A DNA stretch of 64,000 bases from Bdellovibrionota bacterium (GCA_963170155.1 CAUJGP010000015.1:1-64000); one strand, 5' to 3'; positions 1 to 64,000 are shown, counted from the stretch's first letter. The notes: generated from the letters alone by a model not told the origin. Numbers and translations: made by a program.

Positions 1-186
1 ATCAAACGAATAAAAGAAGTGCTGTTTACATATCTAGTCTTGGCGCGAACACCGGGGATGCAAGTCGCTGGAATCGGCCACTACCCCAAAACTGGGGCAA
101 TGGAGAGGTCTATCCAAAATCAACTTGCTTTCTTACAGAAGTATCAAAATCACTTGCTGTGGGTTCTCGTATTTTGTAGGACATTT

Positions 187-405
187 TTAACCAATTTTTT
201 TCCATTTAATGTCTGGTTGTCGTCCCGTCTCCATGCAGTCTTTTAAGTAGAGATTAATCAGAGTTTGGTAAGGCACTCCAGATTTATCTGCAAGTTTTTG
301 AAAGTACGCAATGATGTCTTCATCCAAACGAATTGTAGTTCTGGATTTTAGCTTTTTTGCGTAAGGATTTTTGACAGATTTTGAAAAATCATATTCTTTT
401 CTCAT
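187..405 (-). CDS. brnA: BrnA-family antitoxin (ribbon-helix-helix)
   Basis: Short 72-residue basic protein read as the antitoxin of a BrnT/BrnA toxin-antitoxin pair. The middle carries a ribbon-helix-helix signature (TTIRLDEDIIAYFQKLA) followed by GVPYQTLINLYLKD, the pattern of BrnA/CopG-like DNA-binding antitoxins. In this family the antitoxin dimer neutralises BrnT and represses the operon. It lies 3 bases after the toxin gene and in the same direction; toxin-first order is usual for brnTA. A perfect palindrome upstream of brnT is the obvious operator. Function is inferred from family motif and gene order. Confidence 0.85.
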   Translation of the reverse strand: MRKEYDFSKSVKNPYAKKLKSRTTIRLDEDIIAYFQKLADKSGVPYQTLINLYLKDCMETGRQPDIKWKKIG

Positions 406-408
406 AAA

Positions 409-684
409 TCACCTCTTATATTTTGCTTGTTCGTTTTTAGTCGCTTTTCGTGCGGATATAATCCGAATAATTTCATCGTTTTCTTTATAAACATGAACGA
501 CAACGAGCAACTTCGTTTCGGAACTCATGCCGAGAAGAATGTATCTATCTTCATCTACTGAATGGTCAGGGTCTGAAATTAGTCTTGCAGAATTATCGTA
601 AAAAACAGTTTCAGCTTCTTCAAAAGAAACACCATGCTTTTTTTTATTGGCCAGATTTTTTGAATTATCCCAAACGAAAATCAT
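409..684 (-). CDS. brnT: BrnT-family toxin (DUF497 ribonuclease)
   Basis: Protein of about 91 residues starting MIFVWDNSKNLANKKKHGVS, the typical BrnT/DUF497 opening (F.WD..K...N..KHGVSF). It continues with EEAETVF, a DHS..EDRY..LG block and the C-terminal IRIISARKATKNEQ segment that defines the family. BrnT proteins are small RNases that inhibit translation. The reading frame extends upstream to 735, but that longer start lies inside the palindrome at 712-736; the family start at 684 is preferred although no strong Shine-Dalgarno is visible. Forms an operon with the antitoxin gene 3 bases downstream. Confidence 0.87.
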   Translation of the reverse strand: MIFVWDNSKNLANKKKHGVSFEEAETVFYDNSARLISDPDHSVDEDRYILLGMSSETKLLVVVHVYKENDEIIRIISARKATKNEQAKYKR

Positions 685-711
685 AGAATCATGGTACCAT
701 GAGAAAATGGC

Positions 712-736
712 TTTGTACACATAGTATGTGTACAAA
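712..736. promoter_or_regulatory. Perfect 12-bp-arm palindrome, likely BrnA operator
   Basis: TTTGTACACATA (712-723), a single central G, then TATGTGTACAAA (725-736): a perfect inverted repeat 28 bases upstream of the brnT start. On the minus strand it contains TACTAT, which could serve as a -10 box, so a bound repressor would block transcription. BrnA-type antitoxins autoregulate their operon by binding palindromes; the link here is by position only. Confidence 0.7.
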
Positions 737-832
737 ATGGTGAATATGTCTCCACCCCAACAAAATCAAGCACTTAGCTTGGGTGGATACCAAAAGATAA
801 TGTCCTTCCTGACACATCCTTTACACTTTATA

Positions 833-933
833 CCGGAGATATGGGTTACACTTTTCTACTCAAGGAGGAAAATTCATGGGTTGGAAAGAGTGTAAAGCAT
901 GTAACCGTTATAAACTGTAAACAATGTCTCCGG
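833..933 (+). mobile_element. Remnant of an IS481-like element (MITE-like)
   Basis: An 18-base end CCGGAGATATGGGTTACA (833-850) and its inverted partner TGTAAACAATGTCTCCGG (916-933) match at 15 of 18 positions. Between them a strong Shine-Dalgarno (AAGGAGG) precedes an ATG at 876 that encodes MGWKECKACNRYKL and stops at 920. The MGWKEC start resembles the first residues of IS481-family transposases; the rest of the gene is missing. It reads as an internally deleted element whose 5' gene end was joined to the right terminus. It lies about 80 bases beyond the 3' end of tRNA-Ala. The rest of 737-1009 holds only a 7-bp inverted repeat (TCCACCC/GGGTGGA, 751-787). Confidence 0.5.
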
Positions 934-1009
934 AATGGGCCACGAAAGTATTGAATTTTCTTATCGAAAGCCTTTTGGTCTTTTGGCGACTTCGACCTCA
1001 GAAGAAAAA

Positions 1010-1085
1010 TGGTGGACGTGACAGGAATCGAACCTGCGACCCTCAACATGCCATGCTGATGCTCTCCCAACTGAGCTACACGCCC
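1010..1085 (-). tRNA. tRNA-Ala (anticodon GGC)
   Basis: 76-nt cloverleaf on the minus strand, acceptor GGGCGTG paired with CACGTCC, discriminator A and encoded CCA (1010-1012). The third acceptor pair is G-U, the alanine identity element. D arm GCTC/GAGC, anticodon loop ATGGCAT giving GGC, T arm GCAGG-TTCGATT-CCTGT. Confidence 0.97.
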
Positions 1086-1387
1086 TTTACTTTTTTGAAT
1101 ACTAAAGTAAAAATTTCTGACATCTTACAAAACCGAATTTCAATCTATTGTACTATCGTAATGAAGCAAAACTCTGCCAATGCCAATAAACTATTTTGTT
1201 TGTTTATATGATTGCTATTTTAACAACACACGAAGCACAAAACTCCAGCATCATTTGAGAAATAGTGGAAGCAAACGAGTAAATCAAGTTTTATTTTATT
1301 GATCTTGTTAAGCCCTTGGGACTAGGATTTCTGCTTCATAGATGTAAAAAGCGCCAACAAAATAAAGGCTCTTTTTTAAGATGCTAA
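1086..1387. other. Intergenic region, no gene seen
   Basis: AT-rich stretch between the divergent tRNA-Ala gene and the small exported protein at 1440. It should hold the tRNA promoter. No ORF with a convincing start or family motif was found. Confidence 0.5.
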
Positions 1388-1410
1388 AGTAGAGTTATAA
1401 GAACTCTACT
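1388..1410 (+). repeat. Perfect 9-bp inverted repeat upstream of the 1440 gene
   Basis: AGTAGAGTT (1388-1396), loop ATAAG, AACTCTACT (1402-1410), about 30 bases before the ATG at 1440. No T-run follows, so it is unlikely to be a terminator; it could be an operator or a 5'-UTR hairpin. Confidence 0.5.
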
Positions 1411-1439
1411 TTGTACGATGCAAAAATTTGGAGGTTCCA

Positions 1440-1922
1440 ATGAGATTGATATTATTTTTAGCAACCGTTTTTTTGGTTTCATTACAAGTCAGCGCCAAAG
1501 ATATGAGTCATCGCCTAGGAATTGGTCCCAAAAGTCCTTTTTCCTTCGCTCTTCCCGCTCTCGCTATCCATTACTTCCCAAACTCAGAATATGCTTTCAC
1601 AGGTGCTCTGGGAATTAACACAGAACAAAATGCCTCAAAACTCGGACTCCAAGGAGGCATTCGACGAATTTTATTTGAAGAAAAAAATATGAATTTCTTT
1701 ATTGGAGGTAATCTCGGATTGATTTCCCACGAGCTTGCGGGAGAGAATCAATCGGGGTTTGAGCTACTAGCGATTGCAGGGGGTGAGTTCTTTTTTCAAG
1801 AACTTGAAAACTTAGGATTCAACTTTGATTTTGGAATTGGAGTGAGCAGCTTAAAAAAATCCAATCGCTTTTTTACACTCGCTAATGCACCAGTTTCCGC
1901 TGGAATTATATTCTACTTCTAA
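1440..1922 (+). CDS. Small exported protein, possible outer-membrane beta-barrel
   Basis: 160-residue protein with a clear signal peptide (MRLILFLATVFLVSLQVSA, cleavage near SA-KD). The mature part alternates glycines with short amphipathic stretches (GALGIN, GLQGGIRR, GGNLGLI, FDFGIGVS) and ends in aromatic FYF, features of small outer-membrane barrels with a C-terminal aromatic residue. The ATG at 1440 is chosen because GGAGG at 1430-1434 sits 5 bases upstream; the frame opens earlier at a TTG. No family was recognised, so the barrel idea is inference from composition. Confidence 0.6.
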   Translation: MRLILFLATVFLVSLQVSAKDMSHRLGIGPKSPFSFALPALAIHYFPNSEYAFTGALGINTEQNASKLGLQGGIRRILFEEKNMNFFIGGNLGLISHELAGENQSGFELLAIAGGEFFFQELENLGFNFDFGIGVSSLKKSNRFFTLANAPVSAGIIFYF

Positions 1923-1966
1923 GCGCTTACATATAAGAACTCTCTACTAATGAAAAGGTTACTTTT

Positions 1967-2347
1967 ATGAAAACTATTATCAAAACAGAAAATGCTCCTC
2001 TGCCTGTGGGCCCTTATTCCCAAGCGGTGAAAGCAGGCCCTTTCCTCTTTTGCTCAGGCCAAATTGCTATTGATCCAAAAACAAACCAAGTGCAATTGGG
2101 TTCTGTTGAAGAACAAACAGAACTTGTAATGAAAAATATTGATGCCGTTCTTAAAGCAGCAGGGGCTGAATGGAGCCAGATCGTCAAAACGAATATCTTC
2201 TTAATGAGTATGGACGACTTCCCAAAAGTGAATGAAATTTATGGACGATATTTTCCTGCTCATCCACCGGCACGATCAACTGTAGCCGTGGCCTATCTGC
2301 CAAAGGGAGTTAGTGTTGAAATTGAAGTTACGGCTCTTATTTCATAA
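1967..2347 (+). CDS. ridA: RidA family enamine/imine deaminase
   Basis: 126-residue YjgF/YER057c/UK114 protein at the family's usual length. It hydrolyses reactive enamine/imine intermediates released by PLP enzymes, in the cytoplasm as a trimer. Diagnostic segments: APLPVGPYSQAVKAG near residue 10, LFCSGQIAIDP, NIDAVLKAAGA, and the C-terminal PPARSTVAVAYLPKGVSVEIE carrying the conserved Arg and Glu. AAGG lies upstream of the ATG. The last 35 bases overlap the next gene, which suggests coupled translation. Confidence 0.93.
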   Translation: MKTIIKTENAPLPVGPYSQAVKAGPFLFCSGQIAIDPKTNQVQLGSVEEQTELVMKNIDAVLKAAGAEWSQIVKTNIFLMSMDDFPKVNEIYGRYFPAHPPARSTVAVAYLPKGVSVEIEVTALIS

Positions 2348-2894
2348 ATATACTTTACTTATAATTATACCCGTTATTCTAGGCGTTTCTTATTTTTATT
2401 ATCGAGAAACAAGATTGATTTTGCAAACTCCCATTGACGCTTGGGAATCAGACAGCACAGCTGATTGTGCTGTTGTTTTAACTGGAGGACCAGGGCGAGT
2501 AAAAGAAGGGCTTGATCTTCTTGTGCGACGGCAGGTTCAAAGAGTTATTATTTCTGGAGTCAACCCACAAGTTAATTTAAGAGATCTCTATCCTCAATTG
2601 GCGCTCTATCCTCAAATTAATGAGCAAGATCTTGTCTTAGAAAGGCGCTCTGAAACTACTTATGGGAATGCCCAACAATCTCTTCCGATAGCAGAGGCAC
2701 TCCAATGTCGAAGCGTACTCCTAGTAACGTCTTATCTTCACATGAATCGAGCTCATCAGACTTTTTCATCGAGCTATCCTCCAGAAATCAAAGTCAGACC
2801 TTATTCCATTGCTGGAACTGATTTTCCACCTCATCATTGGGATTTATTTATGGAAGTCATAAAAACTTGGTTTTATGATCTTTGGGCCTATTAA
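2313..2894 (+). CDS. DUF218 (YdcF/SanA/ElyC-like) membrane-anchored protein
   Basis: About 193 residues: one N-terminal membrane helix (residues ~13-30) and a DUF218 domain, seen in ADCAVVLTGGPGRVKEGLDL, RVIISGVN, the ERRSETTYGNA block and LLVTSYLHMNRA. Members such as SanA and ElyC affect envelope integrity and envelope polysaccharide metabolism; the reaction is not established. The likely start is a GTG at 2313 with GGGAG just upstream, inside the end of ridA; no ATG near the N-terminus would keep the membrane helix. A bidirectional terminator follows 70 bases downstream. Confidence 0.8.
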   Translation: MLKLKLRLLFHKYTLLIIIPVILGVSYFYYRETRLILQTPIDAWESDSTADCAVVLTGGPGRVKEGLDLLVRRQVQRVIISGVNPQVNLRDLYPQLALYPQINEQDLVLERRSETTYGNAQQSLPIAEALQCRSVLLVTSYLHMNRAHQTFSSSYPPEIKVRPYSIAGTDFPPHHWDLFMEVIKTWFYDLWAY

Positions 2895-2964
2895 AAGACC
2901 TTCTCGCTAGGCAAGAAATCATCCAATGATGATCACACCCTTATTTAAGAGAGGCTCAAAATAA

Positions 2965-2994
2965 AAAACCGTTGTATTCTCAACAACGGTTTTT
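2965..2994. terminator. Bidirectional intrinsic terminator
   Basis: AAAACCGTTGT (2965-2975), 7-base loop, ACAACGGTTTTT (2983-2994). The A-run on one side and T-run on the other suit both converging genes (DUF218 on plus, XRE regulator on minus). Confidence 0.88.
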
Positions 2995-3030
2995 GCCATT
3001 CGGTCATTCAATTACTTTTGACCTGAGAGA

Positions 3031-3294
3031 CTATCTTTTTAAAGAAGCCTCAACTTCAGAGCGATATTGTTTTAACAACATCTCTGTCACTTCTTTTTTA
3101 GAAAGTTTTAAACTATCACAAAGTTGTGACATCACTTGAAGTGGAGGAGAACAAAGTCCTCTTTCCCAGTTTGACACGAATTGTGGACTGGAATATCCCA
3201 AAGTGCGGCTCAAATCAGATTGAGTAATGTTCAACTCAATTCTACGTTTCGCAAGAATAGTTCCGATTGTGTACTTGTTTTTTGCCTTTGCCAT
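3031..3294 (-). CDS. XRE-family helix-turn-helix regulator
   Basis: 87-residue protein consisting almost only of a Cro/C1-type helix-turn-helix: ILAKRRIELNITQSDLSRTL, then YSSPQFVSNWERGLCSPP as recognition helix and following turn, then LCDSLKLSKKEVTEML. The start is the ATG at 3294 (MAKAKNKYTIG), with GGAGAGGG upstream; the frame opens further upstream at 3354 but that extension is not family-like. The target is unknown. It is a single-gene unit between terminators at 2965 and 3427. Confidence 0.82.
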   Translation of the reverse strand: MAKAKNKYTIGTILAKRRIELNITQSDLSRTLGYSSPQFVSNWERGLCSPPLQVMSQLCDSLKLSKKEVTEMLLKQYRSEVEASLKR

Positions 3295-3426
3295 TTTCCC
3301 TCTCCTATCGTGGAATGCATGTTTATTGATTGCAACAACAAATTTTGTCAACAATATTTGTGTTGTCTGATAACACGACTCTTCAAAATTTGTTTAGCTT
3401 TTTCTTTACAGGAAGGATTTTTTTCC

Positions 3427-3453
3427 AAAAAGTGACATTTTTTGTCGCTTTTT
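3427..3453. terminator. Intrinsic terminator after the Mla-like operon
   Basis: AAAAAGTGACA (3427-3437), T5 loop, TGTCGCTTTTT (3443-3453), with one G-T pair. A/T runs on both flanks make it usable in both directions; it lies downstream of the LolC/E-like gene on the minus strand. Confidence 0.75.
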
Positions 3454-3549
3454 GTATTTTTGAATGAAAATAGAGAATTAGCTCAACTAAAGCTCCAAGA
3501 AAAGGACTCGACAGTCCTCGAAGAAGTGTAATGAGAGGAGCCGGAGATA

Positions 3550-4785
3550 TTAATTTGAACGAAGAGCCTCTGAAGGTTTCAGTTTTAAAATACGATTCAT
3601 TGAAATACGAACGGCCCAATAAATAACCAATATTGCGAATCCAAACACTACAGTTAAAAATAAAAAGTCCACTTTTGCAGGAATTTCACTATCATAGTAA
3701 ATATCTGGAAGCACACGAAGAGGATTGTATTCTAAATAGAGGGATAATAATACTCCCATCAAAGCCCCTACCCCCAAACCAATACCAGCTAAATAAAGGC
3801 CTAAACGCTGAAAAAGGTCTCTAAGACTTCTTTGTGAAAATCCGACAGACATCAAAAGTCCCATTTCTTTTCGCTTTTGTGTCATCAATAAAGTCAAGAC
3901 AGACCAAATAGAAAATGTTGTAATAAGAGCACTCAAACCCAAGAAGGTCCCCAACATCAGTTTTTCCAATTTCAAAGCTAAAAAAACGGCTGAATTTCTC
4001 TCTCGCCAAGTTTCAATACTTAAATCCTTATAAGAATCCAATGACTTTTTAAAGTCACCGGCATCATAAGGATCTTTTAGCCAAACATCAAAACCCACCT
4101 TTCGGCTTCCCGCTTTAGAAAAATTGACCAGGGCTTTACCTCTTTGAAAGAGCAACATTTGAGCATCCAGCTCAGCCACATTTGTCGAAATAATTTGTTT
4201 GACCATCACTTTAGCAAAAGGTGGGTTCTCCCCTTGAGCCATCAATAAACTTTCAGGAGGAAGAACCGTAATATAATCTCCCTCATAAACATTCATCTGC
4301 TTAGCCAAACTAACCCCTAAAATCACCTCATCCTGATCAGGAGTTTCAAAATGATGAGAGGCGCTCTGATGAGCCTGTCGAGGCAGTTCTGAGAGTTTTT
4401 TTTGCATGGACTCTAGAGTTGCTGCGGTCACACCTCTCGCCACGGCCCCATGAAAAAAACCATCCACAGTACGCAAAAAGACGTCTTGACGATCAAAAGG
4501 CTGAAACTCAATCTTCTTTCTTTGATTTTGAAAGGTTGAAATAATTTCATGAGATAAAACCTCTGAATCATCCGTGTTTCTATTGAACTCCACAATAAGG
4601 TGTGGCTCTAAGGCCAAAATACGCTGGTTAATATTGAGATGAAGCCCCGACATCACGCTCAAAACCAAGATGAAGGCCATAATTGCGACTCCAATGCTAG
4701 ACATTGAAAGCCACGCAATTTTTTTAATCAGCGAACCTGCTCTTTGTGAAAATAAATATCGTTGAAAGAAAAACCATGACAACAT
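3550..4785 (-). CDS. LolC/LolE-like ABC transporter permease (FtsX/MacB type)
   Basis: 411-residue inner-membrane permease of the lipoprotein-releasing type. The N-terminal helix (IGVAIMAFILVLSVMSG, ~residues 33-49) is followed by a large periplasmic domain with the family motif VARGVTA, then three C-terminal helices including SALITTFSIWSVLTLLMTQK and the coupling segment RKEMGLLMSVGFSQ. LolC/E extract lipoproteins from the inner membrane with the ATPase LolD; no LolD is in this window. It is the last gene of the Mla-like operon, 31 bases after the MCE gene, which hints at a role in envelope lipid or lipoprotein traffic. Its actual substrate is unknown. Confidence 0.8.
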   Translation of the reverse strand: MLSWFFFQRYLFSQRAGSLIKKIAWLSMSSIGVAIMAFILVLSVMSGLHLNINQRILALEPHLIVEFNRNTDDSEVLSHEIISTFQNQRKKIEFQPFDRQDVFLRTVDGFFHGAVARGVTAATLESMQKKLSELPRQAHQSASHHFETPDQDEVILGVSLAKQMNVYEGDYITVLPPESLLMAQGENPPFAKVMVKQIISTNVAELDAQMLLFQRGKALVNFSKAGSRKVGFDVWLKDPYDAGDFKKSLDSYKDLSIETWRERNSAVFLALKLEKLMLGTFLGLSALITTFSIWSVLTLLMTQKRKEMGLLMSVGFSQRSLRDLFQRLGLYLAGIGLGVGALMGVLLSLYLEYNPLRVLPDIYYDSEIPAKVDFLFLTVVFGFAILVIYWAVRISMNRILKLKPSEALRSN

Positions 4786-4816
4786 GTCAAGAGAGTAGGC
4801 TTCCTTACCCTAGAAA

Positions 4817-5779
4817 TCAATCTCCAGCTGGCACGCGGCGCTTTGTTTCTTCTTTTCTTACATCGTCGACACTGCTTCTAAGAAAAATTGATTTCTGAAG
4901 TGCTTTCAATAAAACAACAGTCTCATCGAGAGCTTCGACGGCACGGCGACTGGTTTTTGGCAACTGAGGAGCCATTTCAATAATGGTCGGAGTTAAAAGT
5001 TTAAAATTTTCCGTCAGAACAGCAAGATTTTGCAGGAGATTTATCATATCCTGACTTAACTCTGGAGCTTTCTCCTGAATGACCGGAATCATATGATTCA
5101 AATGATTCGTGGTTATTGACAGATTTCCTAGCACCGTTCCCAGATTGTCTTTACGAGTCGCCTGTCGACTCAACTTGATGACTTCTTCAGACATTGTATT
5201 GAGGTTCCGAACCAAGGGCTCCACTTGATCAATGGTTTTAACAAAATTTTCTGTCCGGTGAGTGCTTGTAAAAGCTTCAATCAAAAGTCTTGCATTCGTT
5301 AACAGCCCATTCAGTTTTGATAAGTAATCGCTTAAATGACGCCCACTCAAAATCGTCATGATATCCATTGTCTCATGAGCTGACAAAACCGCCCGATCTT
5401 GAATTTCTGGAGAAGTGCTTGAACCCACTGTGACCTCCAGAACACGTTCGCCAATAACAAAAGGACGAATCAACTGAGCTTTACTATCTTCTCTGATTTT
5501 CGGTTTGAATTTCTCCAAGACTTCAAAATTCACTCTAATTTTATTATTCTCCAGAAGATCAACTTTATCAACGCTCCCTGCTCTCAGTCCCGCAATCCGT
5601 ACTTCTGTTCCAGAATGCACGCCCTCAGCATTTTCAAAATCAGTTACCAATTGGATTTTCGGAGCAAACCAATTTCTTTTAATAGCTACAAATACCGCGC
5701 CCACGACGCCACTCACGACAAAAATCATTACAAAGAGGCCAGAAACTCTTTCAAACTTATTAAAATTGATGGCAATCAT
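4817..5779 (-). CDS. MlaD-like MCE-domain lipid transport protein
   Basis: 320 residues: an N-terminal membrane anchor (~12-33), one MCE domain (~40-115, from QLVTDFENAEGVHSGTEV through IGERVLEVTVG), and a long helical tail of ~170 residues with heptad-like leucines. MCE proteins form periplasmic rings or tunnels that carry phospholipids between membranes. The start ATG overlaps the ATPase stop (ATGA, 5776-5779), so translation is coupled. The assignment to an Mla-type system rests on the permease and ATPase immediately upstream. Confidence 0.85.
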   Translation of the reverse strand: MIAINFNKFERVSGLFVMIFVVSGVVGAVFVAIKRNWFAPKIQLVTDFENAEGVHSGTEVRIAGLRAGSVDKVDLLENNKIRVNFEVLEKFKPKIREDSKAQLIRPFVIGERVLEVTVGSSTSPEIQDRAVLSAHETMDIMTILSGRHLSDYLSKLNGLLTNARLLIEAFTSTHRTENFVKTIDQVEPLVRNLNTMSEEVIKLSRQATRKDNLGTVLGNLSITTNHLNHMIPVIQEKAPELSQDMINLLQNLAVLTENFKLLTPTIIEMAPQLPKTSRRAVEALDETVVLLKALQKSIFLRSSVDDVRKEETKRRVPAGD

Positions 5780-6486
5780 AGACCAACCGCCTCTCTATTC
5801 ACCGGATGTAAATAAATCTGTCCCCCTTCAAAAAAGATAGAACTCGTTTCAATTTGTCGAATAAAAGACTCGTCATAAGATGAAAAAATCACAGTGTGTG
5901 TTTTTTTGGCTTTTCTCAAATCATCCATGCAATCACAAAACAAATCCACTTGGGGCTTAGAAAGGCCTACGGTCAAATCATCTAAAAGTAAAACTTCTGG
6001 CTCCATGAGCAAAGAACGAATCAAGCACGTCAATTTTCGAACACCCCCAGGAACATTCGCGGGACGAACATCTTTGGCTTTATGAAGCGTGAATTTATCA
6101 ATGTAATAGTCAACACGATCTCGAGCCTCTTTGGCAGAACAAGCATTATGATACTCTAAAGGTAAGAGAAGGTTGTCCATAATGGTTCTGTTGCTGATAA
6201 GACCCCCAAGATCAAAAGTGTAACCAATTTTCAGGCGATAAGGGAGAAACTCTTCAAAGCTGAGGTCACTCACATTGATCTCATTCATTTTTATCTGACC
6301 CATCGTGGGAAGTTGTAACCCCGCTAAGAGTTGTAAAAGCGTTGAACGGCCTGAGCCTCGATCTCCCCGCAAAGAAATGGTCTCTCCAAGAGGAAAAGCC
6401 AAGCTCGAGCGTTCCAACACGAGATCACTATTTTCAAATCCAAAACTAACATCGCAAAACTCAATGCTCTTGATTAAACAATTCAT
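5776..6486 (-). CDS. MlaF-like ABC ATPase with degenerate catalytic motifs
   Basis: 236-residue ABC ATPase placed where MlaF would be, overlapping both neighbours by 4 bases. The fold signatures align, but key residues differ: Walker A is GDRGSGRST (41-49) with Arg47 in place of the phosphate-binding Lys; the signature is VPGGV (145-149) instead of LSGGQ/M; Walker B VLLLDD (165-170) ends in Asp170 in place of the catalytic Glu; the H-loop position is Tyr204 (SSYD). In the family these residues bind and hydrolyse ATP to drive lipid transfer. Either hydrolysis is slow or absent here, or a second ATPase powers the permease. The domain assignment is firm; activity is open. Confidence 0.8.
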   Translation of the reverse strand: MNCLIKSIEFCDVSFGFENSDLVLERSSLAFPLGETISLRGDRGSGRSTLLQLLAGLQLPTMGQIKMNEINVSDLSFEEFLPYRLKIGYTFDLGGLISNRTIMDNLLLPLEYHNACSAKEARDRVDYYIDKFTLHKAKDVRPANVPGGVRKLTCLIRSLLMEPEVLLLDDLTVGLSKPQVDLFCDCMDDLRKAKKTHTVIFSSYDESFIRQIETSSIFFEGGQIYLHPVNREAVGL

Positions 6487-7301
6487 AAGACACCCATGTT
6501 CACTAATTGATTGAGGTAAAACAAAGCTGTGGTTGCTAAGTTGAAAACAGTGACATAAATAATGCTATTCACCACCGCCCTCGTTGTGGCTTGCGGAACT
6601 TCATGGGGACTGCGATTGACGAGTAAGCCTTGATAACAACTCACCACAAAGATAATCATTCCGCCAAAACCTGTTTTTATTAAAAATAAAAAAATATCTT
6701 CTGCGGCGAGGGCGGCAATTAAAGAATCGCTATAAAATTGCAAGGGCATGTCTTGAAGAAGGCGTGTAAATAAATAACCACCAAAAAGAGCGATAACAAT
6801 ATAATAATAGGCAAGACAAATAACACTGATCACCCCTCCTAGGATACGAGGAAAAACAATAAAACTCAGAGGGTTGATGCCCATCGCCTCCAGAGCTTCA
6901 ATTTCTCGATTGGCTCTCATGTTTCCGATTTCAGAGGCTACGGCAGTTCCTGATCGCGCAATCACCACCAGAGCAGTTAATAAAGGACCTACTTCTCGCA
7001 CAATGATGACCACCAATAAATTCCCGATCATCGAAGTTCCACCCAAAAGAGACAACTGGGCTGAGCTTTGGAGTATCACAATCGATCCTGTTGCTAAAGC
7101 TAGTACACTGATAAGGGGCATGGCCTGCCAACCCGTAAAGTAAATTTGCGAAGAAACAACTCTGAATACCGTTCTCAACCCTTGGGATTGATCATAGATC
7201 GTCGCTCGGATGGCATAATAAACCATCATGAAAACACGCACGGTGTATTCAATGTTTTCATTCACTTTTCGACCAAGAGTATCAATTGCTTTAACAACCA
7301 T
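6483..7301 (-). CDS. MlaE-like lipid ABC transporter permease
   Basis: 272-residue MlaE/YrbE-type permease. Hallmarks: the VIIVREVGPLLTALVVIARSG loop, then GNMRANREIEALEAMGINP (coupling helix) and FPRILGGVIS. Five or so hydrophobic segments span the inner membrane. With the ATPase and MCE protein it forms the core of a phospholipid transporter that maintains outer-membrane asymmetry in known systems. First gene of the operon; the promoter should lie in 7302-7393. Its stop overlaps the start of the ATPase gene. Confidence 0.9.
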   Translation of the reverse strand: MVVKAIDTLGRKVNENIEYTVRVFMMVYYAIRATIYDQSQGLRTVFRVVSSQIYFTGWQAMPLISVLALATGSIVILQSSAQLSLLGGTSMIGNLLVVIIVREVGPLLTALVVIARSGTAVASEIGNMRANREIEALEAMGINPLSFIVFPRILGGVISVICLAYYYIVIALFGGYLFTRLLQDMPLQFYSDSLIAALAAEDIFLFLIKTGFGGMIIFVVSCYQGLLVNRSPHEVPQATTRAVVNSIIYVTVFNLATTALFYLNQLVNMGVL

Positions 7302-7393
7302 AATTCCTCAAATTTCTTATCGGAAAAATGATTTAAGAAATAAGATCATTGATAATAATTGATACTAAAACAAGACTTGGGACATATTATTGA

Positions 7394-7423
7394 TCGAGCT
7401 TCATGGCCTTGGATGAAGCTCGA
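7394..7423 (-). terminator. Strong 11-bp hairpin between operons
   Basis: TCGAGCTTCAT (7394-7404), 8-base loop, ATGAAGCTCGA (7413-7423). It lies downstream of the 7459-8961 gene. The T-run expected of an intrinsic terminator is missing, so it may instead be a processing or attenuation structure. Confidence 0.45.
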
Positions 7424-7458
7424 CTCTCTCGACTAAGACGAATAACCTGTTTTTTAAT

Positions 7459-8961
7459 TCAACGATTTTTTTTCATCAATTCATTTAAGATCTTAGTGAG
7501 AGGGGTTTTGTTAGAGGACTCCTGAATTGCAAATTGCACAAGATCTTGAGGAATGGGAAAAAAACCATTCCAATCTGAAGTATGATTCTCTCCATAAATT
7601 TCCAACACCGCTCCTCTATCAGGTTTCCAAAGCATATCGGGGTGAGCCTTTTGATACCATTCTCCTCCGATGATATCATAGTTCCCATTTAACTCTAAAT
7701 CGTAGTAATAAGTGACCGTCACCAAACGATGAAGTGCGCTATGATCTAACTCGCTTTGATAAGGAAATTCTTCTGTGACGTATTGAATTTCTGAAATCAC
7801 TCCCACCAAATACTTTGCTTCAGAGGAACGATATTTTTTAAATATATCCTGTGAATACCCCGAAGAGCTGATGACACTTTCTTTTAAAGAACCCACTTGA
7901 TGACTGACCGGATGAAAGTAACTCAGCTTATAACTGTAAATCGGTTGATTCCAAACCTCATAGTCATAAGTCGCATCTAAGACAAAACTCTGTCCATTAC
8001 GCCCTACCAGATGAGTTAAAGCTAAGTGCCATTCCATGGGATTGACATCAAAGCACGCAGAGCTCGTGATTCGACCGGATTCATCCATACTGGGATTTTT
8101 GTCATTACACCGTCCACCTAAAAAAGCGTAACTCATCGGAGCCTCTGCCCACAGCTGAGAAATCAAAGCCTTTACATCATGAGGATAAAGAGTCAACTCT
8201 CCTCGCTGAGCTCCGAGAGAAAGAGTGAAGGCTTTTTTGGGTTCCGGAACCATGAAAGCCGCTGGAGCCCATCCATGACAAATCCCCATCCATGTCTCTA
8301 CTTTTCCATAGGCATTCAAGTAGTACTTCCCATGGGACCAAGCGGCTTGAGTTAGTGTCCACTGATCATCATTGAGTAAATAATCATATTTTTCCGCAGG
8401 AGAGAGCCGGGAAAGAATTTCTTTTTCAGGCTGAAGAGGTTTTAAATAATTTTTTTCATAGTAATTTAAATTTTTTTTGAAGGAGCTTGATCGAGGAAAT
8501 TGAGGATCTCCATAGCGATTCCCAATCCCACCCTCGTAAATCGGCCAGTAGTACCCAGACCAAGGCACTTCGGAGACTTGCCCCTGATGGAGGGATAAAG
8601 CATCTAACGTCCATAAATTAACTTCGTATCCTTCTCCTAAAAATCGCTTTAAACGGCTGCCTTTGCCACCCGCCTCAAAAAGAAAAAATTCATTTTTGTT
8701 AAAACAAGGATCTCCGGGAGAGCTCATCGTACAAAAATTTTCTTTTCGTCCCAGATCCTTGATCATCACAAATTCCTTTTGATCTTTTGTTTGTTCATCA
8801 AACAACTGGATTCTCGGAGCTCCACGTTTAAAAGGGATTTCTTGAGACACGATCCCTGGATTCATTTTCCACCGCTTTAAAAAATCAGGCACTTCTGCAA
8901 AACTAAAAACACCTGAAACCAATACAATAGTAAAAATAAAAAATCTTTTCTTTGAGTTCAT
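7459..8961 (-). CDS. Secreted transglutaminase-elicitor-like protein
   Basis: 500 residues with a signal peptide (RFFIFTIVLVSGVFSFAE). The centre carries ETWMGICHGWAPAAFMVPEP, closely resembling the catalytic Cys region of the transglutaminase-elicitor (M81-like) family, with Cys228. Candidate catalytic partners follow: His312 in NPMEWHLALTHLVG and Asp329 in QSFVLDATYDYEVWNQP. Such enzymes form or break isopeptide bonds outside the cell; the family was first described in Phytophthora and also occurs in bacteria. Gene is monocistronic, upstream of the Mla-like operon. Family assignment is from motif memory; the biological target is unknown. Confidence 0.65.
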   Translation of the reverse strand: MNSKKRFFIFTIVLVSGVFSFAEVPDFLKRWKMNPGIVSQEIPFKRGAPRIQLFDEQTKDQKEFVMIKDLGRKENFCTMSSPGDPCFNKNEFFLFEAGGKGSRLKRFLGEGYEVNLWTLDALSLHQGQVSEVPWSGYYWPIYEGGIGNRYGDPQFPRSSSFKKNLNYYEKNYLKPLQPEKEILSRLSPAEKYDYLLNDDQWTLTQAAWSHGKYYLNAYGKVETWMGICHGWAPAAFMVPEPKKAFTLSLGAQRGELTLYPHDVKALISQLWAEAPMSYAFLGGRCNDKNPSMDESGRITSSACFDVNPMEWHLALTHLVGRNGQSFVLDATYDYEVWNQPIYSYKLSYFHPVSHQVGSLKESVISSSGYSQDIFKKYRSSEAKYLVGVISEIQYVTEEFPYQSELDHSALHRLVTVTYYYDLELNGNYDIIGGEWYQKAHPDMLWKPDRGAVLEIYGENHTSDWNGFFPIPQDLVQFAIQESSNKTPLTKILNELMKKNR

Positions 8962-9154
8962 AGACCCTCAACTCTCTTTTTAATTTTAAAAGTTCTCTAT
9001 TCCCTTTTTTTCTATGGACGTATCTGTTGTTTTACTCTCCATTCCAATGAAAAAGGTCAATCAATGACGTTCAACACGCTTCTCACTTCATGAAAACTTC
9101 ACTCTTTCATGTTGAATTTGTCTCAAGAGCGATTTACTTTTTAGAAAAATAGAA

Positions 9155-9931
9155 ATGGAAAGGATAAAAAGTAACTCCATGCTTTCTCCACCGATTATTC
9201 TTTATGAAGACTCAGATTATATCGCCATCGACAAACTTCCTGGCCATCATGTTCATCCTCCAGAAAATTCACGCTGGCGAGTTTCAAAAGAATTGGTTTG
9301 TCTCTATTCAGTTAGAGATTATTTAGGTCACTACGTTTATCCTATTCATCGCTTAGATGCCGCTACGGGAGGTGTGGTTCTTTTTGGAAAGCACCCAGAA
9401 GCCGCAGCAAAAATCCAAGTCCTTTTACAAACTCAAAGTATTCATAAAGGCTATCTTGCCGTAGCAAGAGGCTATACCCCTTGCGCAGGAATTATCGATC
9501 AACCCCTTTTAAGTGATTCATCTGATCTTCAGCTTCCGTCTCTGACACACTTTGAAACCCTGGCTCAAATTGATTTGCCTTATGCCATTAGTAAAAAGCA
9601 CGATACAACGAGATACAGTCTTGTAAAAGTAGTACCAAAAACGGGTCGATACCACCAAATTCGCAGGCATCTAGCTTCACTCTCCCATCCTTTAGTTGGT
9701 GATATAAAACATGGCGATTCTCGTCATAACCGTTTCTTTCGAGAAGAATTAAAGATCTCTGGTTTGCTTTTACACAGCTTTGAGTTAAATTTTAAACATC
9801 CCTATACAAACACTCCGGTAAACCTTTTTACTCCTTGGAGCCATCGATGGATAAAAATTTTCGAACTTTTTCATTTCAAAGAAAACTTATTGGCTGTCTC
9901 TTGTTCACCTTCTGTTTTGCCACGTTCCTAA
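9155..9931 (+). CDS. truC: RluA/TruC-like RNA pseudouridine synthase
   Basis: 258 residues. The catalytic motif HRLDAATGGVVLFGK (Asp68) is the RluA-family active site; IHKGYLAVARG and GRYHQIRRHLASLSHPLVGD complete the fold, with the terminal LLLHSFELNFKHP. Length and absence of an S4 domain fit the TruC branch, which modifies U65 of tRNA in E. coli. The substrate here cannot be read from sequence. Start could be the ATG at 9155 or at 9179 (MLSPPIILYED). The 3' end overlaps the next gene by 85 bases. Confidence 0.85.
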   Translation: MERIKSNSMLSPPIILYEDSDYIAIDKLPGHHVHPPENSRWRVSKELVCLYSVRDYLGHYVYPIHRLDAATGGVVLFGKHPEAAAKIQVLLQTQSIHKGYLAVARGYTPCAGIIDQPLLSDSSDLQLPSLTHFETLAQIDLPYAISKKHDTTRYSLVKVVPKTGRYHQIRRHLASLSHPLVGDIKHGDSRHNRFFREELKISGLLLHSFELNFKHPYTNTPVNLFTPWSHRWIKIFELFHFKENLLAVSCSPSVLPRS

Positions 9932-10920
9932 TCCCTCGGTATGGTTTAGCTTGGGGAATGCGAGGACATGGACTCGTCTGTGAAGCCGCTGTTCATCTTG
10001 TAAACAATAAAGAATTAAAACGTTTTCTTACTGCTAAAATACCAGCAATGACCTACCTCTGCAATTTACCAGACACGTACTGGAAAAGTATCCCAGAAGG
10101 AGCACCAGGATATTTTACGCATTTTTTTGAACCTGATATTATGGGAATGAACTTTGAAACCATGCCGACATCTTTTCAAGAAGTAGAAGCTCTAGGAAAG
10201 GGAAAAATGAATCTCAACACCAATCAACCGATTCTTTCCGTTGCTCGAGAGGTAGGTTCTAATTGGTGGAGAGCAGATCAGTTTTTACGCCTCTCCCTAG
10301 CGGCTGCAAAAAGAGCTAAGGCCAGTGGAGTCCTGATCAAAGATGATCCGGACGTTTATCAAATGTGGGTGATGATGGGACTCATGGGACATTTTATCGG
10401 AGATAACGCTCAACCTTTTCATAATACCCGCGACTACGATGGTTGGGTTATCCACCACGGCGGTATTCATCGCTACTATGAAGGGGATTTAGTGGATGCT
10501 CTCCCTCCTGATATTCTTAGCTCAATTATTAAAAGAGCGCCTCGAGCAACGAGAGAACTTCAATTAAAAAACCAAAAAATATTTATTGAACACATGAGAA
10601 CACTTTCCATCTTATCTTATAAAGATATTCAACTTCTTATAAAGCAAGATCCTATCCTTGAAAAATCAACTGTCTCGCGTGAAAAGGGAATGGAAATAAG
10701 AAAAGAAGCGAAAAGAAAAGAGGCATCTCTGGCTATTCGTAAATTTGAAAAACATCTTGTTACACACCTTTCTAGAGGTGCTGTCTTACTTGCTTGGTCT
10801 TGGGATCAAATTTTTAATGAAGCCGAAAAACCACCGATTGATAGAAATAACTCCTATCAATTTCCTCATCAGTTTAAATACATTCCCACTGATTACAGTT
10901 CTCCAGAGTTGTCTCATTAA
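9847..10920 (+). CDS. Secreted S1/P1-nuclease / phospholipase-C-like zinc hydrolase
   Basis: 357 residues. A signal peptide ends just before Trp36 (GLA-WGMRGHG); an N-terminal Trp of the mature protein as zinc ligand is the hallmark of the S1/P1 nuclease and zinc phospholipase C superfamily. Further metal-ligand motifs are GHFIGDNAQPFH and GGIHRYYEGDLVD; the latter looks more like phospholipase C (GFHS..E) than P1 nuclease. The substrate is therefore nucleic acid or phospholipid. Start ATG 9847 has GGAG 6 bases upstream, inside the end of the truC-like gene; the frame also opens at TTG 9835. A terminator-like hairpin follows at 11051. Confidence 0.75.
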   Translation: MDKNFRTFSFQRKLIGCLLFTFCFATFLIPRYGLAWGMRGHGLVCEAAVHLVNNKELKRFLTAKIPAMTYLCNLPDTYWKSIPEGAPGYFTHFFEPDIMGMNFETMPTSFQEVEALGKGKMNLNTNQPILSVAREVGSNWWRADQFLRLSLAAAKRAKASGVLIKDDPDVYQMWVMMGLMGHFIGDNAQPFHNTRDYDGWVIHHGGIHRYYEGDLVDALPPDILSSIIKRAPRATRELQLKNQKIFIEHMRTLSILSYKDIQLLIKQDPILEKSTVSREKGMEIRKEAKRKEASLAIRKFEKHLVTHLSRGAVLLAWSWDQIFNEAEKPPIDRNNSYQFPHQFKYIPTDYSSPELSH

Positions 10921-11050
10921 AACTCTTTTCGCAATAACAATGAATGATGTAAAGAAACTTATTCAAAATAAAAGACTGTCTTAAATTTTAGAGATATGGC
11001 TCTTCATTTGAACTTCAAAGATGTTGAATCTACACTTTTTAAATGCCCTT

Positions 11051-11100
11051 GAACGCCAGACTCTCAATTTTTACTGAAGGTCTGGTGTTCATTTGTTTGT
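11051..11100 (+). terminator. Intrinsic terminator downstream of the nuclease/PLC-like gene
   Basis: GAACGCCAGAC (11051-11061) pairs with GTCTGGTGTTC (11080-11090) with one G-T pair; the T-rich ATTTGTTTGTTTTT follows. It closes the plus-strand pair truC-like and S1/P1-like genes, about 130 bases after the stop. Confidence 0.7.
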
Positions 11101-11145
11101 TTTTGCTAGCTCAAAAACATAACTCTCAACTCAAACAATAACGAC

Positions 11146-11193
11146 CTCTCATTGGTATTTCATTGTAAGTGACAATCTCAAAACCAATGAGAG
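11146..11193 (-). terminator. Long hairpin after sodB
   Basis: CTCTCATTGGT (11146-11156) and ACCAATGAGAG (11183-11193) are perfectly complementary, with a nested ATTGT/ACAAT hairpin inside. It lies 45 bases beyond the sodB stop. The downstream minus strand is only moderately T-rich, so termination is likely but not certain. Confidence 0.55.
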
Positions 11194-11238
11194 AGGGAGA
11201 GAGAAAAAAAGAACGGGCAAGAACAAGTCGTGTTGTAC

Positions 11239-11832
11239 TTAGCCTAAATTTTTTTCAATAAAATCCCAATTCGTTAACTGATCAAACACAGCATTAACGT
11301 AATCAGCTCGTCGATTTTGATAATCTAAATAATAAGCATGCTCCCATACATCAATGGTAAATAAGCATTTTTGTCCCTTTGTGAAAGGAACCTCTGCATT
11401 AGGTGTTTTTACAATTTTTAATCGACCCGCATCAGCGACAAGCCAAGCCCATCCGCTTCCAAACTGAGTCAAAGCGGCATTCACCATTTCTTTTTTAAAA
11501 TTTTCAAAATCACCAAAGTCTGATTGGATTTTTCCAAGTAATGCAGAAGAAGGTTTTCCACCTCCCTTGGGCTTTAAACAATTCCAATAAAATGTATGAT
11601 TCCAAACTTGAGCCGCATTATTAAAGATACCAGACTTATCTGCCTGCCCTGCTGTAGATTTAATAATTTCCTCTAGGGATTGCCCAGCCATCGGTGTACC
11701 ATCAACTAATTTGTTGAGATTATCTACATAAGCTTTATGATGCTTACCATAGTGAAAACCTATCGTTTGTGAGGAAATCACAGGTTGTAAATCAGATTCC
11801 CCATAAGGTAATTTAGGAAGTTCGAAAGCCAT
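11239..11832 (-). CDS. sodB: Iron superoxide dismutase
   Basis: 197-residue Fe/Mn superoxide dismutase, converting superoxide to oxygen and hydrogen peroxide in the cytoplasm. Metal ligands are visible: His27 ([11 protein letters not shown]), His79 (QVWNHTFYW), Asp161 and His165 ([15 protein letters not shown]). The [13 protein letters not shown] segment and the FGSGWAWLV run resemble the Fe-type group. Start ATG 11832 ([11 protein letters not shown]) has GGAGT upstream; the frame extends to 11895 without family similarity. Transcribed alone. Confidence 0.93.
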
Positions 11833-11976
11833 AAATACTCCTTTTGTTAAAGTTATGTCTTTAAATGCCAAAGATAAGTTCGCTCTTCGCAGCATTTTTT
11901 ATCGCATAATTAGAAAAACCTAACAAAGGGTGTTGTCTCTTTGTCCATTCTTAACCCTTTTCAGGTGATATTTTAT

Positions 11977-12723
11977 TTATGCCGAAGTTCCATTTCGTCG
12001 TGCTAACATGAATCTTCTTAAAAAATAAACCATGAGGGCAAAAATAATCAACGAAAAGATAACCACTTTCATTTGTTTTAAAAAACCAAAAATACTTTCT
12101 CCGTAAGTGGCCACCAAGATAATTTGTGTTGGCACACTAATGAGCGCAGCTCCTCCATCAGCGATCAAAAACTTCCAAGGAGAAAGACCCGCCATACCAC
12201 AGGCCCAAAAACCAGGGAACCGCAAACCGGGAGTAAATCTAAAAGCCGCTGCGGCCCACATTCCATACCGAGTAATCCAGGCCTCAATTTTTGAAAGTGC
12301 TTCTGGCGTTAACATCCGTTGAGTAATTCGCCATTTCTTAAGCTGAGGGCCGTATTTACGGCCTAAAAAATACACGAGCATATCACTCACGATCACTGCC
12401 AAAAAACAAACAACAGCCGCCTCGTAAACATCAATCCCCGTCGCTCCTGGATAGGGTGGTGGAAACTGATCGGGCTGAGTAGCCATATACGCAAGAATTC
12501 CGACGCTCAAAATTGTAACTTCTTCAGGCAAAGGGAAGCCAAAGGCACAAGCTATCATGATCAAGGAAACTATTACATAAACAATCCCTGGCTCATAAGC
12601 GTATTGCACTAACCATCTGAAAATGAGTTCGTTTGAAATATCCATATCTTTGGTAACCTTAGTAACAAGATAGCAACTGAAGCTCAAGAAAACATGCAAT
12701 ATAATGAAAGCAACACCACGCAT
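11977..12723 (-). CDS. DedA family (VTT domain) membrane protein
   Basis: About 248 residues with several hydrophobic segments. The DedA/VTT core shows FGFPLPEEVTILSVGILAYM, SDMLVYFLGRKYG, then RYGMWAAAAFRFTPGLRFPGFWACGMAG with the conserved Arg and the Gly/Pro-rich re-entrant loop, and FLIADGGAALISV. DedA proteins are linked to lipid scrambling (undecaprenyl phosphate or phospholipid flipping) and membrane homeostasis. Start is uncertain: ATG 12723 keeps an extra N-terminal helix, ATG 12645 (MDISNELIF) gives the more usual 222-residue form; the frame opens at TTG 12753. Confidence 0.85.
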   Translation of the reverse strand: MRGVAFIILHVFLSFSCYLVTKVTKDMDISNELIFRWLVQYAYEPGIVYVIVSLIMIACAFGFPLPEEVTILSVGILAYMATQPDQFPPPYPGATGIDVYEAAVVCFLAVIVSDMLVYFLGRKYGPQLKKWRITQRMLTPEALSKIEAWITRYGMWAAAAFRFTPGLRFPGFWACGMAGLSPWKFLIADGGAALISVPTQIILVATYGESIFGFLKQMKVVIFSLIIFALMVYFLRRFMLARRNGTSA

Positions 12724-13321
12724 AATTGAATAAGCTGAACTCTCAAAGCTCAAAATGGATTCTCGTTATGATTTTTAAAATCTCAACTAAAAATGAACTC
12801 ATAAAATTAGTTTCGCAACTATTCTGTGCAAAAATGCGAAAATATTAAGATCCAGGATGTCTATGACCTTTTCAATAATAACAAATCAAAAAAGATCATA
12901 AATATAAATTATTTATGTTTGTTTTGGATTCGCTACACTGAAAAAAAACAAGACATCCGCAGCTCAAATCAAACAGAGGCGCAATTCTCACTCCTGAAAA
13001 ATCAATAAAAATAGGTTGTCTATAGGATCAAGGCCTCCCATCCATCGGAGCGAAGTTTAGGCAGCAAAAAAACGAAGCCTATTTTCAATCTGGCAACGAT
13101 GAATAGGAGATAACGACCTTAGTAGTGATTCTTAGTGTGTAAAAAAATCCAAATTCAAGTGGTCCAGAACATAAGCCAAACACAACAACGGCTTAATCTC
13201 TTTACATTGAAGTAAGCCTTAAATAATATTTTGAGTAACCTCATGAAATCAAAACAAGAGACGTCTCTTCACCAAACATACTCTGAGTTGCCTTTTTTCT
13301 CAGAACCTGTTTTAATGAGCT
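12724..13321. other. Intergenic region, no gene recognised
   Basis: About 600 bases of AT-rich DNA between divergent genes, expected to hold promoters for the DedA gene and the nitrilase-GNAT-PEPC operon. A 60-codon reading frame at 12826-13008 has no ribosome binding site or family motif and is not called. No long inverted repeats were seen. Confidence 0.5.
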
Positions 13322-14215
13322 ATGGAAACTCTAAGAATTGGTTCTCTTCAATATTTTATTCGCCCAGTTAAGGCTTTTGAAGACTTTGCGCTGCAAGTAG
13401 AAGCTCTGGTGGAAACAGCTCTGGATTACAAGGTAAAGATTCTGGTTTTTCCGGAGTATTTTTCAACTCAACTTTTAACGCTGGGTAATATTAAACGACC
13501 TATTGATGAACAAATTCGAGATCTAGCCAAACAGGAAGAGCGAATTGTAGAGTTTATTGCTCGCCTCTCTAAAAAACATAAAATGATCATTGTTGGCGGA
13601 ACTCTTCCTGGTTTTGATGAATCAAAAGAAAAAATCTTAAATAAATGTTATGTTTTTTCATCGAATGGAAGCTACAATGTCCAGGCAAAATTGCATATGA
13701 CTCGATTTGAAAAAGAGGAATGGATGATCAGCTCTGGCACACGCCTCAAACTGTTTGAAAGTGAGTTTGGTAAATTTGCGGTTGCCATTTGCTATGATGT
13801 GGAGTTTCCAGAGATCGCCAGAGTTGCTGGTCGTATGGGAGCGCACTTCCTTGTGGTTCCCAGCTGTACAGATGAGCGCAATGGTTATCTTCGCGTGCGC
13901 TATTGTGCACAATCCAGAGCCATTGAAAATCAAATGTATGTGATTCATTCTTCCACCGTAGGCTCACTCCCCACCGTTCCAGCGGTTTCCCTCAATTATG
14001 GGCAAGCGGCAATCTACACTCCTTGTGACTATGCCTTTGCGCGAGATGGTCTCTTAGCGGAAGGCACCGTCAATCAAGAAAGCATGGTGATTGGTGATAT
14101 TCATCTTTCCTTAATTGAACGATCTCGCAAAAATGGAACAGTTCTTCCTCTCCGTGATAGCCAAACAACAGCGGAACTTCTCCAGGTGGTCGATCATGTC
14201 ATCCTCCCTTCATAG
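13322..14215 (+). CDS. Carbon-nitrogen hydrolase (nitrilase superfamily amidase)
   Basis: 297 residues with the Glu-Lys-Cys triad of the nitrilase superfamily: Glu45 (LVFPEYFST), Lys123 (QAKLHMTRFEKEEW) and Cys157 (AICYDVEFPEIARVAG). These enzymes hydrolyse amide or nitrile C-N bonds. The sequence resembles the nitrilase half of the widespread GNAT-nitrilase fusion proteins (YhcX type), and here the GNAT half begins the very next gene, overlapping this stop by 20 bases. That adjacency suggests the amidase and acetyltransferase act on related substrates. The substrate is unknown. Confidence 0.87.
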   Translation: METLRIGSLQYFIRPVKAFEDFALQVEALVETALDYKVKILVFPEYFSTQLLTLGNIKRPIDEQIRDLAKQEERIVEFIARLSKKHKMIIVGGTLPGFDESKEKILNKCYVFSSNGSYNVQAKLHMTRFEKEEWMISSGTRLKLFESEFGKFAVAICYDVEFPEIARVAGRMGAHFLVVPSCTDERNGYLRVRYCAQSRAIENQMYVIHSSTVGSLPTVPAVSLNYGQAAIYTPCDYAFARDGLLAEGTVNQESMVIGDIHLSLIERSRKNGTVLPLRDSQTTAELLQVVDHVILPS

Positions 14216-17200
14216 TTCGCAGAAACAACTCTCTCATCGCTATGCTTTATCGAATCCTCTGCCAAAGCACTTCGTTCAAATTCAGCAATTATGCAGAAAA
14301 GTATATCCCTTTTCAAAGCCCTGGTCTTTATCTCAACTTGAATCCCATCGATCTTACTTTCCTGATGGCCAATTAATTGTAATCGACAAAGAAACCAATA
14401 CCGTTGTGGGCTTGGCCTTCAGTTTAATGATTACCTGGAATGATTATTCCCCCCTTGATAACTGGCAGGATTTCACCTCTGGTGGTTATTTTCATAATCA
14501 CAATCCCCGCCAGGGGAAAACCCTATATGGGGCTGAGATTATGGTTGATCCTGAGTATCGTGGGCAAGGAATCGGTAAGATGCTCTACCAAGGCCGTCAA
14601 AAAATCATGGAAAAATATCATCTCAAACGTATTCGAGCCGGAGCCCGATTGCGAGGATATTATAAATTCAAAGATCAGATGACTCCCAAAGAATACGTCA
14701 AGAAGGTCATCACCGGGGAGCTTTTTGACCCCACTCTCAGTTTTCAACTCAAAAACAAGTTCAAAGTGATTGACGTTGCGGCTAATTATTTGTTCAACGA
14801 TCCAGAGAGCTTGGGATACGCCGCTGTGATAGAATGGTTGAATCCCAAAGAAAACTCTCCCAAAGAAATTGAAAGACATCTTCAAAGCGTTCAACTTTTC
14901 TTAGACGAAGATCGTTTTACTCCTCAATTCCTACCTAAAGAGCTTCGTCGCTTAGTCAGAAAGGCCACATCTCTGTTAGGCCAAAGTATCCTGGAGCTTG
15001 AAGGAGAACCTCTTTTTAAAAAAATTGAATACTACCGAGAAAAATTGAAAAAACTAAGAAATAAACAGCACATCAAAGATCCTCTTAATTCTCTTCTTGC
15101 CAATCTGTCTAGAGAAAGCCGTCTTCACAGAGTGAAATTAACCCACGCCTTTTCACTACAATTAGAAATCGTCAATGTTTGCGAGGCTTCTTACAGAACC
15201 TGGAGACTCAGGCAGAAATCTCCCCCACAAGGTTTAAAAAACAAATTAAATTTAACTTATGTACTAACGGCTCATCCCACCGAGGCTCGCTCTAAGATGG
15301 CTATTGAAGTGCTTGACCAAATACAACGCCTTTTAATTGAGGGAATCCAAAATAATTTTATTTTTGATGAAGCCGCCTTGGCCACTCAAATGAGAAAACT
15401 ATGGATTCAGCCTCTCTCCAAAAATAAAAAGCCTAGTGTTATGGATGAAGCTGAATATATTTATTCTTTGGTTTTTGATCCGGATATTTTTAATTTTATC
15501 CTCCGAGATCAACCAGGATATCAGCTTATGCTGAGGACTTGGGTAGGAGGAGACAAAGATGGTCATTCGGGAGTCAACAAAGATGTCATGAAACAATGTC
15601 TGACCAAATCCCGCGAGCATATTCTTGCATTTATCAATACCAAATTAACTCACACCATCAATGATTTACTGACACTTTCTGAAGCGCACAAAAATTGGAA
15701 AAATGAAATAGAAACTCTGTCGATGATGCAAAAAGAACTCAACACACTCAAATTTCTTTTTGCAGGAGATGGCACCAAAATAAAAACTTGGACCTTGAAA
15801 TTCCACTCCTTCCTCAAAAAAGCCTCTGTTTTTACTCAAACTCACCATCAAATTTTCCTCATAAAAAAAGTGATTGAATTTTTTCCCGCATTTGTCCTGC
15901 CCATTGAAATGCGAGAGGATGCTTATCACATTAAAAACTCCCTCACAGATTTTCGAGAACCGATTCGAGGTATGCTTAATGAAATCGCAAAAATTGCAGG
16001 GGCCTTGGATCTTATTTCCTATGTGAGGGGGCTTGTTGTTTCAAGATGTGAATCTTCTGAGGATATCACCAATGCCTGTCAGCTTATTCATCTCACGTCT
16101 CGCTCGAAAACATTAAGAGCCATCCCTCTCTTTGAAAGCCAGGACGCCCTGAGTTCTAGTAAAAAAATTATCAAAAACTGGCTGAAAGACAGAAAAAACC
16201 AAGAGTGGGTGCAACGACATTGGGGTCATCGCTTTGAAATTATGCTCGGTTATTCTGACTCCGCCAAAGAAATTGGCGTTCTCCCCAGCCGTCTTTTAAT
16301 TTCACGATGCATGGATGATATCGATAAACTCATGAAATCCTTTAAAATCAAACCTCTCTTTTTTCATGGAGCCGGAGGAAGCGTCGCTCGAGGTGGGGGA
16401 AGCCTCAAAGAACAAATTTCCTGGTGGAGCCCGTCCGCTATTGCCCACCCCAAAATGACGATTCAAGGAGAAATGATCCAAAGGACTTTCGCAACTAAGG
16501 AAATATTGAATTCACACTGCGCTTATATGTCCATCGAAGCCCTCAGACGCAAGTCATCGCAGCTCAAACGTGAACGATCAGAAACCCTTGAAAAATTTAA
16601 TAGTATTATCGCCACTGAGTATTCTCTCCTCGTCAATAATCGCTCATTGCTCTCTCATCTCCTTGCTGCCACGCCTTATCGTTACCTTGACATCTTAAAA
16701 ATTGGTTCAAGACCTACCACTCGACAAGACAATTCTTATTTAACAACAGCCTCACTTAGAGCTATTCCCTGGGTCCTATGCTGGACACAAGTGAGATCTC
16801 TGTTACCTACCTGGTGGGGAGTGGGAAGCGCTTGGCAAAAATTGACGGCTAGAGAAAAAGCCTCTTTGATTTCGCTTTATCACACGGATCCATTCCTATC
16901 TTCATTTATTAAAATCTTGGGTTTTACTCTTGCCAAAGTTGAACTCGATGTTTGGGAACTTTATTTTTCTCAAGACAATAATGCTCCGCTTTTCAAACAA
17001 ATACGAAATGAATATAAAAATGCCGTCCAATGTGTTCTTGATATCAGTAAAGAAAAGCAACTTATTTGGTACCGCCCATGGTTAGAAGAAAGCATAAAAC
17101 TACGCTCCACTCACATTCATCTTCTGAATCTTATCCAAATTATTGCCATGAAAAATGGTGATGAGGATTTAATGAGAGATACAATTGTCGGTATCGCTTG

Positions 17201-17222
17201 TGGCATGCTGACGACAGGATAA
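14196..17222 (+). CDS. GNAT acetyltransferase fused to PEP carboxylase-like domain
   Basis: 1008 residues. Residues ~15-225 form a GNAT domain with the acetyl-CoA loop YRGQGIG (121-127) and a YhcX-like extension (LFDPTLSFQL...DPESLGYAAVIEW). Residues ~235-1008 align with phosphoenolpyruvate carboxylase: LTAHPTEARS (His360), RTWVGGDKDGHSG, EMRED (Arg573), PLFE (Glu647), GYSDSAKEIG (686-695), HGAGGSVARGGG (724-735), GSRP (Arg839), SLRAIPWVLCWTQ (Arg855), and a GMLTTG terminus. The position of E. coli Arg581 in HGRGG is Ala726, and the terminal GMRNTG is altered. PEPC makes oxaloacetate from PEP and bicarbonate; whether this copy does is open. ATG 14196 has AGGTGG 6 bases upstream; an earlier in-frame start is at 14115. 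Confidence 0.85.
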   Translation: MSSSLHSSQKQLSHRYALSNPLPKHFVQIQQLCRKVYPFSKPWSLSQLESHRSYFPDGQLIVIDKETNTVVGLAFSLMITWNDYSPLDNWQDFTSGGYFHNHNPRQGKTLYGAEIMVDPEYRGQGIGKMLYQGRQKIMEKYHLKRIRAGARLRGYYKFKDQMTPKEYVKKVITGELFDPTLSFQLKNKFKVIDVAANYLFNDPESLGYAAVIEWLNPKENSPKEIERHLQSVQLFLDEDRFTPQFLPKELRRLVRKATSLLGQSILELEGEPLFKKIEYYREKLKKLRNKQHIKDPLNSLLANLSRESRLHRVKLTHAFSLQLEIVNVCEASYRTWRLRQKSPPQGLKNKLNLTYVLTAHPTEARSKMAIEVLDQIQRLLIEGIQNNFIFDEAALATQMRKLWIQPLSKNKKPSVMDEAEYIYSLVFDPDIFNFILRDQPGYQLMLRTWVGGDKDGHSGVNKDVMKQCLTKSREHILAFINTKLTHTINDLLTLSEAHKNWKNEIETLSMMQKELNTLKFLFAGDGTKIKTWTLKFHSFLKKASVFTQTHHQIFLIKKVIEFFPAFVLPIEMREDAYHIKNSLTDFREPIRGMLNEIAKIAGALDLISYVRGLVVSRCESSEDITNACQLIHLTSRSKTLRAIPLFESQDALSSSKKIIKNWLKDRKNQEWVQRHWGHRFEIMLGYSDSAKEIGVLPSRLLISRCMDDIDKLMKSFKIKPLFFHGAGGSVARGGGSLKEQISWWSPSAIAHPKMTIQGEMIQRTFATKEILNSHCAYMSIEALRRKSSQLKRERSETLEKFNSIIATEYSLLVNNRSLLSHLLAATPYRYLDILKIGSRPTTRQDNSYLTTASLRAIPWVLCWTQVRSLLPTWWGVGSAWQKLTAREKASLISLYHTDPFLSSFIKILGFTLAKVELDVWELYFSQDNNAPLFKQIRNEYKNAVQCVLDISKEKQLIWYRPWLEESIKLRSTHIHLLNLIQIIAMKNGDEDLMRDTIVGIACGMLTTG

Positions 17223-17602
17223 ACCAGATCACTCAAACACCAGTAGTCAGGCCATCCTCCTTTTTCTAGACCACTTCAGCATAAAAATCGTTGATCTCAT
17301 GCTTCAACACTCCCGTTAAAGCCAGTATCACTCTAATAAGTTGAAGAAAATTGAATGATGAACAGCTTACGTTCTTTGTAAAAGCCTTATCAAATTGTAT
17401 AAATAAACCTATGATTGTACAAAAGTTTGATAGAATCAGATTTTTTCTTTTATCTTTCGTTTCGAATATCTCTTCTAAATCATTAACTTTCATCACTTCA
17501 CTCACAATTAAAAAATTAGATAAAAATTCTTTTTGGCCTCCATTTTGCAAATTATTTTTTAAGATTAATATTTTTCTTAAAAAAGGATAGGAGCATGCAA
17601 AA
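17223..17602. other. Intergenic region, no convincing gene
   Basis: AT-rich 380 bases. Overlapping 94-codon (minus, 17266-17550) and 79-codon (plus, 17351-17590) frames lack family motifs and good ribosome binding sites. No clear terminator was found after the PEPC-like gene. The promoter of the next two-gene unit should lie near the right end. Confidence 0.45.
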
Positions 17603-18511
17603 ATGAAAACGATGAAGAGTAAATATGAGATTTTTATTATTCAAAAAAGATGTAATTTTCTCTTCTCAGCTCTTATTTTTAGTTTTGCAAGCTCGATTGC
17701 TTATTCCACAGAATCATCCTCAAAGCTAGATCAATTAAAAAGCAAAATTAACCATCAGAAAGAATCGATTCAAACATCCATTTCTGCTAACTTTGAAAAA
17801 ATAGAAGAAAAGATAGAAGAATTTCTCCATAAAAAGATAAGCGAAAATTCACTGATCCTCTTAACAAGAGAAACAAAAACTGAGAATTCAGGCACGGAGG
17901 CCAATATATCTCCTTTTGCTAAAGAAATCACTGAAACAACAGAGATCATCGAAACCCCCGTCGCCAAAAATTCTATCATTACAGGAGTGTCTTGTCGTGG
18001 GATTAAAGATTTCTTTTATAACGAAGGAGTTAACATTGATGCCAATGATGTTAATAATTTTTTTGTACAAGCTGCAGATCTCAAAACAATAAAATTAATG
18101 GCGTCCGGTGATTCATCCATAATTAATGAATGGATCAGGAATCAAAAAGAAAAAATTGAATCTTTTTTTAGCCATCAAAATATTAAAAAATACTTTTCTA
18201 AAAGAACTTTGGATATTTTAAAAACAGATTTGATGGAACAAGTAAAAACCACCATGAACTCCGTTCAATCCATCAAAGCGACCGATATTTCTAAAAAAAT
18301 CTCTCAATTTTCTATTCCTAAAATGCCCCATTTTTGCTTTGCGGACATTTTAGAACCTTCTCGAGCAAAATACACAGTTTACTTAAGCTCAACGGTTTTA
18401 ACAACTGCAGTCTCTCTTCAAAAGGCTAAAGTTAAACTTTATGATGTTTCCTATGAGCCCCAATATCTAAGCCCCCCGTCAGCATTTACTGAATCAATGG
18501 ATCAAGATTAG
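17603..18511 (+). CDS. Exported protein of unknown function
   Basis: 302 residues; not recognised. An N-terminal hydrophobic segment (CNFLFSALIFSFASSIAYST, ~18-37) looks like a signal peptide with a long basic n-region. Then follow a probable coiled coil (~42-85, rich in K/E/I), a Thr/Glu-rich linker, and a region with ISTVSCRGIKDFF-like text around two cysteines (SCRG and PHFCFAD). GGAG at 17590-17593 precedes the ATG by 9 bases. It sits 11 bases before the kinase-like secreted protein and is probably co-transcribed, suggesting a partner or accessory role. Confidence 0.6.
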   Translation: MKTMKSKYEIFIIQKRCNFLFSALIFSFASSIAYSTESSSKLDQLKSKINHQKESIQTSISANFEKIEEKIEEFLHKKISENSLILLTRETKTENSGTEANISPFAKEITETTEIIETPVAKNSIITGVSCRGIKDFFYNEGVNIDANDVNNFFVQAADLKTIKLMASGDSSIINEWIRNQKEKIESFFSHQNIKKYFSKRTLDILKTDLMEQVKTTMNSVQSIKATDISKKISQFSIPKMPHFCFADILEPSRAKYTVYLSSTVLTTAVSLQKAKVKLYDVSYEPQYLSPPSAFTESMDQD

Positions 18512-18522
18512 GAGGATCAATC

Positions 18523-20103
18523 ATGAAAAAAAAGATGATCTTATCATTCACTGTATTTCTTTCTCTGACGCCACACCTTCAAGCGAGAAATGGCCTTTTC
18601 ATGGATACAGCTCATTTGAAATCAGGAGCCGACGAAAATAACTCTAATGATGATCTTTCGATCTATGAATATCAAAAAGGCGATGTTTGCATTATCCCCT
18701 ATAAATACAAGCTGGATGAAACTATCTCGCATAAGAAAAAAGATTTAGAAAAAGAGCATAAACTTTGTGAAATTGACTTTAATACAAGGCCTCTTTGCCC
18801 CAAGCTGAACAGTACAAACCCAGGAACTTTAGTCGTTGAAATGGATCAAAGTAAAGATCATAACTTTTTTGATCCCACGGATGCCAATTGTAAAAATAAG
18901 GATTTTGGAGTAGAAGCTAAATTCAAGCAATCAATCACTTGCTCCTACACTCCATCCGCTCTAGCAGCCTACCATCTATCACGAATTTTAGGCAACCAAC
19001 TCATAACGCCAGTCACAGTGGCTCGTTCCATGGATCAAAAAAAGCATGAAAAACTCATTGATCAAGCCCTTCGCATTCTGAAAGGACGCAATCAAGAGAT
19101 TATCTATAAATCATGGAATCAATTTAAAAACCAAAATGCCACTGTATCTGAACCTAAACTCTATCTGCAATCTGAAAAGAATCCCCTCCTCTACGGAGCT
19201 CTTTCTGAAAATCCCAAACGGGAGTTCATTTATACGGAAGTGAGCGGCGTCGGACCTTATGAAACCCGCTATGAACGATTTAGACAGCAAATTCCCTTTA
19301 AACGAGTCAGTGACGAAAGATCCGTGAAAGAAATTATTGAGCATGAAACTCCTCATTTAAAATCTCTTCCCGCCCTACAACAAATGATCGATGTTTCAAA
19401 TATGATCGTATTAGACACTTTGTTAAATCAGGATGATCGCATTGGAAACATTCACTTCTACTTAAGCTATGCTACATTCAACTCCGATGGAAGCTACACC
19501 ATGGACAAACTCAAAAAAGAGGATTTAAACTTTATACAAAACACTCAAAGAAAAAAGTATAAGTCCCTTTCTCGCTGGAAAGAAGAGGATATTACCAATG
19601 CTACCGAAATTTATAAAAAATATAAATTAGATCAAAACTTAAAGGAAAATAAAAAAACATCATTTAACACCAATGGTATTCTTGTCCGCCAAATGATTCT
19701 TAAAGATAATGATTGCGGAGTTGATGTGGATAAGAGATCAAACAATATGAAGCGTATTTCTGCCGTTGAGTCCCTTCGCCATATCTCTCCCACCACTTAT
19801 CATAACCTTTTGAGACTTCATGAGGCAGCCCAAAAAAGGAATCATCATAATGATTCTAACTCTCGCTCGCTCAATGAGTTTTTCATCAAGACTCTTCTTT
19901 ATCGCGAAAAAGATTATCAAAATACAAAAGGTAAAGGTTTCATGGATAATTTAAAAAAAGTAACCGAAACATTGGTGAAAAACTGTAAAAATGGATTATT
20001 AAAGTTAGATTTAGAAATTCAAAAAACCTCTAGCAACCGCCAATTCAGCTATCCCACTGAGTCTCAGTGCATATTGAGTGAAGACGTATTATCGCAAAAA
20101 TAA
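18523..20103 (+). CDS. Secreted protein with kinase-like DR..GN / DND motifs
   Basis: 526 residues with a signal peptide (MKKKMILSFTVFLSLTPHLQA). The central region has features of atypical kinases of the PI3/4-kinase, HipA or Fam20 kind: SALAAYHLSRILGNQLITP (~145-163) as a possible N-lobe/hinge element, NMIVLDTLLNQDDRIGNIHF (catalytic-loop-like, DDRIGN at 304-309) and RQMILKDNDCG (metal-binding-loop-like, DND at 395-397). Many cysteines suit an oxidising location. A strong AGGAGG precedes the ATG. It is second in a two-gene unit. Kinase activity and target are inference from two motifs only. Confidence 0.55.
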   Translation: MKKKMILSFTVFLSLTPHLQARNGLFMDTAHLKSGADENNSNDDLSIYEYQKGDVCIIPYKYKLDETISHKKKDLEKEHKLCEIDFNTRPLCPKLNSTNPGTLVVEMDQSKDHNFFDPTDANCKNKDFGVEAKFKQSITCSYTPSALAAYHLSRILGNQLITPVTVARSMDQKKHEKLIDQALRILKGRNQEIIYKSWNQFKNQNATVSEPKLYLQSEKNPLLYGALSENPKREFIYTEVSGVGPYETRYERFRQQIPFKRVSDERSVKEIIEHETPHLKSLPALQQMIDVSNMIVLDTLLNQDDRIGNIHFYLSYATFNSDGSYTMDKLKKEDLNFIQNTQRKKYKSLSRWKEEDITNATEIYKKYKLDQNLKENKKTSFNTNGILVRQMILKDNDCGVDVDKRSNNMKRISAVESLRHISPTTYHNLLRLHEAAQKRNHHNDSNSRSLNEFFIKTLLYREKDYQNTKGKGFMDNLKKVTETLVKNCKNGLLKLDLEIQKTSSNRQFSYPTESQCILSEDVLSQK

Positions 20104-20110
20104 TACGTCT
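20082..20110 (+). terminator. Hairpin spanning the stop codon of the kinase-like gene
   Basis: AGACGTATTAT (20082-20092) and ATAATACGTCT (20100-20110) are perfectly complementary with a 7-base loop; the stop codon is inside the right arm. A weakly T-rich stretch follows. The rest of 20111-20366 holds only the promoter region of the next gene. Confidence 0.5.
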
Positions 20111-20366
20111 GAACGGTTTATTTTAATATTTAGATTCTATTGATTTTCTAAGATCAAATGGAACTCACATTATAACGGCAAACTTGTAGTCTAAAATATA
20201 AATGATAGTTGAGCACTCCGTTGACGGTTTTTTAGAAATCTCATTTTAAGCCATTCTTATCGCCTTTTTTGACTAAAATAGTGAAAAACAGTCCTCCTGT
20301 TTTCATAAGGAGCCACCGAAAACTTCTGAGCGTCAGACTCTTTTTGTTTGAACGTTTGGGAGGAAA

Positions 20367-21251
20367 ATGAAAAAAAGAAAATCATCAAATATCAATTTTA
20401 GAACTCAGCTCGCACTGACCTGCTTAAGTGCTTTGAGTTTATCAACGACATCAATAGCTCAAGCTAAAGAAGCCTTTTTTGTACCTTCGAAGCCACAGCC
20501 CAAAGCTCCCCTTTTTGTTGTCCTTCACGGTTGTCTTTCGGATGCTCAAGATATTGAAAAAACCACTCGTTTTTCAGAGTTCGCAGAAGCTCAAGGTTTT
20601 TATGTGTTTTACCCAGAACCTCAATTAGAAGATTCCAAAGGCTGCTTTGAATTTTACACAGAACAAGCACAAAAGCCAGGTGGAGGAGACGCCCACGTCA
20701 TCGTCAATAAAGTCCAACAATATGTGAAAGACCATGACATTGATCCTTCAAAGGTCTTTGTTACAGGAATGTCCGCCGGATCTTCATTGGTTCCCAATCT
20801 CATTAATTGTTATCCCGATGTCTTTCGAGGAGCTGTATTACACTCCGGAATGGCTTATGGCGTGGCATCCACATGGCAAGAATCCATTTGGGTCGCTCAA
20901 ATGGGACCCAATAAATACAAAGAAAGAAACAACTTCTGCAACTCCAGTGATTACAAAGGCAAGGTTTTTATTGTCCATGGCACTAATGACAAAATCATGA
21001 ATTCAAAAAACTTTTCTGTTGTTAAAAATGATTACTTGAAAGGTTTGAAAAGCAAAACAACAAAAGTCCTTCCTGTAAAAAACACTTATGGTTACACGAG
21101 GAAATATTATTATCATCAAAATGAAGTTATGGGACAAACAGTGATTGTCAATGGCATGGGACATGATTGGAGTGGCGGCAAACCAAGACTTCCACTTTCT
21201 CTCTACGGACCTGATGTCACTCCAATGATCATCGATTTTTTTCTGAATTAA
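20367..21251 (+). CDS. Secreted PHB-depolymerase-type esterase
   Basis: 294 residues with a signal peptide (LALTCLSALSLSTTSIAQA). Alpha/beta-hydrolase of the extracellular polyhydroxybutyrate depolymerase/LpqC esterase family: oxyanion motif VVLHGC (51-56), nucleophile GMSAGSS (Ser136), acid in HGTND (Asp208) and GMGHDWSGG (His266), matching the family's GH.W.GG ending. It would cleave ester bonds in polymers or acylated substrates outside the cytoplasm; whether PHB itself is the substrate cannot be read. GGGAGG lies immediately upstream of the ATG. Confidence 0.85.
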   Translation: MKKRKSSNINFRTQLALTCLSALSLSTTSIAQAKEAFFVPSKPQPKAPLFVVLHGCLSDAQDIEKTTRFSEFAEAQGFYVFYPEPQLEDSKGCFEFYTEQAQKPGGGDAHVIVNKVQQYVKDHDIDPSKVFVTGMSAGSSLVPNLINCYPDVFRGAVLHSGMAYGVASTWQESIWVAQMGPNKYKERNNFCNSSDYKGKVFIVHGTNDKIMNSKNFSVVKNDYLKGLKSKTTKVLPVKNTYGYTRKYYYHQNEVMGQTVIVNGMGHDWSGGKPRLPLSLYGPDVTPMIIDFFLN

Positions 21252-21399
21252 GACATCGTCAATCAACGGCACCAGTTCATCAAAAAACGGGCGGCTCCAC
21301 AACTGAAATCACGAGAGGGGGCCGCGCACCTCGGCCTCTTTAACTCAACGAAATTCCAAATCAAGCAGTAAAATCTATTTTCCATGAGAATGATAGCGA

Positions 21400-23670
21400 T
21401 CACTTCTGAGTGATTCTCTCCACCGCCATAACTCCCTTGATTTTTTGAAGCTCTAAAATGAGATTTTGTAATTGTGAGGTATCGCGCACGCTCAGATCAA
21501 AGAGACAAACTGCCTTTTTATCTTTGGTTGTTCGGATATTAGCATTATTGATATTGATCCCTTGAACTGCAAAAGCTTCACTCATGAGTTTTAAAAGACC
21601 AGGAGTGTCTTGAGAGGTGATCATCAAGCGGACAGAACGCTCTAAAGGACTGTCGCTTGATTTATTCCAACGAACCTCAACCCTTCTTTCTTGATCCATA
21701 GAAAAAGCCCTACTGCAATCGGCTCGGTGAACGGTAATCCCTCGCCCGCGGGAGATAAAACTAATGATGGGATCGCCTGGAATGGGATGACAACAACGTC
21801 CATAGTGAACAAGCACATCGTCCAAACCTTCCACAATCACTAAACTGTTGGATTTATTTTTGCGAACCGCTGATTTAAAGATTTTATCAAGAAAGCTCTG
21901 TTCACTTTTTGCCGTAGGCTCCATCGTTGCAGCTGTGGCCTTAATATTAGGAGCCACGCGATCCACCAAGTGCTTAGGCTCCAACTTTCCGTAGCCTACC
22001 TTGACGCACAGATCATCAAAATCCTTGACGCCAAAATCTTTTAAGTATTTTTCAAACTCGTCTGCCTTCAAATACTTTGAGACGCTGAGCCCATATTTTC
22101 TAAATTCTTTCTCCAGTAACTCTCGTCCCATAATCTGCGATATTCTTCGCTGTTCTTCTTTCACAAAAGCGCGAATCTTACTCTTTGCTCGAGTCGTTAC
22201 ACAGATTTTCAACCAATCTTTTGATGGTTTTTGAGTCTTGGAGGTTAAAACTTCCACCGTATCGCCATTTTGAAGTTTGTATTTCAACGGTACTATCTTA
22301 CCATTCACGCGAGCGCCCGTGCAGGTGTGTCCAACTCCTGTATGAACCGAATAGGCAAAATCAATAGGAGTGGCGTTCTCGGGTAACTCTTTAACCTCTC
22401 CTTTTGGAGTAAAAACATAGATCTCTGATTCAAATAAATCTGTTTTCACAGTTTCAAGAAACTCATTCGAACTAGAAACTTGCTGATGCATGGATACCAG
22501 ATCTCGTAACCAATTGAACTGCTCTCCAATTTGCCCTGCATTTTTTTGTTCTTTATATCTCCAGTGAGCGGCAATCCCTTTTTCCGCAATCAAATTCATT
22601 TCTTTAGTACGAATTTGAATTTCCACACGTTCGCCTCCAGGACCAATCACAGTCGTGTGAAGACTCTGGTAGTTATTCACTTTAGGCATAGCGATAAAAT
22701 CTTTAAACCGCCCAGGGATCGGCTTCCACAAAGAGTGAACATGCCCTAAAACACCATAACACTCACCCACCGTATCCACTAGAACCCGAAAAGCGAGGAG
22801 ATCGTGAATTTGTTCAAAATCCACGTTTCGATTGATCATTTTTTTATAAATAGACCAAAGATGTTTAGGACGCCCTAAAATTTCTCCCTTAAAACCCGCT
22901 CGATTAAGCTCATTATTTAATAATTTTTTTACTTCCTCAATGTAGTGGTAGCGCTCTTTCTTTTGCTTTTGAATTTTTTGAGCCACTTCATAATATTTAT
23001 CGGGGCGGTAATATCTAAAACTTAAATCTTCCAATTCAATCTTTAAACTGGAAATCCCCATTCTTCCAGCCAAAGGAGCATAAATATCCAGTGTCTCTTG
23101 CGCAATGAGAGCTTGTTTTTCATAAGGCATGTGATTCAGGGTACGCATGTTGTGCAAACGATCAGCCAATTTAACCAAAAGGACGCGAACGTCTTTTCCC
23201 ATGGCCACAATCATTTTACGAATATTTTCGCCTTGCTTTTCGTGAGTGTTACGAAAATTCATTTTAGAAATTTTAGTCACTCCATCAACCAATTGAGCAA
23301 CCACCTCACCGAATTCTATCTTAATTTCATCGACAGTCACAACCGTGTCTTCAACCACATCATGCAAAAGCCCAGTAGCGATGGAAGCTAAATCCAGCTT
23401 TAAATCAGCTAAAATTCCGGCGACGGAGAGAGGATGAAAAATATAGGGTTCACCAGAACGTCTGATTTGTCCTGTGTGAGCTCTTTCACTTAAACGGTAG
23501 GCTTTTTCAATTTGTGAGAGATCCGCAGTTGGGTAATAGTGACGAACTTTTTCCAGAAGATCTTCGAGACTCTTTAATGGCTTCTCACTAATACTACTTT
23601 CATCAAACAAAGAATCCGAGGTCATCATCCCCCACAAATAGTCAGTCGGCATCGCAAGCTTGGAAAACAT
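21400..23670 (-). CDS. relA/spoT: Bifunctional (p)ppGpp synthetase/hydrolase, RelA/SpoT family
   Basis: 756-residue long RSH protein. The HD hydrolase is intact (HPLSVAGILADL, LLHDVVEDT with His103-Asp104, VKLADRLHNMRTL). The synthetase follows (RPKHLWSIYKKM, RFKDFIAMPKVNNYQSLHT, EIQIRTKEMN), then TGS (ELPENATPIDFAYSVHTGVGH), a helical/zinc-finger-like region (HYGRCCHPIPGDPI, GITVHRADC) and a C-terminal ACT domain (~680-756). It makes and degrades the stringent-response alarmone. The start could be ATG 23670 or a downstream pair near MMTSDSL. Located near rpoZ, gmk and yicC, as in the spoT loci of many proteobacteria. Confidence 0.93.
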   Translation of the reverse strand: MFSKLAMPTDYLWGMMTSDSLFDESSISEKPLKSLEDLLEKVRHYYPTADLSQIEKAYRLSERAHTGQIRRSGEPYIFHPLSVAGILADLKLDLASIATGLLHDVVEDTVVTVDEIKIEFGEVVAQLVDGVTKISKMNFRNTHEKQGENIRKMIVAMGKDVRVLLVKLADRLHNMRTLNHMPYEKQALIAQETLDIYAPLAGRMGISSLKIELEDLSFRYYRPDKYYEVAQKIQKQKKERYHYIEEVKKLLNNELNRAGFKGEILGRPKHLWSIYKKMINRNVDFEQIHDLLAFRVLVDTVGECYGVLGHVHSLWKPIPGRFKDFIAMPKVNNYQSLHTTVIGPGGERVEIQIRTKEMNLIAEKGIAAHWRYKEQKNAGQIGEQFNWLRDLVSMHQQVSSSNEFLETVKTDLFESEIYVFTPKGEVKELPENATPIDFAYSVHTGVGHTCTGARVNGKIVPLKYKLQNGDTVEVLTSKTQKPSKDWLKICVTTRAKSKIRAFVKEEQRRISQIMGRELLEKEFRKYGLSVSKYLKADEFEKYLKDFGVKDFDDLCVKVGYGKLEPKHLVDRVAPNIKATAATMEPTAKSEQSFLDKIFKSAVRKNKSNSLVIVEGLDDVLVHYGRCCHPIPGDPIISFISRGRGITVHRADCSRAFSMDQERRVEVRWNKSSDSPLERSVRLMITSQDTPGLLKLMSEAFAVQGININNANIRTTKDKKAVCLFDLSVRDTSQLQNLILELQKIKGVMAVERITQK

Positions 23671-23944
23671 ATTATTTCTCTAAAGGTCTAAAGAAATATT
23701 ACCATTTTCCCTAATAAAAAGATCTTTTTTTTATTAAATAGCAATTATTTAGCTACGAAAAACCAGTACAGATGCTATGCGTTAATCTGTTGGGGTGAGA
23801 TTGAGCATAAGAATAAATGACACAGCACTCGTAACTCAAACCGAATACACTTTCTGTATATATGCGTGGAACACAATTTGAGTAAGGTAAGTGCTTATTT
23901 CAATGGGAGGCCCCAGTCTTTACGTAGAGCCAAGCCAACTCGAC

Positions 23945-24000
23945 ACTGTCACGAAGTCGTGACAGTACAAAGTCATGATAGTACAAATTTGTGACAGTGA
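23945..24000. repeat. Palindrome plus degenerate 16-bp tandem repeats
   Basis: ACTGTCACGA-AG-TCGTGACAGT (23945-23966) is a perfect 10-bp-arm palindrome. Its right arm begins three degenerate 16-base units, TCGTGACAGTACAAAG, TCATGATAGTACAAAT (13/16) and TTGTGACAGTGA... (first 10 bases 9/10). It sits in the 353-base gap (23671-24023) between rpoZ and relA/spoT, which otherwise holds no gene. Function is not known; it might be an operator cluster or a 3'-end structure of rpoZ. Confidence 0.6.
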
Positions 24001-24023
24001 TTTACCATTATTAAAGATTGGAG

Positions 24024-24263
24024 TTACTTATTTAACTCCCGTTGGATCTGTTCTTCAGGAGTTCCATTTTCTGTGTAGTATTCAAATTTCACGTTACCAG
24101 CCGCGGCTTCTCTTAAAGCACCGACAACAAATTTATTATTTCGGAGCCCCAATGTCATTTCGGCCCCTTTCATTAATTGTTTTGCCCTTCTTGCAACGAG
24201 CAAAACAAGAGCAAATCGATTAGGAACCTGTTCTAAACAATCCTCGACGGTAACACGAGCCAT
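24024..24263 (-). CDS. rpoZ: RNA polymerase omega subunit
   Basis: 79 residues starting [20 protein letters not shown], the conserved omega opening, followed by [12 protein letters not shown] and the conserved Ala-Leu/Glu-rich middle. Omega helps assemble RNA polymerase and, with ppGpp, forms one of its regulatory sites in many proteobacteria. Upstream AAGGAGGAAAG-like purines precede the start. Third gene of the minus-strand unit yicC-gmk-rpoZ. Confidence 0.95.
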
Positions 24264-24324
24264 CTTTCCTCCAAATTAAAACTCTTAACTGTAGAAACAC
24301 ACCGATTTCACGGAAAGCTCCACC

Positions 24325-24891
24325 CTACCTAAGTCTTAATAACTCTTCAATTATTTTTTTGAACTTATGGTAGGATTCTTCGAACTCCTCATTAACAACC
24401 TTGTAGTCAAAGCTCGCCGATTCAGCCATTTCAATGGCCGCATTCTTCATTCTCACCTCAAGATCTGCTGGAACGCCTTTATCGCGATAAATAATCCTCC
24501 GTTTCAGCTCTTCTAAAGAAGGAGGAAGAATAAAGACGGTCTTCAAAGATCCCGCTAGTTTTTGCTTAAAAGTTCGAACCCCTTGAATATCTAAGTCCAT
24601 AATAACAACTTTGTTTTTTCTCCAGGTGGCCTCGAGAGATTCCATGGATGTGCCATAAAAATTCGTATGCACTTTGGCCCATTCTACAAAAAATCCCTGG
24701 TCTCTTCTCTCTTTAAATTCATCTTCAGAAATAAAATGATAGGGATGACCTTGCTCTTCGTGATGACGCATAGCTCTTGTGGTGTAGGTAATGACATCTT
24801 CCAAATCAGGAATTTCCTTCACCACTCTATCAACAAAACTACTTTTTCCGGCTCCACTCGGGGCGGCCACCAAAATCATTTGAACTTTCAT
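24325..24891 (-). CDS. gmk: Guanylate kinase
   Basis: 188 residues; phosphorylates GMP to GDP using ATP. P-loop APSGAGKSS near residue 10, GMP-binding TYTTRAMRHHEEQGHPYHF, FVEWAKVHTNFYGTS, and LDIQGVRTFK. Length is slightly short but typical. The ATG overlaps the yicC stop (ATGA, 24888-24891), so the two are translationally coupled; rpoZ follows after 61 bases. The yicC-gmk-rpoZ order is widely conserved. Confidence 0.95.
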   Translation of the reverse strand: MKVQMILVAAPSGAGKSSFVDRVVKEIPDLEDVITYTTRAMRHHEEQGHPYHFISEDEFKERRDQGFFVEWAKVHTNFYGTSMESLEATWRKNKVVIMDLDIQGVRTFKQKLAGSLKTVFILPPSLEELKRRIIYRDKGVPADLEVRMKNAAIEMAESASFDYKVVNEEFEESYHKFKKIIEELLRLR

Positions 24892-25778
24892 TCGATATTT
24901 TGCACCTGTTCACGAAGTTTCTCTATTTCAGTTTTAGCTGTGACCACAAGATGAGTCAATTGCGCCATTGGTGATTTAGACCCGATGGTATTGACTTCTC
25001 GTAAAAGCTCTTGTGTATAAAAATCCAGCTTTTTTCCCTGAGAACCCTCACTTTGCAGTAAATTATGATAATGCAATAAATGCTCACGAAGACGCCCGAG
25101 TTCTTCGGTGATATCGGACTTGTCCCACAAAATAGCAAGCTCCTGCTGAAAACGCTGGGGATCGAGTTGCAGCTCGGCCCACCGCACCTTCAATCGAGAC
25201 TCCATTTTGTCACGCAATTGTTGATTAATTTGCCTAGACTGCTCACTCATCTGCTGGATCACTTGCTTCAACTGAGTTAAAAGGCGCGACATTTCAGCAT
25301 GAAGAGCCTCCCCTTCACGGCCTCGTTCTAATAGGCAAGCTTCACAAGCCTGTTGGACCAATTGACGAAGAGCCTGGGCCTCTAAGTCCAAACTCCCTTG
25401 ATCTTCTTCAAACCCCACCACTTCGGGAAGTTGAAGCACCGTATTCAAATCCAAAGGACCTCTCAGGGAAGCCATTTTTCCCAAATGTTCAGCCGCATCC
25501 AACCAAGCTCTGGCCATTTCCTCATGAAAATGAAGCTTTAGATGAGACTTCTCACCCCGAGCTTTCCGGGAAACAAATAAATCAACTGACCCTCGACTAA
25601 AATAATGAGAGAGAATTTTTCTCAAATCGGCTTCCATCACGGAAAGCTCTCGAGGTAAATGCAAACGTGACTCAAGAAAACGACCATTCACTGAACGAAC
25701 TATCACTTCCAGGAAGCTTGTAGGAGTTCCACTACGAACCACGCCGTATCCGGTCATACTCTTTAAATGAATCCCCAT
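24888..25778 (-). CDS. yicC: YicC family endoribonuclease
   Basis: About 296 residues. The N-terminus HLKSMTGYGVVRSG and VRSVNGRFLESRLHLPREL are the YicC hallmark; the C-terminus GKKLDFYTQELLREVNTIGSKSP...TEIEKLREQVQNIE is the DUF1732 signature. YicC (now linked to RNase activity and small-RNA turnover in E. coli) is usually next to gmk. Start ATG 25778 (MGIHLKSMTGYG) is chosen because GAGGATGG lies just upstream; the frame opens five codons earlier at 25793. Confidence 0.92.
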   Translation of the reverse strand: MGIHLKSMTGYGVVRSGTPTSFLEVIVRSVNGRFLESRLHLPRELSVMEADLRKILSHYFSRGSVDLFVSRKARGEKSHLKLHFHEEMARAWLDAAEHLGKMASLRGPLDLNTVLQLPEVVGFEEDQGSLDLEAQALRQLVQQACEACLLERGREGEALHAEMSRLLTQLKQVIQQMSEQSRQINQQLRDKMESRLKVRWAELQLDPQRFQQELAILWDKSDITEELGRLREHLLHYHNLLQSEGSQGKKLDFYTQELLREVNTIGSKSPMAQLTHLVVTAKTEIEKLREQVQNIE

Positions 25779-25923
25779 GAACACCATCCTCATTTTACTT
25801 GATCTAAACGTTATTAATAGAGTATTTTTGATAACTTAAAGTGAATAAGAAATGAATAGGAAAAACCAAAGAAAAGCAATAGGAAAATAAAAAAATCAAA
25901 ATGACTCAGAAAGGAACAAAGCG

Positions 25924-26508
25924 ATGATGAAAATGATCACTGTTATTTTTAGCGTACTGATCCTCACCTCCTGCGGGATTCAAAGCATTCCACAACAAAA
26001 AAACGAGGTGGATGCGGCTCTAGCAGAAATCACAAATCAATACAAAAGAAGAGCGGATCTTGTTCCCAACCTTGTGAGTGCTGTTTCAGGTTATGCAAAG
26101 CATGAAAAAGAAACTTTGTCGGGAGTGACAGAAGCGAGATCCAAAGTCAGCCAGATCACCCTAAACGCCAACGACATCACTCCTGAAAGGCTTGAAAGCT
26201 TTCGAAAAGCTCAAGGAGATCTCTCGATGGCGCTAGGAAAACTCATGGCCATCTCAGAAAACTATCCCCAATTGAAAGCTGATGCCGGTTTTCGAGACCT
26301 ACAAGCTCAATTAGAGGGAACTGAAAATAGAATCACAGTCGCACGGAATCGTTACATTGAGTCCATAAAACAGTTCAATAACCTGGTGATGATAGTCCCT
26401 ACGAGTTGGACCAACTCACTTTTTTTACACTATAAGGCTCTTCCTCAATGGGACGTTGCTGCTGAAGAAAAAGAAAAAAATGAAAAACCTCCCGAAGTGA
26501 AGTTTTAA
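25924..26508 (+). CDS. lemA: LemA family lipoprotein
   Basis: 194 residues. Lipobox ILTSC (~residue 17) predicts a lipid-anchored protein. The LemA core follows: NEVDAALAEITNQYKRRADL, VPNLVSAVSGYAKHEKETL, then the SENYPQLKADAGFRDLQAQL and NRITVARNRYIESIKQFN blocks. LemA proteins are mainly helical with an exposed periplasmic or external part, of uncertain role, and are almost always followed by TPM-domain (YgcG) genes, as here. AAGGA precedes the start. Confidence 0.92.
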   Translation: MMKMITVIFSVLILTSCGIQSIPQQKNEVDAALAEITNQYKRRADLVPNLVSAVSGYAKHEKETLSGVTEARSKVSQITLNANDITPERLESFRKAQGDLSMALGKLMAISENYPQLKADAGFRDLQAQLEGTENRITVARNRYIESIKQFNNLVMIVPTSWTNSLFLHYKALPQWDVAAEEKEKNEKPPEVKF

Positions 26509-26511
26509 TTG

Positions 26512-27267
26512 ATGTTTCTTTTTCGCGTTTGCTTCTTTCATTTATTAATCCCCTTCCTCTTCATTGGAGGGGTGGGTTTTCTTCATCAAAGCCATGCCTT
26601 TACGGTTCCTCCTCTCACAGGACCAGTGATGGACGAAGCCGCTCTGCTTAATATCAGAACCAAAGATCTCCTCACTCAGTCACTCCTTCAACTTCAAAAA
26701 GAAAAAAACGTACAGCTTCAGGTTTACATCATCCAATCTCTGCAAGATGAAGCCATTGAGAGCGTGGCGATTCAACTCTTTGATCAATGGAAACTCGGAG
26801 ATGAAAAAACAGATCAGGGACTTTTATTCTTAATTGCTCCCAATGAAAAAAAATTAAGAATCGAAGTGGGACAAGGTCTTGAAGGAGATATCCCCGATGT
26901 GATCGCCAAAAGAATTATTGCCGATGTTGTAAAACCCTATTTTCAAAGAGGTGAATTCAACGCCGGTGTTGTTCAAGGGGTTTTGTCCCTCCAAAGCTAT
27001 CTTGGTTTTCAGTCAGAGACTCCATTTGAAACCGTACTCAAACAAGACTCGCTTGAAACGCAAGCTTCAAAAAAGAAGCCCCTCAATCCTGTCTTTATTT
27101 TAATTGTCCTCGGAGTTTGGTTCGTTCTTTTTCTGATGAATCCTACGTTCGCCTTATATTTGCTTTTCGCTCTTCTAAGAGGTGGAGGAGGGGGACGTGG
27201 CGGCGGCGGCTCATGGTCTGGCCGTGGAGGACGATCCTCAGGAGGCGGTGCCAGTGGTGGTTGGTAG
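26512..27267 (+). CDS. TPM-domain (YgcG-like) exported protein with Gly-rich tail
   Basis: About 251 residues: signal peptide ending near SHA-FTVPPL, a TPM domain (~35-165; VMDEAALL, LQVYIIQSLQDEAIE, DQGLLFLIAPNEKKLRIEVGQG, IPDVIAKRIIADVVKPYFQ), a membrane helix (~190-220) and a terminal Gly/Arg/Ser-rich stretch (RGGGGGRGGGGSWSG). TPM domains in plants act as thylakoid phosphatases; in bacteria the role is unsettled. Start is ATG 26512 directly after the lemA stop (TTG 26509 also possible). Part of the lemA operon. Confidence 0.88.
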   Translation: MFLFRVCFFHLLIPFLFIGGVGFLHQSHAFTVPPLTGPVMDEAALLNIRTKDLLTQSLLQLQKEKNVQLQVYIIQSLQDEAIESVAIQLFDQWKLGDEKTDQGLLFLIAPNEKKLRIEVGQGLEGDIPDVIAKRIIADVVKPYFQRGEFNAGVVQGVLSLQSYLGFQSETPFETVLKQDSLETQASKKKPLNPVFILIVLGVWFVLFLMNPTFALYLLFALLRGGGGGRGGGGSWSGRGGRSSGGGASGGW

Positions 27268-27282
27268 AGAAAGGATTCAGAA

Positions 27283-27978
27283 ATGAATTTTAAGTTACTA
27301 AAAAGAGACTTTGATTCAAAGAAACTAGAAAATGCCATCGCAGACTTTGAATCTCACCTTGATTTTGAATTTGTTCCTGTCATTGCCAACAAATCATCTT
27401 ATGTTGAGCATATTGGATGGGTTCTGTCTTTGCTTATTTTAATAATATGTCTTTGGCTCATTGATTTCACCTTCAACTACCTTTGGATTGACTCTTGGCT
27501 TTCACCTCTTCCCTTTTATTTGCTAAGCCCCATTTTCTCTTACTTTTTAGGCTTTTTTATCGATAAGTCTGATAGAGTAGATCGTTTTTTTATTTCTCAA
27601 AAAGAACGGGCACGACAAGTTCAAGAAAAGGCAGAGCTTTTCTTCTTCAGGAATCAGCTTCATGAAGTTCAATCCAACAATGTCCTGTTACTTTATATTT
27701 CCATGATGGAAAAACATATCGTCCTTTATCATGATCAAAGAGTGTCTTTTGATAAAATGAATGATTTGGATCAAAAACTGCTGAAGACTTTGCAAAACTC
27801 TTTCAAAAAAAATCAATTTGAACAAGGACTTCTGGAGTGTCTGCAAATTTTAAAGCAAGCTCTTGAGCCTCAATTCAAAAGATCATCGCAAGAAAATAAC
27901 CCTAATTTCGTCCCCAATAAAATCATTTGGATCGACGAGCTTCCTTCAGATTCTCATTCTATTGTTCCTGCAAAATAA
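27283..27978 (+). CDS. Second TPM-like membrane protein of the lemA cluster
   Basis: 231 residues with two or three central membrane helices (~47-67, 75-90) and charged termini. The N-terminal DSKKLENAIADFESHLDFEFVPVIA and later VLLLYISMMEKHIVLYHDQ..FDKMN resemble the divergent cytoplasmic TPM-type proteins that accompany LemA and YgcG. AAAGGA lies upstream of the ATG; it starts 15 bases after the previous stop. Function not known; the third position in a LemA-TPM-TPM operon is the main clue. Confidence 0.72.
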   Translation: MNFKLLKRDFDSKKLENAIADFESHLDFEFVPVIANKSSYVEHIGWVLSLLILIICLWLIDFTFNYLWIDSWLSPLPFYLLSPIFSYFLGFFIDKSDRVDRFFISQKERARQVQEKAELFFFRNQLHEVQSNNVLLLYISMMEKHIVLYHDQRVSFDKMNDLDQKLLKTLQNSFKKNQFEQGLLECLQILKQALEPQFKRSSQENNPNFVPNKIIWIDELPSDSHSIVPAK

Positions 27979-28178
27979 ACTGAAACTTGAAGTATTAAAA
28001 AATTAATACTTCACCGATAACGACACGAAAGACTTGCGATTGCAAGAGATAAGGGAATGGATTTAACCGATTTGTTCACCCATCTTCAAAACAACAAGCT
28101 ATCTAAATTCTTCCTTGAATTCGAAATATTTCATTTTATAATATCAATGAAATTAATTTAGTAAAAGGGAGAAACAGC

Positions 28179-30152
28179 ATGAAAAAAATACGACATTATA
28201 TTTCAATCATTTTGTTTTTTAATGGCTTATTCTTTCATTTCGCCTCAGCTCAATACTCAGGTCATGGAAGCGAAAGCGTCTCTCTCAATAACTTAAAAAA
28301 ATACGCGCCTCCTTCTCTAGACACGGCTGTCGTCAATAAATTAAGGAAAATGTTTGATATCTCGTCTCCAGGAATGGGGATGCTGTCGCCCGATAAAAAA
28401 ACTCTTTATTTTAGCTGGCGGGTCACTGGGATTGGCCAAATCTGGAAAATCGATGGCCCCAAAGGTTTTCCTGTCCAACTCACCAGTGGAAATGATGAGG
28501 TCCGCATTAATGAGGTTGCCCCTAATGGACAATTTTTAATTCTTTCAAAAGATTTAAACGGTCAAGAAAATCCGGGGTTGTTCAAGCTCAACTTAAAAAC
28601 AGGTCTGATCGAAGAGCTGTACCGGAAACCAAAAGTTCAAGCTCGATTTGCTTTTTTAACCGATGACTCCACCCATCTCTTTTTCACAGCCAATGACAAA
28701 TCACCGGATTCTTATTCCGTTTACAAAATGAATCTTGCTAATAAATCGATTGAACCCATTTTTGAAGGACAAGGGGCGTGGTACGTCGCTGATTATAAAG
28801 ACAATGGAAAAAATATCCTTCTCGTCAAATACAATGGGTCCAAACAAAATGAGTATTTTGATTTCAACCTTAATTCAAAAGAACTTAGACCCGTCATTGG
28901 CCAAAATGAAAACGAAGAATACGAAGTCAGTTATGCCTCAAAATCAAATGAATACTTGGTATTGTCAAATAAATCATCTGACTTTAAACGGCTCTATCTT
29001 TTTTCTCAAGGACAGCTTAAGCCCATCAGTCCAGAAATGAATCATGAGATCAATGATTTTTCCATCGATCAGAAACGCTCACGCATTATTTATGGTATCA
29101 ATCGCGATGGTTTCACTGAATCTGCCGTTTTAGATGCTCAATCCTTAAAGCCATTAAAAATGCCTCAGTTTCCCTTGCAGAATGGAGTTAAAGCGGATCA
29201 TGTCATCAGCGGTGCCACCACTTTCGATGGTAAAGTCACTATGTTTAGTCTTATCACGTCAAGAGCTCCACGCTTAAGTTATTCCTATGATTGGGCATCA
29301 AAAAAGCTGACCCAATGGGTTCTCCCCTCAGCACCTGAAGTGGATTTATCTCAATTCGCCATCTCCGAACTCAAATACTACGAAGCTAGGGATAAAACTA
29401 AAATTCCCATGTTTGTCCGGTTTCCAGAATCTTGTCGCTTGGATTTACCTCAAAGACAAAAATGCTCCGTCATAGTACATTTTCATGGAGGGCCTGAAGC
29501 CCAAAGTCTTCCTGGATTCAGTATTACAGCTCAATCTTTCATAAATGAAAATTTCATTTATGTGGAACCTAACGTGAGAGGAAGTGACGGATACGGGAGA
29601 AAATGGATCGAAATGGATAATGGCCCTCTGCGAGAAAATGTCATTACTGACATTGAAGATGCCGCTCTCTGGATCAAGCAAAATTGGAAACATACCGATG
29701 GAAGCTCTCCCAAAGTAGGCGTTATGGGAGGAAGCTATGGTGGTTATTCAACATTGATGGCTATGACTCGCTTTGCAGGGGCTTATGAGGCAGGAGTGTC
29801 TATCGTGGGAATGAGCAATCTTGTTTCCTTTTTAAATAACACCGCTCCTTACCGAAGAGTTTTACGAATTTCAGAATATGGAGATCCCGTTAAAGATCAA
29901 AAAGCCCTCTTGAAACTTTCGCCAATCACCTATGTTCATCAAGTGAAATCACCACTCTTAATTATTCAGGGAGCGAATGACCCACGCGTTCCCGCAGGAG
30001 AGGCTATTCAAATTCAAGAAACGCTATCCAAAAAAAGAATCCAAAGCCAACTTATTCTTTTTGCGGATGAAGGGCATGGTTCGGGGAAAAAAGAAAATCA
30101 AATCCTTGAAATCGGCCACACCTTAGAATTTTTCAAAAAACATCTCAAATAA
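28179..30152 (+). CDS. Secreted prolyl oligopeptidase-family (S9) peptidase
   Basis: 657 residues with signal peptide (IILFFNGLFFHFASAQ). Residues ~55-380 look like a WD/TolB-type beta-propeller (repeated SPDKKTLYFSW-like strands); ~395-657 form the alpha/beta-hydrolase catalytic domain. Motifs: HFHGGPEAQ, NVRGSDGYGRKW, GVMGGSYGGYS (Ser519), IIQGANDPRVP (Asp601) and DEGHGS (His633). These enzymes cleave short peptides; with a signal peptide, it acts in the periplasm or outside. GGGAG precedes the ATG; the 200-base upstream gap should contain the promoter. Confidence 0.9.
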   Translation: MKKIRHYISIILFFNGLFFHFASAQYSGHGSESVSLNNLKKYAPPSLDTAVVNKLRKMFDISSPGMGMLSPDKKTLYFSWRVTGIGQIWKIDGPKGFPVQLTSGNDEVRINEVAPNGQFLILSKDLNGQENPGLFKLNLKTGLIEELYRKPKVQARFAFLTDDSTHLFFTANDKSPDSYSVYKMNLANKSIEPIFEGQGAWYVADYKDNGKNILLVKYNGSKQNEYFDFNLNSKELRPVIGQNENEEYEVSYASKSNEYLVLSNKSSDFKRLYLFSQGQLKPISPEMNHEINDFSIDQKRSRIIYGINRDGFTESAVLDAQSLKPLKMPQFPLQNGVKADHVISGATTFDGKVTMFSLITSRAPRLSYSYDWASKKLTQWVLPSAPEVDLSQFAISELKYYEARDKTKIPMFVRFPESCRLDLPQRQKCSVIVHFHGGPEAQSLPGFSITAQSFINENFIYVEPNVRGSDGYGRKWIEMDNGPLRENVITDIEDAALWIKQNWKHTDGSSPKVGVMGGSYGGYSTLMAMTRFAGAYEAGVSIVGMSNLVSFLNNTAPYRRVLRISEYGDPVKDQKALLKLSPITYVHQVKSPLLIIQGANDPRVPAGEAIQIQETLSKKRIQSQLILFADEGHGSGKKENQILEIGHTLEFFKKHLK

Positions 30153-30268
30153 AAAGAATGGAGAGATTCATCAGTAAGAAAGGTTACAAGAGCCGTTCCC
30201 TCTGATGTTTAAATTCAGAAGATCTTAAGAACTTAGACATGGAGAAGCTCTTCTTTGTCCTTAAAAAT

Positions 30269-31525
30269 CTAATTGCGGACACGAAATAGGCTCTGAATCC
30301 CCATGTCCCATGCACTTGTAATAGCCAACACCAAAGGAGATAGCTGGGGTGAAGGATTCATTCCACGCCCCATTCGATGGATTTGCTGTGTATACCAAAT
30401 GATTTCAAGAGGGACGACTTTATCCAAACTCTTAAGTCCTGTAGAGAGTGGCTTAACTTCGCTCACGGCACTTTCGCCAGAAAGAAGTTGAGATGGAAAC
30501 ATTGGATTAAGCGCTAAAGAACGAGCTAAACCAATCAAACAACAAGCCTTTGCTTCCAAGGCCTGCTCCATGCCAAAGAATGTTCGGAATCCACCTGTCA
30601 ATAAAATCGGACAAGACACTCGGCTACGCACTTTTTCACAATACTCCAAAAAATAAGCTTCTCGTTGGATTGTGGTTTCTTTAACTCCCGCCGCTGGCGC
30701 ACCTGTCATTTTAGGTGCTTCATAGGTGCCCCCGGAAATTTCGATCAAATCAATTCCTGCTTCAGAGAGCCTTTGAGCCACCTGAACGGAGTCTTCTTCT
30801 GTAAATCCTCCTTTTTGAAAATCAGCAGAATTCAATTTAATCCCAATGGGAAAATACGGACCCACTGCTTTTCGCATCGATTGATAAATACGCATCACAA
30901 ATCTCATGCGATTTTCAAGACTTCCTCCCCACACGTCAGTTCGCTGATTATGAAGCGGAGACAAGAACTGACTGACTAAATACCCATGAGCTCCATGAAT
31001 TTGAACTCCCGTGAAACCAGCTTCTTGAGCGGTCACCGCAGCATAAGTGAATCGCTCAATGATTTCTTCGATCTCTTCGTGAGCTAACTCTCGTGGAGTA
31101 TTAAATAATTTTGCTAAAGATGATTGAAAAGGGACGGCCGAAGGCGCTACAGGCTTGTGGCTTAGAAATTTAGGGGATTGCTTTCCGGGGTGATTGATTT
31201 GCATCCATAAATGAGTGTTATTTAAAGTTCCCGCAGCCGCCCATTTTTTTAAATTCAACAACCCCTCCCGCCCTTTTTCAATAACCACATTCTTTGGTTC
31301 TCCCAAATAACGGGAATCCACCATGACATTGCCAGAAATCAACAGACCAGCTCCCCCTTGTGCCCACCGATCATAAGCTTTGACGAATAACTCATTAGCT
31401 TGATGATCGACTGAGGCCATGTTCTCACTCATGGCAGATTTGGCAATGCGATTTTTAAGTGAACTTCCGCAAGGCAATGTCAAAGATTGAGACATCAAAG
31501 AAGTCCTGGGCGCCTGGGTTTTCAT
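30269..31525 (-). CDS. NADH:flavin oxidoreductase, old yellow enzyme family
   Basis: 418-residue FMN-dependent TIM-barrel oxidoreductase. Seen: SLKNRIAKSAMSENMAS, HLWMQINHPGKQSP, GVQIHGAHGYLVSQFLSPL, QRTDVWGGSLENRMRF, PILLTGGFRTFFGMEQAL and LIGLARSLALNP. It lacks the C-terminal FeS/NADPH module of 2,4-dienoyl-CoA reductases, so it is the short, class-III/YqjM- or BaiH-like barrel; the unusual C-terminal ~50 residues (PLEIIWYTQQIHRMGRG) are shared with a subgroup of these proteins. The start overlaps the preceding gene's stop (ATGA), indicating coupling. Confidence 0.87.
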   Translation of the reverse strand: MKTQAPRTSLMSQSLTLPCGSSLKNRIAKSAMSENMASVDHQANELFVKAYDRWAQGGAGLLISGNVMVDSRYLGEPKNVVIEKGREGLLNLKKWAAAGTLNNTHLWMQINHPGKQSPKFLSHKPVAPSAVPFQSSLAKLFNTPRELAHEEIEEIIERFTYAAVTAQEAGFTGVQIHGAHGYLVSQFLSPLHNQRTDVWGGSLENRMRFVMRIYQSMRKAVGPYFPIGIKLNSADFQKGGFTEEDSVQVAQRLSEAGIDLIEISGGTYEAPKMTGAPAAGVKETTIQREAYFLEYCEKVRSRVSCPILLTGGFRTFFGMEQALEAKACCLIGLARSLALNPMFPSQLLSGESAVSEVKPLSTGLKSLDKVVPLEIIWYTQQIHRMGRGMNPSPQLSPLVLAITSAWDMGIQSLFRVRN

Positions 31526-32946
31526 AACTTAATTTGAACTCCTATATCATCTCCGTTGCCGTTTTCATCAACTCCATTTTGACCGGTAGACCAAACTTGT
31601 TTATGAAGTGAATTCATCTTCAATTCTTTCCCTAAAAAATGATCTCGAGGCAACGTTGGTAAAAATTTTGTTTGAACCAAATCATGGAGGCTCATTGGCC
31701 ATCGTGATTTCACTTTTTCGTAGCTCTGAATGGCCAAAAGAGTTTTGATCGCTATGACTCGATCATAATCCTGACGAAGCTGAAGAATGTCTTCAACAGT
31801 CCAAGCCTGCATCAATTCATTCAGAACAATGATTTCATACAATCGACCCAAAGGATTTTTAACTTGAGAGTAGTTTTTCTCCGCCCGGGAAAACTCCTTT
31901 TGCGAAAGAAGTTCAATGGGATAAGTAATCTTTTGAAAATCCCCTGCAACATTTTTTCCTGCTAAAGGATAAATCAATGGCCACGCAGGTCCCAGTTCTT
32001 CTTGAAGTTTTTTTACCTTTTCCTTCAATAAAGGCTCCAACCATTTTTGAAGCGAAAAATAGTTATCTTTTTTCAATTCATTTATAGCCAATGCAAGATA
32101 GTGCTGAACATGTAAATTGGTTTCAGAAAAATGAAAATTGGGGTTATCAAAATCCAAAGTTGCCGAATGAGTTTTAAATAGTTTTAATAACTGGAGTTCC
32201 AATGTACTGTCAGAAGTGTCACTGAATCGACTCACCCATTTAGAAACTGGCATTTTTCCTTTTTTATAAGTCTTCCAGGGTCTGCGGCCAAAGTAACGAG
32301 CCAAACCTTCAGGAGATAAAGGTGCTAACGAAAAAGGATGAGAAAGATCTTGCCAAAGGGCATTGATTTCCAACTCAATTCCACGACTGGCTTCCATCGA
32401 CCAATCCGTTTCTTGCATAAGTTCCTGAACAAGCGCTGAATTAAAGCTCACCAAGTTTTCCAACTCATCAAGGTACAAACGACGAATGCTTGCTCCTAGT
32501 CTTCTTGCTTGTTGAGAAGGCTTGCTCAGAAAGGCCTCCATCATTAATTTTAATTGTTTTAAAGCCAAAGCAGAGCGATCAAATTCCTTTTTGGAGTAAC
32601 TCATTCGAAATTGGAGAAGCTGTAATTTTACCACGGCCATGATGACACCCAATTGATTCACTTCATGACCTTGCTCCAAATAACAATTGCTACTTTGCAA
32701 TAACTCAGAGTTTTTATTCAAAAGACGATTCACCTCAAAAGACTGTTCAGGGGATAAAGTGGAAAGAGAGTTTAAATGCGATTGATAAAAAATTTGAAAT
32801 TGTTTTTGAAGTTCTCTCTCCATCTTGGGAGAAGGACACTTCGCCCTCAGATCAAAAGAAAAAAATAAAAGAACTCCGACCAAAAAAGACTTTTGCTTTT
32901 TCAAAAAAACAAAGAAATACAACACGACCCCCAATACAAAATGCAT
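31522..32946 (-). CDS. Exported protein of unknown function
   Basis: 474 residues; no family recognised. The N-terminus has hydrophobic stretches (FVLGVVLYFFVF and FLVGVLLFFSF) ending near RA-KC, consistent with a signal peptide, perhaps from a start further in. The rest is mostly helical. The last 80 residues, with SRWPMSLHDLVQTKFLPTLP and VWSTGQNGVDENGNGDD, resemble the type II secretion pseudopilin-like tail found in many secreted proteins (a calcium-loop-like DENGNGDD). Overlaps the OYE-like gene by 4 bases and is probably its operon partner. Confidence 0.6.
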   Translation of the reverse strand: MHFVLGVVLYFFVFLKKQKSFLVGVLLFFSFDLRAKCPSPKMERELQKQFQIFYQSHLNSLSTLSPEQSFEVNRLLNKNSELLQSSNCYLEQGHEVNQLGVIMAVVKLQLLQFRMSYSKKEFDRSALALKQLKLMMEAFLSKPSQQARRLGASIRRLYLDELENLVSFNSALVQELMQETDWSMEASRGIELEINALWQDLSHPFSLAPLSPEGLARYFGRRPWKTYKKGKMPVSKWVSRFSDTSDSTLELQLLKLFKTHSATLDFDNPNFHFSETNLHVQHYLALAINELKKDNYFSLQKWLEPLLKEKVKKLQEELGPAWPLIYPLAGKNVAGDFQKITYPIELLSQKEFSRAEKNYSQVKNPLGRLYEIIVLNELMQAWTVEDILQLRQDYDRVIAIKTLLAIQSYEKVKSRWPMSLHDLVQTKFLPTLPRDHFLGKELKMNSLHKQVWSTGQNGVDENGNGDDIGVQIKL

Positions 32947-33233
32947 TCCAATGACATTTCAAAACCCAATGTACAATCACGGAATTCGAAATCAAATCCC
33001 ACAAGATCAGCTTGATCCGCGAGAAATGAGCCAAACTGTCATTCTTGCAATGACGATGTAAAAAACGGACTTTATTCCAATTCGAAGGCAGGAACAACAC
33101 GATATCAAGTTTTAAATAAGCCATTGACTTTTTTTTCAGCTGATTTAAAAATTATTCAGGGTACGCTGTTTTAAAATCTACAATTGAAATCGGATCTGAA
33201 AAATTCAAGCCGCTCGACAAAGGAGATTTGTAA

Positions 33234-36200
33234 ATGAACTCATTTTTGCTCTCAATCTGGAGGCTCCTTCCTTTATTCATAGCTTCACTTATCGCCTCAA
33301 AAACCTTTGCCGATACGATTCACTACGAGTCTCACCTTCAACGAGAAGCCGCCCCTCCTCTTCATTATTACCTCACCGATCAAATAGAAGAGTACAGACG
33401 AGTCTTCTATCTTTTCTTAGCCGAGGGGTCTGGCCTTCAAGACCTTGTAGAACGAAAATCTTTTGCCCTGACCGACAACAATGCCGCTGATCAATGGCTT
33501 CAAGATAAACTCAAAACTCATCAGCTCCAACGCCTGTCAACGATTGAAACCCCATTTTCAGAACCCATTTTTTACCCCTTTTCCCAGTTAAATTATTTTA
33601 AAACTGAGCCTCCGTCATCTTCCAATTGGGATTTAGAAACAAAACCTCAGGCCAGCATTTCGTCTGAAGATGCGGTCCTTTGGACGGCTAAAAATGAATG
33701 GAGCCTTCGCTGGGAAGCTGAATATGGGCGATGGGTTCGTCAAACTTTAACACCTCGTTTTATGATCGACATTCAACTTCCCACTGACTGTGCTGATGTG
33801 GCATATACTCTCCGTTGGATCTTTGCTCACATTCATAAGCTTCCTATGGCGACTCGTTTAGGAGGCAGCAAGCAACTTTTCACCAATGAAACCGTGAAAC
33901 CTGAATGGTTAAAACTACCCACAGATCCTGATTGGAAAAAAGACCGCCGCTTCCGAGCCGCTCTGCAATTTTTATTGCGCAACACCTACACGCACACCCT
34001 AATGCAAGACAGTTACCCTGTTGCTATCAACCCAGAAGCACTGACTCCCGGCACTCATCATTTACGACTCTATAAATCATCTGGTCATACCATGATCGTT
34101 GATAAAGTGAATGAACCGGACAATCTTCCCATCACTCTTCTTTTTTCGACTTTACCCATTCAAATCAGAGAGCTGATCCCCACTTTTTTTCAAGACCATG
34201 ATGTCCCAGAGCTATCCAAATCTGGTTTTTATAAAATCCGCTGGGCTAAAAAAACAGAAAAAGGTTGGAGCATCATTTCTTCCAAAGCCATTCCAGGTTA
34301 CTCTGAAGAGCAATTCAGTTTAGGTGCTGACGATGTAAATAATCATTATTTTATTAAAGTGTATAAAAAATTAAACCCTCAATTTAGTTTTGAAGTCATG
34401 TTGAATCATGCTTTTCAGGAACTCCAAGAACGCGTGAAAGACCGTATCCAAGCGGTTGAAGATGGTTATCGTTATTGCCAAGCCAATGATTGCTCACCAG
34501 GAAGTCCCGGCGATGAGGATTGGAGCACTCCTAATCGTGACCAGAGATTGCTCCAGCTTCATAATTCTATTAATCTTGCCAGTTCTTTCATTGAACCCAA
34601 AGCTATTGAAAAATGGAAAAAAATAATTGCCAATGTTTCTACTGAAAAGACCTATTCAATCTCGGGTCAACTCTACTCTCTGAATCAAATTATATTGGCT
34701 CTCGTTTATCAATTCACGCAAACGGATCCCCGCTTAAACGTGGCTCAAAGATGGGGACTATCACCCACGGAAGGTTACGGTGCGGTCCTCATCCAAAATC
34801 TGAAAAACAAGATTCAAGAACGAAATACTCTGATTCAAAAAGCCGAAGAGTGTCGCCTTAAACATTGCAATGAAACAGACGGTAATTTTAAAAAATTAAA
34901 CACGATAGCGATTGATCATTTTCTTTCCCACCTTTGGACAGGAGCTCAAAATCTCTGTCAAAGTTCTGGAGCAGAAGATTGCCAAAGCCTAAAACAAATT
35001 TTACAGTCACAATCTTTCGGCAATCATAATTACTTCGAGTTATACTCCCAATCTCCAACCTGGATCAGCAATCCCAATGCACCAATCCCCCATCGATGGG
35101 GACAGCATGGACGCATGCTTGGATTTATCACTGACTCATCATCAAATATTCACTCCGCTTATTTTACTAAAAACCATGAATGGTTCACCATGAATCATTC
35201 TCTGTATAAAACTTCAGATCTCACACAGGTTGCTCTTTCCAACGCTGAAAAGATGGGACAACTTCATTTTCAATTAGGATACTACTTCACGTTTGAACGA
35301 CAAGAGGATCAATTAATCATCCGATTTTATAACACTCCTCAACAGCCTCTTGCAAAAATCACTTTGAAAGAAAGTAAAACAGAGCCTTTGAGGCTTTGGT
35401 GGTCCAGTCCCTCCAAAGGCACTCTGTCTGTTTTTTCAGGATCTCAATTCTATGAAATAGACCCATTGAAAGGGAATCTCCTTCAACACAAAAAAATAAC
35501 TCGATTTTTTGAACTACCGGCTGATCACCGCATTACCATCATTGAAACAACGCAAGGACTTTTAATGAGTGACGCCGAAGTGGATGCGAGTTCCTTCAGT
35601 GCCTTTCCTCTCTCTTTAGATGACGCAAAATCAGTGACTCAGGTCAATAGGACCGAACGGGGTTGGGCTTTCCACTCCCCTCTTCAATTTGTGTATGTAG
35701 AATCAAATTCGAAAACTTTGATTCGCTGGGAGACAAACCCAAATACCTCTATTTTTATCCATAAAAAAGGACAATGGGCACTCCGATCCCAAGGGACGAC
35801 CACCCATGTTTATCAAAAAGACCCTCAATCCAAAGATCCCTTGTCGTCATTCCAACTCGTTACAACTTTTGATAAAGGACTGCGAGGTCTCTCTGAATCT
35901 TATTTCACAATTTCAGATGGTAAACAGTCTAGTACCTATGAAACTGAAACTTTAAAACCTGTTCAATTCCAATGCCGCAATAAAACAGCAATGCCTTTCA
36001 TCCTCTCCGATGAATACTATCATTGCCTTGAGATCTCAAACCAAGGTCCTCCAAAACGTGAGCTTTATCATATTTCACACAAGTTTTTATCTTCTTCCTC
36101 CGGTTTTTCTTGGTGGTATTTTTTAAAAAAATTTAACACCGAAGGATCTCCGCAATGGGTCTCTGTGGATAAGTATCTGTTTGGCACAACCAATAGCTCT

Positions 36201-36500
36201 TTTTCTTACAGTGAAATAACTAAAATCACTCCCCAGGCACTAGAAGCGACGCCTTCCCTGCAAACACTCTCTCAAGATCATCAAGAAATTATGACTCATC
36301 TCCCCCTTTCCCCTATTCCCATGGAGAAAAACCCCACTCCGGCAGGTGTCGCTCCACCTCCTCTCCTCGCTCATGAAAAAACAAATTTTGGCTTAAGCAA
36401 GTGGGCTCCGGTCGCAAAATCTCTTGTGTTAAAAGCAAGTTCTTCTGAATTTCAAAGCCCCTCTTATTTATTCCTTCCCAATCCACCCACCACACCTTAA
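33234..36500 (+). CDS. Large exported protein with NlpC/P60-like Cys-His domain
   Basis: 1088 residues with a signal peptide (LLPLFIASLIASKTFA). Residues ~155-300 contain LPTDCADVAYTLRWIFAHI (Cys186 at a helix start) and SSGHTMIVDKVNE (His285 on a strand), the arrangement of NlpC/P60 and related papain-fold peptidases. The middle (~400-640) is helical with Cys pairs; the C-terminal half (~640-1000) has many short WW/aromatic beta-strands suggestive of a propeller. The last 60 residues are Pro-rich. It may cleave peptidoglycan or protein outside the cytoplasm; this is inference from the Cys/His pair. Monocistronic; AAAGGAG precedes the ATG. Confidence 0.6.
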   Translation: MNSFLLSIWRLLPLFIASLIASKTFADTIHYESHLQREAAPPLHYYLTDQIEEYRRVFYLFLAEGSGLQDLVERKSFALTDNNAADQWLQDKLKTHQLQRLSTIETPFSEPIFYPFSQLNYFKTEPPSSSNWDLETKPQASISSEDAVLWTAKNEWSLRWEAEYGRWVRQTLTPRFMIDIQLPTDCADVAYTLRWIFAHIHKLPMATRLGGSKQLFTNETVKPEWLKLPTDPDWKKDRRFRAALQFLLRNTYTHTLMQDSYPVAINPEALTPGTHHLRLYKSSGHTMIVDKVNEPDNLPITLLFSTLPIQIRELIPTFFQDHDVPELSKSGFYKIRWAKKTEKGWSIISSKAIPGYSEEQFSLGADDVNNHYFIKVYKKLNPQFSFEVMLNHAFQELQERVKDRIQAVEDGYRYCQANDCSPGSPGDEDWSTPNRDQRLLQLHNSINLASSFIEPKAIEKWKKIIANVSTEKTYSISGQLYSLNQIILALVYQFTQTDPRLNVAQRWGLSPTEGYGAVLIQNLKNKIQERNTLIQKAEECRLKHCNETDGNFKKLNTIAIDHFLSHLWTGAQNLCQSSGAEDCQSLKQILQSQSFGNHNYFELYSQSPTWISNPNAPIPHRWGQHGRMLGFITDSSSNIHSAYFTKNHEWFTMNHSLYKTSDLTQVALSNAEKMGQLHFQLGYYFTFERQEDQLIIRFYNTPQQPLAKITLKESKTEPLRLWWSSPSKGTLSVFSGSQFYEIDPLKGNLLQHKKITRFFELPADHRITIIETTQGLLMSDAEVDASSFSAFPLSLDDAKSVTQVNRTERGWAFHSPLQFVYVESNSKTLIRWETNPNTSIFIHKKGQWALRSQGTTTHVYQKDPQSKDPLSSFQLVTTFDKGLRGLSESYFTISDGKQSSTYETETLKPVQFQCRNKTAMPFILSDEYYHCLEISNQGPPKRELYHISHKFLSSSSGFSWWYFLKKFNTEGSPQWVSVDKYLFGTTNSSFSYSEITKITPQALEATPSLQTLSQDHQEIMTHLPLSPIPMEKNPTPAGVAPPPLLAHEKTNFGLSKWAPVAKSLVLKASSSEFQSPSYLFLPNPPTTP

Positions 36501-36507
36501 AACTCTA

Positions 36508-36538
36508 AGCGCCAGTTCTCTACTGATGGGCTGGCGCT
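36508..36538 (+). terminator. Hairpin after the 1088-residue gene
   Basis: AGCGCCAG (36508-36515) and CTGGCGCT (36531-36538), perfect GC-rich 8-bp stem with 15-base loop, 8 bases after the stop. No T-run follows, so termination may need Rho. The rest of the gap to 36815 holds no gene; it should contain the pckG promoter. Confidence 0.5.
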
Positions 36539-36815
36539 AGAAACAGATCATAACAGTTTTAAAACCCTTTATATTGACTTGATTCTTCACTCTTACGCCA
36601 TTTGATGAGAGAGCAACTAATCAGAGAGCTAGACCCTCATCCTGCTGGGAGGCCCAGATCCTTGGTCTGATAAAGCAAATGGCCAAATAACAATGCGTGT
36701 TATTTTTTATTAATTTTACTAGCCAAAACCATGAACCTATAGTTTCGTTCCGTCCCATCTGATTATTATTTTCTTGTTAAAATTCCACTTTGATTTAGCA
36801 GAGGAGTTTTTCGCT

Positions 36816-38681
36816 ATGACTCAAAATTCGTTAATGTCGTCCTTAACGCCATCTTATTCAGGAAGCCAAGACCCCCAAATCAATCACTGGGTTCAGGATA
36901 TTATCGCTCTCTGCGAACCTCAATCAGTCTACTGGTGCGATGGCTCCGAAGCCGAATATCAAAATCTGTGTGAACAACTGGTCAGCAAGGGCACTCTCAA
37001 AAAATTAAACCCATTAAAAAGACCCAATAGCTTTTTAGCCCTCTCGGATCCTTCGGACGTTGCTCGTGTGGAAGATCGTACTTTTATTTGCAGCGAGAAA
37101 GCTTCTGATGCCGGACCTACCAATAACTGGATGGCTCCCCATGAAATGAAAAATGTTCTGATGCCTCTTTATCGAGGATCTATGAGGGGTCGAACTCTGT
37201 ACGTAGTCCCTTTTTGCATGGGACCTCTAGGCTCTCCTCTTTCTCGATATGGAATTGAAATCACTGATTCTCCTTATGTTGTGGTCAGCATGAAAATTAT
37301 GACCCGTATGGGCCTATCTGCTTTAAAGAAAATGGAAGGCGGCTCTTTTGTGAAATGTCTTCATTCTTTAGGCGCACCACTGCTCCCTCAACAAGCTGAC
37401 GTTTCTTGGCCTTGCAATAAAGAGCAAAAATACATTGTCCACTTTCCAGAAGAACAAGCTATTTGGTCTTTTGGTTCTGGTTATGGTGGTAATGCGCTCT
37501 TGGGTAAAAAGTGTTTTTCTCTCAGAATTGCTTCCCACCTAGGTCGCCAGCAAAATTGGTTAGCTGAACACATGCTGATTATGGGTGTTGAAAGTCCTGA
37601 AGGAAAAAAACGTTACTTTGCAGCCGGTTTTCCAAGTGCTTGCGGAAAAACCAATTTTTCCATGTTAATTCCTCCCAAGGCCTATGAAGGATGGAAAGTC
37701 ACAACCCTTGGGGATGATATTGCTTGGATTCACCCTGATAAAAAGGGGGGTCTTAGAGCTATCAATCCTGAGGCTGGATATTTCGGTGTGGCTCCAGGCA
37801 CTTCATTACGCACAAACTACAACGCTATGAAGACAATTGCTCAAAATACGATTTTCACAAATTGTGCTCTGACTGATGATGGCGATGTCTGGTGGGAAGG
37901 GATGACTGAAGCTCCTCCTGCTCATTTGATCGACTGGCAGGGACACGATTGGACACCCGATTGCGGACGTAAAGCCGCTCACCCTAATGCTCGCTTTACT
38001 GTTTCAACAACACAATGCCCTTCTATGGATAGCGAGTGGGACAATCCGGCAGGGGTCCCCATCTCGGCCTTTATTTTTGGTGGACGTCGTGCTTCAACGA
38101 TCCCTCTTGTCTATGAAGCTCCTAGTTGGGAGCGTGGGGTTTATCTGGGAGCGAGCACGTCCTCTGAAACTACTGCAGCAGCAACAGGAGCTGTCGGTGT
38201 CGTACGAAGAGACCCCATGGCCATGCTTCCTTTTTGCGGATATCATATCGGTGACTACTTTCAACACTGGCTTCAATTTGGAACTCAATTACAAAAAGAA
38301 AAAGCTCCCAAATTTTTTGGTGTGAACTGGTTTCGCAAGGAACAAGGCCGCTTTATTTGGCCTGGGTTCAGTGAAAATATGCGCGTTCTCCATTGGATTT
38401 TTCAGCGTGTTGAAGGTCAAGGATCCGGCTTAGAGACGCCTTTGGGGCTTATTCCTCGATTTGAAGATCTTTTTTGGGAAGGCGTTGAATTCTCATCGAC
38501 CCATTATCATCATCTTATCAATCTTAACTCTCAAGATTGGTTTGAGGAAGTTTTACAACAAGAAGAGTTTTTTGAAACTCTAGGGGATAAAAAACCAAGA
38601 GTTTTCAATGAGATTTGTTCTCTTTTAAAGCAGCGTTTTACGCCTCAACCGCAGCCGCTGTCTCCGTCTTCCTCCCTGTAA
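36816..38681 (+). CDS. pckG: Phosphoenolpyruvate carboxykinase (GTP)
   Basis: 621 residues, the usual length of GTP-dependent PEPCK, which interconverts oxaloacetate and PEP with GTP. Features: [41 protein letters not shown], the P-loop with reactive cysteine [13 protein letters not shown] (271-283, Cys276), [11 protein letters not shown] metal site, [16 protein letters not shown], and [17 protein letters not shown]. Start ATG 36816 has GAGGAG 9 bases upstream; the frame opens earlier at TTG 36774. With the PEPC-like protein at 14196 the window encodes both directions of the PEP-oxaloacetate node, if the latter is active. Confidence 0.95.
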
Positions 38682-38728
38682 TAAATACAAAAGAAGCATT
38701 TCTTGCTGCACCTTCAAGCTCTTGGTGA

Positions 38729-38765
38729 ATACCGTTATCTTACACTTCTATTGAGGTGACGGTAT
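38729..38765 (+). terminator. Two-part hairpin after pckG
   Basis: Outer arms ATACCGT (38729-38735) and ACGGTAT (38759-38765) enclose inner arms CACTTC (38743-38748) and GAGGTG (38753-38758). It is followed by an A-rich stretch (AGTAAAAAATAG), not T-rich, so it is a weak terminator candidate. Confidence 0.4.
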
Positions 38766-38875
38766 CAGTAAAAAATAGCTTTAATGACCATAAAAATAGT
38801 TCACTACTCCAAGTTCTAGTTATATAAGCGGTTTTCTGAGTGGTCGCCTGCGGCTCAAAGGGGAGGGAAGGTTCT

Positions 38876-40144
38876 GTGACTTTGACTTGTAATTCTGTTT
38901 TTTTCAGGAAGATTGTTTTTCTTATTTTTATCGCTCAATCTCTGCTTCCTCTTCCTACATTTTCAAAAGACAAATCTCTGTCAAGCCTCTTTGAGAAGCC
39001 TTTTTTATCTTCCATTCCCGCTTTGTTTGTCGCTCCCTCCAAAGAATATGCCCCCACCGTCGATCATTTTACTTTACATCCAGAGCGCCCTTCATTTCTG
39101 ATTCCATTCAAACTCAATAAATTTCAATACACCTATCAGTTACAAGAAAACCTGGAAGCTCCTGTATTGGTCATTATTCCTGGAATGGGTGGTGTTTCAA
39201 CAAATCAATCTACTCTTTTTCTCTCAGAAATTGCATTTAAAGCAGGATATTCCGTCATCACCATGACCTCTTCCACACACTGGAGTTTTGCTCTCGCTAT
39301 AAGTTCAAGTGGGCGAACAGGTCATCTACCTGATGACTCTAAAGACATGTATCTAGCCCTTAAAACTATCAAATCAAAGCTGGAATCTCAATTTCAAATT
39401 CGACCTTCCAAGTGGGGTTTGATGGGGACAAGCTATGGTGGTTTGGATGGATCATTTCTTATGATGCAGGATTTGCAACAAAAGCTTTTTCAATTTGATT
39501 TTATAGTCTTAATGAACACTCCCTTAAACCGTACTTTAGCTATTTCTAAAATCGACTCTTTTTATTCTACTGGCCAACATTGGTCTCCAGGCCAAAAGAA
39601 ATATATGGAACTCAAATTTTTACATCGGGCTAGTCTCGTTAGAAAACATAATTTACCACTCAAAACAGTTGAAGATTTGGAGATGGCTTTTCTCATGGAA
39701 GAAACAGAAATTTCTTGGCTTCTGAGCGATTCCTTCCGCGAGGTGGTTCTCAATAGCGCTTTCATCGGAAATCGACTGGAAAACAGAGAAACAATCTCTC
39801 CCGAAGATGCTTTTCATGGAAATATTCTAAATTATCTCAGAGAGGATCTGTACAAAAAAAATCACCATGCTCAAAGCATTGATGATTTAAAAAATCTGGA
39901 ACGCCAATCAAACTTCACTTACGCCCTATCAAAAAATAATTTTGAAATCCTTAACACCAAAAAAATTATTTTGTTCCACTCCACCAATGATTATTTATCC
40001 TTTCCTGAAGGAAATTATGCCCTCAATGAACTAAGCCCAAAGATAGAAAAATATATTTATCCCTTTGGTGGTCATCTCGGGATACTGAATAATGAATTTG
40101 TTATTAAAGATCTGTATTCCGTTCTCATCAAACAAAGGAATTAA
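38876..40144 (+). CDS. Exported alpha/beta hydrolase
   Basis: About 422 residues. The N-terminus has a hydrophobic signal (KIVFLIFIAQSLLPLPTFS). The fold is alpha/beta hydrolase: LVIIPGMGGVS oxyanion loop, WGLMGTSYGGLDGSF nucleophile elbow (Ser186), IILFHSTNDYLSF acid (Asp) and PFGGHLGIL histidine. Substrate unknown. The start is probably GTG 38876, since GGGAGGGAAGG lies 4 bases upstream; an in-frame GTG at 38840 is less likely. Lies 36 bases before murI in the same direction, so the two may be co-transcribed. Confidence 0.7.
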   Translation: MTLTCNSVFFRKIVFLIFIAQSLLPLPTFSKDKSLSSLFEKPFLSSIPALFVAPSKEYAPTVDHFTLHPERPSFLIPFKLNKFQYTYQLQENLEAPVLVIIPGMGGVSTNQSTLFLSEIAFKAGYSVITMTSSTHWSFALAISSSGRTGHLPDDSKDMYLALKTIKSKLESQFQIRPSKWGLMGTSYGGLDGSFLMMQDLQQKLFQFDFIVLMNTPLNRTLAISKIDSFYSTGQHWSPGQKKYMELKFLHRASLVRKHNLPLKTVEDLEMAFLMEETEISWLLSDSFREVVLNSAFIGNRLENRETISPEDAFHGNILNYLREDLYKKNHHAQSIDDLKNLERQSNFTYALSKNNFEILNTKKIILFHSTNDYLSFPEGNYALNELSPKIEKYIYPFGGHLGILNNEFVIKDLYSVLIKQRN

Positions 40145-40180
40145 ATAAAAAATGTTAACAAACAAAAAAAGTATTATAAT

Positions 40181-41014
40181 ATGAAGTTATCCGCGCATTC
40201 TCAACAACCCATTGGGGTTTTTGATTCCGGAGTGGGTGGACTGACAGTACTGAAAACTTTGATGGAGCATTGGCCTCACGAGAACTTCGTGTATTTTGGA
40301 GATACAGCGCGACTGCCTTATGGAACAAAATCCCCTGAAACCATTTATAAGTACTCGATGCAAATTATTGGCTATTTGCGCCAACACCCTGTGAAAGCCA
40401 TAGTGATTGCATGCAATACCGCATCTTCCCATTGTATTGAACCATTCATTGAAAACATCCCTCTTTTTAATGTCATTGAACCTGGAAGCAGAGCTGCCAT
40501 AAAATCTTCTCTCAATAAACGAATTGGATTACTAGGGACTCGAGCCACACTCCTTTCTCAAAGTTATCAAAAAAAAATTAAAACTCTCGATCCGTCCGCA
40601 AAGGTCTTTGGGCAAGCCTGTCCTCTGTTTGTCCCTCTGGCTGAAGAAGGCCTTATCGATGACCCAATGACCGACTTAGCGGCATACCGTTACATTCAGC
40701 CTCTTCTGCAAGAAAAGGTGGATACAATTATCTTAGGCTGTACGCACTATCCCATTCTCAAAAAAGCCATTCAAAAAGTGGCGGGCCCCTCTATAACCTT
40801 AATTGAAAGCGGAGAAGCCCTCTCCCTATGGATTAAAGAAACTATGGATCAAGGAGCTCTCGCTCAAAATACATCTTCAAGTGAAAATCGAAAAGTGGAA
40901 ATACTTTCAACTGATGGAGGCGAGCATTTTCAGAATCTCGCCTTGCAAATATTAGATGTAACAGATTTCTCTTCTAAGAACATTCTCTACCGTATGGTTG
41001 ATCTTTCAGGATGA
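40181..41014 (+). CDS. murI: Glutamate racemase
   Basis: 277 residues; converts L-Glu to D-Glu for peptidoglycan. Catalytic cysteines: Cys78 in IACNTASS and Cys187 in LGCTHYPIL; acid/base partner in GVFDSGVGGLTVL (Asp15, Ser16), YFGDTARLPYGTK, and PLAEEGLID. Family length. It converges with the ruvC-mpl operon on the other strand, whose last gene also serves murein metabolism. Confidence 0.94.
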   Translation: MKLSAHSQQPIGVFDSGVGGLTVLKTLMEHWPHENFVYFGDTARLPYGTKSPETIYKYSMQIIGYLRQHPVKAIVIACNTASSHCIEPFIENIPLFNVIEPGSRAAIKSSLNKRIGLLGTRATLLSQSYQKKIKTLDPSAKVFGQACPLFVPLAEEGLIDDPMTDLAAYRYIQPLLQEKVDTIILGCTHYPILKKAIQKVAGPSITLIESGEALSLWIKETMDQGALAQNTSSSENRKVEILSTDGGEHFQNLALQILDVTDFSSKNILYRMVDLSG

Positions 41015-41079
41015 GATGACACATAATAAAGATTATCCATTAAGATCAATTGCATAAAAATATTATAGAAAAAGTAAGC

Positions 41080-41112
41080 AAAAAAGACAGTTCTCTTTAA
41101 CTGGAGAGAACT
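41080..41112 (-). terminator. Intrinsic terminator of the ruvC-mpl operon
   Basis: On the minus strand AGTTCTCT, 8-base loop, AGAGAACT, then GTCTTTTTT. The hairpin (41089-41112) includes the mpl stop codon; the T-run ends at about 41080. Confidence 0.85.
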
Positions 41113-42560
41113 TCAATAACCGGCTCTTGTAAACGATGCAAAAGCTTTTGATAAATACCATCAAAACCACCATTACTCATAATAAGAATAACATCCTGAG
41201 GTTTAGCCACTTTCCCCAAGTAAGCCACAATAGCATCCGCACCACTAAAGCTTTGAGCATCTTTCCCAGCCAATACCAATTCGGTCACAAGCTCCTGAGC
41301 AGAAAAACGGTCAGCACTTTCTATTTTAGTGGCGTCATAGGCTTCGGCGATGAGAGTTTCCTGACTTTCACGAAAAGCTTCTAAATAATCTTTTTGAAAA
41401 ATACGGCGTCTTGAAGTTGCAGAGCGGGGCTCGAAAACAGAGAAAACTTTGCGACCAGCATACTTTTTTTGAATCGCTTGAATAGTTTCACGAACTGCTG
41501 TCGGGTGATGCGCAAAATCTTCGATCACCGTGATTCCACGGGGCTCACCAATGATTTCTTGACGGCGTCGCACGCCTTGAAAACTCGCCAAAGAGGCCCG
41601 AACAGAATCCATGGACCATCCTAATTGATCCGCTAAACCAATCACAGCCGTAGCGTTCATCATGTTGTAGTTTCCATTCATGGGGGTGAAGAACTCACCT
41701 AAAGATTGAGTGGCTCGGAAAACTGAAAACCAACTGCCTTCTTCATTATTTTTTAAAACTTGAAAGGAGTAATCAGACTTAACAGACCACTCTCTACTAC
41801 CATAGCTTTTCTTTCTTTGAACCTGAGCATACTGCAATAGTTCCAAAATAGAAGGATCATTGGCATTATAAAGGAGGGTCCCATGAGCAGGGATCAATTC
41901 CACCAGCCGTCGAAAAGCCGCCTTCACTGCGGCCAGATCCGCATAAATATCGGCGTGATCAAACTCAATACTCGTTAATATGACATGTTTTGGTTTATAG
42001 TGAGTAAACTTAGGGACTTTATCAAAAAACGCCGTATCATACTCATCACCTTCAATAATAAAATGCGTCCCCTTGGGATTTTGAAAACTTTTCGAAAAAT
42101 TCTTTGGAATCCCACCAATTAAAAATCCAGGTTCTAAACCCAAGCCTTCGGCAACCCATGCCAAAAGGCTGGTGGTTGTGGTCTTACCATGAGTTCCGCT
42201 CACGACAAGACTTTCTCGATCCTCAATAATCCACTCTCCCAGCGCTTTCGGCAAAGAGGTGTAGGGGAGATCCTGCTTTAAAAGCTCTATCGCTTCAGGG
42301 TTGGATTTGGAAATAACGTTTCCAACAATGACTAAATCAGGTTTCGCTGAGAGATTCTCGGGCCGGTACCCTCTCATCACTTCAATTCCCAATTGCTCTA
42401 ATTGGGTTGACATGGGTGGATAGGGGTTTTGATCACTTCCTGTCACTATTAAGCCTTTGTCTTTTAAAAGACCTGCTAATGAAGCCATCGCTGTTCCACA
42501 GATTCCCATAAGATGAACTCTTTGACCCGGACGCAGCTTTTCTAAATGACTCAACACCAT
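41097..42560 (-). CDS. mpl: UDP-N-acetylmuramate:L-Ala-gamma-D-Glu-mDAP ligase
   Basis: 487 residues, Mur-ligase fold. Domain 1 VHLMGICGTAMASLAGLLKD with GSD; ATP loop SGTHGKTTTTSLLAW (~118); EYDTAFFDKVPKFTHYKP and LTSIEFDHADIY; C-terminal EDFAHHPTAV and FEPRSATSRR. The FDHADIY and HHPTA motifs separate Mpl from MurC. Mpl re-attaches the recycled murein tripeptide to UDP-MurNAc, in the cytoplasm. It is last in the operon, 3 bases after the beta-lactamase-like gene, next to ldcA, which trims recycled tetrapeptide to the tripeptide Mpl uses. Confidence 0.93.
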   Translation of the reverse strand: MVLSHLEKLRPGQRVHLMGICGTAMASLAGLLKDKGLIVTGSDQNPYPPMSTQLEQLGIEVMRGYRPENLSAKPDLVIVGNVISKSNPEAIELLKQDLPYTSLPKALGEWIIEDRESLVVSGTHGKTTTTSLLAWVAEGLGLEPGFLIGGIPKNFSKSFQNPKGTHFIIEGDEYDTAFFDKVPKFTHYKPKHVILTSIEFDHADIYADLAAVKAAFRRLVELIPAHGTLLYNANDPSILELLQYAQVQRKKSYGSREWSVKSDYSFQVLKNNEEGSWFSVFRATQSLGEFFTPMNGNYNMMNATAVIGLADQLGWSMDSVRASLASFQGVRRRQEIIGEPRGITVIEDFAHHPTAVRETIQAIQKKYAGRKVFSVFEPRSATSRRRIFQKDYLEAFRESQETLIAEAYDATKIESADRFSAQELVTELVLAGKDAQSFSGADAIVAYLGKVAKPQDVILIMSNGGFDGIYQKLLHRLQEPVIEVLSS

Positions 42561-42563
42561 CTC

Positions 42564-43667
42564 CTATCCTCCTTGATTGTGTTTGTTCAAAAACATCATT
42601 ATTTTATCATGCAATAAAGGCCGCAGCTTGGCAAACTCTCGTTGTTCCCGCCCGTAGTACACACGGTTAGAAAGTAAAACAATAATGATGTCTTTATCGA
42701 CGTCCCACCACACGGACGTACCGGTAAATCCTGTATGCCCCAATGAATTTTCTGAAAAAAATTGCCCACTACTAGAAACGCCCGGCGTGGGCATCATAAA
42801 CCCCAACGCCCAATCTCCTTGATCCTTCATCTTCTGTCTTTGCATAAAGGTTTTCACCGAAGAATGTAAAAAAGAGGTTTTATCTCGTGCTATTTCTCTC
42901 AACATTAAAAAAACAGAAGCCACATCGTTGGGAGTTCCAAAGAGCCCTGCATGAGTAGATAATCCCCCCAGAGCCCACGCATTTTCATCGTGAACTTCTC
43001 CTTGAAGACGACGCCCTCGCCAAGCACAAAACTCCGTAGGAGCATACTGGGCCTTTACAACAGAAAAAGGAGCTCCACCACTCACTTGAAAATCCTGATC
43101 TTTGCCCTCATTGGAGGAGATCCAATGCAAAGTGCTTTGAGGAGCCCACTCTTTTTTAATCTGTTCCCATAACACAGGCAAAGTTTGTGCGGATAATTTT
43201 TGAAGAATAAAAGCAAGAGATAAAAAACCCAAATCCGAATAAACAGATTTTGATGTATCATTCAAAGATGCGGCCCTGAGAGTCTTCTTTAAGTGCTCCC
43301 AGCGAGCTGCCGTACCAGAAAGGGACTCTAGCTCTTTATAAAAGGGTTTCCACCACAACAAGCCTGAGGAGTGAGTTAGTAAATCAACAATTTTTGTTTT
43401 TGGATGAGGCCACCAATCCAACACCTCACACACCCGTGTCTCGGCTTCCCATAAACCTTTCGCCCTCATCGAAATCATGGCGGGAACCGTTAACAACACT
43501 TTTGTAAGACTGGCTAAATCATAATAGAGATAGGAATCCCCTCCTTGATATTCCAAAGTTTTTTCACCTTTTTGATACACTTCAAGCGCCAACCCAGGAG
43601 TGGCTGTTTTCCAATAAGGTGCCAGCCATTCATCCAATTGGGAAAGAAAGGAAGAAGAAGAATTCAA
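42564..43667 (-). CDS. Serine beta-lactamase/DD-peptidase-like hydrolase
   Basis: About 367 residues of the class-C beta-lactamase/esterase family. SxxK motif SLTK (53-56, nucleophile Ser53), YSDLGFL (Tyr143, with Asp where YxN has Asn), HTG in SLGHTGFTGTS as the KTG equivalent, and LTHSSGLLWW. No signal peptide is apparent, so it probably acts in the cytoplasm, unlike AmpC. Start is probably TTG 43667: AGGAGG lies 9 bases upstream and the TTG overlaps the ldcA TGA. The longer frame to 43703 would overlap ldcA by 40 bases. Location between ldcA and mpl suggests murein-fragment processing. Confidence 0.82.
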   Translation of the reverse strand: MNSSSSFLSQLDEWLAPYWKTATPGLALEVYQKGEKTLEYQGGDSYLYYDLASLTKVLLTVPAMISMRAKGLWEAETRVCEVLDWWPHPKTKIVDLLTHSSGLLWWKPFYKELESLSGTAARWEHLKKTLRAASLNDTSKSVYSDLGFLSLAFILQKLSAQTLPVLWEQIKKEWAPQSTLHWISSNEGKDQDFQVSGGAPFSVVKAQYAPTEFCAWRGRRLQGEVHDENAWALGGLSTHAGLFGTPNDVASVFLMLREIARDKTSFLHSSVKTFMQRQKMKDQGDWALGFMMPTPGVSSSGQFFSENSLGHTGFTGTSVWWDVDKDIIIVLLSNRVYYGREQREFAKLRPLLHDKIMMFLNKHNQGG

Positions 43668-44674
43668 AACTTCGCTCCTCCTGTCGGTGCTGAAGCCACC
43701 CACCTCGAAGATTGTTTTTGAATATGCAACGGAACTCCTAAAGGCAAGACTCTCTGAATGGAACCATGACCCACCGGTAATCCATAAAAGACTGGTTTCT
43801 TATAAGAAGAGGCTCTCTCTTTTAAAATATCCCAAATGAAATTTTGACCATTCGGTTCATCGCCAAGAGTGAAATCACCCAATAAAATACCACTGACTTT
43901 ATCTAAAAAACCCATTTGTAAAAGCTGTTCCCAATAGCGATCCAAACGGTACCCTCTTTCACCGATATCTTCTAAAAATAAAAGAGATTGAGGGGCACGA
44001 ACTTGATGAGGCGTTCCCATTCCCGCCATTAAAGTAGTCCAATTACCCCCTATTAAAGTTCCAGAAAGATTCCGGCATTTTTCTGCTGCGGCATTCAGTG
44101 GGTGAAGAGGATATTGCAAAGTTTGAATTTGACCAAATAAAACTTGTTTTAACTCTCCAAGACTTTCTTGAGGTAAATCCCCTCTTCCCACTCTTGTTAA
44201 GACAGGAGCGTGCAAGACAGGCCATTTCCACTTTTGATTTAAAAATACGTTCAAAGAAGTAATATCACTGAGCCCCAAAAATGTTTTAATGCCTGGAGGT
44301 TTTTTAATTTTTGCGAGTTGAGGTAAAAGTTTCATAGAGCCATAGCCACCCCGAACACACCAAATAGCTGCCGTTTCTTTATTTGTGAGCGCCGCTTTGA
44401 GTTGATGCCAACGCTCTAAATCGGAGTTAGAATGCAAGAGATGGGGTCCATACAAGCGAGGAGAAATCCGTACTCGGAGCCCCCACGACTCAAGCACTTT
44501 TATGCCGGCATCGAGTTCTTCTTGTGGTCCTTTAGAAGCGGGAGCAATCACTTCTACCCAATCACCAGGACGTAAATTCTTCCAACACATTTTTCGCTGA
44601 AGCAATTGGATCTTTCGAGAAGTCTCTGCCCTTAAACTCTTAACCCCTGTTGCTTTTTTGCGTGATTCAGTCAT
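43664..44674 (-). CDS. ldcA: LD-carboxypeptidase (peptidase family S66)
   Basis: 336 residues. N-terminal [18 protein letters not shown], then [18 protein letters not shown] with the nucleophile-region motif (RGGYG; the catalytic Ser is in the GxxS-type elbow FLGLSDIT), [38 protein letters not shown] and [15 protein letters not shown] (His). LdcA removes D-Ala from L-Ala-D-Glu-mDAP-D-Ala in the cytoplasm. The N-terminal 30 residues are a basic extension. The ATG overlaps the ruvB stop by 8 bases. Confidence 0.92.
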
Positions 44675-45665
44675 TCTTGCTTTCAGAAAGAAGGGCTCTT
44701 GCTAAATCAGTCACCACTCGCCCACGAGGAGTTTTCATAATAAATCCTTCTTGCAATAAATAAGGTTCATAGACCTCTTCCAAAGTGTCTTTTTCTTCGC
44801 TCAAAGCGGCCGCCATGGTTTCAACTCCCACAGGCCCTCCATTGAATTTTTCATGAATCAAGTTCAGAATTTGTCGATCCATTTCATCTAATCCATGTTG
44901 ATCCACACCTAGCTGGTCAAGAGCAAATTCAGCCATGTGTTCATCAACCAAACCTTTTCCATGAACTTCTGCATAATCCCTGACGCGCTTTAAAAGACGA
45001 TTTGCAATCCGAGGAGTCCCTCGACTTCGCCGAGCCACTTCACTCACACCATAAGAATCCACACCCAGTTTTAAAATCCCAGCGGAACGACTCACAATTT
45101 TTTCTAAAGAAGGACGATCATAAAATTGCAATCGTTCCATGATACCAAAGCGATCGATGAAAGGGCCATGAAGCAACCCCGCCCTGGTCGTTGCCCCAAT
45201 CAGCGTGAAAGGTGCTAATTCAAACTTCATGGTGCGCGCCCCAAGTCCTTCCCCCGTCATGATATCAATGAAGTAGTCTTCCATCGCTGTATAAAGATAC
45301 TCTTCCAATACGCGACTCAAGCGATGAATCTCGTCAATAAAAAGAATGGAGTAAGGCTTAAGGCTTGTCAAAAGCGCTGCTAAATCCCCTTTTTTTTCTA
45401 TTGCTGGAGCTGATGTTGAGCGAAATTCAACCCCCATTTCTTCGGCGATAATTCGAGCCAGCGTTGTTTTCCCCAGGCCCGGCGGTCCACAAAGCAATGT
45501 GTGATCCAAAGCCTCTCCCCGCTTTCTCGCCGCAGAAACAAAAACTTTTAGTTTATCTTTAACTTGAGTTTGACCTGGAAAATCTTCAAAACACAAAGGT
45601 CTCAAACTTACTTCCAGCTGTTTGTCGCTCTCTAAACTATTTCCTTCAACCATACGATCCAACAT
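44667..45665 (-). CDS. ruvB: Holliday junction branch migration DNA helicase RuvB
   Basis: 332 residues, the usual length. Walker [15 protein letters not shown], Walker [14 protein letters not shown], sensor 1 [12 protein letters not shown], sensor 2 [17 protein letters not shown], winged-helix domain ending TPRGRVVT. It is the motor ATPase that moves Holliday junctions with RuvA. The N-terminus [19 protein letters not shown] is conserved. Follows ruvA by 18 bases. Confidence 0.97.
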
Positions 45666-45683
45666 AAAATTTCACGAATCTTT

Positions 45684-46280
45684 CTAAAGTGGTTTTGCTA
45701 AAATTTGTAAACCTCGACGAACTCCCTCTTGAATTTCCATTTCACTCGGAAACTCTTCAATCACTCTTTCTACATCATTGGTTTTATAACCTAAATTGAC
45801 AAGCGCTGATGTGATCATCTGTAAATTAGAATTTACAAGAGACCTCAGCGGTCTTTTCTTTTCCTCTCGAGCCCCTAAAACAAGTTTTCCTTTCAGGGAA
45901 AGAATCATTTGCTCTGCCGTCTTCTTACCAACCTTCGGCAAACTCGTCAGACCCTTGACATCTTCACTGTCCACCATCCTCATAATTTTTTCAATGCTTG
46001 CTCCACTGAGAATAGAAAGCGCTAATTTAGGCCCCACGCCATTGATTTTTAAAAGGATTAAAAAGAAATCCTTTTCTTCCGGAGTTCCAAAACCAAAAAG
46101 ATGCAGGGCATCTTCACGCAAATGAGTGTAAACCCAAAGCTCTTGTTCTTCTCCTTGATGGGCGGCTAATTCTTGTAATACTGAACCTGAACAAGAGAGT
46201 TCATACCCCACTCCTCCGATTAACAACGTCACTGTTTCGTCACTCACCTCTAAAATATTGCCTCTTAAATATCCAATCAT
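45684..46280 (-). CDS. ruvA: Holliday junction branch migration complex subunit RuvA
   Basis: 198 residues. N-terminal OB fold (MIGYLRGNILEVSDETV, VGYELSCSGSVLQEL, VYTHLREDALHLFGF), helix-hairpin-helix domain (LILLKINGVGPKLALSILSG, LTSLPKVGKKTAEQMILSLK) and C-terminal RuvB-binding three-helix domain (ITSALVNLGYKTNDVERVI). Binds the four-way junction as a tetramer. ATG overlaps the ruvC stop (46277-46280). Confidence 0.96.
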   Translation of the reverse strand: MIGYLRGNILEVSDETVTLLIGGVGYELSCSGSVLQELAAHQGEEQELWVYTHLREDALHLFGFGTPEEKDFFLILLKINGVGPKLALSILSGASIEKIMRMVDSEDVKGLTSLPKVGKKTAEQMILSLKGKLVLGAREEKKRPLRSLVNSNLQMITSALVNLGYKTNDVERVIEEFPSEMEIQEGVRRGLQILAKPL

Positions 46281-46804
46281 CTCAAACTCCTTAGAGGATT
46301 ATTTAAATGCATTTTATTGACCTTACGCTCCACCTCCATTTCAATGGCATGATGGTAGGCTAAAGCTAAAGCATCACTAGCATCAATAGCTGATCCCTGA
46401 AGCTTAAGTCCTAAAAGTCTTTCCAAAGCAATCTGGACCTGCAGTTTGTCTGCAGCACCACTTCCGGTCACTCGTTTTTTTACAAGCCGCGTAGCGTACT
46501 CTCTCACTTCGGATTCAGCCACAACAGATTCATACATGCATACACCACGAGCATGGCCAAGTTTGAAGGCACTGTCTGCATTTTTTCCTAAAAAAATCTG
46601 CTCAATGACAACAACGTCAGGAGTAAAACGCTCAAGAACTTTGCGAAAATCAATACCAATTTTAGAGATTCGTCGAGGAAAAGATTCTTCAGAAGAGGCG
46701 CTGATAACACCATGAAAAACATGTCGAATTTGGTCGCGATCAACATTTAACACACCAATTCCCGTCACACGAGAGCCAGGATCTAAACCTAAAATAATGG
46801 ACAC
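46277..46804 (-). CDS. ruvC: Crossover junction endodeoxyribonuclease RuvC
   Basis: 175 residues. Catalytic acids appear in LGLDPGSRVTGIGVL (Asp7), VVIEQIFLGKNADSAFKLG (Glu) and AIDASDALALAYHHA (two Asp). Cleaves Holliday junctions symmetrically. First gene of the ruvC-ruvA-ruvB-ldcA-hydrolase-mpl unit. The C-terminal 15 residues (KVNKMHLNNPLRSLR) form a basic tail. The operon promoter should lie in 46805-46900. Confidence 0.95.
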   Translation of the reverse strand: MSIILGLDPGSRVTGIGVLNVDRDQIRHVFHGVISASSEESFPRRISKIGIDFRKVLERFTPDVVVIEQIFLGKNADSAFKLGHARGVCMYESVVAESEVREYATRLVKKRVTGSGAADKLQVQIALERLLGLKLQGSAIDASDALALAYHHAIEMEVERKVNKMHLNNPLRSLR

Positions 46805-47119
46805 AAAGCTTCCTTACTTGAGTTAAACTTAAATTCACGAACTCAATCCGTAGATATTCCCATTTCATCATAATTATTTTGGAGGTCAATCAATAGTCGC
46901 TATTGCTAACCCTTTTGGATTCATGATTTAAAAGCACCCCCATTGGACCACTGTTGGTTAAATAAGCTTAGGAACGACCACGGGATCGATATCATCCCAC
47001 CAAAATCAGAAGTGAGTTCCTTTTAAGAGAAGAAAAAGAATTTATGTATGGAGAAATCAAATCTTTTTCTTGACTCCAGAAGGTTCTGCAAGCCAGATTC
47101 TCCCCATAATGATCTGAAT
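46805..47119. other. Intergenic region with divergent promoters
   Basis: Separates ruvC (minus) from tRNA-Val (plus), so it should contain both promoters. A TTGACT at 47070-47075 and a CATAAT at 47105-47110 are visible but 29 bases apart, too far for one promoter. No gene was found. Confidence 0.4.
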
Positions 47120-47195
47120 GATCCCGTAGCGCAGTTGGTAGCGCGTTTCCTTGACATGGAAGAGGTCACAGGTTCAAGTCCTGTCGGGATCACCA
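47120..47195 (+). tRNA. tRNA-Val (anticodon GAC)
   Basis: 76 nt. Acceptor GATCCCG/CGGGATC, discriminator A, encoded CCA (47193-47195). D arm GCGC/GCGC, anticodon loop TTGACAT giving GAC, T arm ACAGG-TTCAAGT-CCTGT. A T-run follows at once. 47196-47470 shows no gene. Confidence 0.97.
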
Positions 47196-47470
47196 ATTTT
47201 TCATTCCATACACACGATTTAACATCTGCTCACCCTCCGGCGCAAACCCTCCAAAGTTAAAAGTACAAATGATTAAAAATGTATTTATGCTCACCTTGTA
47301 GATGATGACCTGGTAAAGCATCTCATTTTGATTTGTTGGAGAGCCTTATCTCAATTTGAACCATCATTAAAGAATACATCCTTCCGCTGAAAAGGAGAAA
47401 ACAACAAAAGAATTCTCTAAGGTATTACCAAAAATAACCGATAAATAGAGAAGATTAAAAAGAGGTGTGT

Positions 47471-50400
47471 ATGAGAACGTTAATGAACAACACTCTAGGC
47501 TTTTGGTGGGTTTTAATATTTCTGACTCTGCTCACGGCTTGTCAGTTTGATGTGACAATAACCGATCCCGAAAAGGCCCTCCAACTAAATCCCACAGAGC
47601 CATCATCTCCCTCTGCGCCTCAGCCTTCCACTCCTCTACCCTCTCCATCACCTTCCAATAACTCCTCCCCCACGACGGTCTCCATCAGCAGCCCCGTCAA
47701 TAATTCAACAAAAATATCTCCCATCCTTTTTACAATCACCTTTAGTGATCCTGTTACTGAATTTAATTTGAATCATATCCATGTCGTTAGCGGTAGTGGC
47801 ACTAAACAAAATCTTTTGGCAACCGGAGTTCCCAATCAATATTCTTTTGAATGGATTCCTGCTTCCGATGGTCTCTACTCTTTCAAAATTGATGAAGGTG
47901 TTGTTAAAAATACTGGTGGGGTGAATAATACAGCCTCAAATACAGTTGACGTCGTTTTTGACCAAACAGGTCCATTGCCTCCCACAATCACACTACTCGG
48001 AGTCCCTCCAGATTCACTCATTGATTCTCCGTCACTTTCATTCTCCTCTGGCGTTGATAGTGCTAGTGGATGGAGTCACGATGAAATCCGACTTTTAGAA
48101 TCTTTGGATGACACCATTCTTGTTCCTTGGAATGCCTTTGTCTCAGGACACTCCCTTTCTTCTCTTTCGCTCACTCAAGGAAAGTCTTACTACTATCAAA
48201 TTCGTTCTGTGGATAAAGTTGGAAATCCCAGCTCATCCGTTTCTAGCAGCTCTTGGATTGCTACAAGCAATTCCGCTATCGATAGCTTGGATCCTAACTA
48301 TAAAGCAATTTTATCATCACTTCCCATGACTGTAGATTCTGTCAACCCTTTGAATATCTCCGTGAGTGGCGTCAGTGTGACTCATTATAAATATAAACTA
48401 GGGATCAGTGGATCTATTGATTGTTCTGCGGCCGTTAATTACAGTGCTGGCAGCATTCCTGTAGCAACTCCGATCACTCATGATCTTTCATCTTATCCCG
48501 ATGGAACTTCCTTAACTTTGTGTGTACGAGGAGGACAAAGCGGTGTCGCTTTTCAAGCCCCGAGCGTGAGTAGCTCTTTTTCTTGGATCAAAGATACTGT
48601 TGTTGAAGCTAATATCACTAACAATATAGGGCAAATTTTAATAGATAGTTTTCTACCTTTGAATTTGCAGTTTTCTCTCAGTCAGGCAAAGCCTTATGAT
48701 GTCACTCTCTACTTTGTAGTGACAGGAACCGCCGATGCGAATGACCATAATTTGACTTCTGGAGAAGTCACGATTCCTGCAGGACAAACGACCACCACAA
48801 TCAACTATCAATTATTGAGAAACCCCAATATCAATTCAGAAAAGTCTTTAGATATTCATATTCTCAGAAGTTCAAGACCGGGAGTGGTTGCCGGTGCCTT
48901 GAGTACACAATGGAATATCATCCGCGATGCGGATGGCCCTGCCCCACTGACAGTCTCTCAAATCTCAGAAACTAATTCTACCAATTGTGTCATTAAATCA
49001 AATGGAGCGTTGTACTGTTGGGGACGCAACAATTCTGGGCAAGTGGGAAACAGTACCACTGGCTACTCGACTCCAAATCCAACCCTTATTGACTCTGGGG
49101 TAACATACGCAAAAGTAACGAGTGGAGGCAATCATACTTGCGGAATTACAACTACCGGTGTTCTTAAATGTTGGGGTAGCAACTCAAATGGACAAATTGG
49201 AGATGCTTCAACTTCACAAAGAAGCACACCCCAAATTATTGATCCTGGCACAACCTATCTGACCATCTCTGCTGGAGTCCTCCACACCTGTGGAATCACG
49301 ACAAGTGATATTCTCAAATGTTGGGGATCAAACACTTTAGGCAAACTGGGAGATGGAACAACAACCCAAAGTACATCCCCTAAAATCATTGATCCAGGTA
49401 CAACCTATCTCGCTGTCAGTGCAGGCGCTGACTATACTTGCGGCATTACTAAAACTCATCTTCTGAAGTGTTGGGGTAAAAATGCAGAGGGGCAGCTCGG
49501 AGATGGAACAACAACCAGCCCTGTATTATCACCTACAATTATTGATTCAGAAACCCTCTACTCACAAGTTCAAACCGCATCGACTCACACCTGTGGAATC
49601 ACCACTTCCAATGCTCTGAAATGCTGGGGTACCAATGCCTCGGTGGGCAAGCTTGGCGATGGAACAACGGACCCACGTCCTTCACCAACACTCATTGATT
49701 CTGGAACCACCTACTTAAAAATTACGGTAGGGACTAATAACACTTGTGGTTTAACCATGAGCGGAGCAGCTAAGTGCTGGGGAAGTAATAGCTCTGGACA
49801 ACTCGGGACGGGAGATTTCACCCAACAACTCTTGCCCACCCCTATAGAAATAGGAGAGATCTTTACGGATATTTCTACAGGTGGTGACACAACTTGTGCT
49901 CTTCACTCCTCTGGAGCATTAAAGTGTTGGGGAAGTAATAGTTCTGGCCAGCAAGGAAATGGCCAAGCAGGCGCTATTCGCACAGGAGTTTTGCCAACTC
50001 CTGTGGATACACCCACTACCTATGTGGAAATTGCCACAGGAGACCAAACTTGTGGACTCACATCAACTGGTCAAATTAAATGCTGGGGCTCTGGCGGCTT
50101 AGGCGGCTTAGGAGATGGAAGTCTGCGACGACGAACCCTTCCAACTCTTATCCATGATTCTAGTCGCACTTATAAGAAAATAACATCTAAACTTCCCACC
50201 CATCGCTGTGCAATTAACTCCCTCAATGAACTTTATTGTTGGGGTCTAAATGCTGATGGCAAGATAGGAGACGACACAACCATCAATAGGGTATCTCCTA
50301 AGCACATTGATTATGGAACGTATTATGCTCAAATATCCGTAGGATCAACCATCTCTTGCGGAATAACCTTGGATGGGATTTTAAAATGCTGGGGTCGAAG

Positions 50401-51085
50401 CAACTATGGAGAGCTGGGAGATGGAGTGACGCCTCCCTCTACCAGTAAAACTCCTATAATAGTGGATCCAGGGGTCACTTATAAATATATTGATAGTGGA
50501 AGTACGCATGTGTGTGGAATTACTTCTACCGACAAATTGAAGTGTTGGGGTAGTAATAGTCATGGAAGGCTCGGAGATAACAGTACAACCAACCGCAATA
50601 CCCCTACCCCCATTGACGCAACTACCGACTACGCTGTCGTTTCCATTGGAGGCAGACACAGCTGTGCAATCACAACAACAGGGATTTTGAAATGCTGGGG
50701 TTACAACTATTATAATAACTTGGGAGATGGAACATCAACCAATAGCTCAATTCCCATTATCATTGACCCAGGAGTTTCTTATTCTAGTATTGCTGTTAAT
50801 GCTGACCACAGCTGTGGCATCACAACAACGGGCGTTTTAAAGTGTTGGGGGCTAAACTGGTTTGGAGAGCTGGGCTATGGATTGTTGCCTGATCATAAAA
50901 AAATCCCAACAGTCATTGATGATGGTGTTTCTTATTCTAAAGTTTCTGTAGCAAATTACTACACTTGTGGAATTACGCAGGCAGGACTTCTCAAGTGTTG
51001 GGGGAAAATGGAAGTGAAGTTAGGAATTGCACCCTATACTTGGAGCTGGATACCTCGTTTTGTTCAACACCTCTCAGAACCCTAA
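47471..51085 (+). CDS. RCC1-repeat surface lipoprotein with Ig-like N-terminal modules
   Basis: About 1204 residues. Lipobox LLTAC near residue 25 predicts a lipid anchor, followed by a Pro/Ser linker (~50-75) as a spacer. Residues ~80-490 hold Ig-like/cadherin-like modules (FTITFSDPV, QGKSYYYQIRSVDKVGN) and a Calx-beta-like stretch near ~390-490. Residues ~500-1204 consist of 14 RCC1-type repeats of ~50 residues, each with the core HTCGITTTGVLKCWGSNSNG and a GDGTTT turn; the paired Cys and CWG recur in every repeat. Fourteen repeats would make two seven-bladed propellers. Such proteins are commonly surface binding proteins; no ligand is known. AGAGG precedes ATG 47471. Confidence 0.85.
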   Translation: MRTLMNNTLGFWWVLIFLTLLTACQFDVTITDPEKALQLNPTEPSSPSAPQPSTPLPSPSPSNNSSPTTVSISSPVNNSTKISPILFTITFSDPVTEFNLNHIHVVSGSGTKQNLLATGVPNQYSFEWIPASDGLYSFKIDEGVVKNTGGVNNTASNTVDVVFDQTGPLPPTITLLGVPPDSLIDSPSLSFSSGVDSASGWSHDEIRLLESLDDTILVPWNAFVSGHSLSSLSLTQGKSYYYQIRSVDKVGNPSSSVSSSSWIATSNSAIDSLDPNYKAILSSLPMTVDSVNPLNISVSGVSVTHYKYKLGISGSIDCSAAVNYSAGSIPVATPITHDLSSYPDGTSLTLCVRGGQSGVAFQAPSVSSSFSWIKDTVVEANITNNIGQILIDSFLPLNLQFSLSQAKPYDVTLYFVVTGTADANDHNLTSGEVTIPAGQTTTTINYQLLRNPNINSEKSLDIHILRSSRPGVVAGALSTQWNIIRDADGPAPLTVSQISETNSTNCVIKSNGALYCWGRNNSGQVGNSTTGYSTPNPTLIDSGVTYAKVTSGGNHTCGITTTGVLKCWGSNSNGQIGDASTSQRSTPQIIDPGTTYLTISAGVLHTCGITTSDILKCWGSNTLGKLGDGTTTQSTSPKIIDPGTTYLAVSAGADYTCGITKTHLLKCWGKNAEGQLGDGTTTSPVLSPTIIDSETLYSQVQTASTHTCGITTSNALKCWGTNASVGKLGDGTTDPRPSPTLIDSGTTYLKITVGTNNTCGLTMSGAAKCWGSNSSGQLGTGDFTQQLLPTPIEIGEIFTDISTGGDTTCALHSSGALKCWGSNSSGQQGNGQAGAIRTGVLPTPVDTPTTYVEIATGDQTCGLTSTGQIKCWGSGGLGGLGDGSLRRRTLPTLIHDSSRTYKKITSKLPTHRCAINSLNELYCWGLNADGKIGDDTTINRVSPKHIDYGTYYAQISVGSTISCGITLDGILKCWGRSNYGELGDGVTPPSTSKTPIIVDPGVTYKYIDSGSTHVCGITSTDKLKCWGSNSHGRLGDNSTTNRNTPTPIDATTDYAVVSIGGRHSCAITTTGILKCWGYNYYNNLGDGTSTNSSIPIIIDPGVSYSSIAVNADHSCGITTTGVLKCWGLNWFGELGYGLLPDHKKIPTVIDDGVSYSKVSVANYYTCGITQAGLLKCWGKMEVKLGIAPYTWSWIPRFVQHLSEP

Positions 51086-51103
51086 TCGCGATACGATAAC
51101 CAA

Positions 51104-51145
51104 AAAACTACGATTCTAACATGAAGCTTTAGAATCGTAGTTTTT
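51104..51145. terminator. Strong bidirectional intrinsic terminator
   Basis: AAAACTACGATTCTAA (51104-51119) and TTAGAATCGTAGTTTTT (51129-51145) form a perfect stem of about 16 bp, flanked by A-run and T-run. It serves the RCC1 gene and the converging 51181-51753 gene. Confidence 0.92.
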
Positions 51146-51180
51146 AATAAAGATTTTTCAGACAAGGACAAAAGTAGAAT

Positions 51181-51753
51181 TTAAAGAGCCAAATCGTAGT
51201 TTAATTTGATTTCTTTAGGATTAATGATCTCTAACTGACAACGAGCTTCTCCACACATCAAATCAACAGTCTTAGAATGCCAACGAGGAATTCGACTATT
51301 CGAAGCAATTTTGTCTTTTTTAGCCGCTTCAAGAGCGGATATCAATACTGAAGCCTCTGCTTCTCGAAGGCTTTTTTGAGCAAAAGAAGCAGCAAGATCT
51401 AAATACTTTTTCACATAACGATGTCTCAGTCGAGGCGCTGAAAATTCTGAAAAAGTGATGGAGAACCCAAAGTGCTGGCAACCACCTCCTTTAAACTCAA
51501 TTTGAACTAATTCTTCTTTCTCTATCTTTTTTTTGAGATCTACTATCTTGTGAGAGAGTTGACCTTTCTGAGTGAGAATTTTGTTATGCTCATCTCTGAT
51601 TTCGGGTTCGAGTTTAACATTCTCACTCTCAATCAAAAGAGATTCAAAATCAGGAAAATTAAAAGAACACTCCTCGTCTTCGTGATTCATCCCAAACCCC
51701 ATGAAAGGGACTAATAATAAAGACATTACTAAAGATATGGTTATTTTATACAT
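51181..51753 (-). CDS. Small exported protein of unknown function
   Basis: 190 residues with a signal peptide (ISLVMSLLLVPFMGFG). After an acidic Cys-containing stretch (DEECSFNFPDFES), a helical segment (~55-80; KGQLSHKIVDLKKKIEKEE) and a mixed region with CQHFGFSITFSEFS, the C-terminus has MCGEARCQLEI, so four cysteines could form disulfides. No family recognised. It is followed on the minus strand by the terminator at 51104 and lies 80 bases downstream of the signal peptidase cluster. Confidence 0.6.
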   Translation of the reverse strand: MYKITISLVMSLLLVPFMGFGMNHEDEECSFNFPDFESLLIESENVKLEPEIRDEHNKILTQKGQLSHKIVDLKKKIEKEELVQIEFKGGGCQHFGFSITFSEFSAPRLRHRYVKKYLDLAASFAQKSLREAEASVLISALEAAKKDKIASNSRIPRWHSKTVDLMCGEARCQLEIINPKEIKLNYDLAL

Positions 51754-51833
51754 AAATACACTCCTCTGTCAGGTTTCAATCAAGGGAAATGTTTCATAAG
51801 AATAATGCTTGTTCAAGAAAGATTTCGTTTGTT

Positions 51834-52514
51834 TTAAAGTTGGGTCCCGACTCTTTCCCAACGCAAACGAGGCGACTCGTTACTTTCCGTAGAGGATGCG
51901 GACCAATCTAAGGAAAACCAAACCCCTTTCACTTGGGCATCAATTTGATCTAAAGACACAAGAACTCCTAATGAATCTTCCTTTCCATCAGAAAGTATTT
52001 CAAGCCCTCCCTCTTCCTCTCTATTATCAAACATCACAAAAATGGCACCAGGAGGTACGACTAAAGGACTCATATCCTTTCTCTGATTTAGCTCTGCAGA
52101 ATTTATTTGTGACATAGAAATAACAACTTTATTTTCATTCACCCAAGCTTGTTGATTTTTAATTTCGACATGATCGCCAGGATGAGCAATAACACGCATA
52201 ATTTTATGCATGGATTGTTCTTGAGAAAAAAAATGAACTACGACTAAGTCTCCCTTTTCTGGCATTTTTTGCAAAATTTTGTGATGAGAAAACGGAAGTT
52301 TAATGCCATAGGCCACCTTAGAAGCCCAAATGAAATCTCCTGTGAGTAGAGTTGGAGCCATACTACTTGAAGATACGCGATACATTCCCAAAAAGAAGAC
52401 ACGGATAAAAATAGCCAAAATGATGACTAAAAAAACCACTTCTAAAAAATCACGCCATCGTTCTTTTTGCGATGCTTTAGCATTCAAGAAATGTTTCTCC
52501 TCTGTTAACAACAC
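51834..52514 (-). CDS. Degenerate type I signal peptidase paralogue
   Basis: 226 residues, third of three tandem LepB-like genes. It keeps one N-terminal membrane helix (~24-44) and the Ser box SSSSMAPTLLTGD (Ser51), but the Lys box reads KIMRVIAHPGD: compared with VKRIVALEGD of its neighbour the catalytic lysine is Met106. The C-terminal GDNRDESHDSR box is reduced to FDNREEEGG. Lys104 lies two residues away from the expected position. Likely inactive as a classical Ser-Lys peptidase, or altered in specificity, similar in arrangement to SpsA beside SpsB in staphylococci. Separated from the previous gene by 20 bases. Confidence 0.78.
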   Translation of the reverse strand: MLLTEEKHFLNAKASQKERWRDFLEVVFLVIILAIFIRVFFLGMYRVSSSSMAPTLLTGDFIWASKVAYGIKLPFSHHKILQKMPEKGDLVVVHFFSQEQSMHKIMRVIAHPGDHVEIKNQQAWVNENKVVISMSQINSAELNQRKDMSPLVVPPGAIFVMFDNREEEGGLEILSDGKEDSLGVLVSLDQIDAQVKGVWFSLDWSASSTESNESPRLRWERVGTQL

Positions 52515-52534
52515 AAATCATCTTGAAAAACAAC

Positions 52535-53254
52535 TCATTCAACGGTCTTTAAAAGCCGCGACCCACGAATTGCGGCCGGATCACAAATAAAAGGGGCTGC
52601 AGACAAAGTATGATCACAACTCAGCCAAATGATTCCCACGCGCCCAATGAGTAAATTCATGGGAACAAAACCCCACGCTCTTGAATCATGAGATTCATCT
52701 CGGTTATCGCCCACAACGAAAAAATGTCCTTGAGGAACTTTGGCTGAAAAATTCCGGCCCAGATCCTCTTGCGAGCGGAGAGAACGACTCACAAACGAAT
52801 GGGCCCCCAGCTGTTCTTGAAAATAATCATAAGCGGCCTCTTCTTTCTTTGAAAGAGAGAACTCAGGTTTTGATAGACGAGCCACAGGCTTCCCATTCAG
52901 GATGAGTTGGCCCTCTCTCACTTCAATGGTATCACCTTCAAGAGCCACGATTCTTTTCACGAAAAATGTATTTTGGTCCATTGGATAGCGAAATACCACC
53001 ACATCCCCTAGCTCAGGCTGTTTCCAATTCCATAGCCAATGGTTCGTCCATGGAACTCGCAGTCCATAAACCCATTTGTTTACAAGAATATGATCATGAA
53101 TAAAAAGCGTTGGAATCATACTGCCACTGGGAATCACATAGGGTTCATAGAGAGCCCAACGAAATCCAAAGATCAAAGCCAAAGGTGCTAAGAACGTGAA
53201 TAAGGCTCTTGTCCAAGTTGTTTTATGACTCTTTAGATTCCTCTCAGACATCAA
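52535..53254 (-). CDS. lepB: Type I signal peptidase (LepB), copy 2
   Basis: 239 residues. One N-terminal membrane helix (~17-37), Ser box YVIPSGSMIPTL (Ser45), box C GLRVPWTNH..W, box D FFVKRIVALEGD (Lys100), and box E VVGDNRDESHDSRAWGFV. This is the full Ser-Lys catalytic set that cleaves signal peptides at the periplasmic face. Follows the first copy by 57 bases. The C-terminal part has two Cys (SCDHTL, FICDPA). Confidence 0.94.
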   Translation of the reverse strand: MMSERNLKSHKTTWTRALFTFLAPLALIFGFRWALYEPYVIPSGSMIPTLFIHDHILVNKWVYGLRVPWTNHWLWNWKQPELGDVVVFRYPMDQNTFFVKRIVALEGDTIEVREGQLILNGKPVARLSKPEFSLSKKEEAAYDYFQEQLGAHSFVSRSLRSQEDLGRNFSAKVPQGHFFVVGDNRDESHDSRAWGFVPMNLLIGRVGIIWLSCDHTLSAAPFICDPAAIRGSRLLKTVE

Positions 53255-53311
53255 TATCCCAACAGTTTGAATGAATAAATAAATAAAATCTATTCTTATT
53301 TCATTTATATT

Positions 53312-54160
53312 TTAGTGGACAGAATGAAAAAATCGTCTCCAACGGATTGTTAATGGATTGCAAACCATTTTATCTAAAAAACCCAACGCTCCGATGTAAT
53401 TAGAGGGAACAAAAGTTTCCTCACAAGAAAGCCAAACGAAACCAGCTCGTCCTAGAATATTTTCCATAGGAACAAAACCCCAATAACGCGAATCCAATGA
53501 GTTGTTGCGATTATCCCCCATCACAAACAAACTATTTTCAGGAACCGTGATAGGACCATAAGAATCCGTCAAAGCCTCTCCTCGTCTCAACAAAACATTA
53601 TGCTCTACGTTGCCAGGAAGAGTTTCAATAAAATGAACATAATTGTCTTTATTATCAAAAGAATTTCCATCTCTCTGAAAATCTTCATCTCTCAACCAAT
53701 CAAAATCATTAGGTGGCGGGACTACTTTTTTATCCATGGGAATATCATTGATATAGAGAGTGCCATTCTCAACGCGAATTTTGTCCCCAGGCTCACCCAC
53801 CACTCGTTTAATAAAGAAAGTGCTCATATCCCGAGGGTATTTGAACACGACCACTTCGCCTTTTTTAGGTGATTGAAATTGAAATAACCAGTTTTCGCTA
53901 AAAGGAACTCGAAGCCCGTAAACCATTTTATTCACAAAAATATGATCATTGATCAAAAGTGAAGGCAGCATACTCCCACTCGGAATAACATAAGCCTCCA
54001 AAAAAGCCCAACGAATCGTTAAGGCCCCAAGAATCGCAAGAAAAATAGAACCAGCACCTTCAACCCAAAAATATTTTGATTTATAATCCCATTTATTCAG
54101 AGGTTGGGATGAATGCTTTTTTTTGCTCTTGGATTCCCCCTGTTGTTGATCTTGACTCAT
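53312..54160 (-). CDS. lepB: Type I signal peptidase (LepB), copy 1
   Basis: 282 residues. Charged cytoplasmic N-terminus (~1-30), one membrane helix (~35-55), Ser box YVIPSGSMLPSLL (Ser63), FFIKRVVGEPGD (Lys118), and FVMGDNRNNSLDSRYWGFV. An insertion of about 30 residues (NDFDWLRDEDFQRDG...) between boxes D and E distinguishes it from copy 2. It starts 4 bases after the lepA stop, the standard lepA-lepB operon order. Catalytic motifs complete. Confidence 0.94.
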   Translation of the reverse strand: MSQDQQQGESKSKKKHSSQPLNKWDYKSKYFWVEGAGSIFLAILGALTIRWAFLEAYVIPSGSMLPSLLINDHIFVNKMVYGLRVPFSENWLFQFQSPKKGEVVVFKYPRDMSTFFIKRVVGEPGDKIRVENGTLYINDIPMDKKVVPPPNDFDWLRDEDFQRDGNSFDNKDNYVHFIETLPGNVEHNVLLRRGEALTDSYGPITVPENSLFVMGDNRNNSLDSRYWGFVPMENILGRAGFVWLSCEETFVPSNYIGALGFLDKMVCNPLTIRWRRFFHSVH

Positions 54161-54164
54161 ATCT

Positions 54165-55964
54165 CTATTCCTCCACCCTCAGTACCGCTAAAAAAGCCTC
54201 TTGCGGAACTTCAACACTACCAATCTGTTTCATGCGCTTTTTACCCTCTTTTTGTCTCTCTAAAAGTTTACGCTTTCGGCTGATATCGCCACCATAACAC
54301 TTGGCCGTAACATCTTTTCGAAGAGCTCCCAGAGTTTCACGCGCAACAATCTTTGCTCCAATGGCTGCTTGAAGAGCCACTTGATACTGCTGCCTTGGAA
54401 TCAATTCTTTCATCTTTTCACACAGTAAGCGACCTCGGACTTGAGCTTTTGAACGGTGCACAATAAAAGAAAGAGCATCTACAGCTTCACCATTAATCAA
54501 AATATCTAACTTCACTAAATCAGATTCTTCATAACCAATCACTTCATATTCTAAAGAAGCATAACCCTTTGAAATGGATTTTAAGCGATCATAAAAATCC
54601 ATAACTACTTCGTTCATAGGAAGACGATACTCTAAAATAATCTTTTTTTCGGTTAAATAATCCATCTTGAGTTGAGTTCCTCGTCGATCTTCGCACAATT
54701 TAATCAAGGCCCCAAGAAACTCCGAAGGCGTATGGATCGTGACCTTCACCATAGGCTCTTCAATTTTAGCAATTTTAGTGACGTCAGGTAACTGAGAGGG
54801 GTTTTCGAGTTCCTTCACGGTCTCGTCATTCATATACACTCGATACACCACCGTTGGTGCTGTCGTGATTAAATTCAGATTAAACTCACGCTCCAACCGC
54901 TCTTGCACAATCTCCATGTGTAAGAGCCCTAAAAAGCCACATCGAAAGCCAAAGCCCAAAGCATCCGACTTTTCTGTTTCATAAACCAAACTAGAATCAT
55001 TTAAAACTAGCTTTTCTAAAGCATCTTTGAGATTTTCAAAATCAGGGGCTTGAGTAGGAAAAATCCCTGAATACACCATGGGCTGCACTTTTTTAAAACC
55101 AGCTAAAGGCTCTGCCGCTGGTCGTCTCACGGTCGTAACAGTATCTCCTACTTTAACGTCACGAATATCTTTAATACCACAAATGATAAATCCGACCTCG
55201 CCGGCTTCGAGGTCTTGGCGAAATTGAGAAAAGGGTTCAAATTTTCCAATTTTAAGAACTTCATAATCACGGCCAGTAGCCATAAAGCGAATTTTTTCAC
55301 CGACTTTAACGCTACCATCCATCATTCTGACCAAAACAACCACACCTTGGTAAGAATCAAACCAAGAATCAAAAATCAAAGCTCGAAGAGGCAATGTGCG
55401 ATCGGCATCCGGAGGCCGCACCCGCTTAACAACAGCATTTAAAATCTCAGCAATACCCACCTTCTCTTTCGCGCTCGCCATAATGATTCCAGTGCAATCT
55501 AAACCAATGGAATCTTCGATTTGCTGAGTGACACCTTCTGGATCTGCTGAGGGCAAATCAATTTTATTGAGAACGGGAATGATTTCAAGATTATTCTCGA
55601 GCGCTAAATAAACATTGGCCAAAGTCTGAGCCTCTACACCTTGAGCGGCATCCACCACAAGAATCGCACCCTCGCAAGCAGCTAAGCTCCTAGAAACTTC
55701 ATAACTAAAATCCACATGCCCCGGAGTATCAATTAAATTAATTTGATACTCCTCACCGTCTTCTGCCTTCCATTTTAAACAAACGGTTTGAGCTTTAATC
55801 GTGATCCCACGTTCCCGCTCCAAGTCCATATTATCCAAAAATTGAGCTTTGGCCTCTCGCTGTGAAAGAGCTCCGGTCATATTCAACAAGGCATCAGCCA
55901 AAGTTGATTTACCATGATCAATGTGAGCAATGATTGAAAAATTTCGTATCCGTTTGGGATCCAC
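54165..55964 (-). CDS. lepA: Elongation factor 4 (LepA GTPase)
   Basis: 599 residues, the family's length. G1 [10 protein letters not shown]2-G3 [13 protein letters not shown] and [16 protein letters not shown]4 NKIDLPSAD, then EF-G-like domains II-V and the LepA-specific C-terminus ending [20 protein letters not shown] and [12 protein letters not shown]. It binds ribosomes and acts in translation or ribosome biogenesis under stress. First gene of the lepA-lepB-lepB-lepB' cluster. Confidence 0.97.
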
Positions 55965-56040
55965 AAGCTCTTCCTTATTTGACTGGTGTGGTTTTCTCTA
56001 CAATTGGAATTTAAAATGAATATTAAATTCTTTGATCGCT

Positions 56041-57204
56041 TTATAACTGTTTCAAAGATTGAACGACAGACTTTAATTCGTCGACCTTATTCAACTTTTC
56101 CCAAGGAAAAATCTCTCGTCCAAAATGACCATAACTTGCTGTGGCTTTATAAATAGGACGAAGTAAATCAAAATCTTTTATGATAGAAGCGGGTTTTAAA
56201 TTCCAAATCTGACGAACAGCCTTTTCAAGAACTTCCGCTCCTACTGAGCTTGTTCCATAATCGTTCACATTAATACTTACCGGATCTGCAATCCCAATAG
56301 CATAAGCAACCTGAACTAAACATTTTTGGGCCAACCCGGCCGCCACGATATTCTTAGCTACATGCCGACAAGCGTAGGCGGCTGAACGATCCACTTTAGA
56401 AGGATCTTTACCTGAAAAAGCACCGCCTCCATGAGCGCCATGTCCGCCATAAGTATCCACAATAATTTTGCGTCCTGTTAAGCCCGCATCTCCCATGGGC
56501 CCGCCAACAACAAAGCGTCCTGTTGGGTTCACCATCACTTTTGTTTTAGAATCGATCCACTGAGATGAAATTGTCTTTTTAATCAATTCTTCTCGAAGAG
56601 TCTCTTCTATGACCCCTTGAGAAACCTCTTCTGAATGTTGTGTTGAAATCACAATAGTATCTATTCTTTTGGGCTTTCCATCTTCGTACTGAACAGTCAC
56701 TTGAGACTTACTGTCGGGTCGTAGCCAACGGAGTTGATTCCTTTTTCTGAGGTCCGCTAAATTTATAAGCAATTTATGAGAGAGAGACAAACTCAGAGGC
56801 ATATACTCACTTGTTTCATTAATGGCATACCCAAACATGAGTCCCTGATCACCAGCTCCCTGTTCATGCTTCTCTGAGGTATTAACCCCCATAGCAATAT
56901 CAGGGCTCTGCTGCCCAACAGCGACCATCACTCCACAAGTCTTATAATCAAAGCCCTTATCGGAATGGTCATAACCAATTCCTTTTATTGTTTCACGAGC
57001 AATTTCTGAAATATTTACTTTTGCCGAGGTGGTTATTTCCCCTGCGACAACAACTAAACCCGTTGTCAGGAGAGTTTCACAAGCGACCCTTCCCTTTGAA
57101 TCCTGTGCTAAAATAGCATCTAAAACAGCATCACTAATTTGATCGGCCATTTTATCGGGATGGCCTTCAGAAACGGATTCACTCGTAAATAAAAAATTCT
57201 TCAT
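56041..57204 (-). CDS. metK: S-adenosylmethionine synthetase
   Basis: 387 residues; makes SAM from methionine and ATP. N-terminus [20 protein letters not shown], catalytic GHFGRE, methionine loop [30 protein letters not shown], and [20 protein letters not shown] lies upstream of the ATG. A hairpin in the leader is listed separately. It lies downstream of the hibernation factor gene on the same strand, with a 242-base gap. Confidence 0.96.
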
Positions 57205-57259
57205 CTATAACCCTCGTTTTAACTAAAATATTAAGACTATTATTTAATAAACGCCCTAA

Positions 57260-57300
57260 GCCCGTGAACTCATGATTAAGACTTAAGCTTTCATGCGGGC
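57260..57300 (-). promoter_or_regulatory. Hairpin in the metK leader, possible regulatory RNA
   Basis: On the minus strand GCCCG-CATGA, 15-base loop, TCATG, a 6-base bulge, then CGGGC: a ten-pair stem 56 bases before the metK ATG. SAM-sensing riboswitches are common in front of metK, but the sequence does not match a SAM class that I recall. The rest of 57205-57446 shows nothing else. Confidence 0.3.
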
Positions 57301-57446
57301 ACAACTTCAGAATGTGTTATCAAATGGATTGATAGGGGTCAAAACGATTTATGATTTCAATAACGCAATTATTTGCAAATAAAGGCTATTTCAATCATTG
57401 AGTTTTCTTTATTGGTCATAGAAAAACAAAAATTTAATTTTATTGA

Positions 57447-57845
57447 TCATGCGGCCATTTTTCGGCCGCCCCTCCTTTTACTGGGAGGTATAAAATGCAT
57501 TCCTAAGCCCTCATCCAAAAGTTGAATTCGCCCCTCTTTTGAAAGAGCTGGTCGTTTATGATTATATCGTTTTTTTCTTTGTTTCTTGATCTGTTTTTCT
57601 AATTTATCTTGAATCAAATCAATAGCCCCATAAAGGTTTTCAGCCTTTGCAGAAGCTTTGTAGCAAATACCACCTCTCCCATGAATAGCGATAGAGATAC
57701 TAAACTCATAACCTTTTTTCCCAACAGAAACTTTAGCATGCGAATCTCCAAAAAGAAGTTGCATGGGCCGTCCTATCTTTGCCTGTACCGCATTAACAAT
57801 AAAGTCAGAGTGGGGAATTTGATGAAAACTAAATTTGAAATCCAT
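57447..57845 (-). CDS. Ribosome hibernation promoting factor (HPF/RaiA-like)
   Basis: 132 residues. It has the S30AE-like layout: strand-helix start FSFHQIPHSDFIVNAVQAK, beta strands HAKVSVGKKGYEFSISIAIHG, then the helix-rich KASAKAENLYGAIDLIQDKLEKQIKKQRKKR so typical of HPF/RaiA (ENLYGAID..QDKLERQL). The basic tail has no dimerisation domain, so it is the short form. These proteins occupy the 30S decoding region in stationary phase. The middle is more divergent than in E. coli HPF. AAAGGAG lies upstream. Confidence 0.8.
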   Translation of the reverse strand: MDFKFSFHQIPHSDFIVNAVQAKIGRPMQLLFGDSHAKVSVGKKGYEFSISIAIHGRGGICYKASAKAENLYGAIDLIQDKLEKQIKKQRKKRYNHKRPALSKEGRIQLLDEGLGMHFIPPSKRRGGRKMAA

Positions 57846-58303
57846 AACTCTCCTTTCACGTCAGATTTCTATTCATGGCCCTCTTCTGGAAAAAGCGTCC
57901 TTTTCCCTGAGTTCTGGACCAAGGGCTATGTCTTTTATCGGAAAGTTCAAGAAGAGGTTTAGGACTTTTGTTTAAATTCTGAAAAAATTTAACTTTAATA
58001 TTTTTGAATTCTATCAAAAATCATATCTCTGACTTTATGAGCTCTTATCAACTGAAACTGTCTCACTCTGAGAGATAAAAATTGAATTCGTGCTCATTGA
58101 GTACACATCTAAAAACATTAACAATGGTTTGATAAGTTTTTTCAGATTACCTGTGACTGTGTCGGAATGGGATTTTCGGTTTCATCTGAGTTCGTTGTCA
58201 CAAAGCATTGCCTTTTACAGAAGCCTAAGTTACTAATTCAGTGAACGTCACTATTGTGAGACTCTTTTTCCAATTTGTCGGCATCAACCGATTGATTTTC
58301 TTT
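57846..58303. other. Intergenic region, no gene recognised
   Basis: About 460 AT-rich bases between the hibernation factor gene (minus) and tRNA-Arg (plus). A 117-codon plus-strand frame entering from inside the hibernation factor gene (57609-57962) is antisense and has no family motif. No long repeat or terminator was seen. Confidence 0.45.
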
Positions 58304-58379
58304 CTGGCCATAGTTTAACTGGATAAAACGATAGTTTCCTAAACTGTAATTCCAGGTTCAAGTCCTGGTGGCCAGACCA
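58304..58379 (+). tRNA. tRNA-Arg (anticodon CCT)
   Basis: 76 nt. Acceptor CTGGCCA/TGGCCAG, discriminator A, encoded CCA (58377-58379). D arm GTTT/AAAC, anticodon arm ATAGT-TTCCTAA-ACTGT giving CCT, T arm CCAGG-TTCAAGT-CCTGG. AGACCACT at its 3' end recurs as AGTGGTCT at 58425-58432, a possible long-loop terminator before TTACTTT. Confidence 0.92.
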
Positions 58380-58471
58380 CTTTTCATCTGAGCTCATCGG
58401 TTAAATTGAACTCTGGTACGACTGAGTGGTCTTTACTTTAAGATTTGTTATGGTAACGAATCTCGTATCAA

Positions 58472-58548
58472 AAAACCTTAGCTGTGCTTATTTGTTTTGA
58501 CGCCTTGCCTTGTAAGATGAGGTATGTGAAGACCCTCCATAAGGTTTT
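58472..58548 (-). repeat. Distant inverted repeat at the end of the SUMF1-like gene
   Basis: AAAACCTTA (58472-58480) and TAAGGTTTT (58540-58548) are perfect 9-bp partners 59 bases apart. On the minus strand the second arm ends in a run of six T, so it could act as a terminator with a long loop. Confidence 0.35.
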
Positions 58549-61363
58549 ACTGAAAAATGCAGCGGAAACCGATGGAATTATACAAAAAGCTTGGTCCATA
58601 GAGTGAGTTCACGCTGAAAACCCCTGAATAGGAGCTGCTTCCTCCCCAGTCCCAACCACGAAGGATAGCTCCTCCTGCGGTTCCATTGAGGTGGCCATAA
58701 CCGAGACCACCATACCCCTCCATGATACTAAGACCTGTGTATGTCCCTGAAGGCCCAAATAAATATTTGGCTGTACCTATTATCCCACCTACAGTTCCAG
58801 TCACTGTATAATTAGCATCTGTTATTTGCGAAATGGGATTGATGACCGCAAAATCAGTGATGTTATTATCCTTAACCCATTCTGATACGTTGCCAGAAAT
58901 ATCCCAAAGGGCCGCACCGCTCGGCAAATAAAATGTTCTACGTTGTTCTTTACCGCTTCCCCAAGCCTGTTCAAAACCATTCCCGGTTTGATCATAATCA
59001 TAACCAACATTGCTGACAGAAAGAGAACCATTGGGCCCAGCATCAGAGTGACCTTGATACATCATCTCTACGCCAACAACACCACTCGTCCAATTTGAAG
59101 CTGTAAGCTCAATATTCTGAGCGATCGTTTGCCATTGAGCATTGGAGATTAAATCATAACCATCTCCCATATTCCGACATGCTTCGACGGCTCCCTGCCC
59201 TGTCGCTACTCCCTGCCTTTCACCACGTTTGATATTAACCCAGGGACGACCATTGGGGGTCGACACAGCCATATACTTGGCTCTTTCTTCCAAAATATCG
59301 TAGTCAGCATCATAATCAAAAGCATTATTATAATTTCCATCCGCAACAAGCGAGCCATTGTATTGCAATTTCATTTCATACTTTGACACACAAAAAGGTG
59401 AGGACGTGTAGGGAGATCTTGCAGAAACAGCAGCAAAACCTGTGGGACATTGAAAGGCCACCCACACTCCAGATGAAATCGATGGTCCTTTATTTCCCAC
59501 TTTATCCACCGCTCGTAAATTCACATAATAGGATTCACCACTTGTTAACAAATCTATGTTCTCATAATAACTGAGTCCTGAGCCAGAACCCGTCGCATTC
59601 ACATATTCTTTCACAACAGAATGATCAGACGCTTTTCTGATTTCTATTTGGTAAAAATCCAGACCACTTAACATATCCGTACTATCGGTAAAAATGAGTG
59701 TTGGGATTTGCCGCTTAAATAAACTTGGTACGGCTCCCATCGTTATTGAACCAGGATAAGAAGGCGGTTCAAGGTCTACGCCCCAATTCGAACTTGAAAC
59801 TTCCGTGGAATAATTTCCAGCATTATCTTTAGATCGAAAAACAAATTTATAGTTTTTACCAACTGTAAGAGTATTTAATTCCACGAACTTATCGCCGCTG
59901 ACTTTAACCATAAAAGCAGTCAAATCAAGACTATCAGTCACATTAACGACTTTCACTTCGTGGTGAGATAAACCACTCTGAGCATCTGAACCAGAAATAA
60001 AAGTGAAGAGAGGAGATGCTGCAAGATTTCCCGTCCAGCCCCCAGTGCCCACTGCAATATTCCACGGTGGAAGAGGAGGAATCGCATCAATCTTGATATT
60101 TTTACTAAGGAATTGATTACTCGTATCCAAGGGTAATACAAGCTCAGCCGCTTTCCCACTTCCATCTCTGATAAAAGCACCATTCAACTCTAATGCCGCC
60201 GCATTAGTATAATTCAGGTTATTGGCTCCTGTGCTTTCCCCCTCTAAAACCGTATAATAGAAGCTTAAAACATTGGAACCGCTTCCACTGGCATAATAAG
60301 CCCAGGCTGAAGATCCCGCATTCAAACGCAACTTAGGAGTTCCACCACTCACTATTACTGCTGTTGAAAAAACAATATTAATGTCAATCGTCATGCCAGA
60401 TCGATAAAAGCCTGACCCCTTAGATGTGTTTACAGAAGTGACAACAGCACTCATGGGTACCGTCGTGTTAATTGTCCAGGGAGGGCTGAATGTCTTAGAG
60501 GACGATCGATTCCCCGCCTTATCCACCGATTCAACGGCAAAAACATAGGACTTTCCATCAGTCAAGCTCAAGCCCGTAAACTGGCTTCCACTCACAAAAT
60601 TCCCATTATAAGCCTTTGCATTACTGAATCCAGCGGTCTCGCCCGCTTCATAAATACTCACCATAAATTGATTGATATCGATATCGGCAGGATTTGCTGA
60701 AAAAATCAAAACAGGAGACACAGCGGTAGAATTCGTCAGCAAAGGATTCACTTTTTCAATCACCACAGGAGAAGGCTTCACTGTATCCACAAGAATAAAG
60801 CTTTGCTCAAGCGAATTAATAGATCTCAGAATATTACTACAGGTCCCATTCAATGGCATACATAGTGGTGGTAAATTTAAATCTGCGGATTGATCACTTT
60901 CATCTTGAAGGGTCACGCCTTTTTCCAGCACCAAAGCTTTTGCTGATAAATAATTCAAACGCGAGCTATTCTCGCTTTCTTGTACAGTGTACTGAAAAGT
61001 TAGAGTCTCTTCTGCTTTTGCTTGATCCTTTTGACCAACATAAAAAGCCCTTGCTGGCTGCAAAGCCCTAGAAGATGAATTTAAATCAATAAAGGCTGTA
61101 CCCGACTCTCCGGTCTTTAAAATCACTTTTTTAGAAAAAGTAACATCAATCAAAATGGTTCCTTCAGCTTTATAATATCCATCTGAGCTTTTCGTGGAAA
61201 CGGAAACCACTGTGGGAATTCCGCCAGCATTACTAGAGCTCGAAAATCGAAGGGATTTAATTTTTGGAGTGGCATCAGTACAGGAAACAGAAGCAAAAAA
61301 GCAATAAGCCAATAAAAGAAAAAATACCAACAGTCTCTTAGATGAAGATACAGCGGTTCTCAT
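58547..61363 (-). CDS. Surface lipoprotein with Ig-like modules and SUMF1-like domain
   Basis: About 938 residues. Signal with SVSC near residue 28, a probable though imperfect lipobox. Residues ~35-640 contain repeated Ig-like/FN3-like modules with recurring text (LTDGKSYVFAVESVDKAGN, VGKNYKFVFRSKDNAGN, SGESYYVNLRAVDKVGN). The C-terminal ~270 residues resemble the formylglycine-generating-enzyme (SUMF1/FGE-sulfatase) fold: CVSKYEM, RPWVNI, GDGYDLISNAQWQTIA, LPSGAALWDISGNVSEWV and IGFRCIF. In lipoproteins this domain is often a C-type-lectin-like binding scaffold. ATG 61363 has AGGAGT upstream; the frame opens at 61381. Not an enzyme by evidence; binding role inferred. Confidence 0.8.
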   Translation of the reverse strand: MRTAVSSSKRLLVFFLLLAYCFFASVSCTDATPKIKSLRFSSSSNAGGIPTVVSVSTKSSDGYYKAEGTILIDVTFSKKVILKTGESGTAFIDLNSSSRALQPARAFYVGQKDQAKAEETLTFQYTVQESENSSRLNYLSAKALVLEKGVTLQDESDQSADLNLPPLCMPLNGTCSNILRSINSLEQSFILVDTVKPSPVVIEKVNPLLTNSTAVSPVLIFSANPADIDINQFMVSIYEAGETAGFSNAKAYNGNFVSGSQFTGLSLTDGKSYVFAVESVDKAGNRSSSKTFSPPWTINTTVPMSAVVTSVNTSKGSGFYRSGMTIDINIVFSTAVIVSGGTPKLRLNAGSSAWAYYASGSGSNVLSFYYTVLEGESTGANNLNYTNAAALELNGAFIRDGSGKAAELVLPLDTSNQFLSKNIKIDAIPPLPPWNIAVGTGGWTGNLAASPLFTFISGSDAQSGLSHHEVKVVNVTDSLDLTAFMVKVSGDKFVELNTLTVGKNYKFVFRSKDNAGNYSTEVSSSNWGVDLEPPSYPGSITMGAVPSLFKRQIPTLIFTDSTDMLSGLDFYQIEIRKASDHSVVKEYVNATGSGSGLSYYENIDLLTSGESYYVNLRAVDKVGNKGPSISSGVWVAFQCPTGFAAVSARSPYTSSPFCVSKYEMKLQYNGSLVADGNYNNAFDYDADYDILEERAKYMAVSTPNGRPWVNIKRGERQGVATGQGAVEACRNMGDGYDLISNAQWQTIAQNIELTASNWTSGVVGVEMMYQGHSDAGPNGSLSVSNVGYDYDQTGNGFEQAWGSGKEQRRTFYLPSGAALWDISGNVSEWVKDNNITDFAVINPISQITDANYTVTGTVGGIIGTAKYLFGPSGTYTGLSIMEGYGGLGYGHLNGTAGGAILRGWDWGGSSSYSGVFSVNSLYGPSFLYNSIGFRCIFQ

Positions 61364-61746
61364 ATTTATTACTCCTGCCATACTCTACTTTCGGTGGGCT
61401 TCAGCCATAAGTTTAGAGATTTGAAGAAAATAAATTCAACAATAGGCTCTTTATCAAAATGATACGTTCCACTGACTCTGATTGAATCGCTATCTCCTCC
61501 TTATGCTTCATTCTGCGACAAGGCACTAAAGTAATAGACGACACTTTATTCACGTGCGGGACAGAAGTAGAATAACAAGTTTGAGTTTTCTTTTATACTC
61601 CGCAATATAATGGTGACTTGAAAATTTCTTATAATAACATATTAATGCCAGCTCAAGTTGGTATGAGAAGTCCATCGAATGTAGTAATGCGAGATCGGTA
61701 TGAATGACTATGTTATAGAGATCATTATGCTTATTAAAGGAACATT
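61364..61746. other. Intergenic region upstream of polysaccharide ABC genes
   Basis: Separates two divergent genes and should hold both promoters. TTGAGT at 61581-61586 and TATAAT at 61606-61611 are visible on the plus strand, spaced 19 bases, a possible but loose promoter for the permease gene. No ORF is convincing. Confidence 0.4.
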
Positions 61747-62544
61747 GTGAATATCATCAAAGATCTCTTTGCTGAAGTAAAAGAACTCTATCGTTTTCGT
61801 TGGGTGACTTTTAGTTTTGTTCGATCCACGCTCCTTTTACGTTATCGTCGTTCGATACTCGGTTTTTTTTGGTCCCTCCTCAATCCTATTCTCAATTACA
61901 TCGTAGTCGGAATGGTATTTTACCTTCTCTCCCGAGGACTGACCCCTAATTACTTTGTGTACATGTTTACCGGCTCTGCTATTTTCAATTTAATCTCAGT
62001 CACTACCAATGCCAGCCCCTTGATCATGATTTCTAATGAGCATTACATTAAAAAAATCTATCTTCCTAAGACATTGTTTATTGCTAATACTATTCTCTTT
62101 GAGCTGGTTAACTTTATCTTCAGCTTATTGGCATTATTAATCTTAGGGTTGATTTGGGGAAAATTATCACTCTCATGGAGCCTCTTATCCATCCCTTTTG
62201 TTTTATTTTTTATTCTGCTCCTCAACTTCGGAATCGCCTCATTTCTGTCGGTAACTACTGTTTTTTTCAGGGACTTTATTCACATCACACCCATCGTGAC
62301 CCAAGCTACTTTTTTTGCAACTCCCATTCTTTACACTTTGGAATTAATCCCGCCTCAATATCAGTCTCTCATGAAATTCAATCCCTTCTTTCATGTGGTG
62401 AAATGCTTTCGAGAGCCCTTGTACTCGGGAGAACTCGCTGGCCCCATCAATTATGCTGTGCTTATTTTAGGATCTCTCACTGTTTTTTTTCTAGGCTTTT
62501 GGGTTTTGAAAAAAAATGAAAACAAAATTGTCTTCAGGTTGTAA
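61747..62544 (+). CDS. wzm: ABC-2 type polysaccharide export permease (Wzm/TagG-like)
   Basis: 265 residues with six predicted membrane helices. The N-terminal LLLRYRRSILGFFWSLLNPI is the signature of O-antigen/teichoic acid export permeases; later KKIYLPKTLF, FFRDFIHITPIVTQATFFATPI and FNPFFHVVKCFREPLYSG agree. It moves lipid-linked polysaccharide across the inner membrane together with the ATPase encoded next. The N-terminus is typical and no signal is needed. Translation is probably coupled to wzt. Confidence 0.92.
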   Translation: MNIIKDLFAEVKELYRFRWVTFSFVRSTLLLRYRRSILGFFWSLLNPILNYIVVGMVFYLLSRGLTPNYFVYMFTGSAIFNLISVTTNASPLIMISNEHYIKKIYLPKTLFIANTILFELVNFIFSLLALLILGLIWGKLSLSWSLLSIPFVLFFILLLNFGIASFLSVTTVFFRDFIHITPIVTQATFFATPILYTLELIPPQYQSLMKFNPFFHVVKCFREPLYSGELAGPINYAVLILGSLTVFFLGFWVLKKNENKIVFRL

Positions 62545-62545
62545 A

Positions 62546-63298
62546 ATGATCACTGTTAATAATGTCGTACTTACCTATGAACTTTACCACGATCAAACCC
62601 GATCGCTTAAAGAAGCTGCTATTAATTTTTTTCACAAACGCCAATATACAGAAAAAAAAGCTTCTCACTTCAATGCTCTGGATCAGATCAGTTTTGAAGT
62701 AAAAGAAAATGAGCGATTAGGGATTGTGGGTGGAAATGGAGCTGGGAAAAGCACCCTCCTCAAGGTAATTTCTGGTATTTTAAAGCCCACCCAAGGATCC
62801 ATTAAAGTCAATGGTACCATTCAGCCTCTCATAGAAATATCTGCTGGGTTCAACCCTGAGTTTTCTGGCAAAGAAAATATCTATCTCAACGGATATATGC
62901 TGGGTTTTACCAAAGAACAAATCACATCCAAAGAAAAAGAAATCATCGAATTCACAGAGCTTAAGGATTTTATTAATGTTCCCGTGAAATACTATTCTTC
63001 AGGAATGGCTGTCCGATTGGCCTTTGCCATTGCGACCTCCATCGAACCTGAAGTTTTGCTTTTTGATGAAATGCTGAGTGCTGGAGACGCACACTTCAAT
63101 GCTAAGGCTCAAATACGCATGAACGAACTCGTCAACAAATCCAAAGGGATGGTTGTCGTCAGTCATGACCTTAGCATGATAAAAAAACTCTGCAATCGCG
63201 CACTCTGGTTGGAACGAGGTAAAATCAAAATGGAAGGAACCCCTGAGGCTGTGACTCAAGCCTATGAAACAGCCGTTAAAAATCCTACTGGAAAATGA
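62546..63298 (+). CDS. wzt: Polysaccharide ABC transporter ATPase (Wzt/TagH-like)
   Basis: About 250 residues. Walker A GIVGGNGAGKSTLLK, Q-loop region QPLIEISAGFNPEFSGKENIYLNG, signature YYSSGMAVRLAFAIA, Walker B EVLLFDEMLSAGD and H-loop VVVSHDLSMIKKL; all canonical. It lacks the C-terminal carbohydrate-binding domain of long Wzt proteins. The start is taken as ATG 62546 (MITVNNVVLTY), one base after the permease stop, with AGG 8 bases upstream; an in-frame ATG at 62516 would overlap. Confidence 0.92.
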   Translation: MITVNNVVLTYELYHDQTRSLKEAAINFFHKRQYTEKKASHFNALDQISFEVKENERLGIVGGNGAGKSTLLKVISGILKPTQGSIKVNGTIQPLIEISAGFNPEFSGKENIYLNGYMLGFTKEQITSKEKEIIEFTELKDFINVPVKYYSSGMAVRLAFAIATSIEPEVLLFDEMLSAGDAHFNAKAQIRMNELVNKSKGMVVVSHDLSMIKKLCNRALWLERGKIKMEGTPEAVTQAYETAVKNPTGK

Positions 63299-63391
63299 AT
63301 GACATTCATATCACTCACTTCTGCCTCTTCATCGGGGGGACTCTCTTTTTTATTGGCTACCGTATATGAACACCGATCTCATGAGTGCGCA

Positions 63392-64000
63392 CTACCCTCC
63401 TCGAGATAAATTTTCAAATGCTTGACGCAAAGACTGTTTCCAATGAGGCATCTCAAAAGAAAAATCGGCTTTCAGCTTATCTTGAGAAAGCCTGGAATTT
63501 AAAGGTCTTCGAGCAGGAGTTTTATACTCTTCGGATAAAATAGGTTTAATGGATTTTACCTTCATAGAGAAACCAAAATCAGGTGCCAACTGAAAAATCT
63601 CATTAGCAAAATCATACCAAGAGCAATAGCCGGCCCCACACACATTATAAACTTGAGTTCCTGTTTGAGTTCTCAAATGCCAATGACTCAACATTTTCCA
63701 AGTCATTTGTGCCAAATCGGGTGCATATGTAGGACTTCCTATCTGGTCATTAACAATTGAAAGCTCTTCACGGTCTGATCCCAATCGCAGCATGGTCCTA
63801 AAAAAATTATGACCTACATGACTGTAGACCCATGAGGTCCTGAGAATCAATGCCTGCGCGCCACTGGCAAGAATAGCATGATCTCCCCTTAATTTGGTTT
63901 GCCCATACAGATTCAATGTTTTTGTAGAATCCTCCTCAGAATGAGGTTCTACTCCACGACCATCAAAAACATAATCCGTAGAATAGTGAATCAATTTTTT
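63392..64000 (-). CDS. rfbD: dTDP-4-dehydrorhamnose reductase, 5' end outside the window
   Basis: The visible 200 residues are the C-terminal part of RmlD/RfbD: IHYSTDYVFDGRG, LYGQTKLRGDHAI (catalytic Tyr/Lys of YGxTKL), ILRTSWVYSHVGHNFFRTML and NDQIGSPTYAPDLAQMTWKM. It reduces dTDP-4-dehydro-rhamnose to dTDP-L-rhamnose. The frame continues past 64000; the start is not visible. Opposite in direction to wzm-wzt, which suggests the edge of a rhamnose-containing O-antigen or capsule locus. Confidence 0.9.
   Translation of the reverse strand, partial: KKLIHYSTDYVFDGRGVEPHSEEDSTKTLNLYGQTKLRGDHAILASGAQALILRTSWVYSHVGHNFFRTMLRLGSDREELSIVNDQIGSPTYAPDLAQMTWKMLSHWHLRTQTGTQVYNVCGAGYCSWYDFANEIFQLAPDFGFSMKVKSIKPILSEEYKTPARRPLNSRLSQDKLKADFSFEMPHWKQSLRQAFENLSRGG

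Follow-up and report, generated by a model that had tools for sequence, protein, structure and literature searches.

Phosphoenolpyruvate carboxylase (PEPC) replenishes the TCA cycle and sits at one of the main crossroads of carbon metabolism. R581 in HGRGG, the first arginine of the GRGGxxGRGG loop, is one of the arginines positioned at the PEP site of the E. coli enzyme (Ppc). Plant PEPC has the second loop arginine, equivalent to R587, at PEP (PMC7999111). Two further families meet PEPC at the locus described here, GNAT acetyltransferases and nitrilases. In many genomes of the same phylum they form a single YhcX-type protein with the GNAT first; the name is that of a Bacillus gene, and the genes compared below are YhcX-type genes from the phylum itself. 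Bacillus yhcX has a weak link to indole-acetic acid (PMC4558970). Nit2 of the nitrilase superfamily is an omega-amidase that converts 2-oxosuccinamate to oxaloacetate (PMC5485471). For a PEPC fused to an acyl-CoA-type domain, no report was found in the searchable literature.

Layout and conservation of the locus

The window, that is, the whole stretch of 64,000 nucleotides that was analysed, comes from a Bdellovibrionota bacterium (GCA_963170155.1, CAUJGP010000015.1:1-64000), a relative of the predator Bdellovibrio. A nitrilase-superfamily amidase of 297 aa is encoded on its plus strand at 13322..14215, followed on the same strand by a GNAT-PEPC fusion protein of 1008 aa at 14196..17222. The two genes overlap by the 20 bp that the original prediction had given (14196..14215, plus strand), and AGGTGG stands upstream of the ATG of the fusion. 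A TTG at 14115 is an alternative start; the start at 14196 is favoured because an N-terminal 'MS' is common to the homologues. Searches with PF00311, PF00583 and PF00795 place PEPcase (1.7e-96) and Acetyltransf_1 (4.2e-8) in the single fusion chain and CN_hydrolase (5.8e-31) in the preceding gene, whose likely triad, read from alignments, is Glu45, Lys123 and Cys157, intact as proposed. In the AF2 model of the fusion (pLDDT 87.2, pTM 0.77), the N-terminal GNAT domain takes up aa 10-219 (14223..14852, plus strand) and the PEPC domain aa 242-1008 (14919..17219, plus strand). All motifs quoted for the fusion beforehand are found in it. They include LTAHPTE with the catalytic His codon at 15273..15275 (E. 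coli H138), HGAGG with the Ala codon at 16371..16373, and the terminal GMLTTG at 17202..17219, all on the plus strand. In an alignment with E. coli Ppc, the Ala of HGAGG falls on the R581 position and the L-T of GMLTTG takes the place of R880-N881.

Is the fusion real? Among the 369 genomes of the phylum, a single clade of 15 carries it, the partial copies in G059 and G192 included. Full-length homologues with 50-58% identity are found in genomes from several families, so the fusion is neither chance nor an assembly join, and the many independent genomes that carry it rule out a frameshift artefact as well. Its absence from close relatives had been named as the outcome that would speak against it; relatives of several families have it at full length. 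The GNAT-PEPC fusion is thus real and conserved. The nitrilase is conserved along with it. The upstream gene is readable in 13 fusion loci besides the window, and in 12 of them it is a directly adjoining nitrilase on the same strand, 71-80% identical. The exception is G269, where the nitrilase (66% identical) lies on another contig and not beside the fusion. Among these 12 junctions, eight have an overlap of 20-29 bp and one (L008) a gap of 31 bp; in the other three (L005, L007, L069) the reading frames overlap further because alternative starts lie upstream. Median conservation is 71% for the GNAT, 76% for the nitrilase and 53% for the PEPC domain. What the window does not share is the exact loop: the fusion beside a nitrilase recurs, but of the fusions read only that of the window has HGAGG, and the others have HGSGG.

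The nitrilase-GNAT pair and its linkage to PEPC

Where did the fusion come from? Besides the many YhcX-type proteins, eight genomes have the permuted order, nitrilase before GNAT, as separate genes in most; in G352 (L093) the two are apparently fused, with an ambiguous base that breaks the nitrilase frame. On the GNAT tree, the fused GNATs form one clade (support 98/91), the stand-alone permuted GNATs another (95/88) and the YhcX GNATs a third (100/100). The fused and the YhcX groups recur on the nitrilase tree, where the fusion-partner nitrilases make up one clade. Most simply, therefore, the rearranged pair was fused to PEPC once; by the GNAT tree, the fusion arose a single time. The comparison with YhcX made in the original prediction is apt in this respect, except that at this locus the two stand in permuted order and separate genes encode them.

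Operons that combine the pair with PEPC have arisen on two further, independent occasions, one of them involving a canonical PEPC. In G266 and G267, which belong to one genus, canonical PEPC, nitrilase and GNAT follow in a row, the latter two from the same families as at the fusion locus. In G145, a short PEPC overlaps a YhcX-type GNAT-nitrilase gene that directly follows it. About 0.03 such independent adjacencies of unfused pairs would be expected by chance (a rough estimate, made after the fact), and two were seen. A YhcX-type gene and PEPC also tend to occur together (37/54 vs 90/300, P 1e-7), including inside one family (27/41 vs 20/86, P 5e-6), both with shared ancestry ignored. No such nitrilase was found with the close stand-alone PEPCs of G194 and G007. 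Taken with the conserved fusion and its upstream nitrilase, the neighbourhoods in another genus and in a third lineage and the correlation with PEPC lend support to the proposal that the three activities form one module.

What kind of GNAT is attached to the PEPC? Its CoA loop, YRGQGIG, is intact at aa 121-127. The best solved folds for the modelled domain are 7uci (Z 20.2), GphF 6mfc (Z 20.1) and CurA 2ree (Z 19.9), over 191-195 residues, while generic acetyltransferases reach Z 17.3 at most over 147 residues. A profile search likewise returned GNATL domains at 1e-11, 5e-9 and 3e-7, with the next match at 9e-4. As modelled, the GNAT groups with the GNATL domains of CurA, GphF and SxtA. A decarboxylase of the CurA type would be attractive, since it would give CO2 and acetyl-CoA for PEPC. 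However, the profile alignment has Ala150 and Gln184 where CurA has Thr355 and His389, which we take to be its catalytic residues (numbering by a consistent offset), so the domain is not called a decarboxylase. It is no relic: it retains 29 of the 30 columns that YhcX and stand-alone GNATs hold conserved, and it is better conserved than the PEPC part, which indicates that it is under selection.

One might then suppose that the GNAT mainly regulates the attached PEPC, by sensing acetyl-CoA or by acetylating PEPC lysines, and that the nitrilase is historical baggage. The intact CoA loop and the fusion of G269 with no adjacent nitrilase fit this; bacterial PEPC is activated by acetyl-CoA, and lysine acetylation lowers the activity of the C. 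glutamicum enzyme (PMC8100219). Yet the same GNAT stands beside or fused to a nitrilase with no PEPC in many genomes, the 29 retained columns point to an unchanged enzymatic job, and almost every fusion locus has retained its nitrilase neighbour. We regard this main rival as unlikely. It is very unlikely that the fusion is functionally meaningless, a hybrid inherited after a single stop-codon loss between adjacent genes. Such an accident would agree with the one origin in the GNAT tree and with the fact that the YhcX-type pair and PEPC exist apart in most relatives, but not with the co-occurrence, the conservation across deep divergence, the higher conservation of the GNAT than of the PEPC, or the operons formed independently with PEPCs of both classes.

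A short PEPC class without R581

The PEPC domain falls into a clade with other short PEPCs, a class of about 770 aa with members also in Legionella and other phyla. An alignment of 22 sequences was made, comprising 17 short PEPCs including that of the window, E. coli Ppc and four canonical PEPCs. The R581 position is Ser in 16 of the short enzymes, fused or not, and Ala in that of the window; it is Arg in E. coli Ppc and the four canonical enzymes. These five also keep R880-N881, where all 17 short PEPCs have L or M at 880, followed at 881 by T, or by A or V in two. H138, R396, E506, D543, K546, R587, R699, R703, R713, K773 and R832 are invariant in all 22 sequences, so the second loop arginine, the R587 equivalent, is kept in the fusion.

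A DNA pattern for FHG[SA]GG..xRGGG was then searched over 84,980 species and gave 110 loci, every one a PEPC on checking; this is an undercount, because the pattern requires TCN or GCN codons. About 100 of the loci belong to the short class (Bdellovibrionota, many Legionella, a few Planctomycetota, Elusimicrobiota, Acidobacteriota and others), eight are long enzymes of Flavobacteriia, and the other two long ones are an Acidobacteriota/Planctomycetota pair. A quick PEPC tree sets the short class apart by a strongly supported branch, and the fused domains form one group with weaker support (93). The long R581-less enzymes are placed elsewhere, which implies that R581 was lost at least three times. 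Loss caused by the fusion is ruled out, as stand-alone PEPCs with no GNAT also lack the arginine: its replacement is a natural trait of the whole class and not tied to the fusion. HGRGG with its R581 is missing from the fusion, but several PEPC lineages do without it, and it is not strictly defining for the superfamily. The fusion scores 324.6 bits against PF00311 (Pfam cut-off 22.4), whereas its 326 bits against NF000584, the canonical bacterial PEPC equivalog, lie below the curated cut-off of 815, in the range of the stand-alone short PEPCs (304-354); the canonical PEPC of G266 scores 883. The fold is that of PEPC, with Z 38.2 over 734 residues to maize 6v3o and Z 34.3 over 731 to E. coli 1jqn. 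In the searchable literature, neither a description of a short, R581-less class nor a measured activity for any member was found. The fusion is a new domain arrangement inside a PEPC class for which we found no earlier description.

How is this class used? A PEPC is present in 142 of the 369 phylum genomes, and the other 227 have no PEPC match. Canonical PEPCs occur in 15 genomes, none of which also carries a short PEPC (5.2 expected), so the two kinds are mutually exclusive per genome. It is highly improbable that the lost arginine alters the reaction, for instance to bicarbonate-dependent PEP hydrolysis: the original prediction had suggested a changed reaction, and R581 is indeed among the E. 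coli PEP-site arginines and is replaced together with R880-N881, but the replacement runs through a large GNAT-free class and recurs independently in the long enzymes of Flavobacteriia and of the Acidobacteriota/Planctomycetota pair, every other catalytic residue (H138, R396, E506, D543, K546, R587, R699, R713) is kept, and short PEPC genes substitute one for one for canonical ones.

Likely role and comparison with known systems

The fusion is the sole PEPC of a genome that is 100% complete and in which no pyruvate carboxylase domain was found. Together with the exclusion of short and canonical PEPCs and the intact catalytic residues and fold, this makes refilling of the TCA cycle its likely job; judged from its sequence, the fusion most likely works as an anaplerotic PEPC. 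Pyruvate carboxylase was considered as a substitute in the PEPC-less relatives, but its domain is present in only eight of the 369 genomes; since most PEPC-less relatives also lack it, the phylum has further anaplerotic routes. Asparagine 881 of E. coli Ppc is, as we take it, part of the site of aspartate inhibition. With this residue gone, analogy suggests that the fusion PEPC is under weaker aspartate feedback.

The reading that we consider probable, reached from sequence comparison, is a bicarbonate-dependent PEPC of the short class that works together with a GNATL domain from a nitrilase-GNAT module, on connected metabolites. The fusion would supply oxaloacetate as the only PEPC of the cell. 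Its N-terminal, CoA-binding GNATL-type domain would derive from the two-enzyme module, a rearranged YhcX-type pair, and the nitrilase encoded just upstream is probably coupled to it in translation through the overlapping start. What might the metabolites be? Oxaloacetate chemistry is our best guess. The nearest solved relatives of the nitrilase are yeast YLR351C (1f89, 7e-25) and mouse Nit2 (2w1v, 3e-14); it is distant from Nit2 and scores below every NCBIfam equivalog cut-off. By analogy, its most likely reaction is the release of a keto acid, for example oxaloacetate, from the corresponding amide. As the omega-amidase Nit2 makes oxaloacetate, two enzymes of the unit could, by this distant homology, make the same keto acid, while the GNATL domain would use an acyl-CoA alongside and loss of N881 would relax aspartate feedback. 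A bolder version is quite unlikely, namely that nitrilase, GNATL and PEPC are the parts of an oxaloacetate-producing assembly of Bdellovibrio-type bacteria not described before, in which GNATL acyl-CoA products (CO2/bicarbonate, acetyl-CoA) or an amide intermediate would pass directly among three active sites and PEPC would be free of aspartate feedback. The repeated joining to PEPC gives a concrete handle on the role of a widespread, functionally unexplained nitrilase-GNAT pair, and natural R581-less PEPCs offer a test of which active-site arginines PEPC really needs.

Among described systems, the fusion shares with bacterial PEPC (EC 4.1.1.31, PF00311; E. coli Ppc) the fold, His138, Arg396, Glu506, Asp543, Lys546, Arg587, Arg699, Arg713 and the C-terminal glycine. 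It differs from Ppc in a PEPC part of only about 770 aa that lacks Ppc segments 101-120, 226-237, 324-349, 413-448 and 850-862, in Ala for R581 and L-T for R880-N881, in the N-terminal GNAT, and in a score far below the NCBIfam equivalog cut-off. Archaeal-type PEPC (PF14010) gives a weak profile match near the glycine-rich loop, and 460 residues superpose with 3odm (Z 19.2), but that family is much shorter (55-60 kDa) and the fusion groups with bacterial PEPC. The nitrilase has the Glu-Lys-Cys triad in common with the omega-amidase Nit2 and with yeast YLR351C, its distant relatives. The GNATL domains of polyketide loading modules (CurA, GphF, SxtA) are closest in fold and profile over the full domain, with the conserved His at H102, whereas the Thr/His pair of CurA is replaced and there is no polyketide synthase around the fusion. 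Both halves of the YhcX-type GNAT-nitrilase are homologous to the partners seen here (about 30-40% for the GNAT, 36-42% for the nitrilase in relatives) and the conserved residues are kept; here, in contrast, they are two genes with the nitrilase first and the GNAT fused to PEPC.

Stand-alone PEPCs nearest the fused clade

The nearest stand-alone PEPCs are those of the genomes G194 (locus L096, 54% identical) and G007 (L097, 48% identical), which branch immediately outside the fused clade. They have no GNAT or nitrilase of the kind seen at the fusion locus. As a separate observation, nitrilase and GNAT are apparently joined in one frame in the genome G352, with the nitrilase first (L093:2621-4089), and the reading frame of this nitrilase is interrupted close to an ambiguous base.

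Oxaloacetate supply across the phylum

The search of 369 Bdellovibrionota genomes gave no PEPC match in 227 of them, and a pyruvate carboxylase domain was found in only 8 of the 369.

PEPCs lacking the R581 arginine

Two short PEPCs (L019 in G013 and L020 in G035) read FQGSGG in the glycine-rich loop, with Gln at the E. coli H579 position. The PEPCs at the Flavobacteriia loci L135, L148, L151, L161, L188 and L199 are of the long form and carry HGAGGTISRGGG and GLKNTG; their loss of the R581 arginine is a separate event. The short R581-less PEPC is also present in Legionella species (L115, L116, L120, L126, L136, L141, L150, L185 and others). Since the sequences of the three Legionella species sampled are nested within Bdellovibrionota-type sequences on the PEPC tree, an old horizontal transfer is suggested as their source.
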